A DNA stretch of 64,000 nt from Mesorhizobium mediterraneum (GTDB lineage: Bacteria; Pseudomonadota; Alphaproteobacteria; Rhizobiales; Rhizobiaceae). A model generated the notes under the pieces. It made no database searches. It saw only the letters and a program-made list of their open reading frames with translations, and was not told the DNA's origin. Both the position numbers and the translations under genes were made by a program. How positions within the stretch are numbered: position 1 is the stretch's first letter; each line of letters begins with the position of its first letter. The stretch spans positions 558,001 through 622,000 of the forward strand of contig NZ_NPKI01000015.1 in assembly GCF_002284565.1 (NCBI RefSeq). The letters are read 5' to 3'. Of this stretch, positions 1 to 64,000 are shown piece by piece.

Positions 1-354
1 CATGATGCAGATCAGCCTCGGCGATTCAAACAGCACCGTCTTGATGAAGTCGTGCGCCAGCGCACCGATGACGGCCGCCGGCAGGAAGGCGACGAGGATG
101 CCGAGGACGAAATGCCGCGTCACCCGATCACGCGGCAGATCGACCAGCATCTGCCACAGACGATGGAAATAGACGCTGAGGATCGCCAGTATTGCGCCGA
201 GCTGGATCAGGATCTCGAAGGCCTTGCCGGTCGAGTGGAAGCCGAGAAAATGGCCGGCAAGCAGGATATGGCCGGTCGACGAGACCGGAATGAACTCGGT
301 CATGCCCTCGATCATGCCGAGCAGCAGCGCTTCGACGATGGTCTGGCTTTCCAT
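1..354 (-). CDS. uppP: Undecaprenyl-diphosphatase UppP (BacA), N-terminal 118 residues only
   Basis: This integral membrane phosphatase recycles undecaprenyl diphosphate to the monophosphate carrier used for peptidoglycan and other envelope polymers. The visible N-terminus reads [17 protein letters not shown] and then [11 protein letters not shown], which matches the conserved EGxTEFxPVSSTGH signature of the family. Hydrophobic helices follow ([16 protein letters not shown] and [18 protein letters not shown]). The ATG at 354 is chosen because an in-frame stop lies upstream at 412-414 and the protein starts as family members do. The gene runs off the left edge, so the C-terminal half is not seen. 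It is divergent from fzlA. Confidence 0.93.
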
Positions 355-528
355 GGCAACCTCGGCGTTCGAGTGAGAGCTTGAAGAACGGCTTGCGAAA
401 GGGCTTGCTTGTCATGGCGCGGAACTCCTCCTATAGGTCGCAGCACCCTGACAGCCCTTTGAATCGGGGCGGCTAAGACTTACCGGCGCAGCCGGCGATT
501 TGCCAGTGCGCTCTATTATCGCGGGACC

Positions 529-1221
529 ATGCTGACGCTTTTCCACCACCCGATGTTCGCCTCCTGCCGGTTCGTGCGCCTCGCTTTCGGCGAATATGGC
601 GAGGAGCTGGCGCTGATCGAGGAAAAGCCGTGGACGCGGCGCAAGGAGTTCCTGGCGCTGAACCCGGCCGGCACGCTGCCGATCCTGCTCGCCGAAGGCG
701 ACGTGCCGATCGTCGGCGCCATGGTCATCGGCGAATATCTCGACGAGACGCGCGGCGTGCTCAAGCGCGACAAGCGGCTGTTCGCCGAGGATCCGATGGG
801 GCGCGCCGAAATCCGCCGGCTGACCGACTGGTATCTCAACAAGGCCGATAGCGAGGTGACGCGGCATCTGGTGCGCGAGCGCGTGCTGAAGCCGGTCATG
901 CCGGAAACGGCGGGCGGCGGCTCGCCCGATTCGGCAGCGATCCGTGCCGCGCGCGCCAACATCCGCCAGCACATGAAATACACCAACTGGCTGGCCGGCA
1001 CCCGCCAATGGCTGGCCGGCAACAAGGTCACCTATGCCGATCTCGCGGCTGCAGCTGCGCTGTCTGTGCTCGACTATCTCGGCGAGATCGACTGGCGCGA
1101 ACACGCTGCCGCGCGCGAATGGTATGCACGGGTGAAATCGCGGCCATCGTTCCGGCCGCTTTTGTCCGACCGGGTGCGCGGCCTATCGCCGGTGTCACAT
1201 TATGCGGACCTCGATTTCTAA
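529..1221 (+). CDS. fzlA: FzlA, GST-fold FtsZ-binding division protein
   Basis: The 230-residue protein has a glutathione-S-transferase fold: an N-terminal thioredoxin-like part ([20 protein letters not shown]) and a helical C-terminal part. In alphaproteobacteria this subfamily is FzlA, which binds FtsZ filaments and couples the Z-ring to constriction in Caulobacter. I assign it here from the characteristic C-terminal tail [16 protein letters not shown] and from its neighbours uppP and queG. The CxxC or Ser catalytic signature of true GSTs is not obvious; the first loop is HPMFASCR. The 3' end overlaps queG by 20 bases. A generic GST is the alternative. Confidence 0.8.
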
Positions 1222-2362
1222 AGCGGAAAACCTGCGCGCGCTGATCGACCGCGAGGCACGGCGCGCCGGTTTCGATGCCGTTGCCGTCACCACGCCCGAT
1301 GCCATTCCGCAGGCGCCGGCCCGGCTCGCCGAATTCGTCGCCGACGGTTTTCACGGTTCGATGGGCTGGATCGCCGAGACGCTCGAACGCCGCAGCGAGC
1401 CGACAGCACTTTGGCCCGAAGTTCGCTCCATCATTGTGCTCGCCATGAACTATGGCCCCGACCACGACCCACGCGCGGTCCTGGTGAAGCGCGACCGCGG
1501 CGCGATCTCGGTCTATGCGCAGAACCGCGATTACCACGACGTGATGAAGGGCCGGCTGAAAGAGATTGCCGGCAAGATCGTGGCGCGCGCCGGTGGCGAT
1601 GTAAAAGTGTTCGTCGATACCGCCCCGGTTATGGAAAAGCCGCTGGCAGAAGCCGCCGGCCTCGGCTGGCAAGGCAAGCACACCAATCTGGTCAGCCGCG
1701 CGCACGGCTCCTGGCTGTTCCTCGGCACCATCTTCACGACGGCCGAGCTTGCGCCCGATACGCCCGAGGACGACCATTGCGGCTCCTGCCGCGCCTGCCT
1801 CGACGTTTGCCCTACCGACGCCTTTCCGGCTCCCTACCGGCTCGATGCGCGACGCTGCATCTCCTATCTCACCATCGAGAGCAAGGGGCCGATCCCGCAC
1901 GAGTTCCGGGAAAAAATCGGTAACCGCATCTATGGCTGCGACGACTGCCTGGCCGCCTGCCCGTGGAACAAGTTTGCCCAGACTGCGTCGGAGGCAAAGC
2001 TCGCCGCCCGCGCGGACTTGCGCGAGCCGCCGCTCGCCGATCTCTTGGCGCTCGACGACGCGGCTTTCCGGTCCTTGTTCACCGGTTCGCCGATCAAGCG
2101 CATCGGTCGCGACCGCTTTGTCCGCAATGTGCTGATCGCCGCCGGCAATTCCGGCGATTCCTCGCTCGGCAACGCCGTGCGCGCGCTGCTCGGCGATGCC
2201 TCGCCCCTGGTGCGTGGGGCGGCGGTATGGGCGCTGTCACGGCTTGTGCCTGAAACTGAATTTGCCAGACGCGCCACCGCTGCGGTCAAAGCAGAAAGCG
2301 ACGACGCCGTGCAACGCGAATGGCGCCTGGCGCTGGCAAATCAAATCGAGGCGCATGCATGA
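1202..2362 (+). CDS. queG: Epoxyqueuosine reductase QueG
   Basis: This is the cobalamin-dependent enzyme for the last step of queuosine synthesis, reducing epoxyqueuosine to queuosine in the wobble position of tRNA. The 386-residue protein has an N-terminal reductase domain and then two [4Fe-4S] motifs: [12 protein letters not shown] at about residues 197-208 and [13 protein letters not shown] at about 247-259. A HEAT-like C-terminal segment follows ([22 protein letters not shown]). The ATG lies inside the fzlA end, and the stop overlaps the next start as ATGA, so the three genes are probably co-transcribed and translationally coupled. Confidence 0.95.
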
Positions 2363-3264
2363 GCGAGAAGCATATCTTTGTTTTCGGGGCCGGCTATTCG
2401 GGCAAGGCATTTGCCCGAGCCAACAAGGATGCCGGCACGATCCTTGGCACGACACGCGCGCCGGAGAAATTCGAAGCGTTGCGGCAAGCCGGGATCCAGC
2501 CGCTGCTTTTCGATGGCGCGCTGACGCCCGAAATCCGTGACGCGCTCGAGAAAACAACCCATCTCGTCGTCTCGGTGGCGCCGGAAGAGGCCGGCGACCC
2601 GGTGTTGAATGCGGCGCGCGAGACAATTAGGACGGAGATGCCGGCGCTGAAATGGATCGCCTATCTCTCCACCGTCGGCGTCTATGGCGACCATGGCGGC
2701 GGCTGGGTGGACGAGACCGCCGAATGCCGGCCGGTGTCGAAGCGCTCGATGATGCGTGTCACCGCCGAGCGGGACTGGCTGAGACTGGGTCGGGACATCG
2801 GCCGGCCGGTGGCGATCCTGCGGCTTTCCGGCATTTACGGGCCGGGCCGCAATGCCCTGGTCAATCTGGAAAACGGCACCGCGCGGCGGCTGGTCAAGCC
2901 GGGCCAGGTGTTCAACCGCATCCATTGCGACGACATTGCCGGGGCGCTTTGGCATCTAATCGGAGACAATCGCGGCGGCATCTTCAACGTCACCGACGAC
3001 CTGCCGGCGCCGCCGCAGGACGTCGTCGCCTATGCCGCCGGGCTGATGGGCGTCACACCGCCGCCCGAAATTCCGTTCGAGACCGCCCAGCTTTCGCCCA
3101 TGGCGCGATCCTTCTATGGCGAGAACAAGCGTGTCGCCAACGCGGCGATCAAGGCTGCCGGCTATCGCTTTCGCTTTCCCGACTACCGCTCGGCCTTCGA
3201 CCAAATGTGGTCTGACGGCAGATGGCACGACGGCGAGGCGCGCAGCCCGATGAAGCGGTCGTAA
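2359..3264 (+). CDS. NAD(P)-dependent epimerase/dehydratase-like SDR protein
   Basis: The 301-residue Rossmann-fold protein starts [20 protein letters not shown], with the GxGYxG nucleotide-binding loop typical of the YeeZ-like extended SDR group. [12 protein letters not shown] segment and a GIYGPGR motif are also present. The substrate is unknown; family members are annotated as nucleoside-sugar epimerase-like. The ATG at 2359 overlaps the queG stop (ATGA), which is better than the longer in-frame start at 2320 inside queG. The catalytic Tyr of classical SDRs is not clearly placed, so activity is uncertain. Confidence 0.75.
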
Positions 3265-3324
3265 TCGAAACCTCGCGCCGGGCATGATATGATTCGACTT
3301 AAATTCGCAGAGGGGTTCTGCTTC

Positions 3325-4521
3325 ATGAAACCGTTGAAGCAATCATTGCCCGGCAGAGCATTGCTGCTAAAGCGCGTCGCGACGCGCTTTAGATCTCTGT
3401 TTATGCCTGTCGTTGTCCCAAAGCCGCTGCGCACCCTCGGTTCAAGCCCGAGGGCATGCTTTGGGCGACATGCATTAGCAGCGCTCGCCGTCCTCGCCCT
3501 GGCGGGGCTTGCGGCGCGACCTGCCGCCGCCGAAGGCCTGGCGAAAGACCTGTTCGGCGCCAAAAAGCTGCCGGCCGTGGCTGCGCCGCAATCGATCGGC
3601 TTTTATTCCAAGGGCTGCTTTGCCGGCGGCGTCGCCATCCCCATGGACGGCCCGAAATGGGAGGTGATGCGGCCTTCGCGCAACCGTCGCTGGGGCCATC
3701 CGACGATGATCGCGCTGATCGAGAAACTGTCGCGCGACGCCGCGGCCGACGGTTGGCCCGGCCTGCTGGTCGGCGACATTTCGCAGCCGCGCGGCGGCCC
3801 GATGCTGACCGGCCATGCCTCGCACCAGATCGGCCTCGACGCCGACATCTGGCTGACGCCGATGCCCGACCGCAAGCTTTCGATCGACCAGCGCGAAAAT
3901 ATGAGCGCCACCTTGCTTGTCGATGAAAAGACCCATCTGGTGAAGGATGCGCTCTGGGTGCCGGCGCATATGCGGCTCCTAAAGCGCGCGGCAAGCTACG
4001 CGGAAGTCGAGCGCATCCTGGTCAATCCCGGCATCAAGAAGAAGCTCTGCGACACGGTGAAAGGCGACCGCGCATGGCTGCGCAAGGTCAGGCCGTTCTG
4101 GGGCCACGACTATCACTTCCACATCCGCATCGGCTGCCAGCCCGGCTCGCCCAATTGCAAAGCACAGGAAAACACGGCGCCCGGCGACGGCTGCGACCAG
4201 TCTCTGGCATGGTGGTTCACCGAGGAACCGTGGCGCCCCAACAAAAACCCGGACAGGCCGAAAGCGCGCGACGTGATGACGATGGCGAGCCTGCCCGCGG
4301 CATGCCAGGCGGTGCTCGACGGGCCCGATCCGGCTTCGGCGGAGGCGGTCACCTTTTATGGCGACGGCGTGCCGGTCGCGGCTGCACCCACTCTCACGGT
4401 GGCCCCGGCGCCGGCGCGGGCATCCGCAAGCGGCGCGGCAGCGCTTCCGGCCTCGATCAACGCCTTCGCGGCTACACCCGAGATCGGCATTCCATTGCCG
4501 CGACCGCGGCCGGGGAACTGA
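3325..4521 (+). CDS. mepA: Penicillin-insensitive murein endopeptidase MepA
   Basis: This periplasmic M74 metallopeptidase cleaves D-Ala-DAP cross-links of peptidoglycan. It has the zinc-site motifs GHASHQIGLDADIWL and HDYHFHIRIGC, conserved cysteines, and a Pro-rich tail ending PLPRPRPGN. The ATG at 3325 is preceded by AGAGGGG at a good distance and gives 398 residues. The N-terminus is odd: after MKPLKQSLPGRALLL come about 37 codons encoded by a palindromic repeat (3367-3478), and only then the hydrophobic core LAALAVLALAGLAARPAAA. The repeat therefore splits the signal peptide. Translation could instead begin at the ATG at 3403 inside the repeat, with a somewhat long but usable signal. Confidence 0.88.
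   Translation: MKPLKQSLPGRALLLKRVATRFRSLFMPVVVPKPLRTLGSSPRACFGRHALAALAVLALAGLAARPAAAEGLAKDLFGAKKLPAVAAPQSIGFYSKGCFAGGVAIPMDGPKWEVMRPSRNRRWGHPTMIALIEKLSRDAAADGWPGLLVGDISQPRGGPMLTGHASHQIGLDADIWLTPMPDRKLSIDQRENMSATLLVDEKTHLVKDALWVPAHMRLLKRAASYAEVERILVNPGIKKKLCDTVKGDRAWLRKVRPFWGHDYHFHIRIGCQPGSPNCKAQENTAPGDGCDQSLAWWFTEEPWRPNKNPDRPKARDVMTMASLPAACQAVLDGPDPASAEAVTFYGDGVPVAAAPTLTVAPAPARASASGAAALPASINAFAATPEIGIPLPRPRPGN
3367..3478 (+). repeat. REP-like palindromic element inside the mepA 5' end
   Basis: The element opens with a perfect 26-bp palindrome (3367-3392, half-site CTAAAGCGCGTCG). It continues with TGTCGTTGTCCCAAAGCCGC and closes with GGGCGACATGCATTAG. Related copies lie at 15870-15928 (GACGCGCTTTA, then GCATGTC and GGCGACATGCATTAG) and, degenerate, at 36560-36622. 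All three share the CGACATGCATTAG or GCCATGCATTGG end. Here it lies within an open reading frame and adds about 37 codons. Confidence 0.85.
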
Positions 4522-4578
4522 TGCCAGGATAATCGCCTCGGCTTCCACTGATGTTGGAGACGACCAACTGTTGGGTCG

Positions 4579-4760
4579 GCGCCGCCCCTCATTGCCCTGC
4601 CGGGCATTTCTCCCCGTATAGTGACGGGAGAAAGGGCTGGCCGCGGCCTTGGCGCCGTTCTTGCAGAGTTGGAGATTAGCGGAACCATCGATGAAAGCGC
4701 CCCCTTTCCCCGTCACTATACGGGGAGAGGATGCCGGCAGGCAGGTGAGGTGCAGCGCCA
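4579..4760. repeat. Palindromic intergenic repeat, family C (copy 1)
   Basis: This element fills most of the 381-base gap between mepA and glk. It begins CGCCCCTCATTGCCCTGCCG, has a stem-loop arm TCTCCCCGTATAGTGACGGG and ends with the inverted CCCCGTCACTATACGGGGAG followed by GATGCCGGCAGGCAG. Long inverted arms predict a large cruciform or RNA hairpin. Related copies are at 51357-51532 and 63840-64000. It contains no gene. Confidence 0.85.
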
Positions 4761-4902
4761 ACGCTGAATAGGGCTAGCACGAAATTCGGACCTGAGGTGA
4801 TTGCTCCGGAACTGACTCTGAAGCGACTTTCCCTTTTCCAGGTCATGCGCTAGTCAACGAAAGAACAGCGGAACGCCACTGGGAACCGGGACGGACAAGA
4901 GC

Positions 4903-5922
4903 ATGCCAGGCGACGACGACACAGCGCTGCAGTTTCCGGTCCTGATCGGCGACATAGGCGGCACCAATGCGCGCTTTTCGATCGTGCTCGACGCGAACTC
5001 GGAACCAACCGAGCCGCAGATCGTCCAGACGGCCAACTTCAACACCATCGACGACGCGATCCAGGCAGCGGTGCTCGACCGCTCGCCGGTCCGGCCCAAC
5101 TCCGCCGTGCTGGCGGTGGCCGGCCCGGTCGACAGCGACGAGATCCCGCTCACCAATTGCCCGTGGATCGTCAAGCCGAGAAAGATGTTTGCCAGCCTCG
5201 GCCTCAGCGACGTCGTGGTGCTCAATGATTTCGAGGCGCAGGCGCTGGCTGTCGTGGCGCTTGGCGAAGAGCATATGGAAAAGATCGGCGGCGATGCGCC
5301 GGAGCCCAATGCCGGACGGGTGGTGCTCGGTCCCGGAACCGGGCTTGGCGTCGCCGGCCTGGTCCACGCGCTGAACCATTGGATTCCGGTGCCCGGTGAG
5401 GGAGGGCACATGGATATCGGGCCGCGCTCGCCGCGCGATTTCCAGGTCTTTCCGCATATCGAGAAGCTCGAGGGCAGAATCTCCGGCGAACAGATCCTGT
5501 CCGGACGCGGCCTGGTCAATGCCTACCGGGCGGTGGCCAAGGCGGACGGCAAGCCGGCGCCCTTCACCACGCCGGCCGAGGTCACCGCGGCGGCACTGGC
5601 GAAGTCAGATCCGGTGGCCGAGGAAGCGCTGTCGATGTTCGTCACCTGCCTGGGGCGCACAGCCGGCGACCTTGCGCTGGTGTTCATGAGCCGCGGCGGC
5701 GTCTTCCTGACCGGCGGCATCGCCCAGAAAATCCTGCCGGCGCTGAAAACGGGCGAGTTCCGCGCCGCCTTCGAGGACAAGGCGCCGCATAGCGAGATGA
5801 TGCGCACCATGCCCGTCTATGTGATCACCCATCCGCTGGCAGCGCTTTCCGGTCTTGCCGCCTATGCCAGAAACCCGTCGCTGTTCGGCGTCCAGACGGC
5901 GGGGCGACGCTGGCGGGCTTAA
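4903..5922 (+). CDS. glk: Glucokinase
   Basis: ATP-dependent phosphorylation of glucose to glucose 6-phosphate in the cytoplasm. The 339-residue protein matches the bacterial Glk family (ROK-independent type): phosphate-binding [12 protein letters not shown] at the N-terminus, an NDFEAQA segment, the [10 protein letters not shown] motif, a GEGGHMD sequence, and a C-terminal [13 protein letters not shown] loop. The length is typical. The start has no strong Shine-Dalgarno sequence but agrees with family N-termini. It lies 129 bases upstream of the exporter gene on the same strand. Confidence 0.95.
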
Positions 5923-6050
5923 GTGACGCCCTGAGCCGCGGCGAAGTTTTGCCTACCTCGGCCATAGGCAAGCCGCCACCGGGGCGCTAAGAGGATTGCC
6001 GAATTAGCCCGGCCGCGAGGCCGAACCGACATCACGGAACGATCCCGACT

Positions 6051-7922
6051 TTGAACCAGTCGCCCAAACATCAAGCGGAAGCCCGGCACCAAGCCAAAGC
6101 CCGGCCCGGCGAGATCGTGGCGGTGGTCCGCCGCATCATCGCCGAGAACAGCCACGAGTACCGCTGGTATTATGCTCTGGCCGTTCTGTGCCTGGTGATA
6201 GTTGCGGCTACGACTGCCTTCACCGCCTGGATCATGAAGGACGTCGTCGACCAGATATTCTACGAACAGCGCGGCGATCTCATCGCGCTGATCTGCTTGT
6301 TGATCCTGGGCGCATTCATGCTGCGCGGGCTGGCCACTTACGGCCAGGCGGTGACGCTGGCCAGGATCGGCAACAATCTGGTGGCGCGCTACCAGCGCCG
6401 CATCTTCGCTCATCTGATGAAGCTCGGCGTCGGTTTCTTCAACGACACGCGCTCGGGGCGGCTGGCCGCCCAGATCAACGAGAACGTCAACGGCATCCGC
6501 GACCTGCTCTCGATGACGCTGACGTCATTGGCACGCGACGCCGTATCGCTGGTCGCGCTGATCGGCGTCATGATCTGGCAGGATCCGATGCTGTCCCTGA
6601 TGTCGCTGCTGGTCGGGCCGCCGCTGATCTACACGGTCGTCTACCTGACCCGCAGAATACGACGCGCCACGCGCGAAGCGGTGCAGATCAACTCGCGGCT
6701 GATCGGCGCCATGCAGGAAGCAACGCAAGGCATCGCCATCGTCAAGGCGTTCACGCTGGAAGACGAGCTGTCGCGTCGCATCAGCGATCTTGTCACCGGC
6801 GCCGAGCAGCGGGCAAACCGCATCGCGCGCGTGTCGGAACGGTTGACGCCGATCTCGGACATGCTGGCCGGCTTCGCCGTCGCCGGCGTCATCGCCTATT
6901 CCGGCTACCGGGCAGCCGTCAGCGGCCAGCCGCCTGGCGCGGTCTTTTCCTTCATCACGGCACTGATGCTCGCCTACGACCCGGCCCGGCGGCTGGCGCG
7001 CATGCAGGTCGGCATGGAACGGGCGCTGGTCAATGCGCGCATGATCTACGAGCTGCTCGACCTCGAGCCGCAACAGGGCGACGCGCCCGGAGCGGTCGAA
7101 GCGAAGATCACCAGGGGCGAGGTGCGCTTCAACAATGTGTCGTTCGGCTATGTCGCCGACGCGCCGGTGCTGCAGGAGCTCAGCTTCGTCGCCGCTGCCG
7201 GCAAGATGACGGCCATCGTCGGCGCCTCGGGCGCCGGCAAGTCGACGCTGGTGGCGCTGCTGCAGCGCTTCCATGATGTCGAAGCGGGTAGCATCGAGGT
7301 CGACGGCCAGGACATTTTAGAGATGACCAAGCAGTCGCTGCGCAGCTCCATCGCCTATGTCTCGCAGCAGCCCTATCTGTTCGAAGGCACCATTCGCGAC
7401 AACATCCGCTACGGGCGGCTCGCCGCCAGCGACGCCGAGATCGAACTGGCCGCGCAGCAAGCCGGGGCCGACGGCTTCATCCGCCAGCAGCCGCAAGGCT
7501 ATGACACCCCTGTCGGTGAAGGCGGCGTGACGCTGTCGGGCGGCCAGCGCCAGCGTCTGTCGATCGCCCGCGCCATCGTGCGGCAGGCGCCGATCCTGCT
7601 GCTCGACGAGGCGACCTCGGCGCTCGACAACGAGGCGGAAGCGCGCGTCCAGCAGGCGCTGACCCAGGTGACGGAAGGGCGCACGACCATCGTCATCGCG
7701 CATCGGCTGTCGACCGTGGTCAATGCCGACCACATCGTCGTCATGGAACAGGGGCGGCTGGTCGAGCAAGGCACGCATGCCTCGCTGATGGCCGACCCGC
7801 ACAGCGTCTATGCCCGCTTTCACCGGGTGCAGGGCAACAAGGGGCTGGGGCTTGTCGACGACGGCAAGCCAATCCAAACTTCGGTGCGCCGCGCGAAAAA
7901 GGCGGTCGGGAGAACTTTATGA
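6051..7922 (+). CDS. MsbA-like ABC exporter (fused permease and ATPase)
   Basis: This 623-residue half-transporter has a six-helix membrane domain at roughly residues 40-310 and an ATPase domain at about 340-595. Visible motifs are Walker A (GASGAGKST), Q-loop (YVSQQPYLF), signature (LSGGQRQR), Walker B ([12 protein letters not shown]) and H-loop (IVIAHRLST). Family members flip lipids, lipid A or glycans across the inner membrane; the substrate cannot be read from sequence. A TTG start is used at 6051. The stop overlaps the dapB start (ATGA), so the two are co-translated. Confidence 0.88.
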
Positions 7923-8761
7923 GCGGTGCGGCCACAAACGATCCCCCCGTCAATGAAATGGGCCTGGTGGTGGTCGGCGCGGCCGGCCGGATGGGCCAGG
8001 CGCTGATCCGCGCCATTCACACGATACCGGGCGCACGCGTCGCCGGCGCGATCGAGCGGGCCGGCTCGCCACATCTCGGCAAGGATGCCGGCGAGCTTGC
8101 CGGCATCGGCAATATCGGCGTGGCGATCGGCGACGACCCGCTGCCGGCCTTCGCCAAGGCCGACGGCGTGCTCGATTTCACGAGCCCGGCAGCGACGGTC
8201 GAATTCGCCGGCTACGCGGCGCAGGCGCGCATCGTCCATGTCATCGGCACCACCGGCTGCTCCGCGGACGACAATGCCAAGATAAAGGCGGCGGCGCGCC
8301 ACGCGACGGTGGTCAAGTCAGGCAATATGAGCCTCGGCGTCAATCTGCTGGCGGTGCTGGTCGAGCAGGCGGCGCGCGCGCTCGACGCCGATGATTTCGA
8401 CATCGAGATCCTGGAAATGCATCACCGGCACAAGGTCGACGCGCCGTCGGGCACGGCGCTGCTGCTCGGCGAAGCCGCTGCCGTCGGGCGCGGCATCGAT
8501 CTTGACGGGAACAGCGTGCGGTCGCGCGACGGCCACACCGGCGTGCGAAAGACCGGCTCGATCGGTTTTGCCACGCTGCGCGGCGGCTCGGTGGTCGGCG
8601 ACCACTCCGTGGTGCTGGCCGGCACCGGCGAGCGCATCACGCTCGCCCATCACGCCGAGGACCGGGCGATCTTCGCTCGCGGCGCGGTCAAGGCCGCACT
8701 GTGGGCGCGCGGCAGGAAGCCGGGACTGTATTCGATGCGGGACGTGCTCGGACTCGCCTGA
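7919..8761 (+). CDS. dapB: 4-hydroxy-tetrahydrodipicolinate reductase
   Basis: The enzyme catalyses the NAD(P)H-dependent step to tetrahydrodipicolinate in lysine and diaminopimelate synthesis. The 280-residue protein has the Rossmann motif [14 protein letters not shown], a TTGC segment, [12 protein letters not shown], and the catalytic signature [19 protein letters not shown], followed by a GDHSVVLAG loop. The start overlaps the ABC exporter stop by four bases. An N-terminal extension of about 14 residues ([14 protein letters not shown]) precedes the core fold, so a later start is conceivable, but the overlap supports this one. Confidence 0.95.
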
Positions 8762-8793
8762 GACGATCTGATCCACAAACTGAAGGAGCAAAA

Positions 8794-9414
8794 ATGTCGG
8801 GAACTCTCGTGCTCGTGCGCCATGGCCAGAGCGAATGGAACCTGAAGAACCTCTTCACCGGCTGGCGCGACGTTGACCTGACCGAGCTGGGCCACGCCGA
8901 GGCCAAGGAGGCGGGCGCCAAGCTGAAGGCGCGCGGCCTGAAATTCGACATCGCCTTCACGTCGTCGCTGATCAGGGCGCAGAAGACCTGCCAGCACATT
9001 CTCGACGCGGTCGGCCAGAGCGATCTCGAGACCATCCGCGACCAGGCGCTGAACGAGCGCGACTATGGCGACCTCTCCGGCCTCAACAAGGACGATGCGC
9101 GCAAGAAATGGGGCGAGGAGCAGGTGCATGTCTGGCGCCGCTCCTACGACGTGCCGCCGCCCGGCGGCGAAAGCCTGAAGGACACCGGCGCGCGCGTCTG
9201 GCCCTATTATCTGCACGACCTGCAGCCGCATGTGCTGCGCGGCGGCACCGTGCTGGTGGCGGCGCACGGCAATTCGCTGCGTGCGCTGATCATGGCGCTG
9301 GACGGCAAGTCGGGCGAGGAGATCGTCAAACTGGAGCTCGGCACCGGCGTGCCGGTCATCTACAAGCTCAACGCCGATTCGACCGTGGCATCCAAGGAAG
9401 TGCTGGAGAACTGA
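8794..9414 (+). CDS. gpmA: 2,3-bisphosphoglycerate-dependent phosphoglycerate mutase
   Basis: This glycolytic enzyme interconverts 3- and 2-phosphoglycerate. The 206-residue protein carries the histidine phosphatase signature [12 protein letters not shown] at its N-terminus, a further [11 protein letters not shown] segment, [15 protein letters not shown], and the second catalytic histidine in [12 protein letters not shown]. The ATG at 8794 is chosen because AAGGAG lies just upstream, and it follows dapB by 32 bases. The protein is shorter than the enterobacterial 250-residue form, as is usual for alphaproteobacterial dPGM. Confidence 0.95.
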
Positions 9415-9481
9415 GCCGGCGAGTGCGTTTCAAAAAAGCGCGTTGACACTCACCGTTTGCCCGCCTAAAGAGCCCGCACCA

Positions 9482-9566
9482 GCCCAGATGGCGGAATTGG
9501 TAGACGCGCACGGTTCAGGTCCGTGTTCCGCAAGGAGTGGAGGTTCGAGTCCTCTTCTGGGCACCA
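9482..9566 (+). tRNA. tRNA-Leu(CAG)
   Basis: The 85-base gene folds with the acceptor arms GCCCAGA and TCTGGGC, plus an encoded 3' ACCA. It has a D-arm (GGCGGAATTGGTAGAC), an anticodon stem CACGG/CCGTG with loop TTCAGGT (anticodon CAG at 9516-9518), a long class II variable arm, and a T-arm GGTTCGAGTCC. It reads leucine CTG codons, the main leucine codon in this GC-rich genome. Confidence 0.96.
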
Positions 9567-9590
9567 AATCCCTTTGTAAGTTCTTGATTT

Positions 9591-9612
9591 CCCGGAAACT
9601 GCGGTTTCCGGG
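9591..9612 (+). terminator. Hairpin downstream of tRNA-Leu
   Basis: A perfect 9-bp stem, CCCGGAAAC with GTTTCCGGG and a 4-base loop, lies 24 bases after the tRNA. No T-run follows, so intrinsic termination is possible but not proven. The rest of the gap to 9924 shows no supported gene. Confidence 0.4.
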
Positions 9613-9924
9613 CCGTCGGCTGCACATGACCTTGCGAATGACCTCACCCAACAAGGTGTCCTAGCACGCCCTACAGTTCGTAAGGCGTGTGCCCGCGGAC
9701 AACTTGAAAGTTGGCGCGCGACCTCCGGTTGTAAGCATCTTCCCATACGGAATGTCATCGAGTAGCGTGCAGAGGCGGCATGTGACGGCGCTCTCTTTGG
9801 CGAATGCATTGTCGCACCTTCAGCAGTTGCCGTCGGCAGATGGGGCTGCTGTCACAACCCGGTGCTTGCCGTGACAGATTGTTCCCGTCCCGGTTCATTT
9901 CAGCGCCGAAGCGAGGGGGAAGAA

Positions 9925-10890
9925 ATGCACGACCGATTTCGGCAGTGCCTGCGGAAAATGTCGCTGGCGGCATTGACGATGCTGGCGATCCCGGCCCAAG
10001 CGGCTGATCTCGTCATTGCAATGCCGAACTGGCCGTCGGGCCAGGCGACGGCAAACATTCTCAAGGTCAGCCTGAAGGAAAATTTCGGGCTCGATGCCGA
10101 TGTGCGCGAGATGGGGACGCTTATTGCCTTTGCCGGCCTCGATTCGGGCGAGGTGGATATTCATCCCGAAATGTGGCTGCCCAACCTCGACAATCTGGTG
10201 AAGAAGTATGTGGACGATGCCGGCACGGTTGCCATCAGTCCCATCGGTGTGCCGGCATGGCAAGGCATATGCGCAACCCGCGAAACCGCCGACAAATTTG
10301 GCATTCGCGACATTTCGGACCTCACCGACCCGCGCAAAACTGCCGCGTTGGACACTGATCGGGACGGACATGGGGAACTGTGGATTGGCGCGGAGGGTTG
10401 GTCCTCGACGGCTATCGAGCGTGTCCGCGCCAACAGCTATGGCTATGCCAAGACAATGACATTGCTGGAGACGCCGGAGGATGTCGGAATGGCGGCTGTC
10501 GATGCCGCGGTCGCCACGGCTCATCCGATGGTGTTTGCCTGCTATGCACCGCATCACGTGTTTGAGCTGCACGACATTGTCCGGCTTACCGAGCCGCCTT
10601 TTGACCCGGCAAAGTGGAAGATCGTGCTGCCTTCCGAGGACCCGCTCTGGGTCTCGAAGTCCAGCGCGCCAGTGTCATGGGATACCGCACATTTCCATAT
10701 CGCTTACGCCACCTCACTGCGCAAAAAATATCCGAAGGTGGTCGAGTTCCTGGAACGGGTCGCGCTCAAGCCCGAAGACGCCGCGAAGATGAGTTATGCG
10801 CTCCAAGTGGAGCGTCAGGATCCTTACGAGTACGCCAAACAATGGGTTGCTGCACAGGGCGCTCGGGTGAACGGGTGGGCAAATCCATGA
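9925..10890 (+). CDS. Betaine/proline-type ABC substrate-binding protein (OpuAC/ProX family), orphan
   Basis: This periplasmic binding protein of 321 residues has a signal peptide (RKMSLAALTMLAIPAQAAD) and an OpuAC-type start, VIAMPNWPSGQATANILK. It continues with ALDSGEVDIHPEMWLPNLD-like sequence and W residues that could build the aromatic cage for quaternary amines. The family binds glycine betaine, proline betaine, choline or related compounds. The ATG at 9925 follows a GAGGGGGAAG ribosome site. No permease or ATPase gene is adjacent; instead the stop overlaps an L,D-transpeptidase start. The ligand is uncertain. Confidence 0.82.
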   Translation: MHDRFRQCLRKMSLAALTMLAIPAQAADLVIAMPNWPSGQATANILKVSLKENFGLDADVREMGTLIAFAGLDSGEVDIHPEMWLPNLDNLVKKYVDDAGTVAISPIGVPAWQGICATRETADKFGIRDISDLTDPRKTAALDTDRDGHGELWIGAEGWSSTAIERVRANSYGYAKTMTLLETPEDVGMAAVDAAVATAHPMVFACYAPHHVFELHDIVRLTEPPFDPAKWKIVLPSEDPLWVSKSSAPVSWDTAHFHIAYATSLRKKYPKVVEFLERVALKPEDAAKMSYALQVERQDPYEYAKQWVAAQGARVNGWANP

Positions 10891-11579
10891 ACGGCAAGCT
10901 GATGATCGCGGGACGCGCCATTCTCCAGCGGCGCTCCCTGACGGCAATTGTCGCGGCAGCGTTCGGTCTTGTCGCAGTGGCGGCGCTGGCTGCGGGAACA
11001 CAGGTTTTCGATCCGAAAACCCGCAAATGGGTGGACTACGACCGCACCAAGGCACGCAAATACTATGCCGCGCACAATGAAGTGCCGGAGGCGTTTCGGC
11101 CGCAGATGGTCAAGTTCCGCACCGCGGAAGTGCCCGGCACGATCATCATCGATGGCAACCAGCATTTTCTCTATCTTGTGCAGCCGGGTCAGCGGGCCAT
11201 GCGCTACGGTATCGGCGTCGGCCGGGAGGGATTTGGATGGGCCGGAATCGTGCGCGTCGGCCGCATGGCGGAATGGCCGACCTGGACACCCCCGGCCGAA
11301 ATGATCGCTCGTGATCCGAATGCGGTCAAACATGCGGGAGGCATGCCGGGAGGACCGGACAACCCGCTCGGCGCCAGGGCGCTCTATCTGTATGAGCGCG
11401 ACCAGGACACGATCTACCGGATACACGGCACTCCGGAGCCCTGGACGATCGGGCTCGACGTGTCATCGGGGTGCATCCGGATGAGGAACGACGACATCAC
11501 CGATCTCGCATCGCGCGTCAAGGTTGGAGCCAAGGTCATCGTTCTCATGCAGGGGGCGGCACTTTACAAGGGTGTGTAA
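10887..11579 (+). CDS. L,D-transpeptidase (YkuD family)
   Basis: This periplasmic enzyme class makes 3-3 peptidoglycan cross-links or attaches proteins to the wall. The 230-residue protein has an N-terminal membrane or signal helix (LTAIVAAAFGLVAVAALAAG), a short basic linker, and the YkuD domain with the catalytic motif HGTPEPWTIGLDVSSGCIRM (His then SSGCIR). The start ATG overlaps the upstream binding-protein stop (ATGA), an unusual pairing of a transporter component with a wall enzyme. A lipoprotein gene follows after 34 bases on the same strand. Confidence 0.9.
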   Translation: MNGKLMIAGRAILQRRSLTAIVAAAFGLVAVAALAAGTQVFDPKTRKWVDYDRTKARKYYAAHNEVPEAFRPQMVKFRTAEVPGTIIIDGNQHFLYLVQPGQRAMRYGIGVGREGFGWAGIVRVGRMAEWPTWTPPAEMIARDPNAVKHAGGMPGGPDNPLGARALYLYERDQDTIYRIHGTPEPWTIGLDVSSGCIRMRNDDITDLASRVKVGAKVIVLMQGAALYKGV

Positions 11580-11613
11580 GGCCGGGAAGCGGCATTCGGA
11601 GAGGGACCAAGCA

Positions 11614-11943
11614 ATGTCGGCAAAACATGCAGTGAGAACGTCGATCCGGGCAACAACAATTGGATTTTTGGTGGGAACACTGAGCGCTTGTGTCAGCGCC
11701 CCGCCGCCGCCTCCCCAGGAACAGATGTCCAGGACCAAGGTCGAGACGGCCCCGGCGGACCTTCAGCTTCTTTGCGCCGACGCGGCCGCCAAGGCGAGCG
11801 GCGTCGACAGCACGAAGATACTTCCGGTTTCGTCGAGCAAGATCGATCCCCAAACCTATCAGGTCGAGCTCGATGCCGGCGGCAAGAAGACAAGCTGCCT
11901 TGTCGATACCGAAGGCAATGTCAAATCGGTTCAGCCTGCCTGA
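11614..11943 (+). CDS. Small putative lipoprotein, unknown function
   Basis: The 109-residue product has a signal sequence ending in the lipobox LSAC (residues 23-26), a Pro-rich linker (PPPPPQEQ), and then a compact domain with two further cysteines (LLCADAAAKASGV and KTSCLVDTEGNVKSV) that could form a disulfide. The ATG at 11614 is preceded by GAGAGGG. It follows the L,D-transpeptidase on the same strand and may be part of the same transcript. I do not recognise a named family. Confidence 0.65.
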   Translation: MSAKHAVRTSIRATTIGFLVGTLSACVSAPPPPPQEQMSRTKVETAPADLQLLCADAAAKASGVDSTKILPVSSSKIDPQTYQVELDAGGKKTSCLVDTEGNVKSVQPA

Positions 11944-12182
11944 TCCGCTCTGGTCGAGGAATTTTGGGCGATCTGACGATTGCCGCGAAGCTGCCGTCGA
12001 CTTCGGACGTGAGGTGGTGGCGATCAGCCGTGATGAAAGGCTCAGAAACCTCGAGAAAAAACCGGCCGACCGCAGCTTGCCTCAACCCGGCGGCATCATC
12101 GTGATTGGCAGGTTCGGGCATCCGCTGTACCATTCCTATGCCGGTCGTCGACGTGGCGTGTTCCGGCGAGGGAGAAACGTCC

Positions 12183-12422
12183 ATGTTACGATCAATTTCG
12201 CTTGCGGTTTTCCTGGCGGTCGTTCCTGCGACAGCCTTTGCAAATTCGTGCCCGACCATCATGGCCGCGATCGACGCGGCGTTGCCGACCGCCACCCTCT
12301 CCGAGGCCGATATGACCAAAGTCAAGGAACTGCGCGCCCAAGGCGAGACATTGCACGCCGCCGGCGATCATGCAGGGTCAGAGGCCGCGCTCAACCAAGC
12401 CAAGACGATGCTCGGCATATAG
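12183..12422 (+). CDS. Small secreted protein, unknown function
   Basis: The 79-residue product has a clear signal peptide (MLRSISLAVFLAVVPATAFA) with predicted cleavage before NSCP, then a short helical domain rich in Ala, Glu and Lys. A GGGAGAAACG ribosome site precedes the ATG at 12183; longer in-frame starts lack one. The helical part resembles small periplasmic helix-hairpin proteins but no family is assigned. The 239 bases before it hold no supported gene. Confidence 0.55.
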   Translation: MLRSISLAVFLAVVPATAFANSCPTIMAAIDAALPTATLSEADMTKVKELRAQGETLHAAGDHAGSEAALNQAKTMLGI

Positions 12423-12495
12423 CTGCGACGAACGCGGCTTTGCTGGCCGATCTTCTTGGCCGATTGCCGGGCTTTTGTTCGGCTGTCGACCGGTT

Positions 12496-12599
12496 AGAGC
12501 AATTCCAGGAAAAGTGTGAAGCGGTTTTCCGTCCGGAATTGCGCAAAAACAAAGAGATAGAGCGGTTCGGCGTTTCCGTGAAACGATGAAGCGCTCTAG
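12496..12599. repeat. REP-type intergenic element (family E)
   Basis: About 104 bases bounded by AGAGC and GCGCTCTAG, with internal inverted pairs GCAATTCC/GGAATTGC and AGCGGTT/AAACGATGAAGCGCT. The pattern AGAGCAATTCCAGGAAAAGT is a common rhizobial extragenic palindrome type (from memory). Only one copy is in this window. Confidence 0.6.
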
Positions 12600-12644
12600 G
12601 CATCGCGGCCTTGACCGGTTGAAACAGGCCGGGGCAGGAGTGGA

Positions 12645-12772
12645 TCAGCCCAGTCCGATGCGCTTGGCGCCTTGCCGGAACACGGCTGCAGCGTCTTGCG
12701 AAGAACAGCGGAAAAATTTCGTGCCTCGTCAAGCCGTCCCGCCAGCGCAAGGCAGTGCGCCGCGATCGCCAG
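12645..12772 (-). pseudogene. Remnant of the 3' end of a BTAD/TPR regulator gene
   Basis: The sequence is clearly homologous to the last ~180 bases of the intact regulator at 16102-18165. Shared stretches include CTTCGTC or CCTCGTC with AAGCCGTCCCGCCAGCGC, GCCGCGATCGCCAG, and the final codons for VFRQGAKRIGLG-stop. An internal deletion of about 55 bases shifts the frame. Homology ends at 12772, exactly one base before the racemase stop codon. It is a non-functional fragment. Confidence 0.8.
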
Positions 12773-13612
12773 TCAGTTGCTTGGCAATCCAAAAAGCCTT
12801 CCGGCGGGCACGACGTCATTGATCCCGGCAAGCCGCAGACAATGCCAGGCCATGGCGTGGTTGCTGGACGTGACCGGCACGCCGATGCGCTGCTCGAGCC
12901 CGGCGGCCGCTTCGGCGATGCGCAGGCTGGTGCATGATATGAAGACCGCATCCACCCCCGGCGTGGCAGCCATCCGCTCGGCCGCGGCTTCGATCGATGT
13001 GGCCGAGATGCGGGCGGCGTCGCGATCGTCGCGCCGGTCGAAGGTCGCGACGGCTGATATGTCGACGCCGCGCCCGCTGAAATAGGCAACGAGGTTTTCA
13101 TTGATCTGCGGCGCGTAGGGCGTCAGCAGGCCGATGCCTTTGACGTCGAGAGCCTTGAACGCCGCGAGCGCGGCGGTGACGGGTGTGGTGCAGGCGACAT
13201 TTGGCCGTGCCTTCCTGATCTCCGCGAAAACCGCCTCTTCGCCGAGCGTCATCGTCGCCGAGGTACAGCCGAAGGCAACGACGTCCAGGGGAATGCTCGG
13301 CAAGATGAGGTCGACGGCCGGCGCGATCCTGGGACCGATGGCGCGCAAGGTCTCGGTCGTTATGTCGTTGTCGCTGAACACGCGGGATTCGTAGAAGGCG
13401 ACACCGGACTGGCGCACGAGCGCGCGGAATTCATGCTCCAGGGTCTGATCCGTTGCCAGCACCACAAGGCCGATCGCCGCGCGCGACGCCAGACCGCCGT
13501 CGAGTTCCGATGGCAGCACGCCGAGATCAATCGGCCCGGAAGACGCAAGGCGCGTGGCGGCGAGGTCGGCAGACATGACGTTGTTGAGAGACATAGCGTT
13601 GTCGAAAGACAT
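12773..13612 (-). CDS. Asp/Glu racemase superfamily enzyme (maleate isomerase/EutA-like)
   Basis: The 279-residue protein has the two cysteine motifs of the racemase, maleate isomerase and arylmalonate decarboxylase superfamily: AFGCTSATM in the first half and FISCTSLR in the second. It also has PVTAALAAF and the late motif GVPVTSSNHAMAWH. EutA of ectoine catabolism is a close relative in type, but no ectoine genes are here. The start sits in a tandem repeat that gives ATGs at 13612, 13594 and 13576. The first has AAAGGGAA upstream and is chosen. It lies 22 bases after the dehydrogenase gene and is probably co-transcribed with it, so a role in D-amino-acid or dicarboxylate metabolism is inferred. 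Confidence 0.8.
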   Translation of the reverse strand: MSFDNAMSLNNVMSADLAATRLASSGPIDLGVLPSELDGGLASRAAIGLVVLATDQTLEHEFRALVRQSGVAFYESRVFSDNDITTETLRAIGPRIAPAVDLILPSIPLDVVAFGCTSATMTLGEEAVFAEIRKARPNVACTTPVTAALAAFKALDVKGIGLLTPYAPQINENLVAYFSGRGVDISAVATFDRRDDRDAARISATSIEAAAERMAATPGVDAVFISCTSLRIAEAAAGLEQRIGVPVTSSNHAMAWHCLRLAGINDVVPAGRLFGLPSN

Positions 13613-13634
13613 GGCGTTCCCTTTCAAAGTCGGT

Positions 13635-14870
13635 TCAAAGACCATTCATTGGAATGGCCGGCGTCCGGCCGGCGATCAGATCGGCGGTGATCCGGGCCGA
13701 CCCGTGCGACATGGTCCAGCCGATGTGACCATGCCCGGTGTTGAGGAAGAGGTTGCGCAAGCGTTGCCGTCCGAAGGCGGGAAGATTGTTCGGCGTCATG
13801 GGCCTCAGACCCGCCCACATTTCCGCGCGATGGTAGTCGGCGCCCTCGGGGTAGAGGTCCTCGGCAACCCCTTTCATGAAGGCGAAATCGGCGGGCTTAT
13901 GGCTGGTGTCGTAGCCGGCGAACTCCGCCGTTGCGGTGACGCGGATACGGTCGCCGAAGCGCGAGATGGCAACCAGATTGTGCTCGTCGACGGAGGCGAT
14001 GGTCGGCGGCAGCGGACGATTGCCGATCGGGATCGTCAGCGAATAGCCCTTGATCGGGTAGATCGGCAGTCGAATGCCGATCTTTCTTGCCAGAACAGGA
14101 CTGTGGCTCCCGAGCGCAAGCACATAGGCATCACCCTTGAAAGGCTCCTTGTCGGTGAGCACCTGCGCGACAGCGTCGCCGGTCGTTTCGATACCGGTGA
14201 TCTTCGTGCCTGTGTGGATGGCGCCGCCGCGGGCGATAATCTTGGCGGCGAGGGCCCTGGTGAACTTTGCCGGGTCGCCGGTCTCGTCGGTCGGGCAATA
14301 GATGCCGCCGGCAATCTTGTCCTTGGCGGACGCCAGAGACGGATCGAGCGCGACGACCGCGTCTCGGTCGAGCACCTTGATCTCTTGTCCGTCCGACTGC
14401 AGCAGCTTCATATGCTCGACACCATTGTCGAGCGCTTGCTGGCTGCGGTGGAAATAGACGATGCCGCGATCGTTACGGTCGTAGTCGATTTGCTCGTCGG
14501 CAACGACCTCGCGCAGCACTGCCTGCGAGTAGGCGGCGAGGCGATGCTTGAGCAGCGTGTTGCGCCGCGCCTTGGCGGCCGTGCATTCCATGAGAAACAA
14601 CCAGGACCACGTATAGAGCCGCGGATCCGCCGAGAACTTGAAGCGCAGCGCCTGGTCCTTGAGCACCAGCGATTTCAGCAAGGTTATCGGCGCCCTGGGG
14701 GACGACCAGACAAAGGAATGGCCTGGCGCGATCATACCGGCATTGCCCCAACTCGTTTCAGCGGCGACCTGCGCATTGCGTTCAATGAGCGCGACGTCGT
14801 GACCGTCGTTTTGCAGTTGATAGGCTGTCGTGACACCAACGACGCCGCCACCCAGCACCACTATGCGCAT
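13635..14870 (-). CDS. D-amino-acid dehydrogenase-like FAD oxidoreductase (DadA family)
   Basis: The 411-residue flavoprotein of the DAO superfamily begins with MRIVVLGGGVVGVTTAYQL, an ADP-binding fingerprint for FAD, and ends with NTGHGHIGWTMSHGSARI, the C-terminal FAD-contact motif of DadA-type dehydrogenases. Such enzymes oxidise D-amino acids (D-alanine and others) to 2-oxoacids at the inner membrane. The ATG at 14870 follows a CGGAGG ribosome site; the longer start at 14888 is less likely. Neighbours are the racemase-family gene downstream and a GntR regulator upstream on the same strand. The substrate is inferred from family only. Confidence 0.85.
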   Translation of the reverse strand: MRIVVLGGGVVGVTTAYQLQNDGHDVALIERNAQVAAETSWGNAGMIAPGHSFVWSSPRAPITLLKSLVLKDQALRFKFSADPRLYTWSWLFLMECTAAKARRNTLLKHRLAAYSQAVLREVVADEQIDYDRNDRGIVYFHRSQQALDNGVEHMKLLQSDGQEIKVLDRDAVVALDPSLASAKDKIAGGIYCPTDETGDPAKFTRALAAKIIARGGAIHTGTKITGIETTGDAVAQVLTDKEPFKGDAYVLALGSHSPVLARKIGIRLPIYPIKGYSLTIPIGNRPLPPTIASVDEHNLVAISRFGDRIRVTATAEFAGYDTSHKPADFAFMKGVAEDLYPEGADYHRAEMWAGLRPMTPNNLPAFGRQRLRNLFLNTGHGHIGWTMSHGSARITADLIAGRTPAIPMNGL

Positions 14871-14888
14871 GACGCCTCCGGAAATCAC

Positions 14889-14904
14889 AAAGTGAGTACA
14901 CTTT
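14889..14904. promoter_or_regulatory. Candidate GntR operator upstream of the dehydrogenase gene
   Basis: The sequence AAAGTGAGTACACTTT lies 19 bases before the ATG. Its reverse complement, AAAGTGTACTCACTTT, closely matches AAAGTGCACTCAGTT at 15973-15987 upstream of the GntR gene. A near-palindrome repeated at both promoters is what an autoregulated GntR operator would look like. No binding data are implied. Confidence 0.5.
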
Positions 14905-14960
14905 AGAAGGTTGGTTGGAATTCACAAGAGGCCTGAAGAGATGGGCGAGGCGACGAAGCT

Positions 14961-15001
14961 GCCGATCTCCCCCCATGCGGCCCCATGCGGGGGAGATCGG
15001 C
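14961..15001. repeat. Short inverted repeat, half of family B
   Basis: Perfect 13-bp arms GCCGATCTCCCCC and GGGGGAGATCGGC are separated by 15 bases. It sits between the GntR gene and the dehydrogenase gene and could act as a terminator or pause for the GntR transcript. Confidence 0.65.
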
Positions 15002-15067
15002 TGTTCCGCCGCTCACGCTCGTTCCGCCTCGCTGTGTTCCTCTTCCCCGCTCTCCGCGATGGTCCTC

Positions 15068-15817
15068 CTACGCGGTAGTGCCGAAAAAGATCCGCGCTAA
15101 GCCACGCGCGGCCACCTCCATTGCATGCGCCGAACTCAGCGTGATGTGCTTTTCGACCAGGGCTGCCCCGCCCGCGGCATCGCGACGGCGCAGGGCATCA
15201 ATGATCGCCTCATGCTCCTGGTAGCTGTGGCTGCGGCGCGGCATGGACTCCAGATCGATGCGCCGGAAAAAGCGAATCCGCGAACATAGGCCCTCGAGCG
15301 CATTGACCATCTGCGCATTCTTCGACAATTGCGTCAGGGCCATGTGGAAACTTTCATCGGCAACGGCAACCTTCGCCCACGACCCTTCACCCTTCAGGCT
15401 GCTATGCTTGGTCCATGCGTCGACCGTCGCCTGGATCTCGGTGTCCGTTGCCCGCTCACAGGCCAGGACGAATGCGGCCCGCTCGATCGCCGCGCGGAGT
15501 TCGTAGAGATCGCGCACGGCTTCCGGCGTGAGTTCGCGGGCATAGAATCCCTTGTTCGGAACGGACGCCACGAAGCCGTCGCGCTGCAATCTGTTGAGAG
15601 CCGCGCGCACCGGCGTGCGACTTACGCCAAGTTCAGTCGCGAGTTCGACCTCGTTGATCTTCTCTCCCGGCCGGAAACGATAGTCGATCGCGAATTCCTT
15701 GATCGCCGCGTAGACCCGATCGACACTGTCCGCAGCGCGGACGATGCGCTCTCGCTCCTTTGCGCGCGTTTGGACTTTTACCCCGTTATTGACGTCATTC
15801 CTGGGGTTCGTTGTCAT
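15068..15817 (-). CDS. GntR-family regulator, FadR/FCD subgroup
   Basis: The 249-residue DNA-binding protein has an N-terminal winged helix (EKINEVELATELGVSRTPVRAALNRL, the HTH at about residues 50-80) and a C-terminal all-helical FCD ligand domain (LYELRAAIERAAFVLA, then a metal-binding-type FHMALTQ and HEAIIDALR). It probably represses the adjacent dehydrogenase-racemase pair in response to an amino or organic acid. ATG 15817 follows AGGACAGG; an upstream in-frame ATG at 15838 is the alternative. Shared operator-like sequences are at 14889 and 15973. Confidence 0.88.
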   Translation of the reverse strand: MTTNPRNDVNNGVKVQTRAKERERIVRAADSVDRVYAAIKEFAIDYRFRPGEKINEVELATELGVSRTPVRAALNRLQRDGFVASVPNKGFYARELTPEAVRDLYELRAAIERAAFVLACERATDTEIQATVDAWTKHSSLKGEGSWAKVAVADESFHMALTQLSKNAQMVNALEGLCSRIRFFRRIDLESMPRRSHSYQEHEAIIDALRRRDAAGGAALVEKHITLSSAHAMEVAARGLARIFFGTTA

Positions 15818-15869
15818 CCTGTCCTCATGCCTCCGCACGCAGCTGAAGCACGCGTCTGAAGAGGCCCAT

Positions 15870-15928
15870 GCGACGCGCTTTATTTTTTTGTATGCATGTC
15901 ATTACCCCTTTTTGGCGACATGCATTAG
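15870..15928. repeat. REP-like element, copy 2 of the mepA-type family
   Basis: Contains GACGCGCTTTA and then an inverted pair TGCATGTC (15893-15900) and GACATGCA (15917-15924) around a pyrimidine-rich loop, ending GGCGACATGCATTAG. It matches the distal part of the element in mepA at 3367-3478. Confidence 0.75.
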
Positions 15929-15972
15929 CCTCCCGAGAAGGTCAGCTCCGATAAGATACATAGCTGAGTCGT

Positions 15973-15987
15973 AAAGTGCACTCAGTT
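15973..15987. promoter_or_regulatory. Candidate GntR operator upstream of the GntR gene
   Basis: AAAGTGCACTCAGTT matches the reverse complement of the site at 14889-14904 at nearly every position. It lies about 155 bases upstream of the GntR start, beyond the REP-like element. Confidence 0.45.
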
Positions 15988-16101
15988 ATCCGCACCGAGA
16001 GGGGCCCGGGCGAGGATCGCGGCCACGATCGGTTGTAGTGTCAGACGGAGGCATGGCTCGGGCTCATTCGCTTCACAAGCACCATCCCGACCTGGGATGG
16101 A

Positions 16102-18165
16102 TCAGCCCAGCCCAATCCTTCTCGCCCCTTGCCGGAACATGGCCTCGGCGCCCGGCTCGAAGCGGAAGGTGCCGATAAAATCATCGGCGCAGTAGTTCGG
16201 CAGCGTCTTGCGCAGCGCGGCGGAAAAGTTTCGCGCTTCGTCAAGCCGTCCCGCCAGCGCGAGGCAGTGGGCCGCGATCGCCAGGATGATGGCATGGGCA
16301 TTGGGACGGGCGGCGGCTTTCAGCGCCCATTCGGCAGCCTCGTCGAACTGGCCGAGCCGGACATGCGCCATCGCCCTGGCCCCCAGCATGCCGAACAGCA
16401 GCGGATCGAACGGGCTCAGATGGCGCGAATGGTCGGATGAACCGATCGCCGCTTTTGGGTCACCCGACTGCGAGTGTACAAACGAAAGTGCGTAGTGGCC
16501 AAGCGCGAAGTTCGGGCTGAGGTCGACGGCCCGCTCCAACTCGATGAGGGATCCGTCCTGCTCGCCGCGCAGCCACAGAGCCCGGCCCATGGCCCAGTGG
16601 GCGGCCGGATTGTGGTCATCGACCAGAAGACTTTGGCCGGCGGTTTCGAAGGCCAGCGCGCTTTCCCTGTCGCGGTCTCCCCAGCGCTGAAAGGCGTTTT
16701 GCCAATGGGTGAAGGACAGGCCGGCATAGGCACGGGCGAAGGTCGGATCGAGCTTCAGGGCCATGCCGAAGAAATGCCGGGCCTGTTCGTTTTCCGTGCG
16801 GGTGAAGCGATACATGTGCCAGAGGCCGCGATGGTAAGCCTCCCAGGCATTCAGCGAGTTGGGCGCTTTCAGCAAGGCGCGGTTGCGCTCGACCATCTCG
16901 ATTTCGGCCGAGATCGACGAGACAATGCTGTTGCCGATATCGTCGAGGACGGCAAAGATATCGTCGGGCTTGCGCTCGAACGTCTCGGCCCAGACGATCC
17001 TGACCGTGCGAACCTCGACAAGTTCGACTGAGACCACGACGCGGCCTGCCTGGCTGCGCACGGTGCCGGTGGCGACATAGTCGACGTTAAGCCGCCGGCC
17101 GGCGTCTTCGGGCGCGATGTTTTTTTCCGCCAGCGCAAAGACCGAGCCGCGGGCGATGACGAAGAAGTCCCTGAGCTTGGCCAAACGGGTGATGATGTCG
17201 TGGGTGAGGCCATCGGCTAATCCACCGCGAGAGGGGCCACCGCGAGCACTGCCGATGCCGGCTTCCTCGATGAAAGGCATCACGGCAAGCGAAGCCTTCT
17301 GCGATGCAGCAGTATCGGGATGGGGAAGCACAATCGACGCCTGGGGGGCCGCGGGCAGAAGTGCCGGTCGCGCCCAGAGCGTCGCGGCAGTTCGTTCGCT
17401 GCGGATCGTCCGCCATGCCTCACGAACGGGACTGAAATCCAGATCCTCCGAAGCAAACAGCTGCTCCGCGGAAGCGAGATGTTCCTCGCACGCGCCGATC
17501 TGGCCGCGCCGTGCAAGCCCTGCCAGAAGAGCCGCATGCGCGCGCCCGTCGAACGGATTAAGTTCCACCCACTTTTCCAGATGCGGAGAGGTTTCGTCGG
17601 CATCTGCCGGGAGATTGTTGACGAGATGTTCCAGGATGGCGGCATGGCATGATCTGAACCGGCGGCGTTGCGCGATCAGCCAGCTGTTGAAATGCGGGCT
17701 GCGGTCGATCTCCAGCCCGTCGAGGAAATCGCCGACGAACAGGCCGGACAAGACCTGCAGCCGCTCCAGATCGAGCGTCTCGATTCCATCAGCGGCGGCC
17801 GAGGCAATATCGATCGCGTCGACGAGACTGCCGCTGAGATCAAGCGCGACCGTATCGCCAGACGTCTCGATCCTGGCGGGGTCGTCGAGAATGCTTCTGA
17901 GCTTGCTGAGGCACCAGCGAAGCTCGCCCCTCGGATCGTTCGGCACGTCCCACAAGAGCTCGCACAGACGGCTGCGTCCGACGGCATGCGGCGCTAGCGC
18001 CAGATAGGCGAAGAGCGCGCGCAGCTTGCGCGATGCCGGCAGTTGCACGACGGCACCGTCGCGCATGATCGTCAGCGGCCCGAGCAGCCGCACGGACAGC
18101 CCGGCCGTTGCGCCGCCCAGGCTCGATCGAGCGGATTCCACGTGCGTTTCCACGCTTGCTCCCAC
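16102..18165 (-). CDS. BTAD-type transcriptional regulator with TolB-like and TPR domains
   Basis: This 687-residue multidomain protein begins with a winged-helix segment (LSVRLLGPLTIMRDGAVVQL, residues 22-100) typical of AfsR/SARP and OmpR-like DNA-binding domains. A bacterial transcriptional activator domain follows (about 110-250), then a TolB-like stretch (LAVMPFIEE, GLADGLTHDIITRLAKL, VDYVATGTV; about 300-410), and then many TPR-like helices to the C-terminus. Such proteins are cytoplasmic one-component regulators, often next to the genes they control. It is divergent from the PLP synthase-aminotransferase pair, which is its likely target. A decayed copy of its 3' end is at 12645-12772. 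Confidence 0.82.
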   Translation of the reverse strand: MGASVETHVESARSSLGGATAGLSVRLLGPLTIMRDGAVVQLPASRKLRALFAYLALAPHAVGRSRLCELLWDVPNDPRGELRWCLSKLRSILDDPARIETSGDTVALDLSGSLVDAIDIASAAADGIETLDLERLQVLSGLFVGDFLDGLEIDRSPHFNSWLIAQRRRFRSCHAAILEHLVNNLPADADETSPHLEKWVELNPFDGRAHAALLAGLARRGQIGACEEHLASAEQLFASEDLDFSPVREAWRTIRSERTAATLWARPALLPAAPQASIVLPHPDTAASQKASLAVMPFIEEAGIGSARGGPSRGGLADGLTHDIITRLAKLRDFFVIARGSVFALAEKNIAPEDAGRRLNVDYVATGTVRSQAGRVVVSVELVEVRTVRIVWAETFERKPDDIFAVLDDIGNSIVSSISAEIEMVERNRALLKAPNSLNAWEAYHRGLWHMYRFTRTENEQARHFFGMALKLDPTFARAYAGLSFTHWQNAFQRWGDRDRESALAFETAGQSLLVDDHNPAAHWAMGRALWLRGEQDGSLIELERAVDLSPNFALGHYALSFVHSQSGDPKAAIGSSDHSRHLSPFDPLLFGMLGARAMAHVRLGQFDEAAEWALKAAARPNAHAIILAIAAHCLALAGRLDEARNFSAALRKTLPNYCADDFIGTFRFEPGAEAMFRQGARRIGLG

Positions 18166-18382
18166 GCTGGCCTATCGCCCTCTGCTTTATCACTGAAAGC
18201 GATAGAGTGCATCCGGCAACGAATTTTCCGCGCCGGACGCCGGCATTGCCGCCTTTCCGGGCAGCATTGCCGCCACAGGCACCGTACCGCGGCAAGGTCT
18301 CGAAACCTCGCCGCCCACGCCGCCGGTTTGTAACCGGCTCGTGACGACAACTCGTGACAATAACAAAAAGAGGAGAACAGCC

Positions 18383-19471
18383 ATGTTGTATCAGCAAAAA
18401 ATCAGGACCACGGCCGGCCGCGGCCGCCTGTTCGACAGCATTCTCGATACGGTCGGCGATACGCCGGTGATCAGGATCAACAATCTCGGCCCCGATGGTG
18501 TGACGATCTATGTGAAGGCCGAATTCTTCAATCCGGCGGCGTCGGTGAAGGACCGGCTGGCGCTCAACATCATCGAAGAAGGCGAGCGCAGCGGCGCCCT
18601 GAAGCCGGGCCAGACGGTCGTCGAGGCGACCAGCGGCAACACCGGCATCGGGCTGGCCATGGTCTGCGCCCAGAAGGGCTATCCGCTGGTGGTGACGATG
18701 GCCGACAGTTTCTCCATCGAGCGCCGCAAGCTGATGCGCATGCTGGGCGCCAAGGTGGTGCTGACGCCGCGCGCCCAGAAGGGTTTTGGCATGTACAACA
18801 AGGCGGTGGAACTGGCCGAGGCCAATGGCTGGTTCCTTGCCCGCCAGTTCGAGACCAAGGCCAATGCCGCCATTCACGAGGCGACGACGGCGCGCGAAAT
18901 CATCAACGATTTCGCCGGATCGCGGCTCGACTGCTTCGTCACCGGTTACGGAACCGGCGGCACCGTCGTCGGTGTCGGGCGCGTGCTGCGCCGCGAGCGC
19001 CCGGAGACGCGGATCGTGCTGGCCGAGCCCGCCAACGCCCAGCTCATCGGCAGCGGCAAGGCACAGGAGCGCGGCGCCGACGGTGGGCCCGCCGCCAGCC
19101 ATCCGGCGTTCGAGCCGCACCCGATCCAGGGCTGGACCCCCGACTTCATTCCCAACGTGCTGCAGGAGGCGGTCGACGCCAGCCTCTATGACGAGGTCGT
19201 GCCTGTTCCCGGCCCCGAAGGCATCAAATGGGCCAAGGCGCTGGCGCAAAAGGAAGGGATTTTCACCGGCATCTCCGGCGGAGCCACTTTTGCCGTGGCA
19301 CGCCAGATCGCGGAAAAAGCCGCACCCGGCTCGGTGATCCTGTGCATGCTTCCCGACACCGGCGAACGCTACATGACGACGCCGCTGTTCGACGGCATCG
19401 AAGCCGAGATGGACGCGGAGGAGACGGCCCTTTCGCGCTCGACGCCGGGCTGCCAGTTCCCGGCCGAGTAG
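18383..19471 (+). CDS. Cysteine synthase-family PLP enzyme
   Basis: The 362-residue fold-type II PLP enzyme contains the lysine motif NPAASVKDRLALNII (the internal aldimine Lys), the phosphate-binding or substrate loop EATSGNTGIGLAM, and the glycine-rich GYGTGGTVVGVGRVL. It also has a C-terminal GISGGATFAVA segment. O-acetylserine sulfhydrylase activity is the family default. A separate cystathionine pathway lies at 28-31 kb. Next to an aminotransferase and a decayed decarboxylase, a specialised beta-replacement reaction is possible. The ATG at 18383 follows AGGAGAA. It is divergent from the BTAD regulator. Confidence 0.82.
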   Translation: MLYQQKIRTTAGRGRLFDSILDTVGDTPVIRINNLGPDGVTIYVKAEFFNPAASVKDRLALNIIEEGERSGALKPGQTVVEATSGNTGIGLAMVCAQKGYPLVVTMADSFSIERRKLMRMLGAKVVLTPRAQKGFGMYNKAVELAEANGWFLARQFETKANAAIHEATTAREIINDFAGSRLDCFVTGYGTGGTVVGVGRVLRRERPETRIVLAEPANAQLIGSGKAQERGADGGPAASHPAFEPHPIQGWTPDFIPNVLQEAVDASLYDEVVPVPGPEGIKWAKALAQKEGIFTGISGGATFAVARQIAEKAAPGSVILCMLPDTGERYMTTPLFDGIEAEMDAEETALSRSTPGCQFPAE

Positions 19472-19491
19472 CGGGAGAGGGAGAAACCACC

Positions 19492-20760
19492 ATGGACGCG
19501 ACGCCAAAATCCTCCGGCATGGCTTTCGAAGAAACGCTCGACATGCGCCGCCTGCAGCAGGGGAAGTGCGTGCCAATCGCCACCGTGTCCAGCCGGATGC
19601 TCGCCGTCACCGAGGAAATGCGCACGGTCATGGATTTTGCGCGAAACGTCCTGGAGGGCGACGGCCTGGGGCCTGATGCCTGCGATTTCATGTTCGGCAA
19701 TCCGCAGGAAACGCCGTTGCGTGGATTTGTCGATGCATTGATCCGCCACGTCGAGCCACAGGATGTTCACTGGTTCGGTTATAAAAAGTACGATGCGCTG
19801 GCGCGCGAAACGGTGGCCCGCTCGCTCAGCCAGGCGCGAAGCCGGAACTACAAGCCAGACGACATTGCGATCACCGCGGGAGGGTTCGGCGCGATAGCGG
19901 CTGCGCTGCTCGCCGTGCTCGAGGTGGGAGAGGAGGTCATCTATCCGCGTCCCGGCTGGTTCGCCTATGGTGCCCAGATTCGCGGCGCGGCAGGGACACC
20001 CGTCGCCGTCGATCTAGCACCGGGAACCTATGACCTCGATCTCGAAAAGATTGAGGCAGCGATCACCCCGCGCACCCGCGTGGTGGTGGTCAACACGCCG
20101 CACAACCCGACCGGCCGCATCTTTCCCCGCGCTCAACTCGACGCGCTCGCCGACAAGCTCGCGGCCGCGTCCGAAAGATTTGGCAAGGTGATCTATCTCC
20201 TTGCCGACGAGCCCTATGCGCGACTGGTGTTTGACGGCCATGCGCATATCAGTCCGGCCGAGAGCTACCCGCACACGCTGATCGCCTATTCCTTCGGCAA
20301 GACCTTGCTCGCGCCCGGCGAGCGCCTGGGCTGGCTCGCACTCGGGGCGGACATGCCCGAGGCCGATCGCATACTATTGCGCGAGGCTGTCGACATAGCG
20401 CAGGTTTCGCACGGTTGGGCTTTTGCCGGCCGTACCCTGCAGCGGGCACTGCCTGATCTCGAGAAGCTCAGCATAGATGTCGCAGCCCTCGCGCGGCGCC
20501 GCGATCGCATGGTCGAAGGCTTGAGGGCAGCGGGATACGACCTGCCGGTGCCTGAAGGTACCTTCTATCTCATTCCACGCTCCCCAATACCGGACGACGT
20601 GGCCTTCGCGGCACGCCTCGCAACTGACGGTGTCTGGGTGCTGCCCGGCAGCGTCGCCCAATTGCCTGGACGTCTGCGGATCAGTTTGACTGCAAACGAC
20701 GGCATGGTGGAGCGCTCTTTGCCCGTCTTTGCGCGAGCGATCCGGGAAGTCGCCGCCTAA
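19492..20760 (+). CDS. PLP-dependent aminotransferase, class I/II
   Basis: The 422-residue fold-type I aminotransferase has NTPHNPTGRIFPRAQL, the aspartate-tyrosine segment LADEPYARLVFDG, and the Schiff-base lysine in YSFGKTLLAPGERLGWLAL. A C-terminal arginine region (LPGRLRISLTAND) should bind the substrate carboxylate. The substrate is unknown. It starts 20 bases after the PLP synthase stop, with a GGGAGAGGGAG ribosome site, so the two form an operon. The decarboxylase pseudogene follows on the same strand. Confidence 0.85.
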   Translation: MDATPKSSGMAFEETLDMRRLQQGKCVPIATVSSRMLAVTEEMRTVMDFARNVLEGDGLGPDACDFMFGNPQETPLRGFVDALIRHVEPQDVHWFGYKKYDALARETVARSLSQARSRNYKPDDIAITAGGFGAIAAALLAVLEVGEEVIYPRPGWFAYGAQIRGAAGTPVAVDLAPGTYDLDLEKIEAAITPRTRVVVVNTPHNPTGRIFPRAQLDALADKLAAASERFGKVIYLLADEPYARLVFDGHAHISPAESYPHTLIAYSFGKTLLAPGERLGWLALGADMPEADRILLREAVDIAQVSHGWAFAGRTLQRALPDLEKLSIDVAALARRRDRMVEGLRAAGYDLPVPEGTFYLIPRSPIPDDVAFAARLATDGVWVLPGSVAQLPGRLRISLTANDGMVERSLPVFARAIREVAA

Positions 20761-20875
20761 CTCCTGGCGAGCAGGAGCTCACACAAGGGCTTCTGGTCCA
20801 TCGCTTGAGCGATGGCTGGCGGCCGTTGCAATCGACTGCTGAATGCCAAATTAATAGGTCCTGATCCTAGTCAGG

Positions 20876-21366
20876 GATGCTTCAGCGCATCGCAAAACCT
20901 TCGCGGTCACGCCGGAATATCTGGAATCGACGCCGCGCGGCCTCGCCTCCGGACACTGGCTGCATGATTACGGCCTGCAGACGTCACGCGGTTTCCAGGC
21001 GCTGAAGGTATGGATGGCGCTGAAGGAGCACGGCATCGAGAAGTTCGGCCGCCTGATCGACCAAAAACATCGCGCAGGGACATTATCTCAGCACGCTGAT
21101 CGAGGCCGAGCCGCTGCTGGAACTCGTCGCGCCACCGAGCATCAACATCGTCTGTTTTCGCTACCGCGGCGACGAGACGTCGGGCGAGCGACAGAAGGCG
21201 CTCAACACCGAGATCATGCTGAGGCTGCAGGAAGAAGGCATCGCCGCCCTTTCGGACACGACGGTGCATGGCCAGCATTGCCTCAGGGTGGCGATCAACA
21301 ATCACCGTAACCCGGCGCGAGGATCTAGACCTGCTGGTGCGGGAGACAGTGCGCCTCGGACGTGAG
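20876..21366 (+). pseudogene. Remnant of a group II PLP-dependent decarboxylase
   Basis: Conceptual translation with two frame corrections gives the C-terminal third of a DOPA/tyrosine/diaminobutyrate decarboxylase type protein: TFAVTPEYLESTPRG, HDYGLQTSRGFQALKVWMAL, then INIVCFRYRGDE, and finally EDLDLLVRETVRLG. There is an extra A in the run at about 21063-21067 and another near 21310-21313. The N-terminal two thirds, including the PLP lysine region, is missing, and no stop codon precedes the following repeat. It follows the aminotransferase on the same strand and probably once belonged to that operon. Confidence 0.82.
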
Positions 21367-21388
21367 ATATCAAGGTCCGGCGTGGCTC

Positions 21389-21418
21389 TCCCTTCTCCCC
21401 TTGTGGGAGAAGGGAAGA
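21389..21418. repeat. Partial palindrome related to family A
   Basis: Inverted arms CTTCTCCCC and GGGAGAAGG surround TTGTG. It matches the tips of the longer elements at 46895, 55202 and 61168. It lies between the decarboxylase remnant and the convergent binding-protein gene. Confidence 0.6.
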
Positions 21419-21425
21419 CCCGCGA

Positions 21426-23069
21426 TCACGCGTCCAGCCAAACCTTCTCGAAATGCTGCTCGAGCGACTGGTGCTGCTCACAGCCATGCACGCCCTTGCG
21501 ATAAGTCCGGTACACCGAGCGCCAATAGGGCTGAGTGATGATGCCGGAGTCGCGCAAATTCTGTTCGATCTTGGCCATGATCTCCTTGCGGGCGCCGGCG
21601 TCGGGTGTGGCCAGCGCCTTGTCGAGCAAGGCGTCGAACTCCGGATTGGCGTAGGCGCTCTCGTTCCAGGCAGCGCCCGATCTGTAGGCCAGAGCCAGCA
21701 CCTGGACGCCCAGCGGCCGGCCGAGCCACTCGGTGCAGGAGAAAGGATATTTGCTCCAGTCGTTCCAGAACGTCGCCGCCGGCAGCACGGTGCGTTTGAC
21801 CTTCAGTCCGGCGTCGCGCATCTGCGCGGCGATGGCATCGCCGGTGTTCTTCTGCCAGTCGACATCGACGGATATCAAGTCGTATTCGTGGTCGGACTTG
21901 CCGGCCTCGGCAAGCAGCGCCTTGGCTTCGTCGACATTCCGCACGGCCGGGCCGATATCGGCATATTCGGCGTGCATCGGGCCGACATGGTGGTTCTCGG
22001 CCGGCTTGCCGCGGTCGTCCATGCCGATCTTCAGGATCGCGCTGTTGTCGACGGCGAGCTGGGCGGCCCGACGGACCCTGATGTCGTCATAAGGCGGATT
22101 GCCGACGTTGAAGCGGGCGACGATGGTCGAGCCGGTGGCAAGCTCGGAATTGCTTAGATCCATGGCGTCGGTTTGCGAAACCGTATCGGCGGCGGTTTCG
22201 TGGTTGGTGTCGATCTCGCCCGATTCAAAAGCCGAGAACATGGCGTTGGGATCGGAGCCGTAGTCGACCCATTGGATGCCGTCGAGATAGAAGTCGCCTT
22301 TCCACCACGGCTTGTCCTTGCGGCGGACCTCGGCGCCGACCTCGGCGTTCCATGCCACCAGTTCGCAAGGTCCGGTGGTGATCGCCAGTGCCTTCAGCGG
22401 ATCGCCGTCGCCATCGTAGCTGCGGTGCATGATCAGCGCCGGATAATCGGTCATGCCGGCAATCAGCGATATGTCGGGCTTCGGCAAATTGAGCCGGACG
22501 GTAAAGTCATCGACACGCTCGATGCCGCCGTCGACCGGTTTCTTGGTAGCGGCGTCGACCAGCGCGCCCATGCGCTCGGCGACCGAATTGCCGGCGACGC
22601 CGGCATCGCACCAGCGCGTCAGATTGTGGACGACGTCGTCGGCGTTGAAGGTATCGCCATTCGACCAGGTGATGCCCTTGCGGACATGCAGCGTGAGCAC
22701 GCGGGCGTCGTCGCTGGTCTCCCAGCTCTCGAGCAGCCACGGCTCGAAGGTGAAATCGCGGTTCCAGCGCACCAGATACTCGTTGCACTGACGGGCGACA
22801 TTGGACATTTCGACGCCGTCGAAAGTGCGCGGGTCCTTCCAGCCCTTGACGTTCATGGCGACGCGCAAGACGCCGCCGCGCCTCGGCTCCTCGGCCGCCC
22901 TGGCCGGGGAGGGCGCAAGGCCGCCCAGCGCCAGCGCGCCGGCGGCGCTGACCCCAAGTGCTGCCATGGTGGCGAGATATTCGCGCCGGTTCATGCCGCC
23001 TTTCTTGAAGCCGTCGGCGACGGGCTCGGCCTGCGGATGCAACGCTCTGTCGGTCAGCATGAATTTCAT
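21426..23069 (-). CDS. ABC substrate-binding protein, peptide/opine type (SBP family 5)
   Basis: The 547-residue protein has an N-terminal Tat-like signal ([20 protein letters not shown]) with cleavage near APSPARAAE. The DppA/OppA-type fold follows, with the family segment [23 protein letters not shown]. It should bind a peptide or similar solute in the periplasm. The ATG at 23069 has GGGAGGATC just upstream. No matching permease genes are in the window. It lies downstream of the hydrolase cluster on the same strand but is separated from it by a repeat, so shared transcription is not certain. Confidence 0.87.
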
Positions 23070-23271
23070 CGTCGATCCTCCCTGTCGGCGCCCGGTCGAC
23101 CGCTTCGCGGGGGCGGATGCGATTGCCGGGCGCCTTTGGTCATAGGCGATGATAGTGCGGGATTTACGGGCGAAGTGTTCGCATTTCCGCAGTTGTTGTG
23201 CGCTGTTCCGCAGAAGTGGAGAGGGGCTTGCACTGCTGCAGTGCGGAACTTTTCGAGACGCCGGCGGGACA

Positions 23272-23431
23272 GCGCCCCCCTCTGTCCTGCCGGACATCTC
23301 CCCCACTTGAGGGGAGATCGGCTGTCGTCCCGGCTTCCGCCAATTTCCAACATCGCAGCAGGAGCGCAGCGCCGAAGCTGCCATCTCCCCCCAAGTGGGG
23401 GGAGATGGCCGGCAGGCCAGAGGGGGGCGCG
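23272..23431. repeat. Palindromic intergenic repeat, family B (copy 1)
   Basis: About 160 bases with terminal CGCCCCCCTCTGTCCTGCCG and the inverted GGCAGGCCAGAGGGGGGCGC. Internal stem tips are ATCTCCCCCACTTGAGGGGAG and the mirrored CTCCCCCCAAGTGGGGGGAG. Other copies are at 26641, 27925, 30893 and 59911. The adjoining 23100-23270 and 23432-23521 hold no supported gene. Confidence 0.88.
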
Positions 23432-23521
23432 AAAGAACGCCAGCCTTCGAGTTAACCTGGTTCCGAGTGGCCGGTGATTCCCGCCGCCGACCGACGCGGA
23501 GATGCAGCAGAACAGCCTTCC

Positions 23522-24499
23522 CTACAACCAGCCGCCCTTGCCGAGCGTGGCGATGGCGGCGACGATGCGGGTGAACGCTTCGCCGGCCCGCGGCACGGTC
23601 TTGCGGGCGCGTAGAAAGCTATGCACGAGGCGCGGCTCCTCGTGCCACCAGGCACGGCCGCCGGCGGCGAGGATGCGGTCACGATAGGCCTCGCCGTCCG
23701 ATGACAGCGGATCGCATTGCGCGGTGACGACGACCGTCGGCGGCAGGCCGGAGAAGTCGCTGTCGCGCAGCGGCGCGAAGGTCGGGTCGTCTGGCGACTG
23801 TGCCTTGCCGGAGCGGACCTGGCGATAGAATCCGATGTCGCTGAGCGTCAGCAGCGGCGCTTCGGCGTGCTCGACATAGGAGCCGGCGCTCTCATCGCCG
23901 CCCAGCTCCGGATAGATCAGCACCTGGCCGATTGCGTGGCGAGGATGATGGCGTGCCGCATGCGCCACCCCAGCGGCAAGATTGCCGCCGGCGCTCTCAC
24001 CGCACAGCACGATCGGCAGGCCCTCTGTGTCAGCCGCCCATTCGAACACCGCCAGCGCATCGTCGAAGGCGGCCGGATGCAGATGTTCGGGCGCCAGCCG
24101 GAAGTCGGCGGACAGCACCGCAAAGCCGGTGCCGGCGCAGATCTCGGCGCAGATATCGTCATGGCTGTCGAGCCCGCCAAGCACGAAGCCGCCGCCGTGA
24201 TAATAAACGACCATCGCTTGCGGTGCCTTGCCCGCCAGTTGGTAGCGCCGGATCGGGATCGCATGGTCGCCGGCGGCAACCGCGCTGTCGCTGGCTTCGA
24301 CGCCTGCGGGAGTGCCCGTGTGAAACGCCCGGCACATCGCGTCATAGACCGCCCGCTGCTTGTCGACCGGCAGATCCATTTCGGGCGGATACCATGCGTT
24401 GACCCGGTCGATATAGGCCCACAGCGCCGGGTCGAGCAGCGTCGCGTATTTTCCCCGTTTTGCTGTCTCGGGCTTTTCGGCGTCGCTGACCATTGCCAT
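23522..24499 (-). CDS. Alpha/beta hydrolase, hormone-sensitive-lipase (HSL) family
   Basis: This 325-residue serine hydrolase has the oxyanion motif HGGGFVLGG and the nucleophile elbow GESAGG (Ser at about residue 168). The likely acid and base are in CDPLSSDGE and VHSFLRAR. Members hydrolyse esters or lactones in the cytoplasm. It lies 27 bases after the cysteine hydrolase gene on the same strand, in the cluster with the M24 enzyme, so it probably acts on a product or side chain of the same unknown substrate. Confidence 0.88.
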
Positions 24500-24526
24500 C
24501 CGATCCCACCAAATCCGCTGGAAGCG

Positions 24527-25207
24527 TCAGAGCTCGTCGTAGAGCCGGGCCGCGTTTTCGTAGGTGAAGCGCAAAGGCACGGAACCCACGACCTGCCATG
24601 CATCGACGGTCTCGCCTGCGATCAGGCGGCAGGCGCCGTCGGTGGTGGTGACGGCGCCGCCATAGAGCCGGTTGGCAAGGTTGATGATGGCAGTCTGGTG
24701 CATCGCCGTGCTGCCGCTGCCGCAGGCATCCTTGACCAGCAGCACCCGAAAGCCTGATGACACCGCATCCCTGACGGTGGCGTCGATGCAGGCCTCGGTC
24801 CACACGCCGGCAACGACCAGCCACTCGATGCCTTCGGCCTTGAGCCGGCCGGCTGCAGGGCCTGCACCGAAGGCGCTGGCCTCAGTCTTGACCAGCATCA
24901 TCTCGCCGGCGACCGGCGCCACTTCCGGACAGATCGCGGTCAGCGGATCGTCCTTGTCGGAGAAAGCCGACCTGCCATTCGCATCGACCGGATGGAACCG
25001 CCGCGCCTCCCTGGTGAGATCGACGATATAGGCCGAATGGTAGAGCAGCACATCGTTGGCCCGCGCCGCCGCCTGCAGACGCTGGACATTGGCGAGAACG
25101 CCGCCAAAACCCTCGACCAAATAGCGCCTGTCCTGCCGATGCTCCTCCTGGAGGTCGACGAACACCGCGGCCACCGTGCCGCGCTCGATCGAGACCGGGC
25201 CTTTCAT
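24527..25207 (-). CDS. Isochorismatase-family cysteine hydrolase
   Basis: The 226-residue protein carries the catalytic triad of this family: Asp in FVDLQEEH, Lys in LVKTEASAFGAG, and Cys in VWTEACIDATVRDA. Such enzymes hydrolyse amides (nicotinamide, N-carbamoyl compounds, biuret) or the isochorismate ether. The cis-peptide region AGVWTEAC fits amidohydrolase members. It is 17 bases after the M24 gene on the same strand, which suggests an operon for an amide-bearing substrate. Confidence 0.87.
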   Translation of the reverse strand: MKGPVSIERGTVAAVFVDLQEEHRQDRRYLVEGFGGVLANVQRLQAAARANDVLLYHSAYIVDLTREARRFHPVDANGRSAFSDKDDPLTAICPEVAPVAGEMMLVKTEASAFGAGPAAGRLKAEGIEWLVVAGVWTEACIDATVRDAVSSGFRVLLVKDACGSGSTAMHQTAIINLANRLYGGAVTTTDGACRLIAGETVDAWQVVGSVPLRFTYENAARLYDEL

Positions 25208-25224
25208 TCAAACCTGCCCTTCAT

Positions 25225-26529
25225 TCAAACCTGCTTGTCAAGAAAATCGTCCTCATAGGGAAAGCGCGACAGAAGCTCGGTGCCGGTCTCGGTGATCAGT
25301 ATCTCGTCTTCGAGCTTGACACCCTCGCGTCCGCCTTTCTCGCCGATATAGCTCTCGACGCTGACCACCATGCCGGGCACGACAAAACCGTCGCGGCCAT
25401 AGGTCTCGTAGTCCATGGCGTGCGCGATGAACGGCGTCTCGCCATGCATGCCGACGCCGTGCATGACAGAGGTATAGCGCTGGTCGACGAAGCGGTCCGG
25501 GATCTTCCAAGCCTTTTCAGCAATCTCGCGAAACGCCATGCCGGGTTTCACGATCGAGATGTTGTGCTGAACCTGGTCGTGGGCCATGCGGTAGAGCGAT
25601 TTCTGATAATCCGTCGGCTTGCCCGGCCCGCAGCGGAAGGTGCGCGAGAAGTCCGAATAATAGCCGTAGCAGCCGATCGTATCGGTATCCAGCGCCAAAA
25701 GTTCGCCCGGCCTGATCTTGCGGCCGCTCGCCTCGTTGAACCACGGGTTGGTGCGCTGGCCGGAGGTCAAGAGCCGGGTTTCGATGAACTCGCCGCCTTG
25801 ACGGATCACCTCGTGATACATGATGGCGAACAGATCGTTCTCGGAAACGCCGGGCTTGATCGCCTCGCGCACCGCGTAGACGGCGGCCTCGGCGCCGGCC
25901 ATCGACACCTGCAGGCATTTTACTTCTTCGGGCGTCTTGACCGCCCGCACGGCGAGGATTTCGCCTTGGCAATCCCTGACCTCGCAGCCGCGCTTTTCCA
26001 GCGCCAGCGCCTGCAGATGGCCGCAGCGGTCGAGGCCGAGCTTCATCGAGCCGCCGCCATGCGCCTTGAGCAGTTCTGCGATCTCGTCGGCGAAGGGACC
26101 CGCTGTTTCGTCGTCGCGGCCCGACACCGAGGACCACACCAGCTTGGAAGGACGCGCCTCGTCGATCGTGTCGAGCACCATCGAGACATGGTAGCTCTGC
26201 GGATATTCGAACAGCACGATCGGCCCTTCGGTGGGGATGAAGAAGTAGCGGGTCGAGTTGCGCAGGAAATAGCCGAACATGTTGCGCGAGCCGGTGGCGT
26301 AGCGCTGGTTATAGGGATCGAACAGCACCACGCCGCCATAGCCGGCCTCGCGCATCCAGGCGCGCAGCTTGGCGAGCCGGCCTTTGCGTAGTGCATCCGC
26401 GTCGATGAAGGACGGCTCGGTATCGGACAGCCACATGCCGCCGGCCGGATCGGCCGCCGCCGGGTGGCGCATACGGTCCTTGAAGTCGACGTCCTCGGTG
26501 CTGTCGGGGTCGAAAACGACAATGCTCAT
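25225..26529 (-). CDS. M24 (pita-bread) family hydrolase, DddP-like
   Basis: The 434-residue protein is of the creatinase/aminopeptidase P fold. The metal ligands seen in M24 proteins are present: [17 protein letters not shown] (Asp, Asp, Asp), [11 protein letters not shown] (His), [11 protein letters not shown] (Glu) and KLEDEILIT (Glu). The segments [15 protein letters not shown] and [15 protein letters not shown] resemble the DMSP lyase DddP. However, the catalytic Asp that Roseobacter DddP has shortly after MHGVG (from memory) is replaced by Gly-Glu, so peptidase or another hydrolase activity is more likely. The ATG at 26529 follows AGGAGG. It is the first gene of the cluster. Confidence 0.82.
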
Positions 26530-26640
26530 GGGTGCCTCCTGGAAACGGGGAAGATGAGCCATGCCTTGCGCAGAGGCTGTGCGGAATCCCGCAGGTGTTG
26601 TGCCGGATGCCGCTTGAAGTCGTCCGTAGCGCTCTACGGC

Positions 26641-26797
26641 GCCCCCCTCTGTCCTGCCGGACATCTCCCCCTCAAGGGGGGAGATCGGCCGTCATCGCCG
26701 CTTTCGCGAATTTCGCCCGTCGCAGGAGGAGCGGAGCATCGAAGCTGCCAATCTCCCCCCTTGAGGGGGAGATGCCCGGCAGGGCAGAGGGGGGCGC
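26641..26797. repeat. Palindromic intergenic repeat, family B (copy 2)
   Basis: Terminal GCCCCCCTCTGTCCTGCCG and mirrored GGCAGAGGGGGGCGC bound internal arms ATCTCCCCCTCAAGGGGGG and CCCCCCTTGAGGGGGAGAT. It separates the GlxA-type regulator from the M24 gene and contains the promoter-side space of that gene. Confidence 0.88.
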
Positions 26798-26821
26798 TGT
26801 CCCGCCAACGTCCGAGAGGAC

Positions 26822-27799
26822 CTAGCGCCTCCGCGCCACCTTCGGCGCGTGGCCGTGCTCCTCCCGAAATGCCCGCGCAAAACTCGACATCGAGGCGAAG
26901 CCGCAGGCGAGCGCCACGTCGCGCACCATCAGCGTCGAATGCGCCAAGAGATCAGCGGCGCGCTTCAGCCGTAGGCGGCGGTAATAGCCGTTGGGCGAGA
27001 TGCTGAGCTCGGAGCGGAAGTTCCGTTCGAGCTTGTCGGAGGAGACGCCGAGCTTTTCCGCCAGCGCCGCCATGCCTAGGCGCTCTTCCACCGCATCCTC
27101 CATGATGGCGATGGCCGACAGCACCAGCTCGTTCTGGACGCCGGTGCGCAAGCGCAGCGGCATCAGCTTGCGGTCGACGCTGGAGCGCAACGGGCTGTGC
27201 ACGAACCATTCGGCGACGCCGGCCGCGAGCTCGGCGCCATAGTCGTTGGTGATGATCTCCAGCATCATGTCGAGGCTGCCGACGCCGCCGGCCGAGGTGA
27301 AGCGCTTGCGGTCGATGACGTAGAGATCGCGCCTCAGCTCGATGTCCGGGAACGCCTCGGTGAAGGCGGCCTGGCTTGTCCAGTGCAAGGTGCAGGCATG
27401 GCCGTCAAGCAGGCCGGCCCGCGCCAGGAAGAAGGCGGCATCCGCCACCGCGCCGATATGGGCGCCGCCGCGCAGGCTTTTGCGGATCCAGCTCACCGCA
27501 TCGTCGGCGACGAGATGATCGGCATTTCCGCCCGAGCAGACGACGATGCGATCGACCTTTGGAGCCTCGCCGGCGAAAAAGCCGGGCTGGATGACGACGC
27601 CATTCGAGGCCGCGACCGGGCCTTCGGCGGCGCCGACGATGATCCAGCGGTAGCAATTTTTCTTCGCCAGCACATTGGCGGCGCGCAAAGGCTCGATCAC
27701 CGAGCTGAACGCCATCATCGGAAAGCCGGGGAAGACGAGGATGGCGAAGGTGAGCGGGGTGTCGCTTGCCGTCGGTTGGCTGCGTTGTCGGTTGTTCAT
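26822..27799 (-). CDS. GlxA/CdhR-type AraC-family regulator
   Basis: The 325-residue protein has an N-terminal DJ-1/PfpI-like domain ([20 protein letters not shown], and [16 protein letters not shown] at about residue 165) and a C-terminal AraC double helix-turn-helix ([17 protein letters not shown] and [17 protein letters not shown]). Relatives such as GbdR, CdhR and ArgR control catabolism of betaine, carnitine and amino acids. Its position just upstream of the M24-cysteine hydrolase-hydrolase cluster, on the same strand, suggests it activates those genes. Confidence 0.88.
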
Positions 27800-27924
27800 A
27801 GCTTCCGGAGCCAGGCAGCAAGGTGGATCAAGAAGCTACAATTCTGCCAGATGGCGCCAAGGTCAACGGAATTGAATGTAAGACACAAGATGCAGAACAA
27901 GCGCCGCTCGTTGGCGATCCTTCA

Positions 27925-28083
27925 CGCCCCCCCTCTGTCCTGCCGGACATCTCCCCCACAAGGGGGGAGATCGGCAGCTTCGCCGTCCCGTCCGTGTTTC
28001 AGCGTTGGAGGTTGGCGAAAGCGCAAGATGACGGCCAATCTCCCCCCTCGTGGGGGAGATGCCCGGTAGGGCAGAGGGGGGCA
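27925..28083. repeat. Palindromic intergenic repeat, family B (copy 3)
   Basis: Bounded by CGCCCCCCCTCTGTCCTGCC and GGGCAGAGGGGGGCACTG, with arms ATCTCCCCCACAAGGGGGG and CTCCCCCCTCGTGGGGGAG. It fills most of the 323-base gap between the GlxA-type regulator and the cystathionine enzyme gene, which holds nothing else I can support. Confidence 0.88.
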
Positions 28084-28122
28084 CTGTCCCGCCGACGTCT
28101 CGCAAGGTTCTTGTTGCCGCCC

Positions 28123-29304
28123 TCAGCTCGCCAGCGCCTGATCCAAATCCGCAATCAGATCATCGCCATCCTCGATCCCAGCGGACAACCGCACCAGCGA
28201 ATCCGAAATCCCGATTTCCGCGCGTTTTCCCGCCGGGATCGAGCCGTGCGTCATCAGCGCCGGGTGCTCGATCAGGCTTTCGACGCCGCCGAGGCTCTCG
28301 GCCAGCGTGAATAGTTGCGTGTGCTCGAGGAAGCGTTTCGTGCCCGCGAGGTCGCGGTCGAGCTCGACCGTTATCATGCCGCCGAAAGCGTGCATCTGCC
28401 GCCTGGCGGTGGCGTGCTGCGGATGGCTGGGGAGGCCGGGATAGATGACGCGGCGGATGTCGGGGCGGCTTTCCAGCCAGTGCGCGATCTTCTGGCCGTT
28501 CGAAGAATGGCGCTCCATCCTGAGCGCCAGCGTCTTGAGACCGCGCAGCGCCAGAAAGCTGTCGAACGGCCCGGATATGGCGCCGATGGCGTTCTGCAGA
28601 AACTTCAGCTGGTCGGCGAGATCCTTGCTGTCGCCGACCACGGCGACGCCGCCGACCATGTCGGAATGGCCATTGAGGTATTTGGTCGTCGAGTGGACTG
28701 ATATGTCGATGCCGAGTTCCAGCGGCCGTTGCAGATAGGGGCTGCAAAAGGTGTTGTCGGCGACCGAGAGCACGCCCCTGCGCTTGGCCAGTGCGGCCAC
28801 CGCTTCGAGGTCGACGACACGCAGCAGCGGGTTGGTCGGCGTCTCGACCCAGAGCATTTTGGTTTCCGGGCGGATCGCCGCCTCGACCGCCGCAAGATCG
28901 GTGAAGTCGACGAAGTCGACCTGCAGGTTTGCCGAGCGTTTGCGCACCCGCTCCAGCAGCCGGAAAGTGCCGCCATAGATGTCGTCGGTGGCGACGACAT
29001 GCGCGCCGGAATCGAGCAGCTCGAAAATGGTGGCGATCGCCGCCAGCCCGGAAGCGAAGGCGAAGGCATTGGTTCCGCTTTCGAGGTCGGCCACCGCGCG
29101 CTCGAAGGCAAAGCGGGTCGGATTCTGGCTGCGCGCATATTCAAAGCCCTTGTGCACGCCCGGGCTCTGCTGGCCATAGGTCGAGGTCGCATAGATCGGC
29201 ACCATCACCGCGCCGGTCGTCGGGTCGTGGCTCTGGCCGCCATGGATCGTGCGCGTCGAGAAGGCCAGACGGTTCCTGCCCGATACGGTGGCTTTGATGG
29301 TCAT
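28123..29304 (-). CDS. Cystathionine gamma-lyase/synthase family PLP enzyme
   Basis: This 393-residue Cys/Met-metabolism PLP enzyme has the motifs YARSQNPTRFAFERAVADLE, FASGLAAIATIFELL, and the PLP lysine in SVHSTTKYLNGHSDMVGG, plus the SLGGVESLIEHPALMTH segment. Family members either cleave cystathionine to cysteine or make it from homoserine esters. The start overlaps the cystathionine beta-synthase stop (ATGA), so the pair is co-translated. Partnership with a beta-synthase favours the lyase role, completing homocysteine to cysteine (reverse transsulfuration). Confidence 0.88.
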   Translation of the reverse strand: MTIKATVSGRNRLAFSTRTIHGGQSHDPTTGAVMVPIYATSTYGQQSPGVHKGFEYARSQNPTRFAFERAVADLESGTNAFAFASGLAAIATIFELLDSGAHVVATDDIYGGTFRLLERVRKRSANLQVDFVDFTDLAAVEAAIRPETKMLWVETPTNPLLRVVDLEAVAALAKRRGVLSVADNTFCSPYLQRPLELGIDISVHSTTKYLNGHSDMVGGVAVVGDSKDLADQLKFLQNAIGAISGPFDSFLALRGLKTLALRMERHSSNGQKIAHWLESRPDIRRVIYPGLPSHPQHATARRQMHAFGGMITVELDRDLAGTKRFLEHTQLFTLAESLGGVESLIEHPALMTHGSIPAGKRAEIGISDSLVRLSAGIEDGDDLIADLDQALAS

Positions 29305-30725
29305 CGGGCGCGCCTCAGATGGTTGATCAGGTCGATGCGGGTTATCAGCCCGATGAACTCGTCGCCGTCGAAGACGATGGCGACCTCGTTGCGATCGAAG
29401 ACCGGCAGCAGCGCGTCGAGCGTCTGGCTGGCCTGCAGCGTGTGCAGGGTGGAGGTCATCGCCGTGCGCACAGGGGCTTTGAAGCGGTCCCAGCGGCTGT
29501 CATAGGGGCCTTCGACGTGGGCGAGGATATCGCTTTCGTCGACGATACCGACGAGCTTGCCCTCATCCAGCACCGGCAATTGCGAGACATCCGAACGGCG
29601 CATGCGGCCATAGGCGTTGAGCAGGCTTTCGTCGGGGCCGACAAACACGGTGTCGCCGGTGCGGTGCGAGCGCATCACCAGATCGCGCAGATCGCCATGC
29701 TGCTCCTGCTCGGCAAGGCCCTGCTCGGCCAGCCAGAAATCGTCGAACACTTTCGACAGATATTTGTTGCCGCTGTCGCAGACGAAGGTGACGACGCGCT
29801 TCGGCACGGTCTGCTCGCGGCAATAGCGAAGCGCGGTCGAAAGCAGCGTGCCGGACGACGAGCCGGCGAGGATGCCTTCCCTGGAAAGCAGGTCGCGGAC
29901 CGCCAGCATGCTCTGCTTGTCGGTGATCGAGTAGGCCTTTTTGACCAGCGACAGATCGGCATTGGGCGGGACGAAATCCTCGCCGATGCCTTCCACGGTC
30001 CAGCTTCCGGCCTCTGTCATCTTGCCGGTCTTGATCAGCGGCGCCAGCACCGAGCCGACCGGATCGGCGAGAATCATCTCGGTTTTCGGCGAGACCTCAG
30101 CGAAATAGCGGCCAAGCCCGGTCAGCGTGCCGCCCGAGCCGACGCCGACGACCACCGCATCGACGTCACCATCGAGCTGTTGAAAGATTTCCGGGCCGGT
30201 CGTGGTTTCGTGGGCCAGCGGATTGGCGGGATTGGCGAACTGGTTGGCATAGAAGGCGCCGGGCAGCTCGGCGGCGATCTTTTCGGCCATGTCCTGATAG
30301 TATTCCGCGTGACCCTTGCCGACATCGGAACGGGTCATGCGCACTTCGGCGCCGAGCGCGCGCAGATGCTGGATTTTCTCGCGCGACATCTTGTCGGGCA
30401 CGACGAGGATGATGCGGTAGCCCTTGGGGATGCCGACCTGCGCGAGGCCGAGACCGGTGTTGCCGGCGGTCGCCTCGACGATGGTGCCCCCGCGCTTCAG
30501 CTTGCCCTGTTTTTCGGCGGCGGCAATCATCGACAGCGCGATGCGGTCCTTGATCGAGCCGCCGGGATTCTGGCTTTCAAGCTTGATGAACAGCCGGCAC
30601 TTGCCGATATCGAATTTGGTCAGCTCGACGACCGGCGTCTGCCCGATCAGATCGAGAACCGATGCATAGGGCGGACGCAGGCGGGACAGTTCATCGTCCC
30701 GTGCCACGATCTTATGCTTGCTCAT
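29301..30725 (-). CDS. Cystathionine beta-synthase
   Basis: The 474-residue protein has a fold-type II PLP domain (IGQTPVVELTK, the PLP lysine in NPGGSIKDRIALSM, EATAGNTGLGLAQ, GSGGTLTGLGRYF). Two C-terminal CBS domains follow (roughly residues 340-470: HRTGDTVFVGPDESLLNAYGR and LQASQTLDALLPVFDRNEVA). It condenses serine with homocysteine to cystathionine in the cytoplasm. No heme-binding N-terminal CPW motif is seen, as in other bacterial forms. The ATG at 30725 matches family N-termini; a longer in-frame reading extends into the repeat. It forms an operon with the gamma-lyase gene downstream. Confidence 0.9.
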   Translation of the reverse strand: MSKHKIVARDDELSRLRPPYASVLDLIGQTPVVELTKFDIGKCRLFIKLESQNPGGSIKDRIALSMIAAAEKQGKLKRGGTIVEATAGNTGLGLAQVGIPKGYRIILVVPDKMSREKIQHLRALGAEVRMTRSDVGKGHAEYYQDMAEKIAAELPGAFYANQFANPANPLAHETTTGPEIFQQLDGDVDAVVVGVGSGGTLTGLGRYFAEVSPKTEMILADPVGSVLAPLIKTGKMTEAGSWTVEGIGEDFVPPNADLSLVKKAYSITDKQSMLAVRDLLSREGILAGSSSGTLLSTALRYCREQTVPKRVVTFVCDSGNKYLSKVFDDFWLAEQGLAEQEQHGDLRDLVMRSHRTGDTVFVGPDESLLNAYGRMRRSDVSQLPVLDEGKLVGIVDESDILAHVEGPYDSRWDRFKAPVRTAMTSTLHTLQASQTLDALLPVFDRNEVAIVFDGDEFIGLITRIDLINHLRRAR

Positions 30726-30892
30726 ATCAGATGCTCCATGGTCAAGCGACCGCCTTGGGCAGGCTGTCAGCCTATCCTCTTTTCCAGCCGTTTGCAGTCT
30801 GAAAGAAGATAGATCGTGCCAATCCATTGGCCAGACGAGGAATGGGATTCCACGGCTGGAGGTGTGGGCCGCTCGCAAAAGGCTCCAGGACA

Positions 30893-31052
30893 GCGCCCCC
30901 CTCTGGCCTGCCGGCCATCTCCCCCACGAGGGGGAGATTGGATGTCGCAATGGGTTTCGCCAATCTCAAACGTTGAAAGAATGGCGCGGTCAGCGAAGCT
31001 GCCGATCTCCCTCCTTGTGGGGGAGATGTCCGGCAGGCCAGAGGGGGGCGCC
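30893..31052. repeat. Palindromic intergenic repeat, family B (copy 4)
   Basis: Bounded by GCGCCCCCCTCTGGCCTGCC and GGCAGGCCAGAGGGGGGCGC, which are perfect mirror images, with inner arms TCTCCCCCACGAGGGGGAGA and ATCTCCCTCCTTGTGGGGGA. It lies between the beta-synthase and FAD-protein genes; the rest of that 348-base gap holds nothing recognisable. Confidence 0.9.
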
Positions 31053-31073
31053 GTAGAGCGCCGACCCACAGCC

Positions 31074-32423
31074 CTAACCCAGCAACCGCTTCCCCAGCCG
31101 CGCGCATTGGACGCGAATATCTGGAATGGCGTCGATCTCGAAGAAGGTGCCGCGTGTCAGTGGCCCGACCGCCAGTATCTTGGCCGATACAGTGCCGTCG
31201 CCGGCGATGACCTCGCAATTGTCTGATACGTCGAGGCCAAGGCGCAGCGGATCCGGCCGGGCCAGCCCGCGGTCGACCAGCGACCGCACCACGCTGTTCG
31301 AGGTGGTCGAGATGTCCCTGGCGATGCCGCTGCAATCGTAGATGCGGGCGATTTCGAACGTTTCGAGACGCTGCGTGTGGCGGGACTGGACCTGCACTGT
31401 GAATTCGTCGCCCGCCGTGATGTCGACGACGCGCCCGGCGACAAGCCGGATGCGTCCCTTTTGAACCGCCTCGGTGACACGGCCGTAGACTTCCGGCGCC
31501 ATGCGATGGCGGTGGATGTCCCACCATGCCTTGGTGTGCTCGACAAAGCGGCGCTTGGCCGAGGACGGCCAGTTCTGCCAGATTTTCTGGTTGAAGGGCC
31601 TCAGACCATCGACGACATCGCGCCAGTCGATGCCGGCTTTCTGGTTTTCCCGGATCAGGTCGCGGAACCACCCGACGAAATAGGAGAGCTGGGTGCCGAG
31701 CGGAATATCGGCAACGTCGAGCTTGATCGGGTTGCCCTTGCGGTGCGGCGAAGGCAGCAGGCCGCGCCGTGACACCGCGACGATATCGCCGCGATGGCCG
31801 CGCTGTTCGAGCGACAGGAACGCATCGACCATGCTCAAGCCAGTGCCCAGCACCAGGACTCGGGCCTCGGGGTCCAGCGCGGTGTCGGCTTCCGATCCCA
31901 TCCTGATCGCGTGGCCCTGGCCGGCGCCCGGCTCCTCGTCATGTCCGGTCGCCAGCACGGCAAGGTGGGCGACGACGCTGGTGCCGTTGGCCAGCGCCAC
32001 CTCGACCCCGGATGCGGTCGGCGAGATCGACAGGCTCTCCTCGCGGATCAGGCGAAGGCGCCCCGTCTCGCGGGCCTCAAGCTCGTCCAGCAGCTCCTTC
32101 AGATAGCGGGCATAGACACTGCGCGGCGCGTAGACCGGCGCCTGCTCCGGGGTTGCCAGGCCGCGTTCGAGCAGCCAGCGCCAGAAATTGCCGGGGTCGT
32201 CGGCATAGGCGCTCATGCCGGCCGCGCTGACATTCAGCACATGCGCCGACAGCAGCGTGGAATAGGCGATGCCCTGGCCGAAATGCGGGCGCTTTTCGAT
32301 CAGCGTGACGCGGAGATCGGGATTGGGCGACTTCAACAGATGCGCGGCAAGGACGACGCCGCTGGCGCCGCCACCGACGATAATGATCGAATTTGGGATG
32401 ATCGAATTTGCGCGACTGGTCAT
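31074..32423 (-). CDS. FAD/NAD(P)-binding protein, possible oxygenase or reductase
   Basis: The 449-residue flavoprotein has the FAD fingerprint [20 protein letters not shown], an internal second dinucleotide site ([17 protein letters not shown]), and an ATGHDEEPG motif typical of FAD-NAD(P) monooxygenase-like folds. The precise reaction is unknown. It is 61 bases downstream of the Rrf2 gene and on the same strand, close to sulfonate uptake and cystathionine genes, so a role in sulfur-compound oxidation or reduction is inferred. The first codons contain a 15-bp tandem duplication ([10 protein letters not shown]). Start 32423 is uncertain. Confidence 0.68.
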
Positions 32424-32484
32424 GCGCGCACCAATTGCCTCAGGAGCCAATGGTTCCAGCGTTGCTGGTTCAGGCTTTGTTGGC

Positions 32485-32937
32485 TCAGGCCTGGATTTCC
32501 AACGCAACCGAAAGGTCTTCGTCGCTGGCGATATCGCGCATCTCGGCGAGGCTGCGCTGATCCAGCACCTCGGCGATCGCTTGCCGGACCTCCAGCATCA
32601 GGTGTCGGACTTGGCATGTCGCCTCGTTACAGTCTTCACAGCGCTGATACCGGGTGCGGCTGGCGCAGGGAATGGGGGCCAGCGGCCCGTCGAGCACGCG
32701 CACGACATGGCCGATCTTGATTTCATCCGCCGGCCGCGCCAAGCGATAGCCGCCCTCCTTGCCCTTGCGGCTCTGGACGAAACCGGCATTGCGCAATTCG
32801 CCGAGGATGGCGTCGAGAAACTTCTTCGGAATGTTGTTTCCGGTGGCGATATCGCCGACGAAGGCGAGCTGTCCAACCGGCAGCCGTGCAAGATGCACGA
32901 GCGCCTTGAGGCCGTACTTGCCCTTTTTTGTGAGCAT
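32485..32937 (-). CDS. Rrf2-family regulator with a C-terminal cysteine cluster
   Basis: This 150-residue DNA-binding regulator begins MLTKKGKYGLKALVHLARL, the Rrf2 winged-helix start, with FVQSRKGKEGGYRLARP as the wing. It carries CASRTRYQRCEDCNEATC, a C-x8-C-x2-C-x4-C array that differs from the three-Cys spacing of IscR and NsrR and could bind a cluster or metal, or sense redox or sulfur state. It is divergent from the sulfonate transporter and upstream of the FAD gene, so those are its likely targets. Start 32937 is chosen because longer versions lack family similarity. Confidence 0.85.
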   Translation of the reverse strand: MLTKKGKYGLKALVHLARLPVGQLAFVGDIATGNNIPKKFLDAILGELRNAGFVQSRKGKEGGYRLARPADEIKIGHVVRVLDGPLAPIPCASRTRYQRCEDCNEATCQVRHLMLEVRQAIAEVLDQRSLAEMRDIASDEDLSVALEIQA

Positions 32938-33017
32938 AGACCGAACGTTTCTCTGTCGTGCGATGGCGCAGGGCCACCGGTTGTGAAACGCCTGGCGTGG
33001 GTCCCCACCGCGGCCAA

Positions 33018-33058
33018 GCTTGTATGACACATAATTTCTAGTGACATGATATACAAGC
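33018..33058. promoter_or_regulatory. Inverted repeat in the Rrf2/tau divergent region
   Basis: Perfect 8-base arms GCTTGTAT (33018-33025) and ATACAAGC (33051-33058) flank an AT-rich centre in otherwise GC-rich DNA. It lies about 80 bases upstream of the Rrf2 start. A second AT-rich segment with the palindrome ACTATAGT lies near 33220. They are candidate promoter or operator elements for Rrf2 and tauA. The rest of the 614-base gap shows no gene. Confidence 0.45.
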
Positions 33059-33551
33059 CAGTTGCTGTTGATTTTGCTTGGTTTTCAAGCCGTGGCAGCG
33101 ATTTTGGGCCAGGCTTGTGACGCCGAGGACACGGAGCATGTGGGCCGATGCCACGAGCGATCGCCGGAGCACGGTGGGTATGGTCGCTCATCTCGTCAAC
33201 TCCCTAAGTCGATAAGAATACTATAGTTACTCGCGAAGACAGGGAATGAGGTTCCAATTTATCGCTTGTTTGAAGTATGGATTTACCGGACTGGCGCTGG
33301 ATCGGGAATTGAAGTTCACCCCGATTACTGCCGGTCGCACCCAGCACCGTAATGGCTTCGACCAAGCTCCAAGGTTTTAGTGCCACCTGTAGCAACGACC
33401 CCGCCGCAGCCGCTCTATCCGCTCGCCAGCCCGTCGCCGACAGCTTTTTTCCACCAACCCCGCCGCCGTTGGAAGGATTTAACTCTACAAGAACGATAGA
33501 AATACCTGACTATGCAGGCCAGTCCGGTTTTCTCTTTTCAAGGAGCCTTTC

Positions 33552-34565
33552 ATGTCCACCATTTCACGACGCATCGTTCTCCTGTCGTCGGCAGCCCTTG
33601 CGGGCGCCGCCTTCCTCGGCCCGGCCCAGGCGCAAGACCTCAAGATCACCATCGGCTACCAGACGGTGGTCGAGCCCTCGAAAGTGCCGCAGGCAGACGG
33701 CGTCTACGAGAGCACGACCAAGGCGGCCATCGACTGGCGGAAATTCGACTCCGGCGCCGATGTGATCGCCGCCGTCGCTTCCGGTTCGGTCGACATCGGC
33801 TATGTCGGGTCGAGCCCGCTGGCTGCCGCGGCCAGCCGTGAGCTTCCGATCCAGACCATTTTCATCGTCGGCCTGATCGGCGAATCCGAGGCCCTTGTCG
33901 CCCGTAACGGCGCCAGCATCGAAAAGGTCGCCGACCTCGCCGGCAAGAAAGTGGCCGTGCCTTTCGTCTCGACGACGCATTACAGCCTGCTTGCCGCGCT
34001 GAAGCATGAGGGCGTCGATCCGAAGTCGGTCGAAATCCTCAATCTCAGGCCGCCGGAGATCGCGGCGGCCTGGGCGCGCGGCGACATCGACGCGGCCTAT
34101 GTCTGGGATCCGGCGCTCGGCCAGATCAAGACGTCCGGCAAGGTTGTGGTGGACTCCTCACAGGTCGCCGCCTGGGGCGCGCCGACCTTCGACGCCTGGA
34201 TCGTGCGCACCGATTTCGCCGAGAAGAATCCGGAAGCGGTGCGCGACTTCGTCAAGGTGACGGGTGCGGCCTACGCCGAGTTCCTGGCCAAGCCGGACGC
34301 ATGGTCGGTGTCGTCGCCACAAGCGGCAAAGATCGCCAAGCTCACCGGCGCCAAGCTGGACGACGTGCCGCTGCTGCTCAAGGGCTATGTCTTCCCGACG
34401 CTCGGAGAGCAGGCCTCGGACAAGTTCCTCGGCGGCGGCACGGTCAAGGCTGTGGAGGCGACATCGGCCTTCCTCAAGGAGCAGGGCAAGGTCGACGCCG
34501 TGCTGCCGGATTACTCGAAATACATATCGTCGAAATATGTCAGCGAGGCGCTGGCTTCGAACTGA
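33552..34565 (+). CDS. tauA: Taurine/sulfonate ABC transporter substrate-binding protein
   Basis: The 337-residue periplasmic protein has a Sec signal (RRIVLLSSAALAGAAFLGPAQAQ). The mature start KITIGYQTVVEPSKVPQADG is that of TauA-type proteins of the SsuA/TauA/THI5 family, with IGYVGSSPLAAAASRELPI and PPEIAAAWARGDIDAAYVW further on. It should deliver taurine or a related sulfonate to TauBC. An AAGGAGCC ribosome site precedes the ATG. It is the first gene of a tauABC operon that lies divergent to the Rrf2 regulator. No tauD dioxygenase follows in the window. Confidence 0.88.
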   Translation: MSTISRRIVLLSSAALAGAAFLGPAQAQDLKITIGYQTVVEPSKVPQADGVYESTTKAAIDWRKFDSGADVIAAVASGSVDIGYVGSSPLAAAASRELPIQTIFIVGLIGESEALVARNGASIEKVADLAGKKVAVPFVSTTHYSLLAALKHEGVDPKSVEILNLRPPEIAAAWARGDIDAAYVWDPALGQIKTSGKVVVDSSQVAAWGAPTFDAWIVRTDFAEKNPEAVRDFVKVTGAAYAEFLAKPDAWSVSSPQAAKIAKLTGAKLDDVPLLLKGYVFPTLGEQASDKFLGGGTVKAVEATSAFLKEQGKVDAVLPDYSKYISSKYVSEALASN

Positions 34566-34610
34566 CGCCAAACGCGCGCGGTTCTCCTTCCCTGACGCCG
34601 CGTGCTGTCT

Positions 34611-34644
34611 GCCCCGAACCGCTGACGAGGAGCGGCTTCGGGGC
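34611..34644 (+). promoter_or_regulatory. Intercistronic hairpin between tauA and tauB
   Basis: GCCCCGAACCGCT pairs with AGCGGCTTCGGGGC (one bulged base) around the loop GACGAGG. No T-run follows. Hairpins after binding-protein genes often protect the upstream mRNA and lower the expression of the transporter core, which is the likely role here. Confidence 0.5.
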
Positions 34645-34677
34645 AGGCGGATTCTCTCAAAGATTCTGCGAGGCCAC

Positions 34678-35445
34678 ATGACGCATCTCGTGCTCGACAA
34701 AGTCTCTGTCCATTATGACGGCCAGCCGGCCGTCGAGCGCGTGTCGATCGATGTCGCCAAGCACGACTTCGTCGTTCTGGTCGGCCGCTCCGGCTGCGGC
34801 AAGACCTCGCTGCTCAATGTTGCCGCCGGCCTGGTCGAGCCGGTGCGCGGCAGCGCCACGATCGGCGGCAGGCCGATCACCGCGCCCGGCTCGGACCGGG
34901 CCGTCGTGTTCCAGAACGACGCGCTGTTTCCGTGGCTGACCGCACGGGAGAATGTCGCCTTTGCTCTCAGGCTGCGCGGCGCACTGCCAGCTGAGCGGAC
35001 ACGGCGCGCCGACGAGCTGCTCAGGCTGGTGAAGCTCGACGGCGCCGGCGACAAGCATATCTGGGAGCTTTCCGGCGGCATGCGCCAGCGCGTCGGGCTG
35101 GCCCGGGCACTCGCCGCCGAACCGCAATTCCTGCTGCTCGACGAGCCGCTGGGCGCGCTCGACGCGCTGACGCGCGAGCGCATGCAGACGACGCTGCTCG
35201 ATCTGTGGACCGCAAGCCATGTCGGCGTGCTGATGGTCACGCATGGCATAGAGGAAGCGCTGGTGCTCGCCACCCGCATCGTGGTGCTGGCGCCCGGGCC
35301 GGGCCGGGTGGTGCGGACGTTCGAAACCGGCTTCAGCCGGCGCTATGCGGCCGGCGAGCCCATCCGCGCCATCAAGGCCGATCCGGCCTTCGCGGCGTCC
35401 CGCGGCGAGCTGACCGACGCGATCTTCGAGGGAGAGGCGGCATGA
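34678..35445 (+). CDS. tauB: Taurine/sulfonate ABC transporter ATPase
   Basis: The 255-residue ATP-binding subunit has Walker A GRSGCGKTS, the Q-loop VFQNDALFPWLTARENV typical of the TauB/SsuB/NitD family, the signature LSGGMRQRVGLARAL, and Walker B FLLLDEPLGALDALTRE. The H-loop is VTHGIEEAL. The ATG at 34678 fits the family N-terminus; a longer frame overlaps tauA. The stop overlaps tauC (ATGA). Confidence 0.9.
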   Translation: MTHLVLDKVSVHYDGQPAVERVSIDVAKHDFVVLVGRSGCGKTSLLNVAAGLVEPVRGSATIGGRPITAPGSDRAVVFQNDALFPWLTARENVAFALRLRGALPAERTRRADELLRLVKLDGAGDKHIWELSGGMRQRVGLARALAAEPQFLLLDEPLGALDALTRERMQTTLLDLWTASHVGVLMVTHGIEEALVLATRIVVLAPGPGRVVRTFETGFSRRYAAGEPIRAIKADPAFAASRGELTDAIFEGEAA

Positions 35446-36314
35446 CCGTCTCCTCCTACACGGAACGGCCAATTGCCAATACCGGCGCCAAGGCCGACGA
35501 GACCGACGCCTTGTCGGTGCCGTGGTCGCGGCCGCGGCCAAAACGGGGCCGGGTTTCGGCGCGCGTGGTCAGCGCTGTCACCATTCTGGCGGTGCTGGCG
35601 GCATGGGCGCTGTCGGCTCGCCTGCAACTTGTGTCGCCGGTCTTTCTACCGTCGCCTGCCGCCGTCTGGATCAAATTCATTGCCGTCGTCCGCGACGGTT
35701 TTGTGGACGCGACGCTCGTCCAGCATATCGTCGCCAGCCTGGGCCGCGTGTTCGCGGCGCTGGTCGCGGCCGTCATCGTCGGCGTCCCCGTCGGGTTGGC
35801 CATCGGCACCAGCGTGATAGGTCGCGGTATCTTCGATCCGCTGCTGGAATTCCTGCGGCCGATCCCGCCGCTCGCCTATCTGCCGCTGGTCATCATCTGG
35901 TTCGGCATCGGCGAGCCGTCAAAGATCCTGGTGATCGCCATCGCCATGCTGGCGCCGGTCGCGCTGTCGACGGCTTCGGGCGTTCGCGGCGTCTCGCAGG
36001 AACGCGTCAACGCGGCCCGTTCGCTTGGCGCGACGCGGGCGCAGGTCATACGGCATGTGATCCTGCCCAGCGCCCTGCCCTCGATCCTGACCGGCCTGCG
36101 CATCGCGCTTGGCGCCGGCTGGTCGACCTTGGTCGCCGCCGAGCTGGTGGCGGCGACGCGCGGGCTTGGCTTCATGATCCAGTCGGCCGCCCAGTTCCTC
36201 GTCACCGACGTGGTGGTGATGGGCATCCTGGTGATCGCTGCCATCGCCTTCGTGCTCGAATTCATCATTCGCAGGCTCGAGCGCGCGCTCGTTCCATGGG
36301 CAGGACGGGAGTGA
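35442..36314 (+). CDS. tauC: Taurine/sulfonate ABC transporter permease
   Basis: This 290-residue inner-membrane permease has about six helices after a cytoplasmic N-terminal tail of roughly 40 residues. The EAA-type loop that contacts the ATPase is visible as RVNAARSLGATRAQVIRHVILPSALPSI. FLRPIPPLAYLPLVIIWFGIG is characteristic of the TauC/SsuC group. The start overlaps tauB by four bases, and a 62-codon gene follows after 17 bases. Confidence 0.9.
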   Translation: MTVSSYTERPIANTGAKADETDALSVPWSRPRPKRGRVSARVVSAVTILAVLAAWALSARLQLVSPVFLPSPAAVWIKFIAVVRDGFVDATLVQHIVASLGRVFAALVAAVIVGVPVGLAIGTSVIGRGIFDPLLEFLRPIPPLAYLPLVIIWFGIGEPSKILVIAIAMLAPVALSTASGVRGVSQERVNAARSLGATRAQVIRHVILPSALPSILTGLRIALGAGWSTLVAAELVAATRGLGFMIQSAAQFLVTDVVVMGILVIAAIAFVLEFIIRRLERALVPWAGRE

Positions 36315-36331
36315 ACAAAGGAGAGACAGTG

Positions 36332-36520
36332 ATGGACCATTCCACCGCAACGCTGTTTGCCTTTCTTGGCAGCCGGCTTCGCCTGATCCAGGCCAGGGAC
36401 AGTCAGGCGGCCGAGGACGAGCCCAGATCGCCAGTCCCCGTCCAATTGGACGCCGGGCGCAGCCGCCTGCCGCCGCGCGACGAAAGCTTCTACTGGGCCT
36501 GGCAGTATTGGTCACAGTGA
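36332..36520 (+). CDS. Small hypothetical protein at the end of the tau operon
   Basis: The 62-residue peptide begins MDHSTATLFAFLGSRLRLIQ and ends ESFYWAWQYWSQ, with charged residues between and no cysteine or membrane helix. An AAAGGAGAGACAG ribosome site is well placed, and the gap after tauC is 17 bases, which argues for real translation. The function is unknown; an aromatic tail and an operon position suggest a small regulator or transporter accessory. Confidence 0.5.
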   Translation: MDHSTATLFAFLGSRLRLIQARDSQAAEDEPRSPVPVQLDAGRSRLPPRDESFYWAWQYWSQ

Positions 36521-36559
36521 ATAGCGCGACCCGGCTCCCGCGCCATCTGGTCTGGTCCC

Positions 36560-36622
36560 TGCAACAAACCGCTGCGCACCCCGGTCCAAGCCCAAGGCTT
36601 GCTCTGAACGCCATGCATTGGG
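36560..36622. repeat. Degenerate REP-like element, copy 3 of the mepA-type family
   Basis: CCGCTGCGCACCCCGGTCCAAGCCC and GAACGCCATGCATTGG follow the order of the mepA element (CCGCTGCGCACC, TTCAAGCCC, GCGACATGCATTAG) with several substitutions. It abuts the stop of the small membrane protein gene. Confidence 0.6.
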
Positions 36623-36808
36623 TCAACCGCGCGAACGGTTCGCCCACACCAATCCCACCAGCCCGACCAGCATGGCGACGATGCCGATATAGAGCCATTG
36701 CGACTGGCCGGTCATGAAGCTGCCGCCGACGAGGCCGATGCCTTGCAGCGACCAGAGCGCACCAATGGCGAGCACCAACAACGCCAGCAGATTCTTGATC
36801 AATCTCAT
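36623..36808 (-). CDS. Small two-helix membrane protein
   Basis: The 61-residue product has two hydrophobic segments, LLALLVLAIGALWSLQGIGLV and LYIGIVAMLVGLVGLVWA, with a short polar loop and a basic tail (NRSRG). Small proteins of this pattern are common in rhizobia; no function is known. The ATG at 36808 has GGAAGGAAA upstream. The 303 bases between this gene and rlpA hold nothing else recognisable. Confidence 0.6.
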   Translation of the reverse strand: MRLIKNLLALLVLAIGALWSLQGIGLVGGSFMTGQSQWLYIGIVAMLVGLVGLVWANRSRG

Positions 36809-37111
36809 CGCCGGAATTTCCTTCCCAAGTCGATCGTCAATTGCGCCATGACCGTGATGCAAGAGCGAAAGGAAGCGACCCTATCGCGCTCACCTGACCT
36901 TGCATCTTAACGTCTGATCTTGATGACGACATCTCGAAGATCAGCGCGAAGATCATCGAAGACTCGCAACCAGCCAGCAGAAAACTCTGACAGACTGTTT
37001 CGCGCCGACTCCAAACGTGTGCCGCTGCCACGGAACTGCCGGGCCTTTGCCGCATTTCCTGCCTTATTCGCCTCCAACGGCTTGGGTCTGTCAACGGAGA
37101 CATTCCCAAAC

Positions 37112-37471
37112 ATGAACAAAAACAAACAGACTGCGCTTGTCGCGGCGACGATCGCGGCTGGCCTCATGGTCGGCGCATCCACCTCCCCTGCCGCCGCTCA
37201 ATGCGGCCGCGCCTCCTGGTACGCGCTGCACTCGAAGACCGCTTCGGGCGAGCGGATGAACCCGTCGGCGCTGACCGCGGCGCACCGCACCTTGCCTTTT
37301 GGCACCAAGCTGAAGGTCACCAACCGCAACAATGGCCGCAGCGTCGTCGTGCGCATCAACGACCGTGGCCCGTTCATCAAGGGGCGCGTGATCGACCTGT
37401 CGAAGGGCGCCGCCAGGCGGCTCGGCTTCATCAGTTCGGGCCATACTTCCGTGTGCACCGACCGCGTGTGA
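37112..37471 (+). CDS. rlpA: RlpA-like septal ring lytic transglycosylase, DPBB domain only
   Basis: The 119-residue secreted protein has a signal peptide ([24 protein letters not shown]) and a double-psi beta-barrel with [29 protein letters not shown] and [19 protein letters not shown], the RlpA hallmarks including the catalytic Glu and Asp regions. RlpA enzymes cleave naked glycan strands at the septum. The usual C-terminal SPOR domain is absent, so septal targeting would need another route; the symbol is by domain similarity. Confidence 0.82.
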
Positions 37472-37705
37472 TGCTTCTTGTGTCCGGCCAGCGCCGGACA
37501 CGCCTTGCCTCGTTACGCCTTCGCAGTCGCACAATAAGCCGGCTCCCGCCGTTCAAAGCCGGATTTCAACACCTTAAACGAAAGTATGAGCATAAATCAC
37601 GGCACATGACGTATTGCATCGCAGCAGTTTGTTGTTAACTTCCCCGCGAGAGATTCAAGGCTCGGCACTGCTGTCGTCCCTTCGGTCGCAGCAGCGGGGT
37701 TCTCG

Positions 37706-38983
37706 ATGTTCTACCAGTTCTACGAATTGAACCACGCCGCCGTGCAACCAGCCCGCCTCTATGCCGATGCGGTGCGGATGCTCTACACCAATCCGCTGAA
37801 TCCATTCACGCACACGTCCTGGGGCCGCTCGGTCGCGGCAACGGCCGAATTGTTCGAGCGCACGACGCGCCGCTACAGCAAGCCGCAATTCGGCCTGACC
37901 AAAACCGTGGTCGACTGGAAAAGCGTCGACGTCACCGAAAAGACGGTGTGGTCGCGGCCGTTCTGCAATCTGCTCCGCTTCGAGCGGGCGGTTCCCGCCG
38001 GCCGCCGGCCCGATCCGAAGCTGCTGATAGTGGCGCCGATGTCGGGCCATTATGCGACGCTGCTGCGCGGCACGGTCGAGGCGATGCTGCCCCATGCCGA
38101 CGTGCACATCACCGACTGGGTGGACGCCCGCATGGTGCCGCTCAGCGATGGCAGCTTCGACCTCGACGACTACATCGACTACATCATAGACATGCTGCAC
38201 GCGCTAGGCCCCGATACCCATGTCATGGCGGTATGCCAGCCTTCGGTGCCGGTGCTGGCGGCTGTGGCGCTGATGGAAACGCGCGGCGACCCGTTCGTTC
38301 CTTCGACAATGACGCTGATGGGCGGGCCGATCGACACCCGCCGCAATCCGACCGCGGTCAATCTTCTGGCCGAGGAAAAGGGCATCGACTGGTTCCGCGA
38401 CAACGTCGTCATGCAGGCGCCGTGGCCGGTGCCGGGCTTCGGCCGTGAGGTATATCCCGGCTTCCTGCAGCTTTCGGGCTTCATGAGCATGAATCTCGAC
38501 CGCCACATCATCGCCCACAAGGACTTCTTCATGCATCTGGTGAAGCATGATGGCGACAATGCCGAGAAGCACCGCGACTTTTACGACGAATATATGGCGG
38601 TGATGGATCTGACGGCGGAGTTCTACCTGCAGACCGTCGACACCGTGTTTGTCCGCCACGCTCTGCCCAAGGGCGAAATGACGCATCGCGGCGTGGCCAT
38701 CGATCCCTCAGCGATCCGCAATGTCGCCCTGTTCACCGTCGAGGGCGAGAACGACGACATTTCCGGCCTCGGCCAGACCCAGGCCGCACACGACCTCTGC
38801 GTCAACATCCCCGCGGACAGGCACGCTCACTACATGCAGCCGGCGGTCGGCCATTACGGCGTCTTCAACGGCTCGCGCTTCCGCTCCGAAATCGTGCCGC
38901 GCATCGTCGACTTCATCACCAGCTATGGCCGCCAGACCCGCGTTGCAGTGAAGCCGAAGCTGGTCCGCACCGCCAAAAAGTAA
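37706..38983 (+). CDS. phaZ: Intracellular polyhydroxybutyrate depolymerase
   Basis: The 425-residue protein matches the intracellular PhaZ family: it begins MFYQFYELNHAAVQPARLYA, has LLIVAPMSGHYATLLRGTV, and a CQPSVP box at the nucleophile position, where the family uses Cys in place of Ser. A C-terminal GHYGVFNGSRFR supplies the His. It mobilises stored poly-3-hydroxybutyrate, a main carbon reserve in free-living rhizobia. The gene stands alone, with 234 bases upstream that show no other gene. Confidence 0.9.
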   Translation: MFYQFYELNHAAVQPARLYADAVRMLYTNPLNPFTHTSWGRSVAATAELFERTTRRYSKPQFGLTKTVVDWKSVDVTEKTVWSRPFCNLLRFERAVPAGRRPDPKLLIVAPMSGHYATLLRGTVEAMLPHADVHITDWVDARMVPLSDGSFDLDDYIDYIIDMLHALGPDTHVMAVCQPSVPVLAAVALMETRGDPFVPSTMTLMGGPIDTRRNPTAVNLLAEEKGIDWFRDNVVMQAPWPVPGFGREVYPGFLQLSGFMSMNLDRHIIAHKDFFMHLVKHDGDNAEKHRDFYDEYMAVMDLTAEFYLQTVDTVFVRHALPKGEMTHRGVAIDPSAIRNVALFTVEGENDDISGLGQTQAAHDLCVNIPADRHAHYMQPAVGHYGVFNGSRFRSEIVPRIVDFITSYGRQTRVAVKPKLVRTAKK

Positions 38984-39118
38984 GAATGCACCTTATGAGG
39001 CCCGGATGGTAGCAGCCGCTCAAATCTACCTGTTGCACAATAGCCGCGTTTTCGGCCGTGCCGGTAACCATGTCGCAAATCTGGCCGTTCGTATAATTGA
39101 CGGGACTGTGAATCGCCC

Positions 39119-39133
39119 TTAACGTTTCGTTAA
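39119..39133. promoter_or_regulatory. Candidate CtrA-binding site
   Basis: TTAACGTTTCGTTAA is a perfect TTAA-N7-TTAA match to the CtrA full site. It lies 22 bases upstream of the transglutaminase-like protease start. CtrA is the cell-cycle response regulator of alphaproteobacteria. Confidence 0.55.
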
Positions 39134-39154
39134 CAACAAGGGACGAGGGGGACA

Positions 39155-39772
39155 ATGATTTCCTCACCAATGGCGAGAAAGGTGCGCGTGTGCGCACTCG
39201 CAGGGCTGGCACTTGCGGCAGGCTGGTCGACGGCGGCTTCGGCGGCCGGACCAATGGCAACCGGCGGCCCGACATCGCAGCCGATCGGCCATTACGATTT
39301 CTGCAAGACCAATCCGGCCGAATGCTCAATCCGCCCGGGCAATCTCGCCCCCGCCACCATGACCGGCTCGCTCTGGCGCAAGATGCTCAGCGTCAACGCC
39401 AGGGTCAACGCCGCCGTCAAGCCGATAAGCGACTTCGACATCTACGGCAAGGACGAGGTCTGGGCCTATCCGGCCAAGGGTGTCGGCGACTGTGAGGACT
39501 ATGTCCTGGAGAAGCGCCGCGAATTGAACCGCATGGGCGTGTCTTACGCCGATCTTCTGATGACCGTGGTGCGCAAGCCCGACGGCGAGGGCCATGCAGT
39601 GCTGACGGTGCGCACGAGCAAGGGCGACTACATCCTCGACAATCTGGACGGAAAGGTCCGCGCGTGGGACCGGACCGGCTACCGCTTCCTCAAGCGGCAG
39701 GCGATCGACAATACCGGCCGCTGGGTCTCGATCCGTGATGGCCAGCAAGTTCTGGTCGGCGCGGTCCAGTAG
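39155..39772 (+). CDS. Bacterial transglutaminase-like cysteine proteinase (BTLCP, LapG-type)
   Basis: This 205-residue periplasmic protein has a signal peptide (VCALAGLALAAGWSTAASAAG) and a papain-like core with Cys in GVGDCEDYVLEKRREL, His in GEGHAVLTVRT and Asp in YILDNLDGKV, the PF06035 triad. LapG relatives clip surface adhesins; others have unknown targets. No lapD or adhesin gene is adjacent. A CtrA-type site just upstream suggests cell-cycle control. Confidence 0.85.
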   Translation: MISSPMARKVRVCALAGLALAAGWSTAASAAGPMATGGPTSQPIGHYDFCKTNPAECSIRPGNLAPATMTGSLWRKMLSVNARVNAAVKPISDFDIYGKDEVWAYPAKGVGDCEDYVLEKRRELNRMGVSYADLLMTVVRKPDGEGHAVLTVRTSKGDYILDNLDGKVRAWDRTGYRFLKRQAIDNTGRWVSIRDGQQVLVGAVQ

Positions 39773-39779
39773 CAGGCGA

Positions 39780-40148
39780 TCACTTCGGCTGCTTCAAAGC
39801 GGCGCGGATCGATGCGGTGATGCGGCGAAGCTCGGCTTCGTCGAGTTTTTCGATGTTCTCGGCCAGCAGATTGGCAAGCTCGGTGGCAGCGGGGCTTAGG
39901 CCTGACGTGTCGAGCTTCACCCGCGGGTGCGAGGTCTCGGCCAGCCGCGCGAGTTCTTCCGCATCGTCCCATATGACGTTGAAATAGCCGATGATCTTCT
40001 GGATCAGCGTCCAGGTCGGCGCGCCGCGACGGCCATGCTCCAGCGCCGACAGATAGGCGGCGCTGACGCCGATCGCCTCGGCCATGGCCTTTTGACTGAC
40101 GCCGCGCTCGCTTCGCAACGCGCGAAGCTTTTCGCCGAACGGGGTCAC
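39780..40148 (-). CDS. XRE-family helix-turn-helix regulator
   Basis: The 122-residue protein begins (GTG start) with TPFGEKLRALRSERGVSQKAMAEAIGVSAAYLSALEHGRRG, an HTH_3 domain with the recognition helix near residues 28-40. Its C-terminal tail ends RITASIRAALKQPK. The GTG at 40148 is chosen because GAGGAC lies upstream and longer versions would overlap the Smr gene. It follows that gene by 10 bases, so they share a transcript. Targets are unknown. Confidence 0.82.
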   Translation of the reverse strand: MTPFGEKLRALRSERGVSQKAMAEAIGVSAAYLSALEHGRRGAPTWTLIQKIIGYFNVIWDDAEELARLAETSHPRVKLDTSGLSPAATELANLLAENIEKLDEAELRRITASIRAALKQPK

Positions 40149-40158
40149 AAGTTCGTCC

Positions 40159-40692
40159 TCATAGGCGCGCCCGCCGCAGGCGGACATAGAGCGCGCCGGA
40201 GCCGCCATGGTTGCGGGCGGCATGGTCGTGGCTGGAGACGAGCGGCCTGAATGCGGGTGTCGACAGCCAGGCCGGCACGGCGCGCCGCAAGACGCCGTCG
40301 CCGCCCGACGAGGAGCCTTTGCCGGTGATGACCAGCACATAGCGGATGCCGCCGGCATGCGCCCGGTGCAGAAAGGAAAACAATAGCGAATAGGCCTCGT
40401 CCTGGGTCAGGCCATGCAGATCGACGCGGCCTTCGATCGGCAGCCGGCCCTTCGACAGTTTTTCCAGCGTCGGTTCGTCGAGCGCATGTGAAACGTGCTG
40501 CGTCTTTGCTTTCGTGGCCGCGGCCGGAGCCATGGCCTGGGCACGCGGCGGTGGCTTCGTGTCATCACCGTTGTCCGGGCCGATGTCGGGACTGTCGATG
40601 GCGGACTTGCCCTTCAGCGGCTTGGCCGTGCGCGCCACCAGGTTCCACAGCACCCGGTCGTCCTCGCTCAGCCTGTCGATGCGTCGGGTCAT
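40159..40692 (-). CDS. Smr-domain protein
   Basis: The 177-residue protein has a poorly conserved, probably disordered N-terminal half and a C-terminal Smr domain (about residues 85-175). The nuclease-like motifs are VDLHGLTQDEA, VLVITGKGSSSGGDG and a C-terminal HGGSGALYVRLRR. Smr domains are found in MutS2 and as stand-alone nucleases acting on branched DNA or mRNA. It overlaps the mltA stop (ATGA) and is upstream of the XRE gene. Confidence 0.87.
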   Translation of the reverse strand: MTRRIDRLSEDDRVLWNLVARTAKPLKGKSAIDSPDIGPDNGDDTKPPPRAQAMAPAAATKAKTQHVSHALDEPTLEKLSKGRLPIEGRVDLHGLTQDEAYSLLFSFLHRAHAGGIRYVLVITGKGSSSGGDGVLRRAVPAWLSTPAFRPLVSSHDHAARNHGGSGALYVRLRRARL

Positions 40693-41840
40693 CGCCCCGC
40701 CTCCCGAACAAGCGGACGCGGTATCAGCGCGTAGAAATCGGCAGGATTGCGGACGACACCGGCGATCTCGCCGGCCGCGTCGCCCGTTCCGGCGAACAGG
40801 TCGCCACGGGCCGGCCCGGTGATGGCCGAGCCGGTGTCCTGCGCGATCATCAGCCGCCGGAACGGCTTTCTATCGAAGGCGGTCAGCGAGGGCGCGTCGA
40901 TGTAGAACGGCGTGCCGAACGTATGGAGCAGCCGGTCGACGGCGACGGAGCGGCCCGGCGTCAGCGGCACCTTGGCGGCAGCGATCGGCCCGAGTTCCGG
41001 GTCGTCGACCCCCGCCTCGCTGAGGGAAATCTCGCGGAAAAAAATATAGGAGCGGTTGCGCCACAGTATCTCGTCGATGCGATCCGGATGCGCCTTGAAC
41101 CAGGCACGGATCGACTGCATGGTCACCGCTTGCAGCGGGATTTCGCCTAGCTCACTCAGGATCATGCCCGGTCCGGTAAAGCGCTGGCCGGATTTGGCGG
41201 CATAGGTGACGCGGCAAAGCCGGCCGTCGGTCATGGTGAGCCGCGCAGAACCCTGCACATGGATGAAGAAGGCGTCGACCTTGTCGGCGAGCCAGGCGAT
41301 TTCCAACCCCTTGCCGGCCAGGCTTTTGCCGGCCAAACCTTCGCCAGCAAGCGCGCCGCGCTCGATCTCGCCGCGGTCAAAGTACTCGACCGGTCCGTTC
41401 GGCGTCTCGCGGCCGAAGGCGAGATAAAGGTCGATGCCGGGCGGCCGGTTGACGTCGTCGATGTCGACGAGATCGGCCGGGCGCGACAGCAGCGGCACCG
41501 TAAAGCGCTCGGTTCGCACCGGTGAGGCGTCGACCACGGGTTCATAGAAGCCGGTGACGAGGCCGGCGCCGCTGCCTTCGGCCCTTATGTGCGCCGGGAT
41601 GAAATGACGCTCGAAGAAGGCGCGGGCTTGCGCCCGGTCGGTTGGCGGAACGGTGCGGGCCGCAGCGTAGGCGTCGGTGAAGGCGTTGAAGTCGACGCCG
41701 AGCCCGCCGGAGCGATAGGGTTTTGTCAGGACATGAAAAGCCGAACGCCGGAAAGCCGCGAACGCAGCCAGATGGTTGTCCTCGTCCCAACCGGGCAGAT
41801 CGTCAAAGGATTTTTCGCGGAACGCCTGAGAAAGCGACAC
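40689..41840 (-). CDS. mltA: Membrane-bound lytic murein transglycosylase A
   Basis: The 383-residue protein has the MltA barrel (GLVTGFYEPVVDAS, DAFFIHVQGSARL) and a 3D domain with the catalytic Asp region MIAQDTGSAITGPARGDLF. It cleaves glycan strands to 1,6-anhydromuramic products in the periplasm. No signal peptide or lipobox is obvious at this GTG start (41840), so the true N-terminus may differ. A 15-bp unit repeated three times encodes LAGEG-LAGKS-LAGKG. Tim44-like lies upstream with a 24-base gap, and Smr overlaps the stop. Confidence 0.88.
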   Translation of the reverse strand: MSLSQAFREKSFDDLPGWDEDNHLAAFAAFRRSAFHVLTKPYRSGGLGVDFNAFTDAYAAARTVPPTDRAQARAFFERHFIPAHIRAEGSGAGLVTGFYEPVVDASPVRTERFTVPLLSRPADLVDIDDVNRPPGIDLYLAFGRETPNGPVEYFDRGEIERGALAGEGLAGKSLAGKGLEIAWLADKVDAFFIHVQGSARLTMTDGRLCRVTYAAKSGQRFTGPGMILSELGEIPLQAVTMQSIRAWFKAHPDRIDEILWRNRSYIFFREISLSEAGVDDPELGPIAAAKVPLTPGRSVAVDRLLHTFGTPFYIDAPSLTAFDRKPFRRLMIAQDTGSAITGPARGDLFAGTGDAAGEIAGVVRNPADFYALIPRPLVREAGR

Positions 41841-41864
41841 GACAGACCCCGCCGTGGTCCGGGC

Positions 41865-42569
41865 TCAGTCTTCTTCTTCGGTGGCGACCAGCTTCCAGTT
41901 CGGGTCGCGCGAGCGCGTGTCGCGGGCGAATGTCCAGACGTCCTTGACCTCGGCGACGGTCTCGGGATCGCCGTCGATGACGGCGCCGGCCTTGTCGCGC
42001 GTCGCCGAAATCAGCTCGCTGACGATGCGCAGCGTGATATGCGCCTCGCCGCCCTTCATCTCGGCGGAGACGATGTCGGCCTTGTCGATGCCGACGAAAG
42101 ACGACTGGATCTTTTCCGATTTCGCCTCACGGTCGCCGATGGCCGCGACAAAGCCGTCATAGACCTCGCGCGACAACAGGTTCTTCAGCGTCTTGCGGTC
42201 GCCATCGGCGTAGGCCATGACGATCATCTCATAGGCCATCTTGGCGCCGTCGACGAAGGTCTTGGGGTCGAATGCCGGATCATTGTCCTTGATCGTGCGC
42301 AGGCCCCAGTTGAGATCGGTGTCAGGCTTGGCGAAGGCGTCGATCGCCGCATAGGCGTCGATGGCCGGCTCTCCCGGCGCCCGCTTGCGCGGCAGCGAGA
42401 CCACATTTTCGGGTTTCTGGGCGGCGTCCTCGCGCGTCCGGCTCGCCGTATAGGGATCGAAGGGCGGGCGTTCGCTGCCGGTGCGGCGGCCGAGCACGTT
42501 GCGCAGCTGGAAAAAGATCACAACCGCCGCAACCAGAAAGAAAATCGTGCCGAAGTCGAAGAATCCCAT
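41865..42569 (-). CDS. Tim44-like domain protein
   Basis: The 234-residue protein begins with a membrane anchor (MGFFDFGTIFFLVAAVVIFF), followed by a linker and a C-terminal Tim44-like domain (residues about 95-230, with MIVMAYADGDRKTLKNLLSR and VWTFARDTRSRDPNWKLVA). Alphaproteobacterial members (TimA) are inner-membrane proteins related to the mitochondrial import motor factor. A TTG at 42581 is an alternative start. It is divergent from fxsA and is the first gene of the Tim44-mltA-smr-xre string. Confidence 0.87.
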   Translation of the reverse strand: MGFFDFGTIFFLVAAVVIFFQLRNVLGRRTGSERPPFDPYTASRTREDAAQKPENVVSLPRKRAPGEPAIDAYAAIDAFAKPDTDLNWGLRTIKDNDPAFDPKTFVDGAKMAYEMIVMAYADGDRKTLKNLLSREVYDGFVAAIGDREAKSEKIQSSFVGIDKADIVSAEMKGGEAHITLRIVSELISATRDKAGAVIDGDPETVAEVKDVWTFARDTRSRDPNWKLVATEEED

Positions 42570-42747
42570 ATCTTCCGCCAATCAATCCCTACTCCGGCCG
42601 GACCGCCCGGCCTAGCAATGGCTGCGGTCGCATAGCGTTCAACATTCAAAGCATATAGAACGCAAGGTGCCATCATTCAAATTAAAGGCAGGCATACCTA
42701 TCTACAAGCTCCAGTGCCAGCGGCGATTGCTCGCCGGCCGGCAAAAC

Positions 42748-43269
42748 ATGGAAACGATCGGTCAAGATTTGCGTATTTCGCTGCTTCCCCTGTTCATTCT
42801 CGCGCTTCCGCTGCTGGAGATCGCCGGTTTCGTCGTTGTCGGCCGCCAGGTCGGCGCATTGGCGACGGTCGGCCTGGTGCTGGCCTCGAGCATCGCCGGC
42901 GCGCTGTTGTTGCGATACCAGGGTTTCGGCGTCATGAGCCGGGTCCGTGCCGAGATGGACGCCGGACGTGATCCAAGCCGCCAGCTCGCGCACGGCGCGA
43001 TGATCGTGCTGGCGGCGATCCTGCTCATCATTCCCGGCTTCATAACAGACATTTTCGGCATTCTGCTGTTCCTGCCGCCGGTCCGCGACCTTGCCTGGCG
43101 CCTGTTGAAAGGCCGTATCGTGCTGGCGACCAATTTCGGCACCGGCGGTTTCCGCGCCCGGCAACGCGACAAGACCATCGATCTCGACGACGGCGACTAT
43201 TCGCGCGGCGACGATCACGGGCGTGGGCCGGATCACACTTCTCCCTGGCGCCGCCTCAAGGACGACTAG
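42748..43269 (+). CDS. fxsA: FxsA-family membrane protein
   Basis: This 173-residue inner-membrane protein has about three helices: LPLFILALPLLEIAGFVVVG, TVGLVLASSIAGALLL and AMIVLAAILLIIPGFITDIF. The family motif GFITDIFGILLFLPPVR and a polar acidic tail (DLDDGDYSRGDDHGR) follow. FxsA of E. coli modulates exclusion of phage T7 by F plasmids; the wider role is unknown. The ATG at 42748 gives the normal family N-terminus. Confidence 0.85.
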   Translation: METIGQDLRISLLPLFILALPLLEIAGFVVVGRQVGALATVGLVLASSIAGALLLRYQGFGVMSRVRAEMDAGRDPSRQLAHGAMIVLAAILLIIPGFITDIFGILLFLPPVRDLAWRLLKGRIVLATNFGTGGFRARQRDKTIDLDDGDYSRGDDHGRGPDHTSPWRRLKDD

Positions 43270-43408
43270 GTCACCTCAGGGGCGACTGGTCGGCAAACGC
43301 CTCCGGAACGAATGCCCGGCAAACCTTGTCTTGTCATGCCGACCATGGTAGCGAACGCCCGATTTCAATCCGGTCAGCAACGCTGCCCAGGCAAAAGGAC
43401 AACAGCTT

Positions 43409-43909
43409 ATGGCCAGCAAAGACGACGCGCCGACCGGCGCGGCCAATGGCAACGGTGACGTGACGCAGCCTTCGCTCAACGTGCTCGCCCAATATGTGAA
43501 GGACCTTTCCTTCGAAAGCCCCGGCGCGCCGAACTCGCTGCGCGGCCGCGACAAGGCCCCCGGCATCGCCATCAACGTCAATGTCAACGCCAACCCGCTT
43601 TCGGACAAGCAGTTCGACGTCAATTTGACGCTGAACGCCAAGGCGTCCTTCGATCAGGAAGTGCTCTTCAACGTCGAGCTGGTCTATGGCGGCGTGTTCG
43701 CCATCAGCGGCTTCCCGCAGGAGCACATGCTGCCGCTGCTGTTCATCGAATGCCCGCGGCTCTTGTTCCCGTTCGCCAGGCAGATCATTGCCGAGGCGAC
43801 GCGCAATGGCGGCTTCCCGCCCTTGATGCTCGACCCGATCGATTTTGCGCAGATGTTCCAGCAAAAGCTGGCCGAGGACCAGGCCGCCGGCAAAGTCAAG
43901 GCGAGCTGA
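43409..43909 (+). CDS. secB: Protein-export chaperone SecB
   Basis: This 166-residue cytoplasmic chaperone keeps preproteins unfolded and hands them to Sec[41 protein letters not shown] and the acidic and groove segment [25 protein letters not shown] are diagnostic. The N-terminal polar tail is longer than in E. coli, as in other alphaproteobacteria. It is followed by a good intrinsic terminator and is convergent with dnaQ. Confidence 0.96.
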
Positions 43910-43931
43910 AGCTATTGTAGAGCAGCCTCTG

Positions 43932-43958
43932 AAAGCCCGGCTTCGCGCCGGGCTTTTT
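43932..43958 (+). terminator. Intrinsic terminator of secB
   Basis: AAAGCCCGG, a CTTCGCG loop and CCGGGCTTTTT form a GC-rich stem ended by a T-run, 23 bases after the secB stop. A piece of family B repeat (GATGCCGGCAGGCCAGAGGGG) follows at 43966-43986. Confidence 0.9.
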
Positions 43959-44014
43959 GTTTGAGATGCCGGCAGGCCAGAGGGGAGTGCGACGGAGCGC
44001 TCCCGTCAAAATCA

Positions 44015-44734
44015 CTATGCCGCGGAGCTCGCTTCCGGCGTAACGCGCAGCCAGAGCGCCTTTTCGCCTAAGGTGCCGACCATGCTCGCGTGCGCGGTGC
44101 GCTCGGCGTCGGTCACACGGGACGGCAGCGCTATCGGCCGCGCGCCGATGCTGATGTCGATATCGTCGACATTTCTCCTGCCGCCGGCGGGCGCCGTGGC
44201 ACTGTCGAGGATCAGCGCCGCCTGCTTGCCGCCGATGAGTTCGATATAGACCTCGGCCAGCAACTCCGAATCGAGCAGCGCGCCGTGCTTGGTGCGACGG
44301 GCATTGTCGATGCCGTAGCGCCGGCAGAGCGCGTCCAGCGAATTCGGTCCCATCGGATGCTTGCGGCGCGCCAACGCCAGCGTGTCGACGACAAGTCCGG
44401 GATCGACGACCGGGTGGCCGAGCCGGCCGAATTCGACATTGAGGAAGGCGATGTCGAAAGTGGCATTGTGGGCGACCAGCTTGGCGCCGTCGATGAAGGC
44501 AAGAAACTCGTCGGCGATGTCGCTGAAGGTCGGCTTGCCCATGAGGTCGGCGGCGCTGATGCCATGAACCGCCTGCGCCTCCGCGTGAATTGGTCGTCCT
44601 TGCGGATTGATGTAATGGTGGAAGGTACGGCCGGTCGGGAACCGATTGACCAGCTCGATGCAGCCAAGCTCGATGACGCGGTCATCGCGGAAATCGAGGC
44701 CGGTGGTTTCCGTATCGAAGATGATCTCGCGCAT
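44015..44734 (-). CDS. dnaQ: DNA polymerase III epsilon subunit
   Basis: The 3'-5' proofreading exonuclease of the replicative polymerase. The 239-residue protein has exonuclease motif I IIFDTETTGLDF, motif II HNATFDIAFLNVEF, and motif III HGALLDSELLAEVYIEL with the usual H..D pair. The C-terminal part should bind the alpha subunit. It follows coaE on the same strand with an 86-base gap. Confidence 0.94.
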   Translation of the reverse strand: MREIIFDTETTGLDFRDDRVIELGCIELVNRFPTGRTFHHYINPQGRPIHAEAQAVHGISAADLMGKPTFSDIADEFLAFIDGAKLVAHNATFDIAFLNVEFGRLGHPVVDPGLVVDTLALARRKHPMGPNSLDALCRRYGIDNARRTKHGALLDSELLAEVYIELIGGKQAALILDSATAPAGGRRNVDDIDISIGARPIALPSRVTDAERTAHASMVGTLGEKALWLRVTPEASSAA

Positions 44735-44820
44735 CTAAACAGTCCGTTGGCTCCGGCGTCATTCCAGCCGAATCATGATGGGAACAAATTGGCAACATAT
44801 TACGCCGGATGCAAGCGTCG

Positions 44821-45423
44821 TTAAGCAGGCTTCCCGGCCTTATCCCCGACCAGTTCGGCGACGATCGCATCGACCGCCACGCGCGCCGCATCAAAACCCT
44901 GTCCGGTGTCGATGATGAAATCGGCGCGCTTGCGCTTTTCGGCGTCGGGAACCTGCCTGGCCAGGATCGACGCGAGCTTCCCTTCGCTCATCCCCGGCCG
45001 CGCCAGCACCCGGGCGCGCTGGATTTCGGCCGAGGCGGTGACGACCACAACCTTGTCGACGCGGTCGCGGCCGCCGGTTTCGAACAGCAGCGGGATATCG
45101 AGAACGACAAGCGGCGCGCCGGCGGCCCGGTTCCTGGCCAAGAAGGCGTCGGCGTCGGCGCGGACCAGCGGGTGGATGATCGCTTCCAGCCGTTTCAGCG
45201 CGGCTGCATCGCCGAGCACCCGCTCGGCCAGCTTTGTGCGATCGACCGAGCCGGATCTGGTGGTTCCGGGAAAAGCCGCCTCCACCAGCGGAGCGGCCTT
45301 GCCGGTGTAGAGGCGATGCACCGCCTCGTCCGAATCGTGGACTGGCACGCCGGCCTCGGCAAACATCTTGGCCGTGGTCGACTTGCCCATGCCGATCGAT
45401 CCGGTGAGGCCGAGCACGATCAT
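44821..45423 (-). CDS. coaE: Dephospho-CoA kinase
   Basis: Final step of coenzyme A synthesis: ATP-dependent phosphorylation of the ribose 3'-OH. The 200-residue P-loop kinase starts [21 protein letters not shown], with [10 protein letters not shown] and [12 protein letters not shown] further on. I choose ATG 45423 because AAGGAG sits eight bases upstream; a GTG at 45432 that overlaps the aroE stop (GTGA) has the ribosome site too close. It is co-transcribed with aroE and maf. Confidence 0.94.
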
Positions 45424-45428
45424 GCCTT

Positions 45429-46283
45429 TCACTCCTTGGTAATTCCTTGGGCACCGAGATCGGCGACGATCATCTGCCGCAATTCGGCAGTGACCTCCGG
45501 CCTGATCCCGAACCAGCGCTCGAAGCCGGGCACCGCCTGGTGCAAAAGCATGCCGAGCCCGTCGACCGCCTTCAGGCCCCGCGCTTTGGCCGCGGCCAGC
45601 AACGGCGTTTCCAGCGGCACATAGACAATGTCGGTGACGATGGCATGGTCCGGCAGCCTGGCTGGATCGGCGGACAGGCCTTCATTGCCATGCATGCCGA
45701 GCGCTGACGTGTTGACCAGCAGGCCGGCATCGGCAAGCAGCTCGTCGGTCGCAGCCATGCCATGGGCCGAGACCCCGGCACCGAAACGGTCGCGCAGCTC
45801 CTGCGCCCTCGCAAGCGTCCGGTTGACGATGCGCATGTCGCTGACGCCGCGCTCAATCAGCGCGTGGATGACCGCGCGGGAAGCGCCGCCGGCGCCGAGC
45901 ACCACCGCCGGGCCATTATTTGCCCAGCCCGGCGCGTGCTCGTCGAGATTGGCGGCAAAGCCATGGGCGTCGGTGTTGCCGCCCCACAGATATCCGCCCT
46001 CGAACCACAGCGTGTTGACCGCGCCGATCTGTTCGGCCGCATCGTCGCGGCGCGCCGCCAATGCGAAGGCGGCCTCCTTGTGCGGGATGGTGATGTTGCC
46101 GCCACGGTAGCCATTCGTCTCGAGCGTTCTGACGAATTCGGCAAAATCGTACGGCGCGACGTCGATGGCCCGGTAGCTGCCGTCGATACCGTATGTCGCC
46201 AGCCAATAAGAGTGGATCTTCGGCGACCGCGAATGCGCCACCGGGTGGCCGGTGACGAAGGCCTTTTTCGCGGCCTCAGCCAT
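45429..46283 (-). CDS. aroE: Shikimate dehydrogenase
   Basis: This NADPH-dependent enzyme reduces 3-dehydroshikimate in aromatic amino-acid synthesis. The 284-residue protein has the substrate-binding start [17 protein letters not shown], the catalytic Lys in [14 protein letters not shown], and the nucleotide loop [16 protein letters not shown]. The ATG at 46283 overlaps the maf end by eight bases. The C-terminal [18 protein letters not shown] is typical. Confidence 0.95.
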
Positions 46284-46875
46284 CGATGGCTCCGAGCTCA
46301 CGCAGCTTGGCCAGAACGGGCAGAAGCGGCAGGCCGACAATGGTGAAATAGTCGCCCTCTATTCTTTCGAACAGCTGGATGCCCTCGCCTTCGATCTGGT
46401 AAGCGCCGACGCTGGACAGCGCCTTGGCGCCGACACGCGCCAGATGGCGGCCGATGAAGGCCGGATCGAGTTTTCGCATGGTCAGGCTGGCGATGCCGAC
46501 ATGCCGCCACAGGACAGCGCCGTCGCGGGCCAGCACGACGGCGCTGTTGAGCTGATGGGTCTTGCCCGACAGCGCCAGAAGATGGCGGCGCGCGGCCTCC
46601 ATGTCGGCAGGCTTGTGGAACACTTCGTCGCCGAGCGACAGGGTCTGGTCGCAGCCGAGCACCAATGCGCCGGGCTTTCGCTCGCTGACCTCGGTAGCCT
46701 TGGCCTCGGCCAGCACCAGGGCGACGTCCTCCGGCGAGATACCGCTGTCTTTTAGTGGCGCCTCAAGCGCGCGCTCGTCGACTTCCGCCGGAACCGCCTC
46801 GACCGCCACGCCGGCATGGACGAGCAGCGCCTTGCGAAACGGGCTGCCCGAGGCAAGGATGATTTTTTCGGTCAT
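46276..46875 (-). CDS. maf: Maf-family nucleoside triphosphate pyrophosphatase
   Basis: The 199-residue cytoplasmic house-cleaning enzyme hydrolyses modified or canonical NTPs to NMPs. It begins [14 protein letters not shown], has [18 protein letters not shown], and the late motif [20 protein letters not shown], which is typical of the YceF/YhdE-type Maf proteins. The ATG at 46875 is used; a longer frame runs into the repeat upstream. It is the first gene of the maf-aroE-coaE string. Confidence 0.93.
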
Positions 46876-46894
46876 GGTTTTTCGTCCGGTCTTT

Positions 46895-47042
46895 CCTTCT
46901 CCCCTTTGTGGGAGAAGGTGGATTGGCGCGCAGCGCCAAGACGGTTGAGGGGTGTTGGAAGGATCGCTGTCGGTGCCAAGCTGGAACACCCCTCATCCGA
47001 CCGAGCTTCGCTCGGCCACTTTCTCCCACAAGGGGAGAAGGA
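46895..47042. repeat. Palindromic intergenic repeat, family A (copy 1)
   Basis: Bounded by CCTTCTCCCCTTTGTGGGAG and the mirrored CTCCCACAAGGGGAGAAGG, with an inner GCGCGCAGCGCC and a CCGAGCTTCGCTCGG hairpin. The core motif GGTTGAGGGGTG is inverted as CACCCCTCATCC. Related copies are at 55202 and 61168. It fills the gap between ppsR and maf. Confidence 0.9.
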
Positions 47043-47073
47043 AAGGACCGCCCACAGCACAAGCGCCCGAACC

Positions 47074-47895
47074 CTACCGTGTCTTGCCGCGCAGGGCAAC
47101 GATGGCCGCCGCCGTCTCCTCGATCGAGCGGCGGCTGACGTCTATCATCGGCCAGCCATGCCGGGTGCAGATCTGGCGGGCGTAGGCGAGTTCCTCGGAG
47201 ATCGCGGCGCGGTCGACATAGTCGGTCGGCTCGTAGGCACTCGTATTGCCGAGGATGCGGTTCTGGCGGACCTGCGAGATGCGCTCCGCTGTGGCAATCA
47301 GTCCGACGATCAGCGGCTTCGTGGCGTTGACCAGGCTTTCCGGCACCGGCACGCCGAGCACGATCGGGATGTTGGCGGTCTTGATGCCGCGATTGGCGAG
47401 ATAGATGCTGGTCGGCGTCTTCGAGGTGCGCGAAATGCCGACGAGCACAATGTCGGCATCATCCATATTGGCCGGCAGCTGGCCGTCATCATGCTCCATG
47501 GTGAAGTTGAGCGCGTCGATGCGGCGAAAATATTCGGCGTCGAGAACATGCTGGGCGCCGACACGGCGGCCGGCCGGTGTACCGAGATAGGACTGGAACA
47601 CGGTCAGCACAGGTTCCAGCACGGAGACGCAAGGCAGGCCCATGGCGGCGCAGCGTTCGTCAATGCCGCGGGCGAGCTTCTGGTCGACGACCGTATAGAG
47701 GATGATGCCCGGCTCCTCCTCGATATCCTCGAACACTTTCGTCACCTGCTTCTCGGTCCGGATGAGCGGGTAGATGTGCTCGATGGCGCGCGCATCCTTG
47801 TATTGCGCAGAAGCCGCGCGGCCGGCCGCCAGCAGCGTCTCACCGGTGGCATCGGAAATCAGGTGGAGGTGAAAGAAGCTCTGGGGTTTGTTCAC
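47074..47895 (-). CDS. ppsR: Pyruvate, phosphate/water dikinase regulatory protein (DUF299)
   Basis: This bifunctional kinase/pyrophosphorylase controls PpdK or PpsA by phosphorylation in response to ADP. The 273-residue protein has [20 protein letters not shown], the nucleotide-binding [15 protein letters not shown], and [14 protein letters not shown] at the C-terminus. The GTG at 47895 matches the family N-terminus [19 protein letters not shown]. It is divergent from hemE across the putative origin, the same arrangement as at other alphaproteobacterial origins, where this gene is the RP001 homologue. Confidence 0.9.
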
Positions 47896-48298
47896 AGGGG
47901 TTCGTTCCAAGCTGTGGGCCGATGTGGATAAGGTCGGTCGGAAAGGTCGGTCGGTTTGGGGCGACTGTATCAGATGCCGGTTTGTCCACAATTCGATGCG
48001 CTGTCGGCTTCGTCGGGCGGTTGGGGACAAGTCCGGGGACGGGCTTTTTTGACTCGGCCCTATCCACAGGCCCATTTTCTTTGCGCTGGCGGCAACGCAT
48101 TGACTCTAGTCGGAAATTTCCAACTGTCCCCAATCCCCTCCTATCCGGCAGAAGAAGCACGCGACAATATGCTGGCTGGCCTTTTCCGGGGCAAAGCGGG
48201 ACAGGAGACAACCACCGATACCAACAGACTCTTAGAATCATAAGATTCCTAGAAATAGAATATTTAATTATAGAGAAGCCTGGAGAGGCGAGCGCCGA
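47896..48298. other. oriC: Putative chromosome replication origin (oriC)
   Basis: This 403-base intergenic region between divergent ppsR and hemE has origin features. DnaA-box-like sites lie at 47888-47896 (TTGTTCACA), 47923-47931 (TTATCCACA on the minus strand, perfect), 47982-47990 (TTGTCCACA) and 48060-48068 (CTATCCACA). Five GANTC sites lie at 48051, 48102, 48227, 48235 and 48244. An inverted pair TTGGGGACA/TGTCCCCAA lies at 48021 and 48125. An AT-rich tract of about 55 bases (48228-48282) could unwind. The hemE-RP001 position is the known origin location in Caulobacter and several rhizobia. Activity is inferred, not shown. Confidence 0.85.
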
Positions 48299-49327
48299 AT
48301 GCCTGAAAACCGGATCATGCGGGACGTGTTGAAGGGCGAAGCGGTGTTTCCACCGCCGCTCTGGATGATGCGGCAAGCCGGCCGCTATCTGCCGGAATAT
48401 CGGGAGACACGCAGGCGGGCCGGATCGTTCCTCGATCTCTGCTATAATCCCGACTTCGCGGTGGAGGTGACACTGCAGCCGATCGAGCGCTTCGGCTTCG
48501 ATGCATCGATCCTGTTTTCCGATATCCTTGTCGTGCCGCATGCGCTGGGCCGCGACGTGCGCTTCGAGGAAGGGCGCGGGCCGTTACTGACGCCGATCTC
48601 GGCCACGGGGATTGCGGCTCTGGACGGGGAAACGTTTCACGTGAATCTCGAACCGGTCTATGAGACGGTCAGACGGCTGCGGGCAAAACTGCCCGATGAA
48701 ACGACGCTGATCGGCTTCTGCGGCGCGCCCTGGACGGTGGCGACCTATATGATCGCCGGCCACGGCACCTCAGACCAGGCCCCGGCGCGGCTGTTTGCCT
48801 ATCGTGAGCCGGCCGCTTTCTTGCAGCTGCTGAACGTGCTTGCCGATCATTCGGCCGCCTACCTCATCCGCCAGATCGAGGCCGGCGCTGATGTGGTGCA
48901 GATCTTCGACTCGTGGTCCGGCGTGCTCGATGAAGTTTCGTTCGAGGCTTTTTGCATCAAGCCCGTGGCCGAGATCGTCAGGCAGGTGCGAGCCGTTCAT
49001 CCCGATGTTCCGATCATCGGCTTTCCCAAGGGCGCCGGCGCCCACTACCGGAGCTATCGCCAGAAGACCGGCGTCACGGGACTGGGGCTCGACTGGACCG
49101 TGCCTCTAACGGCGGCGCGTGAATTGCAGCGCGACGGCGCCGTACAGGGCAACCTCGACCCATTGCGGCTGGTGGCCGGCGGCAAGGCTCTAGCCGACGG
49201 CGTCGACGCAATCCTGAAAGCACTGCGCGATGGACCGCTGATCTTCAATCTCGGCCATGGCATCACGCCGGAAACGCCGATCGCGCATGTCGAGGCGATG
49301 GTCAAAATGGTGCGGAGCGCGTCATGA
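48299..49327 (+). CDS. hemE: Uroporphyrinogen decarboxylase
   Basis: This cytoplasmic heme-pathway enzyme converts uroporphyrinogen III to coproporphyrinogen III. The 342-residue TIM-barrel protein has [45 protein letters not shown] and [10 protein letters not shown]. The ATG at 48299 follows GGAGAGGCG. It starts at the edge of the putative origin and overlaps hemJ (ATGA). A parS-like site lies within it at 48633. Confidence 0.96.
48633..48648. other. parS-like site inside hemE
   Basis: CGTTTCACGTGAATCT matches the core parS 14-mer GTTTCACGTGAAAC at 13 of 14 positions. It is about 340 bases from the putative origin, inside the hemE coding sequence. Confidence 0.55.
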
Positions 49328-49863
49328 CGATGATGGGGAAAGGCTCTGTGGAAGGTGGTGCCGGCGCAATGCGCCGCGCTGCGATCGCGATCGCGGTTTT
49401 CCTCGTGTTGGCCGGGCTTCTGTTCGTGTTCGGACCTGATGATTTCTATCCCTGGGCAAAGGCGGTCCACGTCATCGCCGTCATCTCGTGGATGGCGGGC
49501 ATGCTCTATCTGCCGCGGCTGCTGGTCTATCATGCCGATGCTAAAGGCTCCGTGCAGTCGGAAACCTTCAAGGTGATGGAGCGGCGCCTGCTGCGCGGCA
49601 TCATCAATCCGGCCATGATCATTACCTGGGCGTTCGGCCTGTGGCTGGCCTGGAAAGGCTTTGGTTTTCAGGGCGGCTGGCTGCACGCCAAGATCGCTGC
49701 GGTGCTTTGCCTCTCCGCCGTTCATGGTTATCTGGCCGGCGCGGTTCGTAAATTCGCGGAGGACCGTAACGAAAAACCCGCGAAGCACTGGCGGATCATC
49801 AATGAGATACCCACATTGCTGATGATCATCATCGTCGTGCTGGTCATCGTGAAGCCTTTCTGA
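49324..49863 (+). CDS. hemJ: Protoporphyrinogen oxidase HemJ
   Basis: This integral membrane protein of 179 residues oxidises protoporphyrinogen IX to protoporphyrin IX in bacteria lacking HemG/HemY. It has about four helices, with [31 protein letters not shown] and [17 protein letters not shown] carrying conserved His and Arg/Lys residues for heme or substrate. The start overlaps the hemE stop, giving hemE-hemJ coupling. The 165 bases before rho show no gene. Confidence 0.9.
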
Positions 49864-50028
49864 GGCTTTGATGACCTGCAAAAGGCGGCTTGCTCTTTCA
49901 GTCGACCGACGATAAAAGACGGGTCTTCCTTCCCGTCATGCGCCGCCCATTCATCGCTTCGGCCGCGCCCGGCATTTGTCGCATCCCGCCGATATTTTCC
50001 CAATGCTTACTCACTCAGAGTCCGTCTA

Positions 50029-51297
<1,269 letters not shown>

Positions 51298-51356
51298 GGT
51301 TGGTTGAGGGGCCGGGAATCGGCACTCAACGTATTGGAGATGACCAATCGTTGATG

Positions 51357-51532
51357 CCGGCTCCGCCCCTCATTGCCCTGCCGGGCATTTCTCCCCGTAA
51401 ACGGGGAGAAAGAGGCTGGCCGGAACCCTGGCACTTTTTCTGCAACGCTGGAGATTGGCGAAACCGCCGATGAGAGTGTCCCTCTCCCCGTTTACGGGGA
51501 GAGGATGCCGGTAGGCAGCTGAGGGGCAGCGC
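51357..51532. repeat. Palindromic intergenic repeat, family C (copy 2)
   Basis: CGCCCCTCATTGCCCTGCCG at one end and TGCCGGTAGGCAGCTGAGGG at the other, with inner hairpins CTCCCCGTAAACGGGGAG and CTCCCCGTTTACGGGGAG. It lies between the convergent rho and DUF255 genes, where it may terminate both. The other bases of the gap hold nothing. Confidence 0.88.
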
Positions 51533-51600
51533 AAACACCCGGAACAGGTGAGGGCAAATACAAAATCTGCGACGATTGCCCCGCGTCTCTGGCACCTCAC

Positions 51601-53634
51601 CTATCCGCGCCGCAACCGCTGCTCAAGCTCCTCTGCATCCGTTATCACCGGCAGGCAGACCTGCCCCGTACACAGCCAGGCGCCGGGCTTGTCGGTTGGC
51701 GGCAGGGCGCCGCCTGGCAGCATCGGCAGGTTTGTTGCCGAGCCGACCGGCACAACATTGTCGATCCGGCGCGGGTCGGGATTTCGATTCGCAACCGGAA
51801 CAAGCCCTGGATTCTCCGGGCTGTCCACCAGCACCAGTTTCAACGGCTCGATCGCTAAGGCGCAGGCGTTGGCGACACCCGCCTGGCCATAGGCCTGATG
51901 CGCCGCCCGGCCGGCTGCGTGCTCGGCGACCTTCCAGGTCTTGTCCTGCAATTCGAGATCGCCGGAAAGCGATGACAATCGGACCATGGCCTCGATGATC
52001 TGGCCGGTGGCCGACGGAATTGCCTCGTCGACATCGCCCCTGATGCGGATCGGCACGTCGCTGCTGTCCGATGCGGTGAGATAGTAGCCGGTGTCGTCAT
52101 CGTCGCGATGCCATTGGTCGAGCTGCGCGATGAATTGGCCGGACAGCTCGGCGTAACTCGATGTGCCGGTAGCCTCGAACAATGAGATCGCGGCGTTGGC
52201 CATGGCGGCGTAGTCGCTCGACAGCGCCGGGAACAGCTTCTTTGCGCCAAGCATCGAATGCGGCAAGCGGCCGTCTCGGCTGGCGCTGGCAATGGCAGCG
52301 AAGGCCTGTTCCGCCGCCTCGATCCAGTCGATCCGTTTCAGGGCGCGCCCGGCTTCGGCGAGAGCCGCGATCACCAGGCCGTTCCAGTCGGTCAAGATTT
52401 TCCCGTCCCGCCCGGGCCTGACGCGCTGCTCGCGGGCTGCCAGCAATTTTTCTTTTAACGGAGTGAGCCGGTCGCGATCGACCACGCTTTGCGTTTGCTG
52501 CGCTCCGGTCTGGTGGATGATTGGCTTGCCCTCCCAGCCATGTGGGCCGGAAAGCGTGAAGTGCTTGAAAAACAACGCTGATTCATCGCCAAGAGCGGTT
52601 TCGATCTCATCCCTGCTCCAGGTGTAGAACAACCCCTCCTCGCCCTCGCTGTCGGCGTCGAGGCTGGCGGCGAAAGCGCTGCCATCGACGCGCATCTCGC
52701 GCAGGAGCCAGTCGATCGTCTCTTCGATTCGTACCCGGAACAAATCATTGCCCGATGCCGCATAGGCCCAATTGCACAGCCGGATGAGCTGGGCGTTGTC
52801 GTAGAGCATCTTTTCGAAATGCGGCACCAGCCACTCGGCATCGGTCGAATAGCGGCTCAGCCCGCCGCCGATATGGTCGTAGATCCCGCCCGCCAGCATC
52901 TTTTCGAGGCTGAGCAGCACGGCGTCGCGATGCGATGTGCTACCGTCGCGCAGCCACGACAGCCAAAGCGTCTGCATGAAAGGCGCGTTGGGGAATTTGG
53001 GCGCGCCGCGCAGGCCGCCGAGATCCCTGTCGATCATGCCGTCGATGCCTTGGGCAAGGTTCGCGAGCGTGTCGCGGTCGAGCACGGCCTTGGCATGCGT
53101 GCCCGCCAGCCGCGCCTCGACATGCGTGGTCAGTCCGTCGGCGCTTTGGTTAACGCTTTCTTTCTTCTCCCGCCACGCCTTGTCGACCGCCTCCAGCACC
53201 TGGACGAAGCCCGGACGGCCGTAACGCGCCTCGCGTGGAAAATAGGTGCCGCCCCAAAATGGCTTTCCGTCCGGCGTCAGGAACATGGTCAGCGGCCATC
53301 CGCCCTGCTCGCCCATCGAGGACAGCGCGGCCATATAGATCTGGTCGATGTCCGGCCGCTCCTCGCGATCCACCTTGATATTGACGAAGAGACGGTTCAT
53401 GACGGCGGCGACGTCGTCATTCTCGAAGCTTTCGTGCGCCATGACATGGCACCAGTGGCAGGCGGCGTAGCCGACCGAGAGCAGGATTGGCCGCTCCAGC
53501 GCCTTTGCTTCGGCGAGCGACGCCGGCGACCACGCCCGCCAATGCACCGGGTTGCCGCTATGCTGCTGCAGATAGGGGCTGGCCTCTTCGGCAAGTAGAT
53601 TTTGCGCGGGCAGATTTTGCGCGGGTAATGTCAC
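51601..53634 (-). CDS. DUF255 thioredoxin-domain protein (spermatogenesis-associated protein 20-like)
   Basis: The 677-residue protein has an N-terminal thioredoxin-like domain with [18 protein letters not shown] (CxxC at about residue 60) and a large (alpha/alpha)6 glycosidase-like domain ([36 protein letters not shown]). Family members are found in all kingdoms; the function is not known, with thiol or cellobiose-2-epimerase-like roles proposed from structure. The GTG at 53634 is the most likely start. A 15-bp duplication gives [10 protein letters not shown] at the N-terminus. It is divergent from mnmE by 64 bases. Confidence 0.88.
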
Positions 53635-53698
53635 GGTCGGGCACTCGGCGAATTGTCGATGAATAAGCGAAGCTAGGGCGGTTGTGCTGGGTCGGCAA

Positions 53699-55021
53699 AT
53701 GATTTCAAGTGATTCCATTGTTGCCCTGTCGAGCGGCCGCCTGCCCGCCGGCGTTGCCGTGATCCGCATTTCGGGTCCGCAAAGTCGATTCGTTTTCGAA
53801 ACGATTGCCGGTCCAGTGGTTAAGAACCGTGTTGCGGCCTATCGCAAGTTCAGGGCGCCGGACGGATCGGTGCTCGACAGCGGCCTGGTCGTTTTCTTCG
53901 CGGGACCGAACAGCTTTACTGGTGAGGATATCGCGGAATTCCATGTCCATGGCGGCCGCGCCGTGGTGGCGAAGATGCTGGAGACGATCGCCGGCTTCGA
54001 TGGCGTCAGGCATGCCGAGCCGGGCGAGTTCACCCGCCGCGCCTTTCTTAACGGCAAGGTCGACCTGGTCGAGACCGAGGCGCTGGCCGATCTCGTCAAC
54101 GCCGAGACGGAGGCGCAGCGGCGCTTTGCCGTGCAGAATGCCGAGAGCGTGCAGAGCGAGCTCTATCTGGGCTGGCGGGGTCGGCTCATCCATGCGCGGG
54201 CGATGATCGAAGCCGAGATCGATTTTGCCGACGAAGACGATGTGCCCGGTTCCGTTGCAGAGACGGTCTGGTCGGATGTGCGCGCGATGATCGACGAGAT
54301 CGAGCGTCATGTCGAAGGTTTCCGAGCCGCAGAGATCATCCGCGACGGGTTCGAGGTCGTCATCCTCGGCGCGCCGAATGCCGGCAAGTCCAGTCTGTTC
54401 AATGCGCTGGCCCGGCGCGAGGCGGCGATCGTCACGGAAGAGCCCGGCACGACCCGCGATCTGCTCGAGGTGGTGCTGGACCTGGAGGGGATGCGCGTCA
54501 GAGTGACCGATACCGCCGGCCTGCGCGAGACGCCCGGCAGGATCGAGGCGATTGGCATCGAAAGGGCAAGGAGCAAGGCCGGAACCGCCGATCTGTTGCT
54601 CGTGTTGGAGGATATGGTGGACCCGGTCCCGATCGGCGCAATACCGGCCGATATCCCGACATTGAGGATCGGGACAAAGGTCGATTTGCTGCGAGATGAA
54701 TCGCTTGCAACGCGCTACGACGCGGTCATCTCGACCAGGGACGGAACAGGGCTGGCGGAGCTGCTGGCGGAGATCGGCCAACGCGCCGCGGCGCAAATCG
54801 GCCAGGCCGGCGATGTCCTGCCGTCGCGGCTGCGGCACGTCGAGCTTCTCAATGAGGCGAAACGCTTTCTGCTTGCGGCGGTGGGAGGGGATGAGCGCGG
54901 GCAAGAGCTGCGGGCCGAGGAATTGCGGCTGGCAGCTGATAGGCTTGGCCGGATCGTTGGGGCGGTCGATGTCGAGGATTTGCTGGACGTAATCTTCTCG
55001 CAATTCTGCATCGGCAAATGA
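53699..55021 (+). CDS. mnmE: tRNA modification GTPase MnmE
   Basis: With MnmG it makes the 5-carboxymethylaminomethyl group on wobble uridine. The 440-residue protein has the tetrahydrofolate-binding start (IVALSSGRLPAGVAVIRISG), helical domain, and a GTPase domain with G1 ILGAPNAGKSSLFN, G3 VTDTAGLRE, and the C-terminal CIGK box with its catalytic Cys. ATG 53699 is preferred over GTG 53684. Its stop overlaps the first parS-like site. Confidence 0.96.
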   Translation: MISSDSIVALSSGRLPAGVAVIRISGPQSRFVFETIAGPVVKNRVAAYRKFRAPDGSVLDSGLVVFFAGPNSFTGEDIAEFHVHGGRAVVAKMLETIAGFDGVRHAEPGEFTRRAFLNGKVDLVETEALADLVNAETEAQRRFAVQNAESVQSELYLGWRGRLIHARAMIEAEIDFADEDDVPGSVAETVWSDVRAMIDEIERHVEGFRAAEIIRDGFEVVILGAPNAGKSSLFNALARREAAIVTEEPGTTRDLLEVVLDLEGMRVRVTDTAGLRETPGRIEAIGIERARSKAGTADLLLVLEDMVDPVPIGAIPADIPTLRIGTKVDLLRDESLATRYDAVISTRDGTGLAELLAEIGQRAAAQIGQAGDVLPSRLRHVELLNEAKRFLLAAVGGDERGQELRAEELRLAADRLGRIVGAVDVEDLLDVIFSQFCIGK

Positions 55022-55109
55022 CTCACGTGAAACACTGGGGAGGGAAGGCTCGCGATGATTCACGTGAAACGCTGAGTGATCACGTCGAAGGCATTGTTTC
55101 ACGTGAAAC
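55020..55109. other. Cluster of three parS sites
   Basis: GACTCACGTGAAAC at 55020 (two mismatches to the core), GATTCACGTGAAAC at 55057 (one mismatch) and a perfect GTTTCACGTGAAAC at 55096 lie within 90 bases between mnmE and mnmG. ParB should bind here and bring the origin to the pole. Confidence 0.85.
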
Positions 55110-55201
55110 GATTCGCCGGGCAATCGCTTTAGGTTGAGTTCGCTCCTCACTGATTCCGGGGCGAGCCGTGGCGCGCCGGCGCTAGAGCTTTTGTGCGCTC
55201 T

Positions 55202-55348
55202 CCCTTCTCCCCTTGTGGGAGAAGGTGTCGCCGAAGGCGACGGATGAGGGGTGCTCCAGCATGGCACCGACCGCACTCCGTCCAGCACCCCTCAACCGTC
55301 TTGGCGCTGCGCGCCAATCCACCTTCTCCCACAAGGGGACAAGGGAAG
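55202..55348. repeat. Palindromic intergenic repeat, family A (copy 2)
   Basis: CCCTTCTCCCCTTGTGGGAG and the mirrored CTCCCACAAGGGGACAAGG bound an inner CGCCGAAGGCGACGG hairpin and GCGCTGCGCGC. It is in the opposite orientation to copies at 46895 and 61168, downstream of the parS cluster. Nothing else is seen between 55110 and 55462. Confidence 0.88.
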
Positions 55349-55462
55349 ACGGCGCCGGCTTGGCCACTTCTTCGAAGAGATTTGCCCGCCAAACTCCACG
55401 TATTCTTGACACCACGTCCTGACGGGCACATGTGTCGGGCGACTTGAATGCGGGATTCTAAA

Positions 55463-57337
55463 ATGACCGATCACTATGATGTGGTTGTGGTGGGCGGCGG
55501 CCATGCTGGTTGCGAGGCGGCCAGCGCTGCCGCGCGCGCCGGTGCCAAAACCGCTCTGGTGACGCTGCGCTTCGAGACGATCGGCGTCATGTCCTGCAAT
55601 CCGGCGATCGGCGGGAACGGCAAGGGCCATTTGGTTCGCGAGATCGACGCCATGGACGGGCTGATGGGGCGCGTCGCCGACGCTGCCGGCATCCAGTTCC
55701 GCCTGCTCAACCGTCGCAAGGGACCGGCAGTTCGCGGGCCGCGCACGCAGGCCGACAGAAAGCTCTACCGGCTCGCCATGCAGGCGGCGATTCGCGAGCA
55801 GGCCGGTCTCGACGTGGTCGAGGGCGAGGTCCTGGATTTCGAAGTCGACAATGAGCGCATAGCAGCGGTGCTGCTGGCGGATGGCCGCCGGCTTGCCTGC
55901 GGCGCCGTGGTGCTGACGACCGGCACTTTCCTGCGCGGGCTAATCCATATCGGCGAGAAGAAGATCGTTGCCGGCCGCATGAACGAGCAGGCCAGCCTTG
56001 GCCTGTCGGCGACGATGAGCAGAGCGGGTTTCAAGCTCGGGCGGCTGAAGACCGGCACGCCGCCGCGGCTGGATGGGCGGACGATCGATTGGGCGTCGCT
56101 GGAGAGCCAGGCGGCGGACGAGGATCCGGTGCCGTTCTCGCTGATGACCGACCGCATCGACAATCCGCAGATCCATTGCGGCATCACGCGCACGACGGCG
56201 GCGACGCACGAGCTGATCCGCGCCAATCTGAGCCGTTCCGCCATGTATTCCGGCTCGATCGAAGGGGTCGGGCCGCGTTACTGCCCGTCCATCGAAGACA
56301 AGATCGTCAAGTTCGGCGACCGCGAAGGCCACCAGATTTTTCTGGAGCCGGAAGGGCTGGACGATGACACCGTTTACCCCAACGGTATTTCGACCTCGCT
56401 GCCCGAGGACGTTCAGATCGACATTCTGAAGACCATTCCTGGCCTTGAGCGTGCCATCATGCTGCAGCCCGGCTATGCCATCGAGTATGATCATGTCGAT
56501 CCGCGCGAGCTTAAACCGACGCTGGAAACCAAGCGGATTGGCGCTCTTTTCCTGGCCGGGCAGATCAACGGCACCACCGGGTATGAGGAGGCCGCCGCGC
56601 AAGGGCTGCTTGCCGGCCTCAACGCTGCGCGGCAGGCTTCGGCAAGCGACCAGATCGTGCTCAGCCGCACGGAGGCCTATATCGGGGTGATGGTCGACGA
56701 TTTGACCAGCCGCGGCATTGCCGAACCCTATCGCATGTTCACTTCGCGGGCCGAGTTCCGGCTGTCGCTACGGGCCGACAATGCCGATGAGCGGCTGACG
56801 CCGCTGGCGACGAAGCTCGGGACCGCTTCACCGGAGCGGATGCAGCGCTTCAACGATGTCATGCAGGAGCTTGAAAAGGCGAGGGACCTTGCGCTTGGAA
56901 CGACCATGACCCCCAACGAAGCGGCGCGCCATGGGCTGGAGATCAACAGGGACGGAGTGCGTCGCTCCGCCTATGAGTTGCTGGCTTATCCCGGTGTCGA
57001 TATCGCCTGGTTGGCCCGAATCGCTCCCGAATTTGGCGCCATCGACGCCAAAACGGCAGAGCGCCTCGAAACGGAGGCGAAATATTCGGTTTATCTCGAT
57101 CGCCAACAGGCTGATGTCTCGCAGATCAGGCATGAGGAAAGCCGGCTGATCCCGGCTTCGCTCGACTTTGCTTCTGTGCCGGGCCTGTCCAACGAGCTGA
57201 AGCAGAAGATGCTGGCACGGCAGCCGCGTTCCATCGCCGACGCACAGCGGATGGAAGGCATGACCCCGGCGGCGCTGGCGATCATTGTTGCCCACGTCCG
57301 CAATTCCGAGGCTGCCGCGCGAAGGAATGTTGCGTGA
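55463..57337 (+). CDS. mnmG: tRNA uridine-5-carboxymethylaminomethyl modification enzyme MnmG (GidA)
   Basis: The FAD-dependent partner of MnmE in wobble-uridine modification. The 624-residue protein starts [20 protein letters not shown], has the nucleotide site [26 protein letters not shown] and [12 protein letters not shown], plus the C-terminal helical domain with [12 protein letters not shown] 55463 is favoured because the core begins there; 55448 is a longer alternative. It overlaps rsmG (GTGA). Confidence 0.96.
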
Positions 57338-57969
57338 ATGCTGCCTCATGGGTGAGCCTGCAAGAGGCTGCAGGTCCGGTTTCACGTGAAACATTCGATC
57401 GCCTGGTCGAGTTCGAGACGGTCTTCCAGAAATGGAACCGCCGGATAAACCTGGCGGCGCAATCTACGCAGGCCGATGTCTGGCGCCGCCACATCCTCGA
57501 CAGCGCGCAGCTTGCGCGAATCAAACCGGACGCAAAGCGCTGGGTCGATCTCGGCTCGGGCGGCGGTTTTCCCGGCCTGGTGCTTGCCTTCCTGCTTGCC
57601 GAGCGTGACGGCGCCAGCATCGATCTGGTTGAGAGCAACCGGAAGAAAGCGTCGTTCCTGCAAGCGGTCGTCGGGCAGTTCAATCTGCCGGCGAGAGTCA
57701 TCGCGCGGCGCATCGATGATGCCTATCCGCTTGTTTCGACACCTCAAATCGTCACGGCCAGGGCGCTGGCGTCGCTTCCGACGTTGCTTGACCTATCGGC
57801 GCCGTGGCTGACGGCGGGCGCGCGCGGCCTGTTCCACAAAGGCCGGGATTACCGCGCCGAAGTGGCAGAAAGCGCTCAACGATGGTCGTTCGATCTGGTA
57901 GAACATGCCAGCGCGACCGACGCTCATGGCGTCATCCTCGAACTGTCTGATTTGCGCCAACTGACTTAG
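57334..57969 (+). CDS. rsmG: 16S rRNA (guanine-527-N7)-methyltransferase RsmG (GidB)
   Basis: The SAM-dependent methyltransferase acts on G527 of 16S rRNA; loss gives low-level streptomycin resistance in other species. The 211-residue protein has the SAM loop [19 protein letters not shown] and [15 protein letters not shown], with [11 protein letters not shown] at the N-terminus. The GTG start overlaps mnmG. A perfect parS core is embedded at 57379. Confidence 0.95.
57379..57392. other. Perfect parS core inside rsmG
   Basis: GTTTCACGTGAAAC occurs as codons for VSRET in rsmG. It is identical to the core 14-mer at 55096 and lies about 590 bases upstream of parA. Confidence 0.85.
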
Positions 57970-57984
57970 ATCGGCGACCTCGGA

Positions 57985-58806
<822 letters not shown>

Positions 58807-58874
58807 TGCAGTCGCCCAAAACTGGGAACTGGTATGCAGAAGATAATTCGATACCGAAACGATCTGGACAGACG

Positions 58875-59759
58875 ATGAGCGAAGACCTTTCAAGAAAAAG
58901 ACTGGGGCGGGGACTGGCCGCGCTGATCGGCGAAATCAATCGTCCGGCAGCAGTGGAAAAGCAAGGCATGAATGCCGACGGCAAGGTGCCGATCGAGTTC
59001 CTGAGCCCGAACCCTAAAAATCCGCGCCGGCATTTTGGCGACGCCGACCTGACCGATCTTGCCCAGTCGATCCGCGAGCACGGCGTGGTGCAGCCGGTGG
59101 TGGCGCGGCCGTCGCCGACGCAAGCTGGCCGCTACGAGATCATCGCCGGCGAGCGGCGCTGGCGCGCGGCGCAGCGCGCCGGGCTGAGCGAGATTCCGAT
59201 CATCGTGCGCGACGTCAACGATCGCACCGCACTCGAGCTGGCGATCATCGAAAACGTCCAGCGCACCGACCTCAATCCGGTCGAGGAGGCGATGGGCTAC
59301 CAGCAGTTGATCGACGATCACGGCTACACCCAGGCCGATCTCGGCCAGGTGATCGGCAAGAGCCGCAGCCATGTCGCCAACACGCTGAGGCTGCTGAAGC
59401 TGCCGGACGTGATCCGCGACATGCTGGTCGACGGCGCGCTGTCGGCCGGCCACGCCCGCACATTGGTGACGGCAGAGGATCCGGCGGGCCTGGCCAAGCG
59501 GATCGTCGAGGAGGGGCTTTCGGTGCGCCAGGCCGAAGCGCTGGCGCAGATGCCGGCGGGCGCTCCAACCGTAAAGCGACAGCCTGCGGAACCGGCGCAA
59601 AAAGATGCCGATACGCTGGCGCTGGAAAAGCTGATGACCGACACGATAGGCATGATCGTCACGATCGAGCACAAGGAACGCGGCGGCGTGCTGCGCGTCG
59701 CCTATCGGACATTGGACCAGCTCGATGAGCTCTGCCGAAGGCTGAAGCAGGAGCGGTAG
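58875..59759 (+). CDS. parB: Chromosome partitioning protein ParB
   Basis: The 294-residue CTPase and DNA-binding protein has the ParB/Srx domain (NPRRHFGDADLTDLAQSIRE, GRYEIIAGERRWRAAQRAG), IIENVQRTDLNPVEEAMGYQ, and the helix-turn-helix YTQADLGQVIGKSRSHVANT for parS. The C-terminal dimer part ends LDELCRRLKQER. ATG 58875 gives the family start MSEDLSRKRLGRGLAALIGE. Its targets are the parS sites at 48633, 55020-55109 and 57379. Confidence 0.96.
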   Translation: MSEDLSRKRLGRGLAALIGEINRPAAVEKQGMNADGKVPIEFLSPNPKNPRRHFGDADLTDLAQSIREHGVVQPVVARPSPTQAGRYEIIAGERRWRAAQRAGLSEIPIIVRDVNDRTALELAIIENVQRTDLNPVEEAMGYQQLIDDHGYTQADLGQVIGKSRSHVANTLRLLKLPDVIRDMLVDGALSAGHARTLVTAEDPAGLAKRIVEEGLSVRQAEALAQMPAGAPTVKRQPAEPAQKDADTLALEKLMTDTIGMIVTIEHKERGGVLRVAYRTLDQLDELCRRLKQER

Positions 59760-59910
59760 GTGCTGAGGTACGCCTGTTTTTAGCCGGCAAATAATCTTCG
59801 GCTTAGGAGCAACCCGGCGGACATCTTCGCCCTGGTAATACAACGAGGGTTGGCGAATGCCGGCCCTTCCTTTTTCCGTGCGCTGGTGATTGGCGAAATC
59901 GCCGAGGCTG

Positions 59911-60070
59911 CTGATCTCCCCCCTCGAGGGGGAGATGGCCGGCAGGCCAGAAGGGGTCGTCTCACATCAAGCGCCTACGTCGTCTGTCGTCGCGAAAGGC
60001 GTCGGCATTCCACGCGCTGGGACCCCCTCTGTCGCCTTCGGCGACATCTCCCCCTCAAGGGGGGAGATCA
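59911..60070. repeat. Palindromic intergenic repeat, family B (copy 5)
   Basis: CTGATCTCCCCCCTCGAGGG at one end and CCCCCTCAAGGGGGGAGATC at the other, with an inner CGCCTTCGGCG hairpin; the GGCAGGCCAGAAGGGGTC and GACCCCCTCTGTCGCC parts face inward. It sits between convergent parB and holA and overlaps the last bases of holA, so it may serve as a two-way terminator. Confidence 0.85.
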
Positions 60071-61114
60071 TCCGCGCTGAGCCAGCCTTGCACTCTCCAC
60101 GGCAATGCCGAGCAGCGCTTGCCGTGCCAGCGCGACCGACAGGTCCGGCCGTCGGCGCGTCTGCAGGACCGCCGTCTGCAGCCTGGTCAAAGCGCGGCCA
60201 AGCGCCTCGCTGTTCCAGCGTTCGAGGGCCTTCTCCACCAGCTTGCGCCTGGTAAAAAAAACCGGCGGGCGCGCCGCGGCAACGACCGAAGCGGCGTTGC
60301 GGCCGCCGGTGTCCATCTGGCCGCGCATCGCCTGGATCGCCTGCAGCTGCCGCATCGCCGACGACAGCACCAGAAAAGCCTGGCCGCCGGACTGGCAGTG
60401 GCGGGTGAAGGCCATGTCGAAGTCGCCGACCTTGCCTTCGAGCAAAGCATCGACGGCGTCGTCGAAGGAGAGACCGGAGACGTCGCCCGATGTCGCCTTG
60501 ACGTCGTCGAGGCCGATCTCGGTCTGGCCGTGGGCGTAAAGCACCAGCTTCTCGATCTCGCCGCGCGAGGCCAGCCGGTCACCGCCGAGGTTCCGGCGCA
60601 GCGCCTGGCGCGCCTCCAGCGTCATCGACATGCCGGCCTTGCGCAATTCGTCGTCGATGACCGTGTCGATGTCGCGGGCCTCGTCGGCGTAGCACGGCAG
60701 CGCCATGGCAATGTCGGCCGCCTCGACGATGGCGCGCAGGCCGACGCCTTTCTTCAAGTCGCCGGCTTCAATGAGTATGATCGCATCCTGCGCGGGCTCT
60801 GATGTCAGCGCCTTGACGTCGTCGGCAAGCGCCTTCTGGCCGCTGGCGTTGCGCACCCAGAGCAGGCGCCGGTCTGAAAACATCGGCACGGTGCGGGCTT
60901 CGTCGAGCAGGCGGCCCTCGTCGCGATCGACTTCCGAACCGTCCAGCCTGACCACCGAGAACGGATCGTCGAGCGGCAGGCCGGTTTTGCCGGCAAAGGC
61001 CTTCGCCCGCTCGGCGACGAGCCCGCGATCGGGCCCGTAAAGCAGGACGATCGAGATGCGCGGATCCGGCCGCGCCAACCACGAATCGACCTCGTAACCT
61101 TTCTTCTGTGCCAT
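60068..61114 (-). CDS. holA: DNA polymerase III delta subunit
   Basis: The clamp-loader subunit that opens the beta clamp. The 348-residue protein has IVLLYGPDRGLVAERAKAFA, LLDEARTVPMFSDRRLLWVRNA and a C-terminal helical collar (ALTRLQTAVLQTRRRPDLSVALARQALL). ATG 61114 is used; the longer frame crosses the upstream repeat. In many rhizobia holA follows leuS and lptE, but here a repeat and the bkd operon lie upstream. Confidence 0.9.
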   Translation of the reverse strand: MAQKKGYEVDSWLARPDPRISIVLLYGPDRGLVAERAKAFAGKTGLPLDDPFSVVRLDGSEVDRDEGRLLDEARTVPMFSDRRLLWVRNASGQKALADDVKALTSEPAQDAIILIEAGDLKKGVGLRAIVEAADIAMALPCYADEARDIDTVIDDELRKAGMSMTLEARQALRRNLGGDRLASRGEIEKLVLYAHGQTEIGLDDVKATSGDVSGLSFDDAVDALLEGKVGDFDMAFTRHCQSGGQAFLVLSSAMRQLQAIQAMRGQMDTGGRNAASVVAAARPPVFFTRRKLVEKALERWNSEALGRALTRLQTAVLQTRRRPDLSVALARQALLGIAVESARLAQRG

Positions 61115-61167
61115 GCGGGGATGGTTAGCATGATGCGGGCGCGGGGTGAACGGCGGGGCTCCTTCTT

Positions 61168-62783
<1,616 letters not shown>

Positions 62784-62785
62784 CC

Positions 62786-63799
62786 ATGCCAAGGCGGACC
62801 ATGATCGAGGCGATCCGCGACGCCATGGACGTGTCGATGGCGCGCGACGAACGCGTCATCGTGTATGGCGAGGATGTCGGCTTTTTCGGCGGCGTCTTCC
62901 GCTGCACGCAGGGCTTGCAGGCGAAGTACGGCAAGAGCCGCTGCTTCGATGCGCCGATCAGCGAAGCCGGCATCGTCGGCTCGGCCATCGGCATGGCCGC
63001 CTACGGCCTAAAACCTTGCGTCGAGGTGCAGTTTGCCGACTATGTCTATCCGGCCTACGACCAGATCGTCTCGGAGGCGGCGCGGCTGCGTTACCGGTCG
63101 AACGGCGATTTCACCTGTCCGATCGTGGTCAGGATGCCGACCGGTGGCGGCATCTTCGGCGGCCAGACCCACAGCCAGAGCCCGGAGGCGCTGTTCACCC
63201 ACGTTTCCGGCCTGAAGGTCGTCGTGCCGTCCAATCCGCACGATGCCAAAGGCCTGCTGATCGCGGCGATCGAGGATCCCGATCCGGTGATCTTCCTGGA
63301 GCCGAAGCGGCTCTACAACGGCCCGTTCGACGGTCATCACGAGCGCCCGGTGACGCCGTGGTCGAAACATGACCTCGGCGAGGTCGCCGACGGCCATTAC
63401 ACGGTCCCGCTCGGCAAGGCGGTGATCCGGCGGCCGGGTGCCGCTGTCACCGTGCTCGCCTATGGCACGATGGTCTATGTCGCGCAGGCGGCGGCCGAGG
63501 AGACCGGCATCGACGCCGAGATCATTGATCTGAGAACCCTGCTGCCGCTCGATCTCGAGACGATTGTCGCCTCGGTGAGAAAAACGGGCCGCTGCGTGGT
63601 CGTGCACGAGGCGACGCTGACATCGGGGTTTGGCGCCGAGCTGTCGGCGCTGGTGCAGGAAAATTGTTTCTATCATCTGGAAGCGCCGGTGGCGCGGGTC
63701 GCCGGCTGGGACACGCCCTATCCGCACGCGCAGGAGTGGGATTATTTTCCAGGTCCCGCCCGGCTTGGCCGGGCCTTGCTTGAGACGATGGAGGCCTGA
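62786..63799 (+). CDS. bkdA2: Branched-chain 2-oxoacid dehydrogenase E1 beta subunit
   Basis: The 337-residue partner of the alpha subunit starts TMIEAIRDAMDVSMARDERVIVYGEDVGFFGG, typical of E1 beta, and has APISEAGIVGSAIGMAAYGLKP, VVRMPTGGGIFGGQTHSQSP and EPKRLY. The E2 core and E3 genes should follow, but the window ends in a repeat before them. Confidence 0.95.
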   Translation: MPRRTMIEAIRDAMDVSMARDERVIVYGEDVGFFGGVFRCTQGLQAKYGKSRCFDAPISEAGIVGSAIGMAAYGLKPCVEVQFADYVYPAYDQIVSEAARLRYRSNGDFTCPIVVRMPTGGGIFGGQTHSQSPEALFTHVSGLKVVVPSNPHDAKGLLIAAIEDPDPVIFLEPKRLYNGPFDGHHERPVTPWSKHDLGEVADGHYTVPLGKAVIRRPGAAVTVLAYGTMVYVAQAAAEETGIDAEIIDLRTLLPLDLETIVASVRKTGRCVVVHEATLTSGFGAELSALVQENCFYHLEAPVARVAGWDTPYPHAQEWDYFPGPARLGRALLETMEA

Positions 63800-63839
63800 T
63801 GATGGGAGGCAGAGCAATCGCTTCGGACCAATTGCCAAC

Positions 63840-64000
63840 CATGGCGCCGCCCCTCATCTGCCTGCCGGCATCTTCTCCCCGTGAGGGACGGGAAGAAGGG
63901 GCTGGCCGCCACGCAGGCGATCCCCCTCTCCCCGTTCTTCACGGGGGTCCGAAGGACGGGCGAGACAAGCGGCTCGCCCCGGAATGGGCAGGGGTGAGGG
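63840..64000. repeat. Palindromic intergenic repeat, family C (copy 3, cut by the window end)
   Basis: CGCCCCTCATCTGCCTGCCG with TTCTCCCCGTGAGGGACGGG and a later CTCTCCCCGTTCTTCACGGG, like copies at 4579 and 51357. It lies between bkdA2 and the presumed E2 gene, and so inside a probable operon. Confidence 0.8.

Follow-up and report, generated by a model that had tools for sequence, protein, structure and literature searches.

Where does replication of the chromosome begin in a Mesorhizobium, a bacterium of soil and root nodules, and which DNA elements would open it? In the portions consulted of PMC1914354, the location between hemE and a COG1806 gene is described as that of the experimentally verified origin of Caulobacter; the same location has been described for Rickettsia and serves as a criterion in other genomes. 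The locus considered here lies in a stretch of 64,000 nucleotides, called the window, which spans bases 558001-622000 of the 899-kb contig C25, part of a Mesorhizobium draft genome of 7.19 Mb in 52 contigs. Compared by hemE, its nearest named relatives belong to Mesorhizobium. An original prediction had placed a probable oriC at positions 47896-48298 of the window, between ppsR and hemE, and the sequence comparisons presented below indicate that this region is very probably where replication of the Mesorhizobium chromosome starts. Such a hemE-side oriC is expected for the group and ordinary in kind, and the unexpected detail is a conserved core containing sites for the methylase CcrM. Among the closest known systems is another rhizobial chromosomal origin, the oriC of Sinorhizobium meliloti (Sibley et al. 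2006), an origin that reportedly adjoins hemE.

The ppsR-hemE interval and its DnaA boxes

The interval is bordered on the left by ppsR (COG1806/DUF299/RP001 homologue; 47074..47895, reverse strand; NCBIfam PRK05339, 340.8 bits against a cut-off of 225), which, judging from relatives, would start with the GTG at 47895 on the reverse strand, and on the right by hemE, encoding uroporphyrinogen decarboxylase (48299..49327, forward strand; TIGR01464, 413.8 bits against 302.95). It thus occupies the position between hemE and the COG1806 gene that characterises hemE-type origins. The predicted order ppsR (reverse strand), hemE, hemJ, rho, mnmE, mnmG, rsmG, parA and parB was recovered with NCBIfam models, parA being reached only through ParA/MinD-superfamily models scoring under their cut-offs. 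The gene at 57985..58806 (forward strand) is probably ParA, a name given by its position beside parB (58731..59759, forward strand; TIGR00180, 188.2 bits against 58.45). Pfam models place maf, aroE, coaE and dnaQ-type exonuclease genes on the left side, and a holA-type gene on the right; between rho and mnmE they identify a gene with a thioredoxin domain of the DsbH type. The dnaA gene is found on a separate contig, C21. In one Mesorhizobium relative, a second hemE, 77% identical, is present (G008:C1:6231638-6232639).

Conservation was followed in a set of 110 hemE loci, consisting of 30 from a genus search (33 matches, one of them too weak and two others outside the 30 loci) and the best 80 of 587 from a scan of named genomes. 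Eleven loci in which ppsR is not alongside (L068, L069, L071, L075, L088, L089, L092, L094, L095, L100 and L102) were set aside, and L027, which reaches a contig end and has no ppsR in its stretch, was retained together with L052 and L076, which have partial ppsR matches. The addition of four loci found from the ppsR side (L156-L159) gave 103 loci, reduced to 68 after removal of near-duplicates. The ppsR-hemE gap measures 385-757 bp, with a median of 403.5, and 87 of 96 gaps fall within 390-440 bp. One record (L081), named Bacillus subtilis SK6B4, has a rhizobial ppsR-hemE origin region under this title and is therefore probably mislabelled or contaminated.

Four DnaA boxes, one perfect and three near-perfect, had been announced for this interval, and all of them were found. 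Box 1, TTGTTCACA (47888-47896, forward strand), has one mismatch to TTATNCACA and overlaps the first three ppsR codons, GTG AAC AAA (47895-47887); box 2, TTATCCACA (47923-47931, reverse strand), is perfect; and box 3, TTGTCCACA (47982-47990, forward strand), and box 4, CTATCCACA (48060-48068, forward strand), have one mismatch each. The predicted interval clips box 1, since it starts at the last base of this box. The number of DnaA-box-like sites with at most one mismatch in the 64-kb window is seven, against a mean of 11.19 in shuffled sequence, and therefore is not unusual. What is unusual is their clustering, four of the seven being located within 181 bp. In a genome-wide box search limited to TTRTCCACA, 43 sites were found in the whole draft, and the only pair less than 1 kb apart is that formed by C25:605923 and C25:605982, separated by 59 bp and both in the ppsR-hemE gap; the next closest pair, on contig C12, is 2.9 kb apart. 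The box cluster is thus unrepeated in the genome, as looked for in hemE-type origins, a statement that holds genome-wide for TTRTCCACA only.

Boxes 1, 2, 3 and 4 are in place in 55, 55, 56 and 19, respectively, of the 56 L003-L060 loci with ppsR, and boxes 1-3 occur together in 54 of these 56 Mesorhizobium-type loci. Among the 67 non-redundant loci with ppsR, the same boxes are in place in 34, 45, 61 and 18 cases, and the first three are all placed in 28, the layout drifting beyond Mesorhizobium. In the 68-row alignment, mean column identity is 0.83, 0.84, 0.90 and 0.73 for boxes 1 to 4, box 3 being the best conserved of them and box 4 only weakly conserved.

Other motifs of the interval have fared differently. 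The inverted pair proposed earlier is present, with TTGGGGACA at 48021-48029 on the forward strand and at 48125-48133 on the reverse strand, and two copies were found against 0.21 expected, a number attained in 2 of 100 shuffles. However, both arms are exact in only 1 of 110 loci, that of the Mesorhizobium window itself, so that TTGGGGACA/TGTCCCCAA is unsupported as a functional inverted pair. The arm cores are partly conserved: the first arm is mostly CTGGGGACA across Mesorhizobium, and in the second the core TCCCCA alone is moderately conserved. Overlapping the first arm, TTGTCCCCA (48022-48030, reverse strand) resembles a weak DnaA box, with two mismatches to TTATCCACA. The block GCGACTGTATCAGATG (47961..47976) is near-invariant in 46 unique Mesorhizobium-type sequences and weaker in the 68 order-wide loci. 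The conserved blocks 48160-48171 and 47961-47973 are partly alike (CGCGACAATATG and GCGACTGTATCAG), and neither matched any of the site types tried. An IHF-like candidate, AGTCAATGCGTTG (48093..48105, reverse strand, one mismatch), recurs at the same position in several Mesorhizobium loci. IHF-like sites with at most one mismatch are present somewhere in 50 of 68 loci, their positions differing between loci; when each locus was shuffled once, 21 of 68 had such a site. A CcrM site, GACTC, is located at 48102..48106.

The origin Cori of Caulobacter crescentus shares with the present locus its location between hemE and the COG1806 gene ppsR and its DnaA boxes (PMC1914354, PMC8959179), an AT-rich region (PMC8959179) and several GANTC sites (PMC3973325), as far as the sections consulted of these sources describe it. 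In contrast to Cori, the window region lacks CtrA boxes (TTAA-N7-TTAA): none was found there at up to two mismatches, exact boxes occur in 0 of 68 loci, and boxes with at most one mismatch in 14 of 68, whereas a single shuffle of each locus left 9 of 68 with such a box. Full CtrA boxes, a component of the Caulobacter origin, were thus rejected for this locus, which in this respect does not resemble a CtrA-silenced origin of the Caulobacter type; their absence is a point against the origin reading.

The AT-rich tract and its 20-bp core

The AT-rich tract, a proposed duplex unwinding element, extends from 48216 to 48286 and contains the most AT-rich 55-mers of the window. The 55-base tract pointed out originally (48228-48282) does contain 40 A+T in 55 positions, a content reached by 15 of the 63,946 55-bp stretches of the window, all starting at 48216-48232; within the 64-kb window, AT content is therefore higher here than in the surroundings, as in hemE-type origins. 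The tract includes a 20-bp core, ACAGACTCTTAGAATCATAA (48224..48243, forward strand; consensus of relatives ACAGACTCTwAGAATCAGAA), which shows the highest 20-bp mean column identity, 0.92, in the 68 loci (starts 47900-48279, outside ppsR). At up to two mismatches, the core matches once in its own genome; across the class, 3 of 387 genomes have a match, the other two being small genomes of other families whose matches are taken for chance; none was found in the other five genomes of the same family or order, only six of the 387, its own included, being that close.

Three CcrM sites are found in or directly after the core. Site A, GACTC (48227..48231), is GANTC in 67 of 68 loci, its four fixed letters being conserved in 67-68 of 68 and its N being C in 58, G in 9 and T in 1. 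Site B, GAATC (48235..48239), is GANTC in 51 of 68 loci, and site C, GATTC (48244..48248), which directly follows the core, in 40 of 68, with N distributed among these 40 as T15/A13/C12. Read on the bottom strand, the tract is GAATC-TTAT-GATTC-TAA-GAGTC-TG, that is, three direct repeats, each consisting of a CcrM site followed by T. A degenerate DnaA box, ATACCAACA (48218-48226), with three mismatches to TTATCCACA counted by eye, adjoins these repeats.

How might this core be read? It has been considered that it could be a DnaA-trio (BUS) element, read by a DnaA filament, a possible but rather unlikely interpretation. As in Bacillus-type elements, the AT-rich tract carries invariant adenines with a period of 3 (48234, 48237, 48240 and 48243, each in 68 of 68 loci), which give the consensus WAG-AAT-CAG-AAG and hence at least three NAN trinucleotides in phase, and TAG, AAG, AAT and CAG are among the trios of B. 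subtilis and H. pylori listed in the consulted part of PMC10316083. What differs from the Bacillus type is the accompanying box, which matches too poorly and seems to sit on the opposite side. No DnaA box with at most two mismatches lies within 16 bp, and the three mismatches of ATACCAACA exceed the limit of two applied to a sole box in BUS calls, as given in the consulted part of PMC8287927. With respect to the A-rich strand, the box at 48218-48226 is on the 5' side, whereas the box of described BUS elements is on the 3' side, and the polarity probably does not fit.

A second reading takes the GANTC sites as an initiation timer, in which the hemimethylated tract, once the origin has fired, would resist re-opening until CcrM acts late in the cell cycle, in the manner of Dam and SeqA in E. 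coli but with other proteins. This is unlikely in our judgement, and methylation control of the origin is best called conceivable. The unwinding 13-mers of E. coli oriC carry Dam sites beside DnaA boxes, and the tract resembles them: three short repeats, each opening with an adenine-methylation site, beside DnaA boxes. The Mesorhizobium tract differs in its methylase and its motif, and unwinding is here only proposed; moreover, we know of no SeqA-type partner for GANTC. The genome does encode a CcrM orthologue, with a RAMA domain and 552 bits to 6pbd, Modification methylase CcrMI, and the conservation of GANTC at site A with a variable N, and at site C, where present, with N free, also speaks for such a timer. 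The sites B and C are, however, missing in many loci. In a sample of 464 kb of the same genome, made up of the window and further stretches, all on C25, 616 GANTC sites were counted, and three of them within 22 bp are found a single time, precisely in the origin tract. Against this, at least four GANTC within 150 bp are found at other places too in the 464 kb, and the exact triple spacing, with one genome match, is not significant by itself, because a reversed control pattern likewise matches once. The data on ccrM from Caulobacter and Agrobacterium also argue against methylation control: in Caulobacter lacking ccrM, the DNA-content profile resembles that of the wild type (PMC3973325), and in Agrobacterium the CcrM level alters ori2 and not detectably ori1 (PMC11514494), in the portions of these sources consulted.

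In its widest form, this idea would be that the origins of Mesorhizobium, Aminobacter, Brucella, Phyllobacterium, Rhizobium and, in part, relatives of Aurantimonas share an unwinding core of GANTCT repeats, conserved at least as well as the best DnaA box and with the CcrM site under selection, an alphaproteobacterial equivalent, evolved independently, of the 13-mers with Dam sites in E. coli oriC, which would couple unwinding or re-initiation to methylation state. We advance it tentatively, as improbable in its entirety. That the origins of Caulobacter and its near relatives contain GANTC sites has been noted (PMC3973325, sections consulted), and no description of the rhizobial core was found in the consulted portions of the literature searched, mostly outside subscription journals (PMC8116508, PMC8959179, PMC11514494, PMC3973325, PMC1914354, PMC8725594, PMC8287927, PMC6669920, PMC10316083, PMC4414408, PMC2877005, PMC6090056).

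Linkage of the core to the probable origin rather than to hemE

In most loci, hemE begins 54-100 bp downstream of the core, and CcrM methylation at promoter regions shapes the Caulobacter transcriptome (PMC11514494, sections consulted). Both facts would suit a different reading, in which the conserved AT-rich core is a promoter or leader of hemE, controlled for instance by CcrM/GcrA, and the box cluster alone is the origin. The distances to the two neighbouring genes speak against it. In the Mesorhizobium-type loci L003-L060, site A is separated from the ppsR start by 330-333 bp in all 56 measurable loci, near-duplicates included, and by 330-332 bp in the 25 non-redundant ones, whereas its distance to hemE drifts between 68 and 427 bp (58 loci). 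When all loci are included, site A lies 327-354 bp from the ppsR start (99 loci) and 54-427 bp from hemE (98 loci), the site A pattern being present in 102 of 103 loci, with L111 as the exception. These distances were counted from the first match of a pattern that never matches twice; an earlier choice of the match nearest to 332 bp leaned towards a fixed distance, and both counts agree for L003-L060. Extra DNA on the hemE side is found in five of these loci, L004, L022, L026, L037 and L053, with about 355 extra bases between core and hemE in L037 and about 90-115 in the other four.

Loci in which the two genes have been separated lead to the same conclusion. In L157 and L158 (genomes G031 and G034), what follows the origin is not hemE; instead, translations inspected by eye point to a hemJ-like gene and rho. 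Both boxes and core are kept there, and hemE is located elsewhere in these genomes (L068, L075). Conversely, neither DnaA boxes nor the core were found in the 440 bp upstream of the hemE copies away from ppsR (L068, L069, L071 and L075), of which L069 and L071 are further copies in genomes that retain hemE at the origin (L156, L159). Taking into account that the ppsR distance is fixed, that the hemE distance drifts and that the core is kept in two origins lacking hemE, the core belongs to the origin rather than to hemE. A hemE promoter or leader is thus a doubtful explanation of the core; in L157 and L158, a promoter now serving hemJ is conceivable. No ppsR match at E ≤ 0.001 was obtained in seven genomes (G035-G041), among which are several relatives of Aurantimonas; the core pattern is present upstream of hemE in five of them (L088, L089, L092, L094 and L102), nearly so in L100, and absent in L095.

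Chromosomal position and proposed initiation

The surroundings of the locus are those of a chromosomal origin. Beside parA and parB, four parS-like sites are found at 55019-55034, 55056-55071, 55095-55110 and 57378..57393, so that parAB and parS are nearby, as in hemE-type origins. At one or two mismatches, parS-like sites exist at eight places in the genome; the four near the origin (C25:613019-615393), 7-9 kb off, include both of the genome's one-mismatch places, and the other four, on other contigs, have two mismatches each, a reversed control pattern giving four matches. The first three sites are gathered in 92 bp around the mnmE end (55019-55110), and two of them hold a CcrM site beside the CACGTG centre (GACTCACGTG, GATTCACGTG), while GATTC comes after the third.

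The position opposite the origin was looked for with a dif-like pattern. At up to one mismatch, a broader form of it matched 5-8 places in each of four genomes, and two of these genomes had an additional exact match; the putative dif-like site is the exact match common to all four, chosen before any distance was computed. This 18-mer has a single copy in the Mesorhizobium draft (C19) and likewise in all of ten near-complete relatives, the copy of G015 differing by one mismatch. The origin-dif arc was read in these relatives, the draft itself being in 52 contigs, and from hemE to the dif-like site it covers 0.452-0.497 of the main contig (mean 0.484) in all ten, which are not independent, because they are related to one another. 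In G004, the end of the contig falls inside the ppsR-hemE gap, at 409 bases from the hemE match.

The GC-skew check suggested with the original prediction gave little: no sign change appears at the site on its own contig (mean +0.0076 to the left and +0.0127 to the right; computed for the window and 20 stretches of 20 kb each), and one relative, G020, shows a weak difference between its two replichores (-0.0001 against -0.018, p = 0.07; 20 stretches of 20 kb). GC skew has been reported as insufficient in several alphaproteobacteria (PMC1914354, sections consulted). The polarity of GGGNAGGG, with 402 forward and 431 reverse copies in the whole genome, gave no signal on the own contig and minor support in the G020 samples (13:4 against 4:9 on the replichores, Fisher p = 0.025).

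It is very improbable that the active chromosomal origin lies elsewhere, the locus being a relic or a cluster of DnaA-regulated promoters: the flat GC skew at the site and the double role of DnaA as a transcription factor (PMC8203912, sections consulted) would allow it, but no second TTRTCCACA pair less than 1 kb apart exists in the genome, the dif-like site is near-antipodal in 10 of 10 relatives, parS-like sites are nearby and the locus is conserved in related genera. The identification of the ppsR-hemE interval as the origin, advanced originally from its layout, is thus supported, because it holds the only close TTRTCCACA pair, has parS-like sites within 10 kb, faces a near-antipodal dif-like site and shows a conserved architecture.

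From the anatomy of the locus, its conservation, the linkage of the core to the origin and the chromosomal position in relatives, all established here, a working scheme can be proposed. The best explanation of the whole, which we hold with high confidence on sequence grounds, is that the ppsR-hemE gap together with the 5' end of ppsR would constitute oriC; the arrangement agrees with a DnaA-bound part next to ppsR and an opening part next to hemE. DnaA would bind to the box cluster (47888-48068) and oligomerise there, perhaps assisted by bending of the DNA in the middle of the region, where an IHF-like protein may bind at 48093-48105. Towards hemE, the DnaA complex would then open the AT-rich tract (48216-48286), the place at which the helicase would be loaded. 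Within the tract, the initiation machinery may recognise the core at 48224-48243, which DnaA would most likely read in single-stranded form.

With this analysis, the probable start of replication in this Mesorhizobium is located, and on its left side the origin now reaches beyond the predicted interval to box 1, inside the ppsR start. The 20-bp core, which lies in that interval, would provide a sharp signature of rhizobial origins, independent of GC skew and neighbouring genes, both of which are fallible in this group. Finally, the old question of why CcrM sites are present in alphaproteobacterial origins, although initiation in Caulobacter is not visibly disturbed when CcrM is lost, may now be asked at three testable sites.
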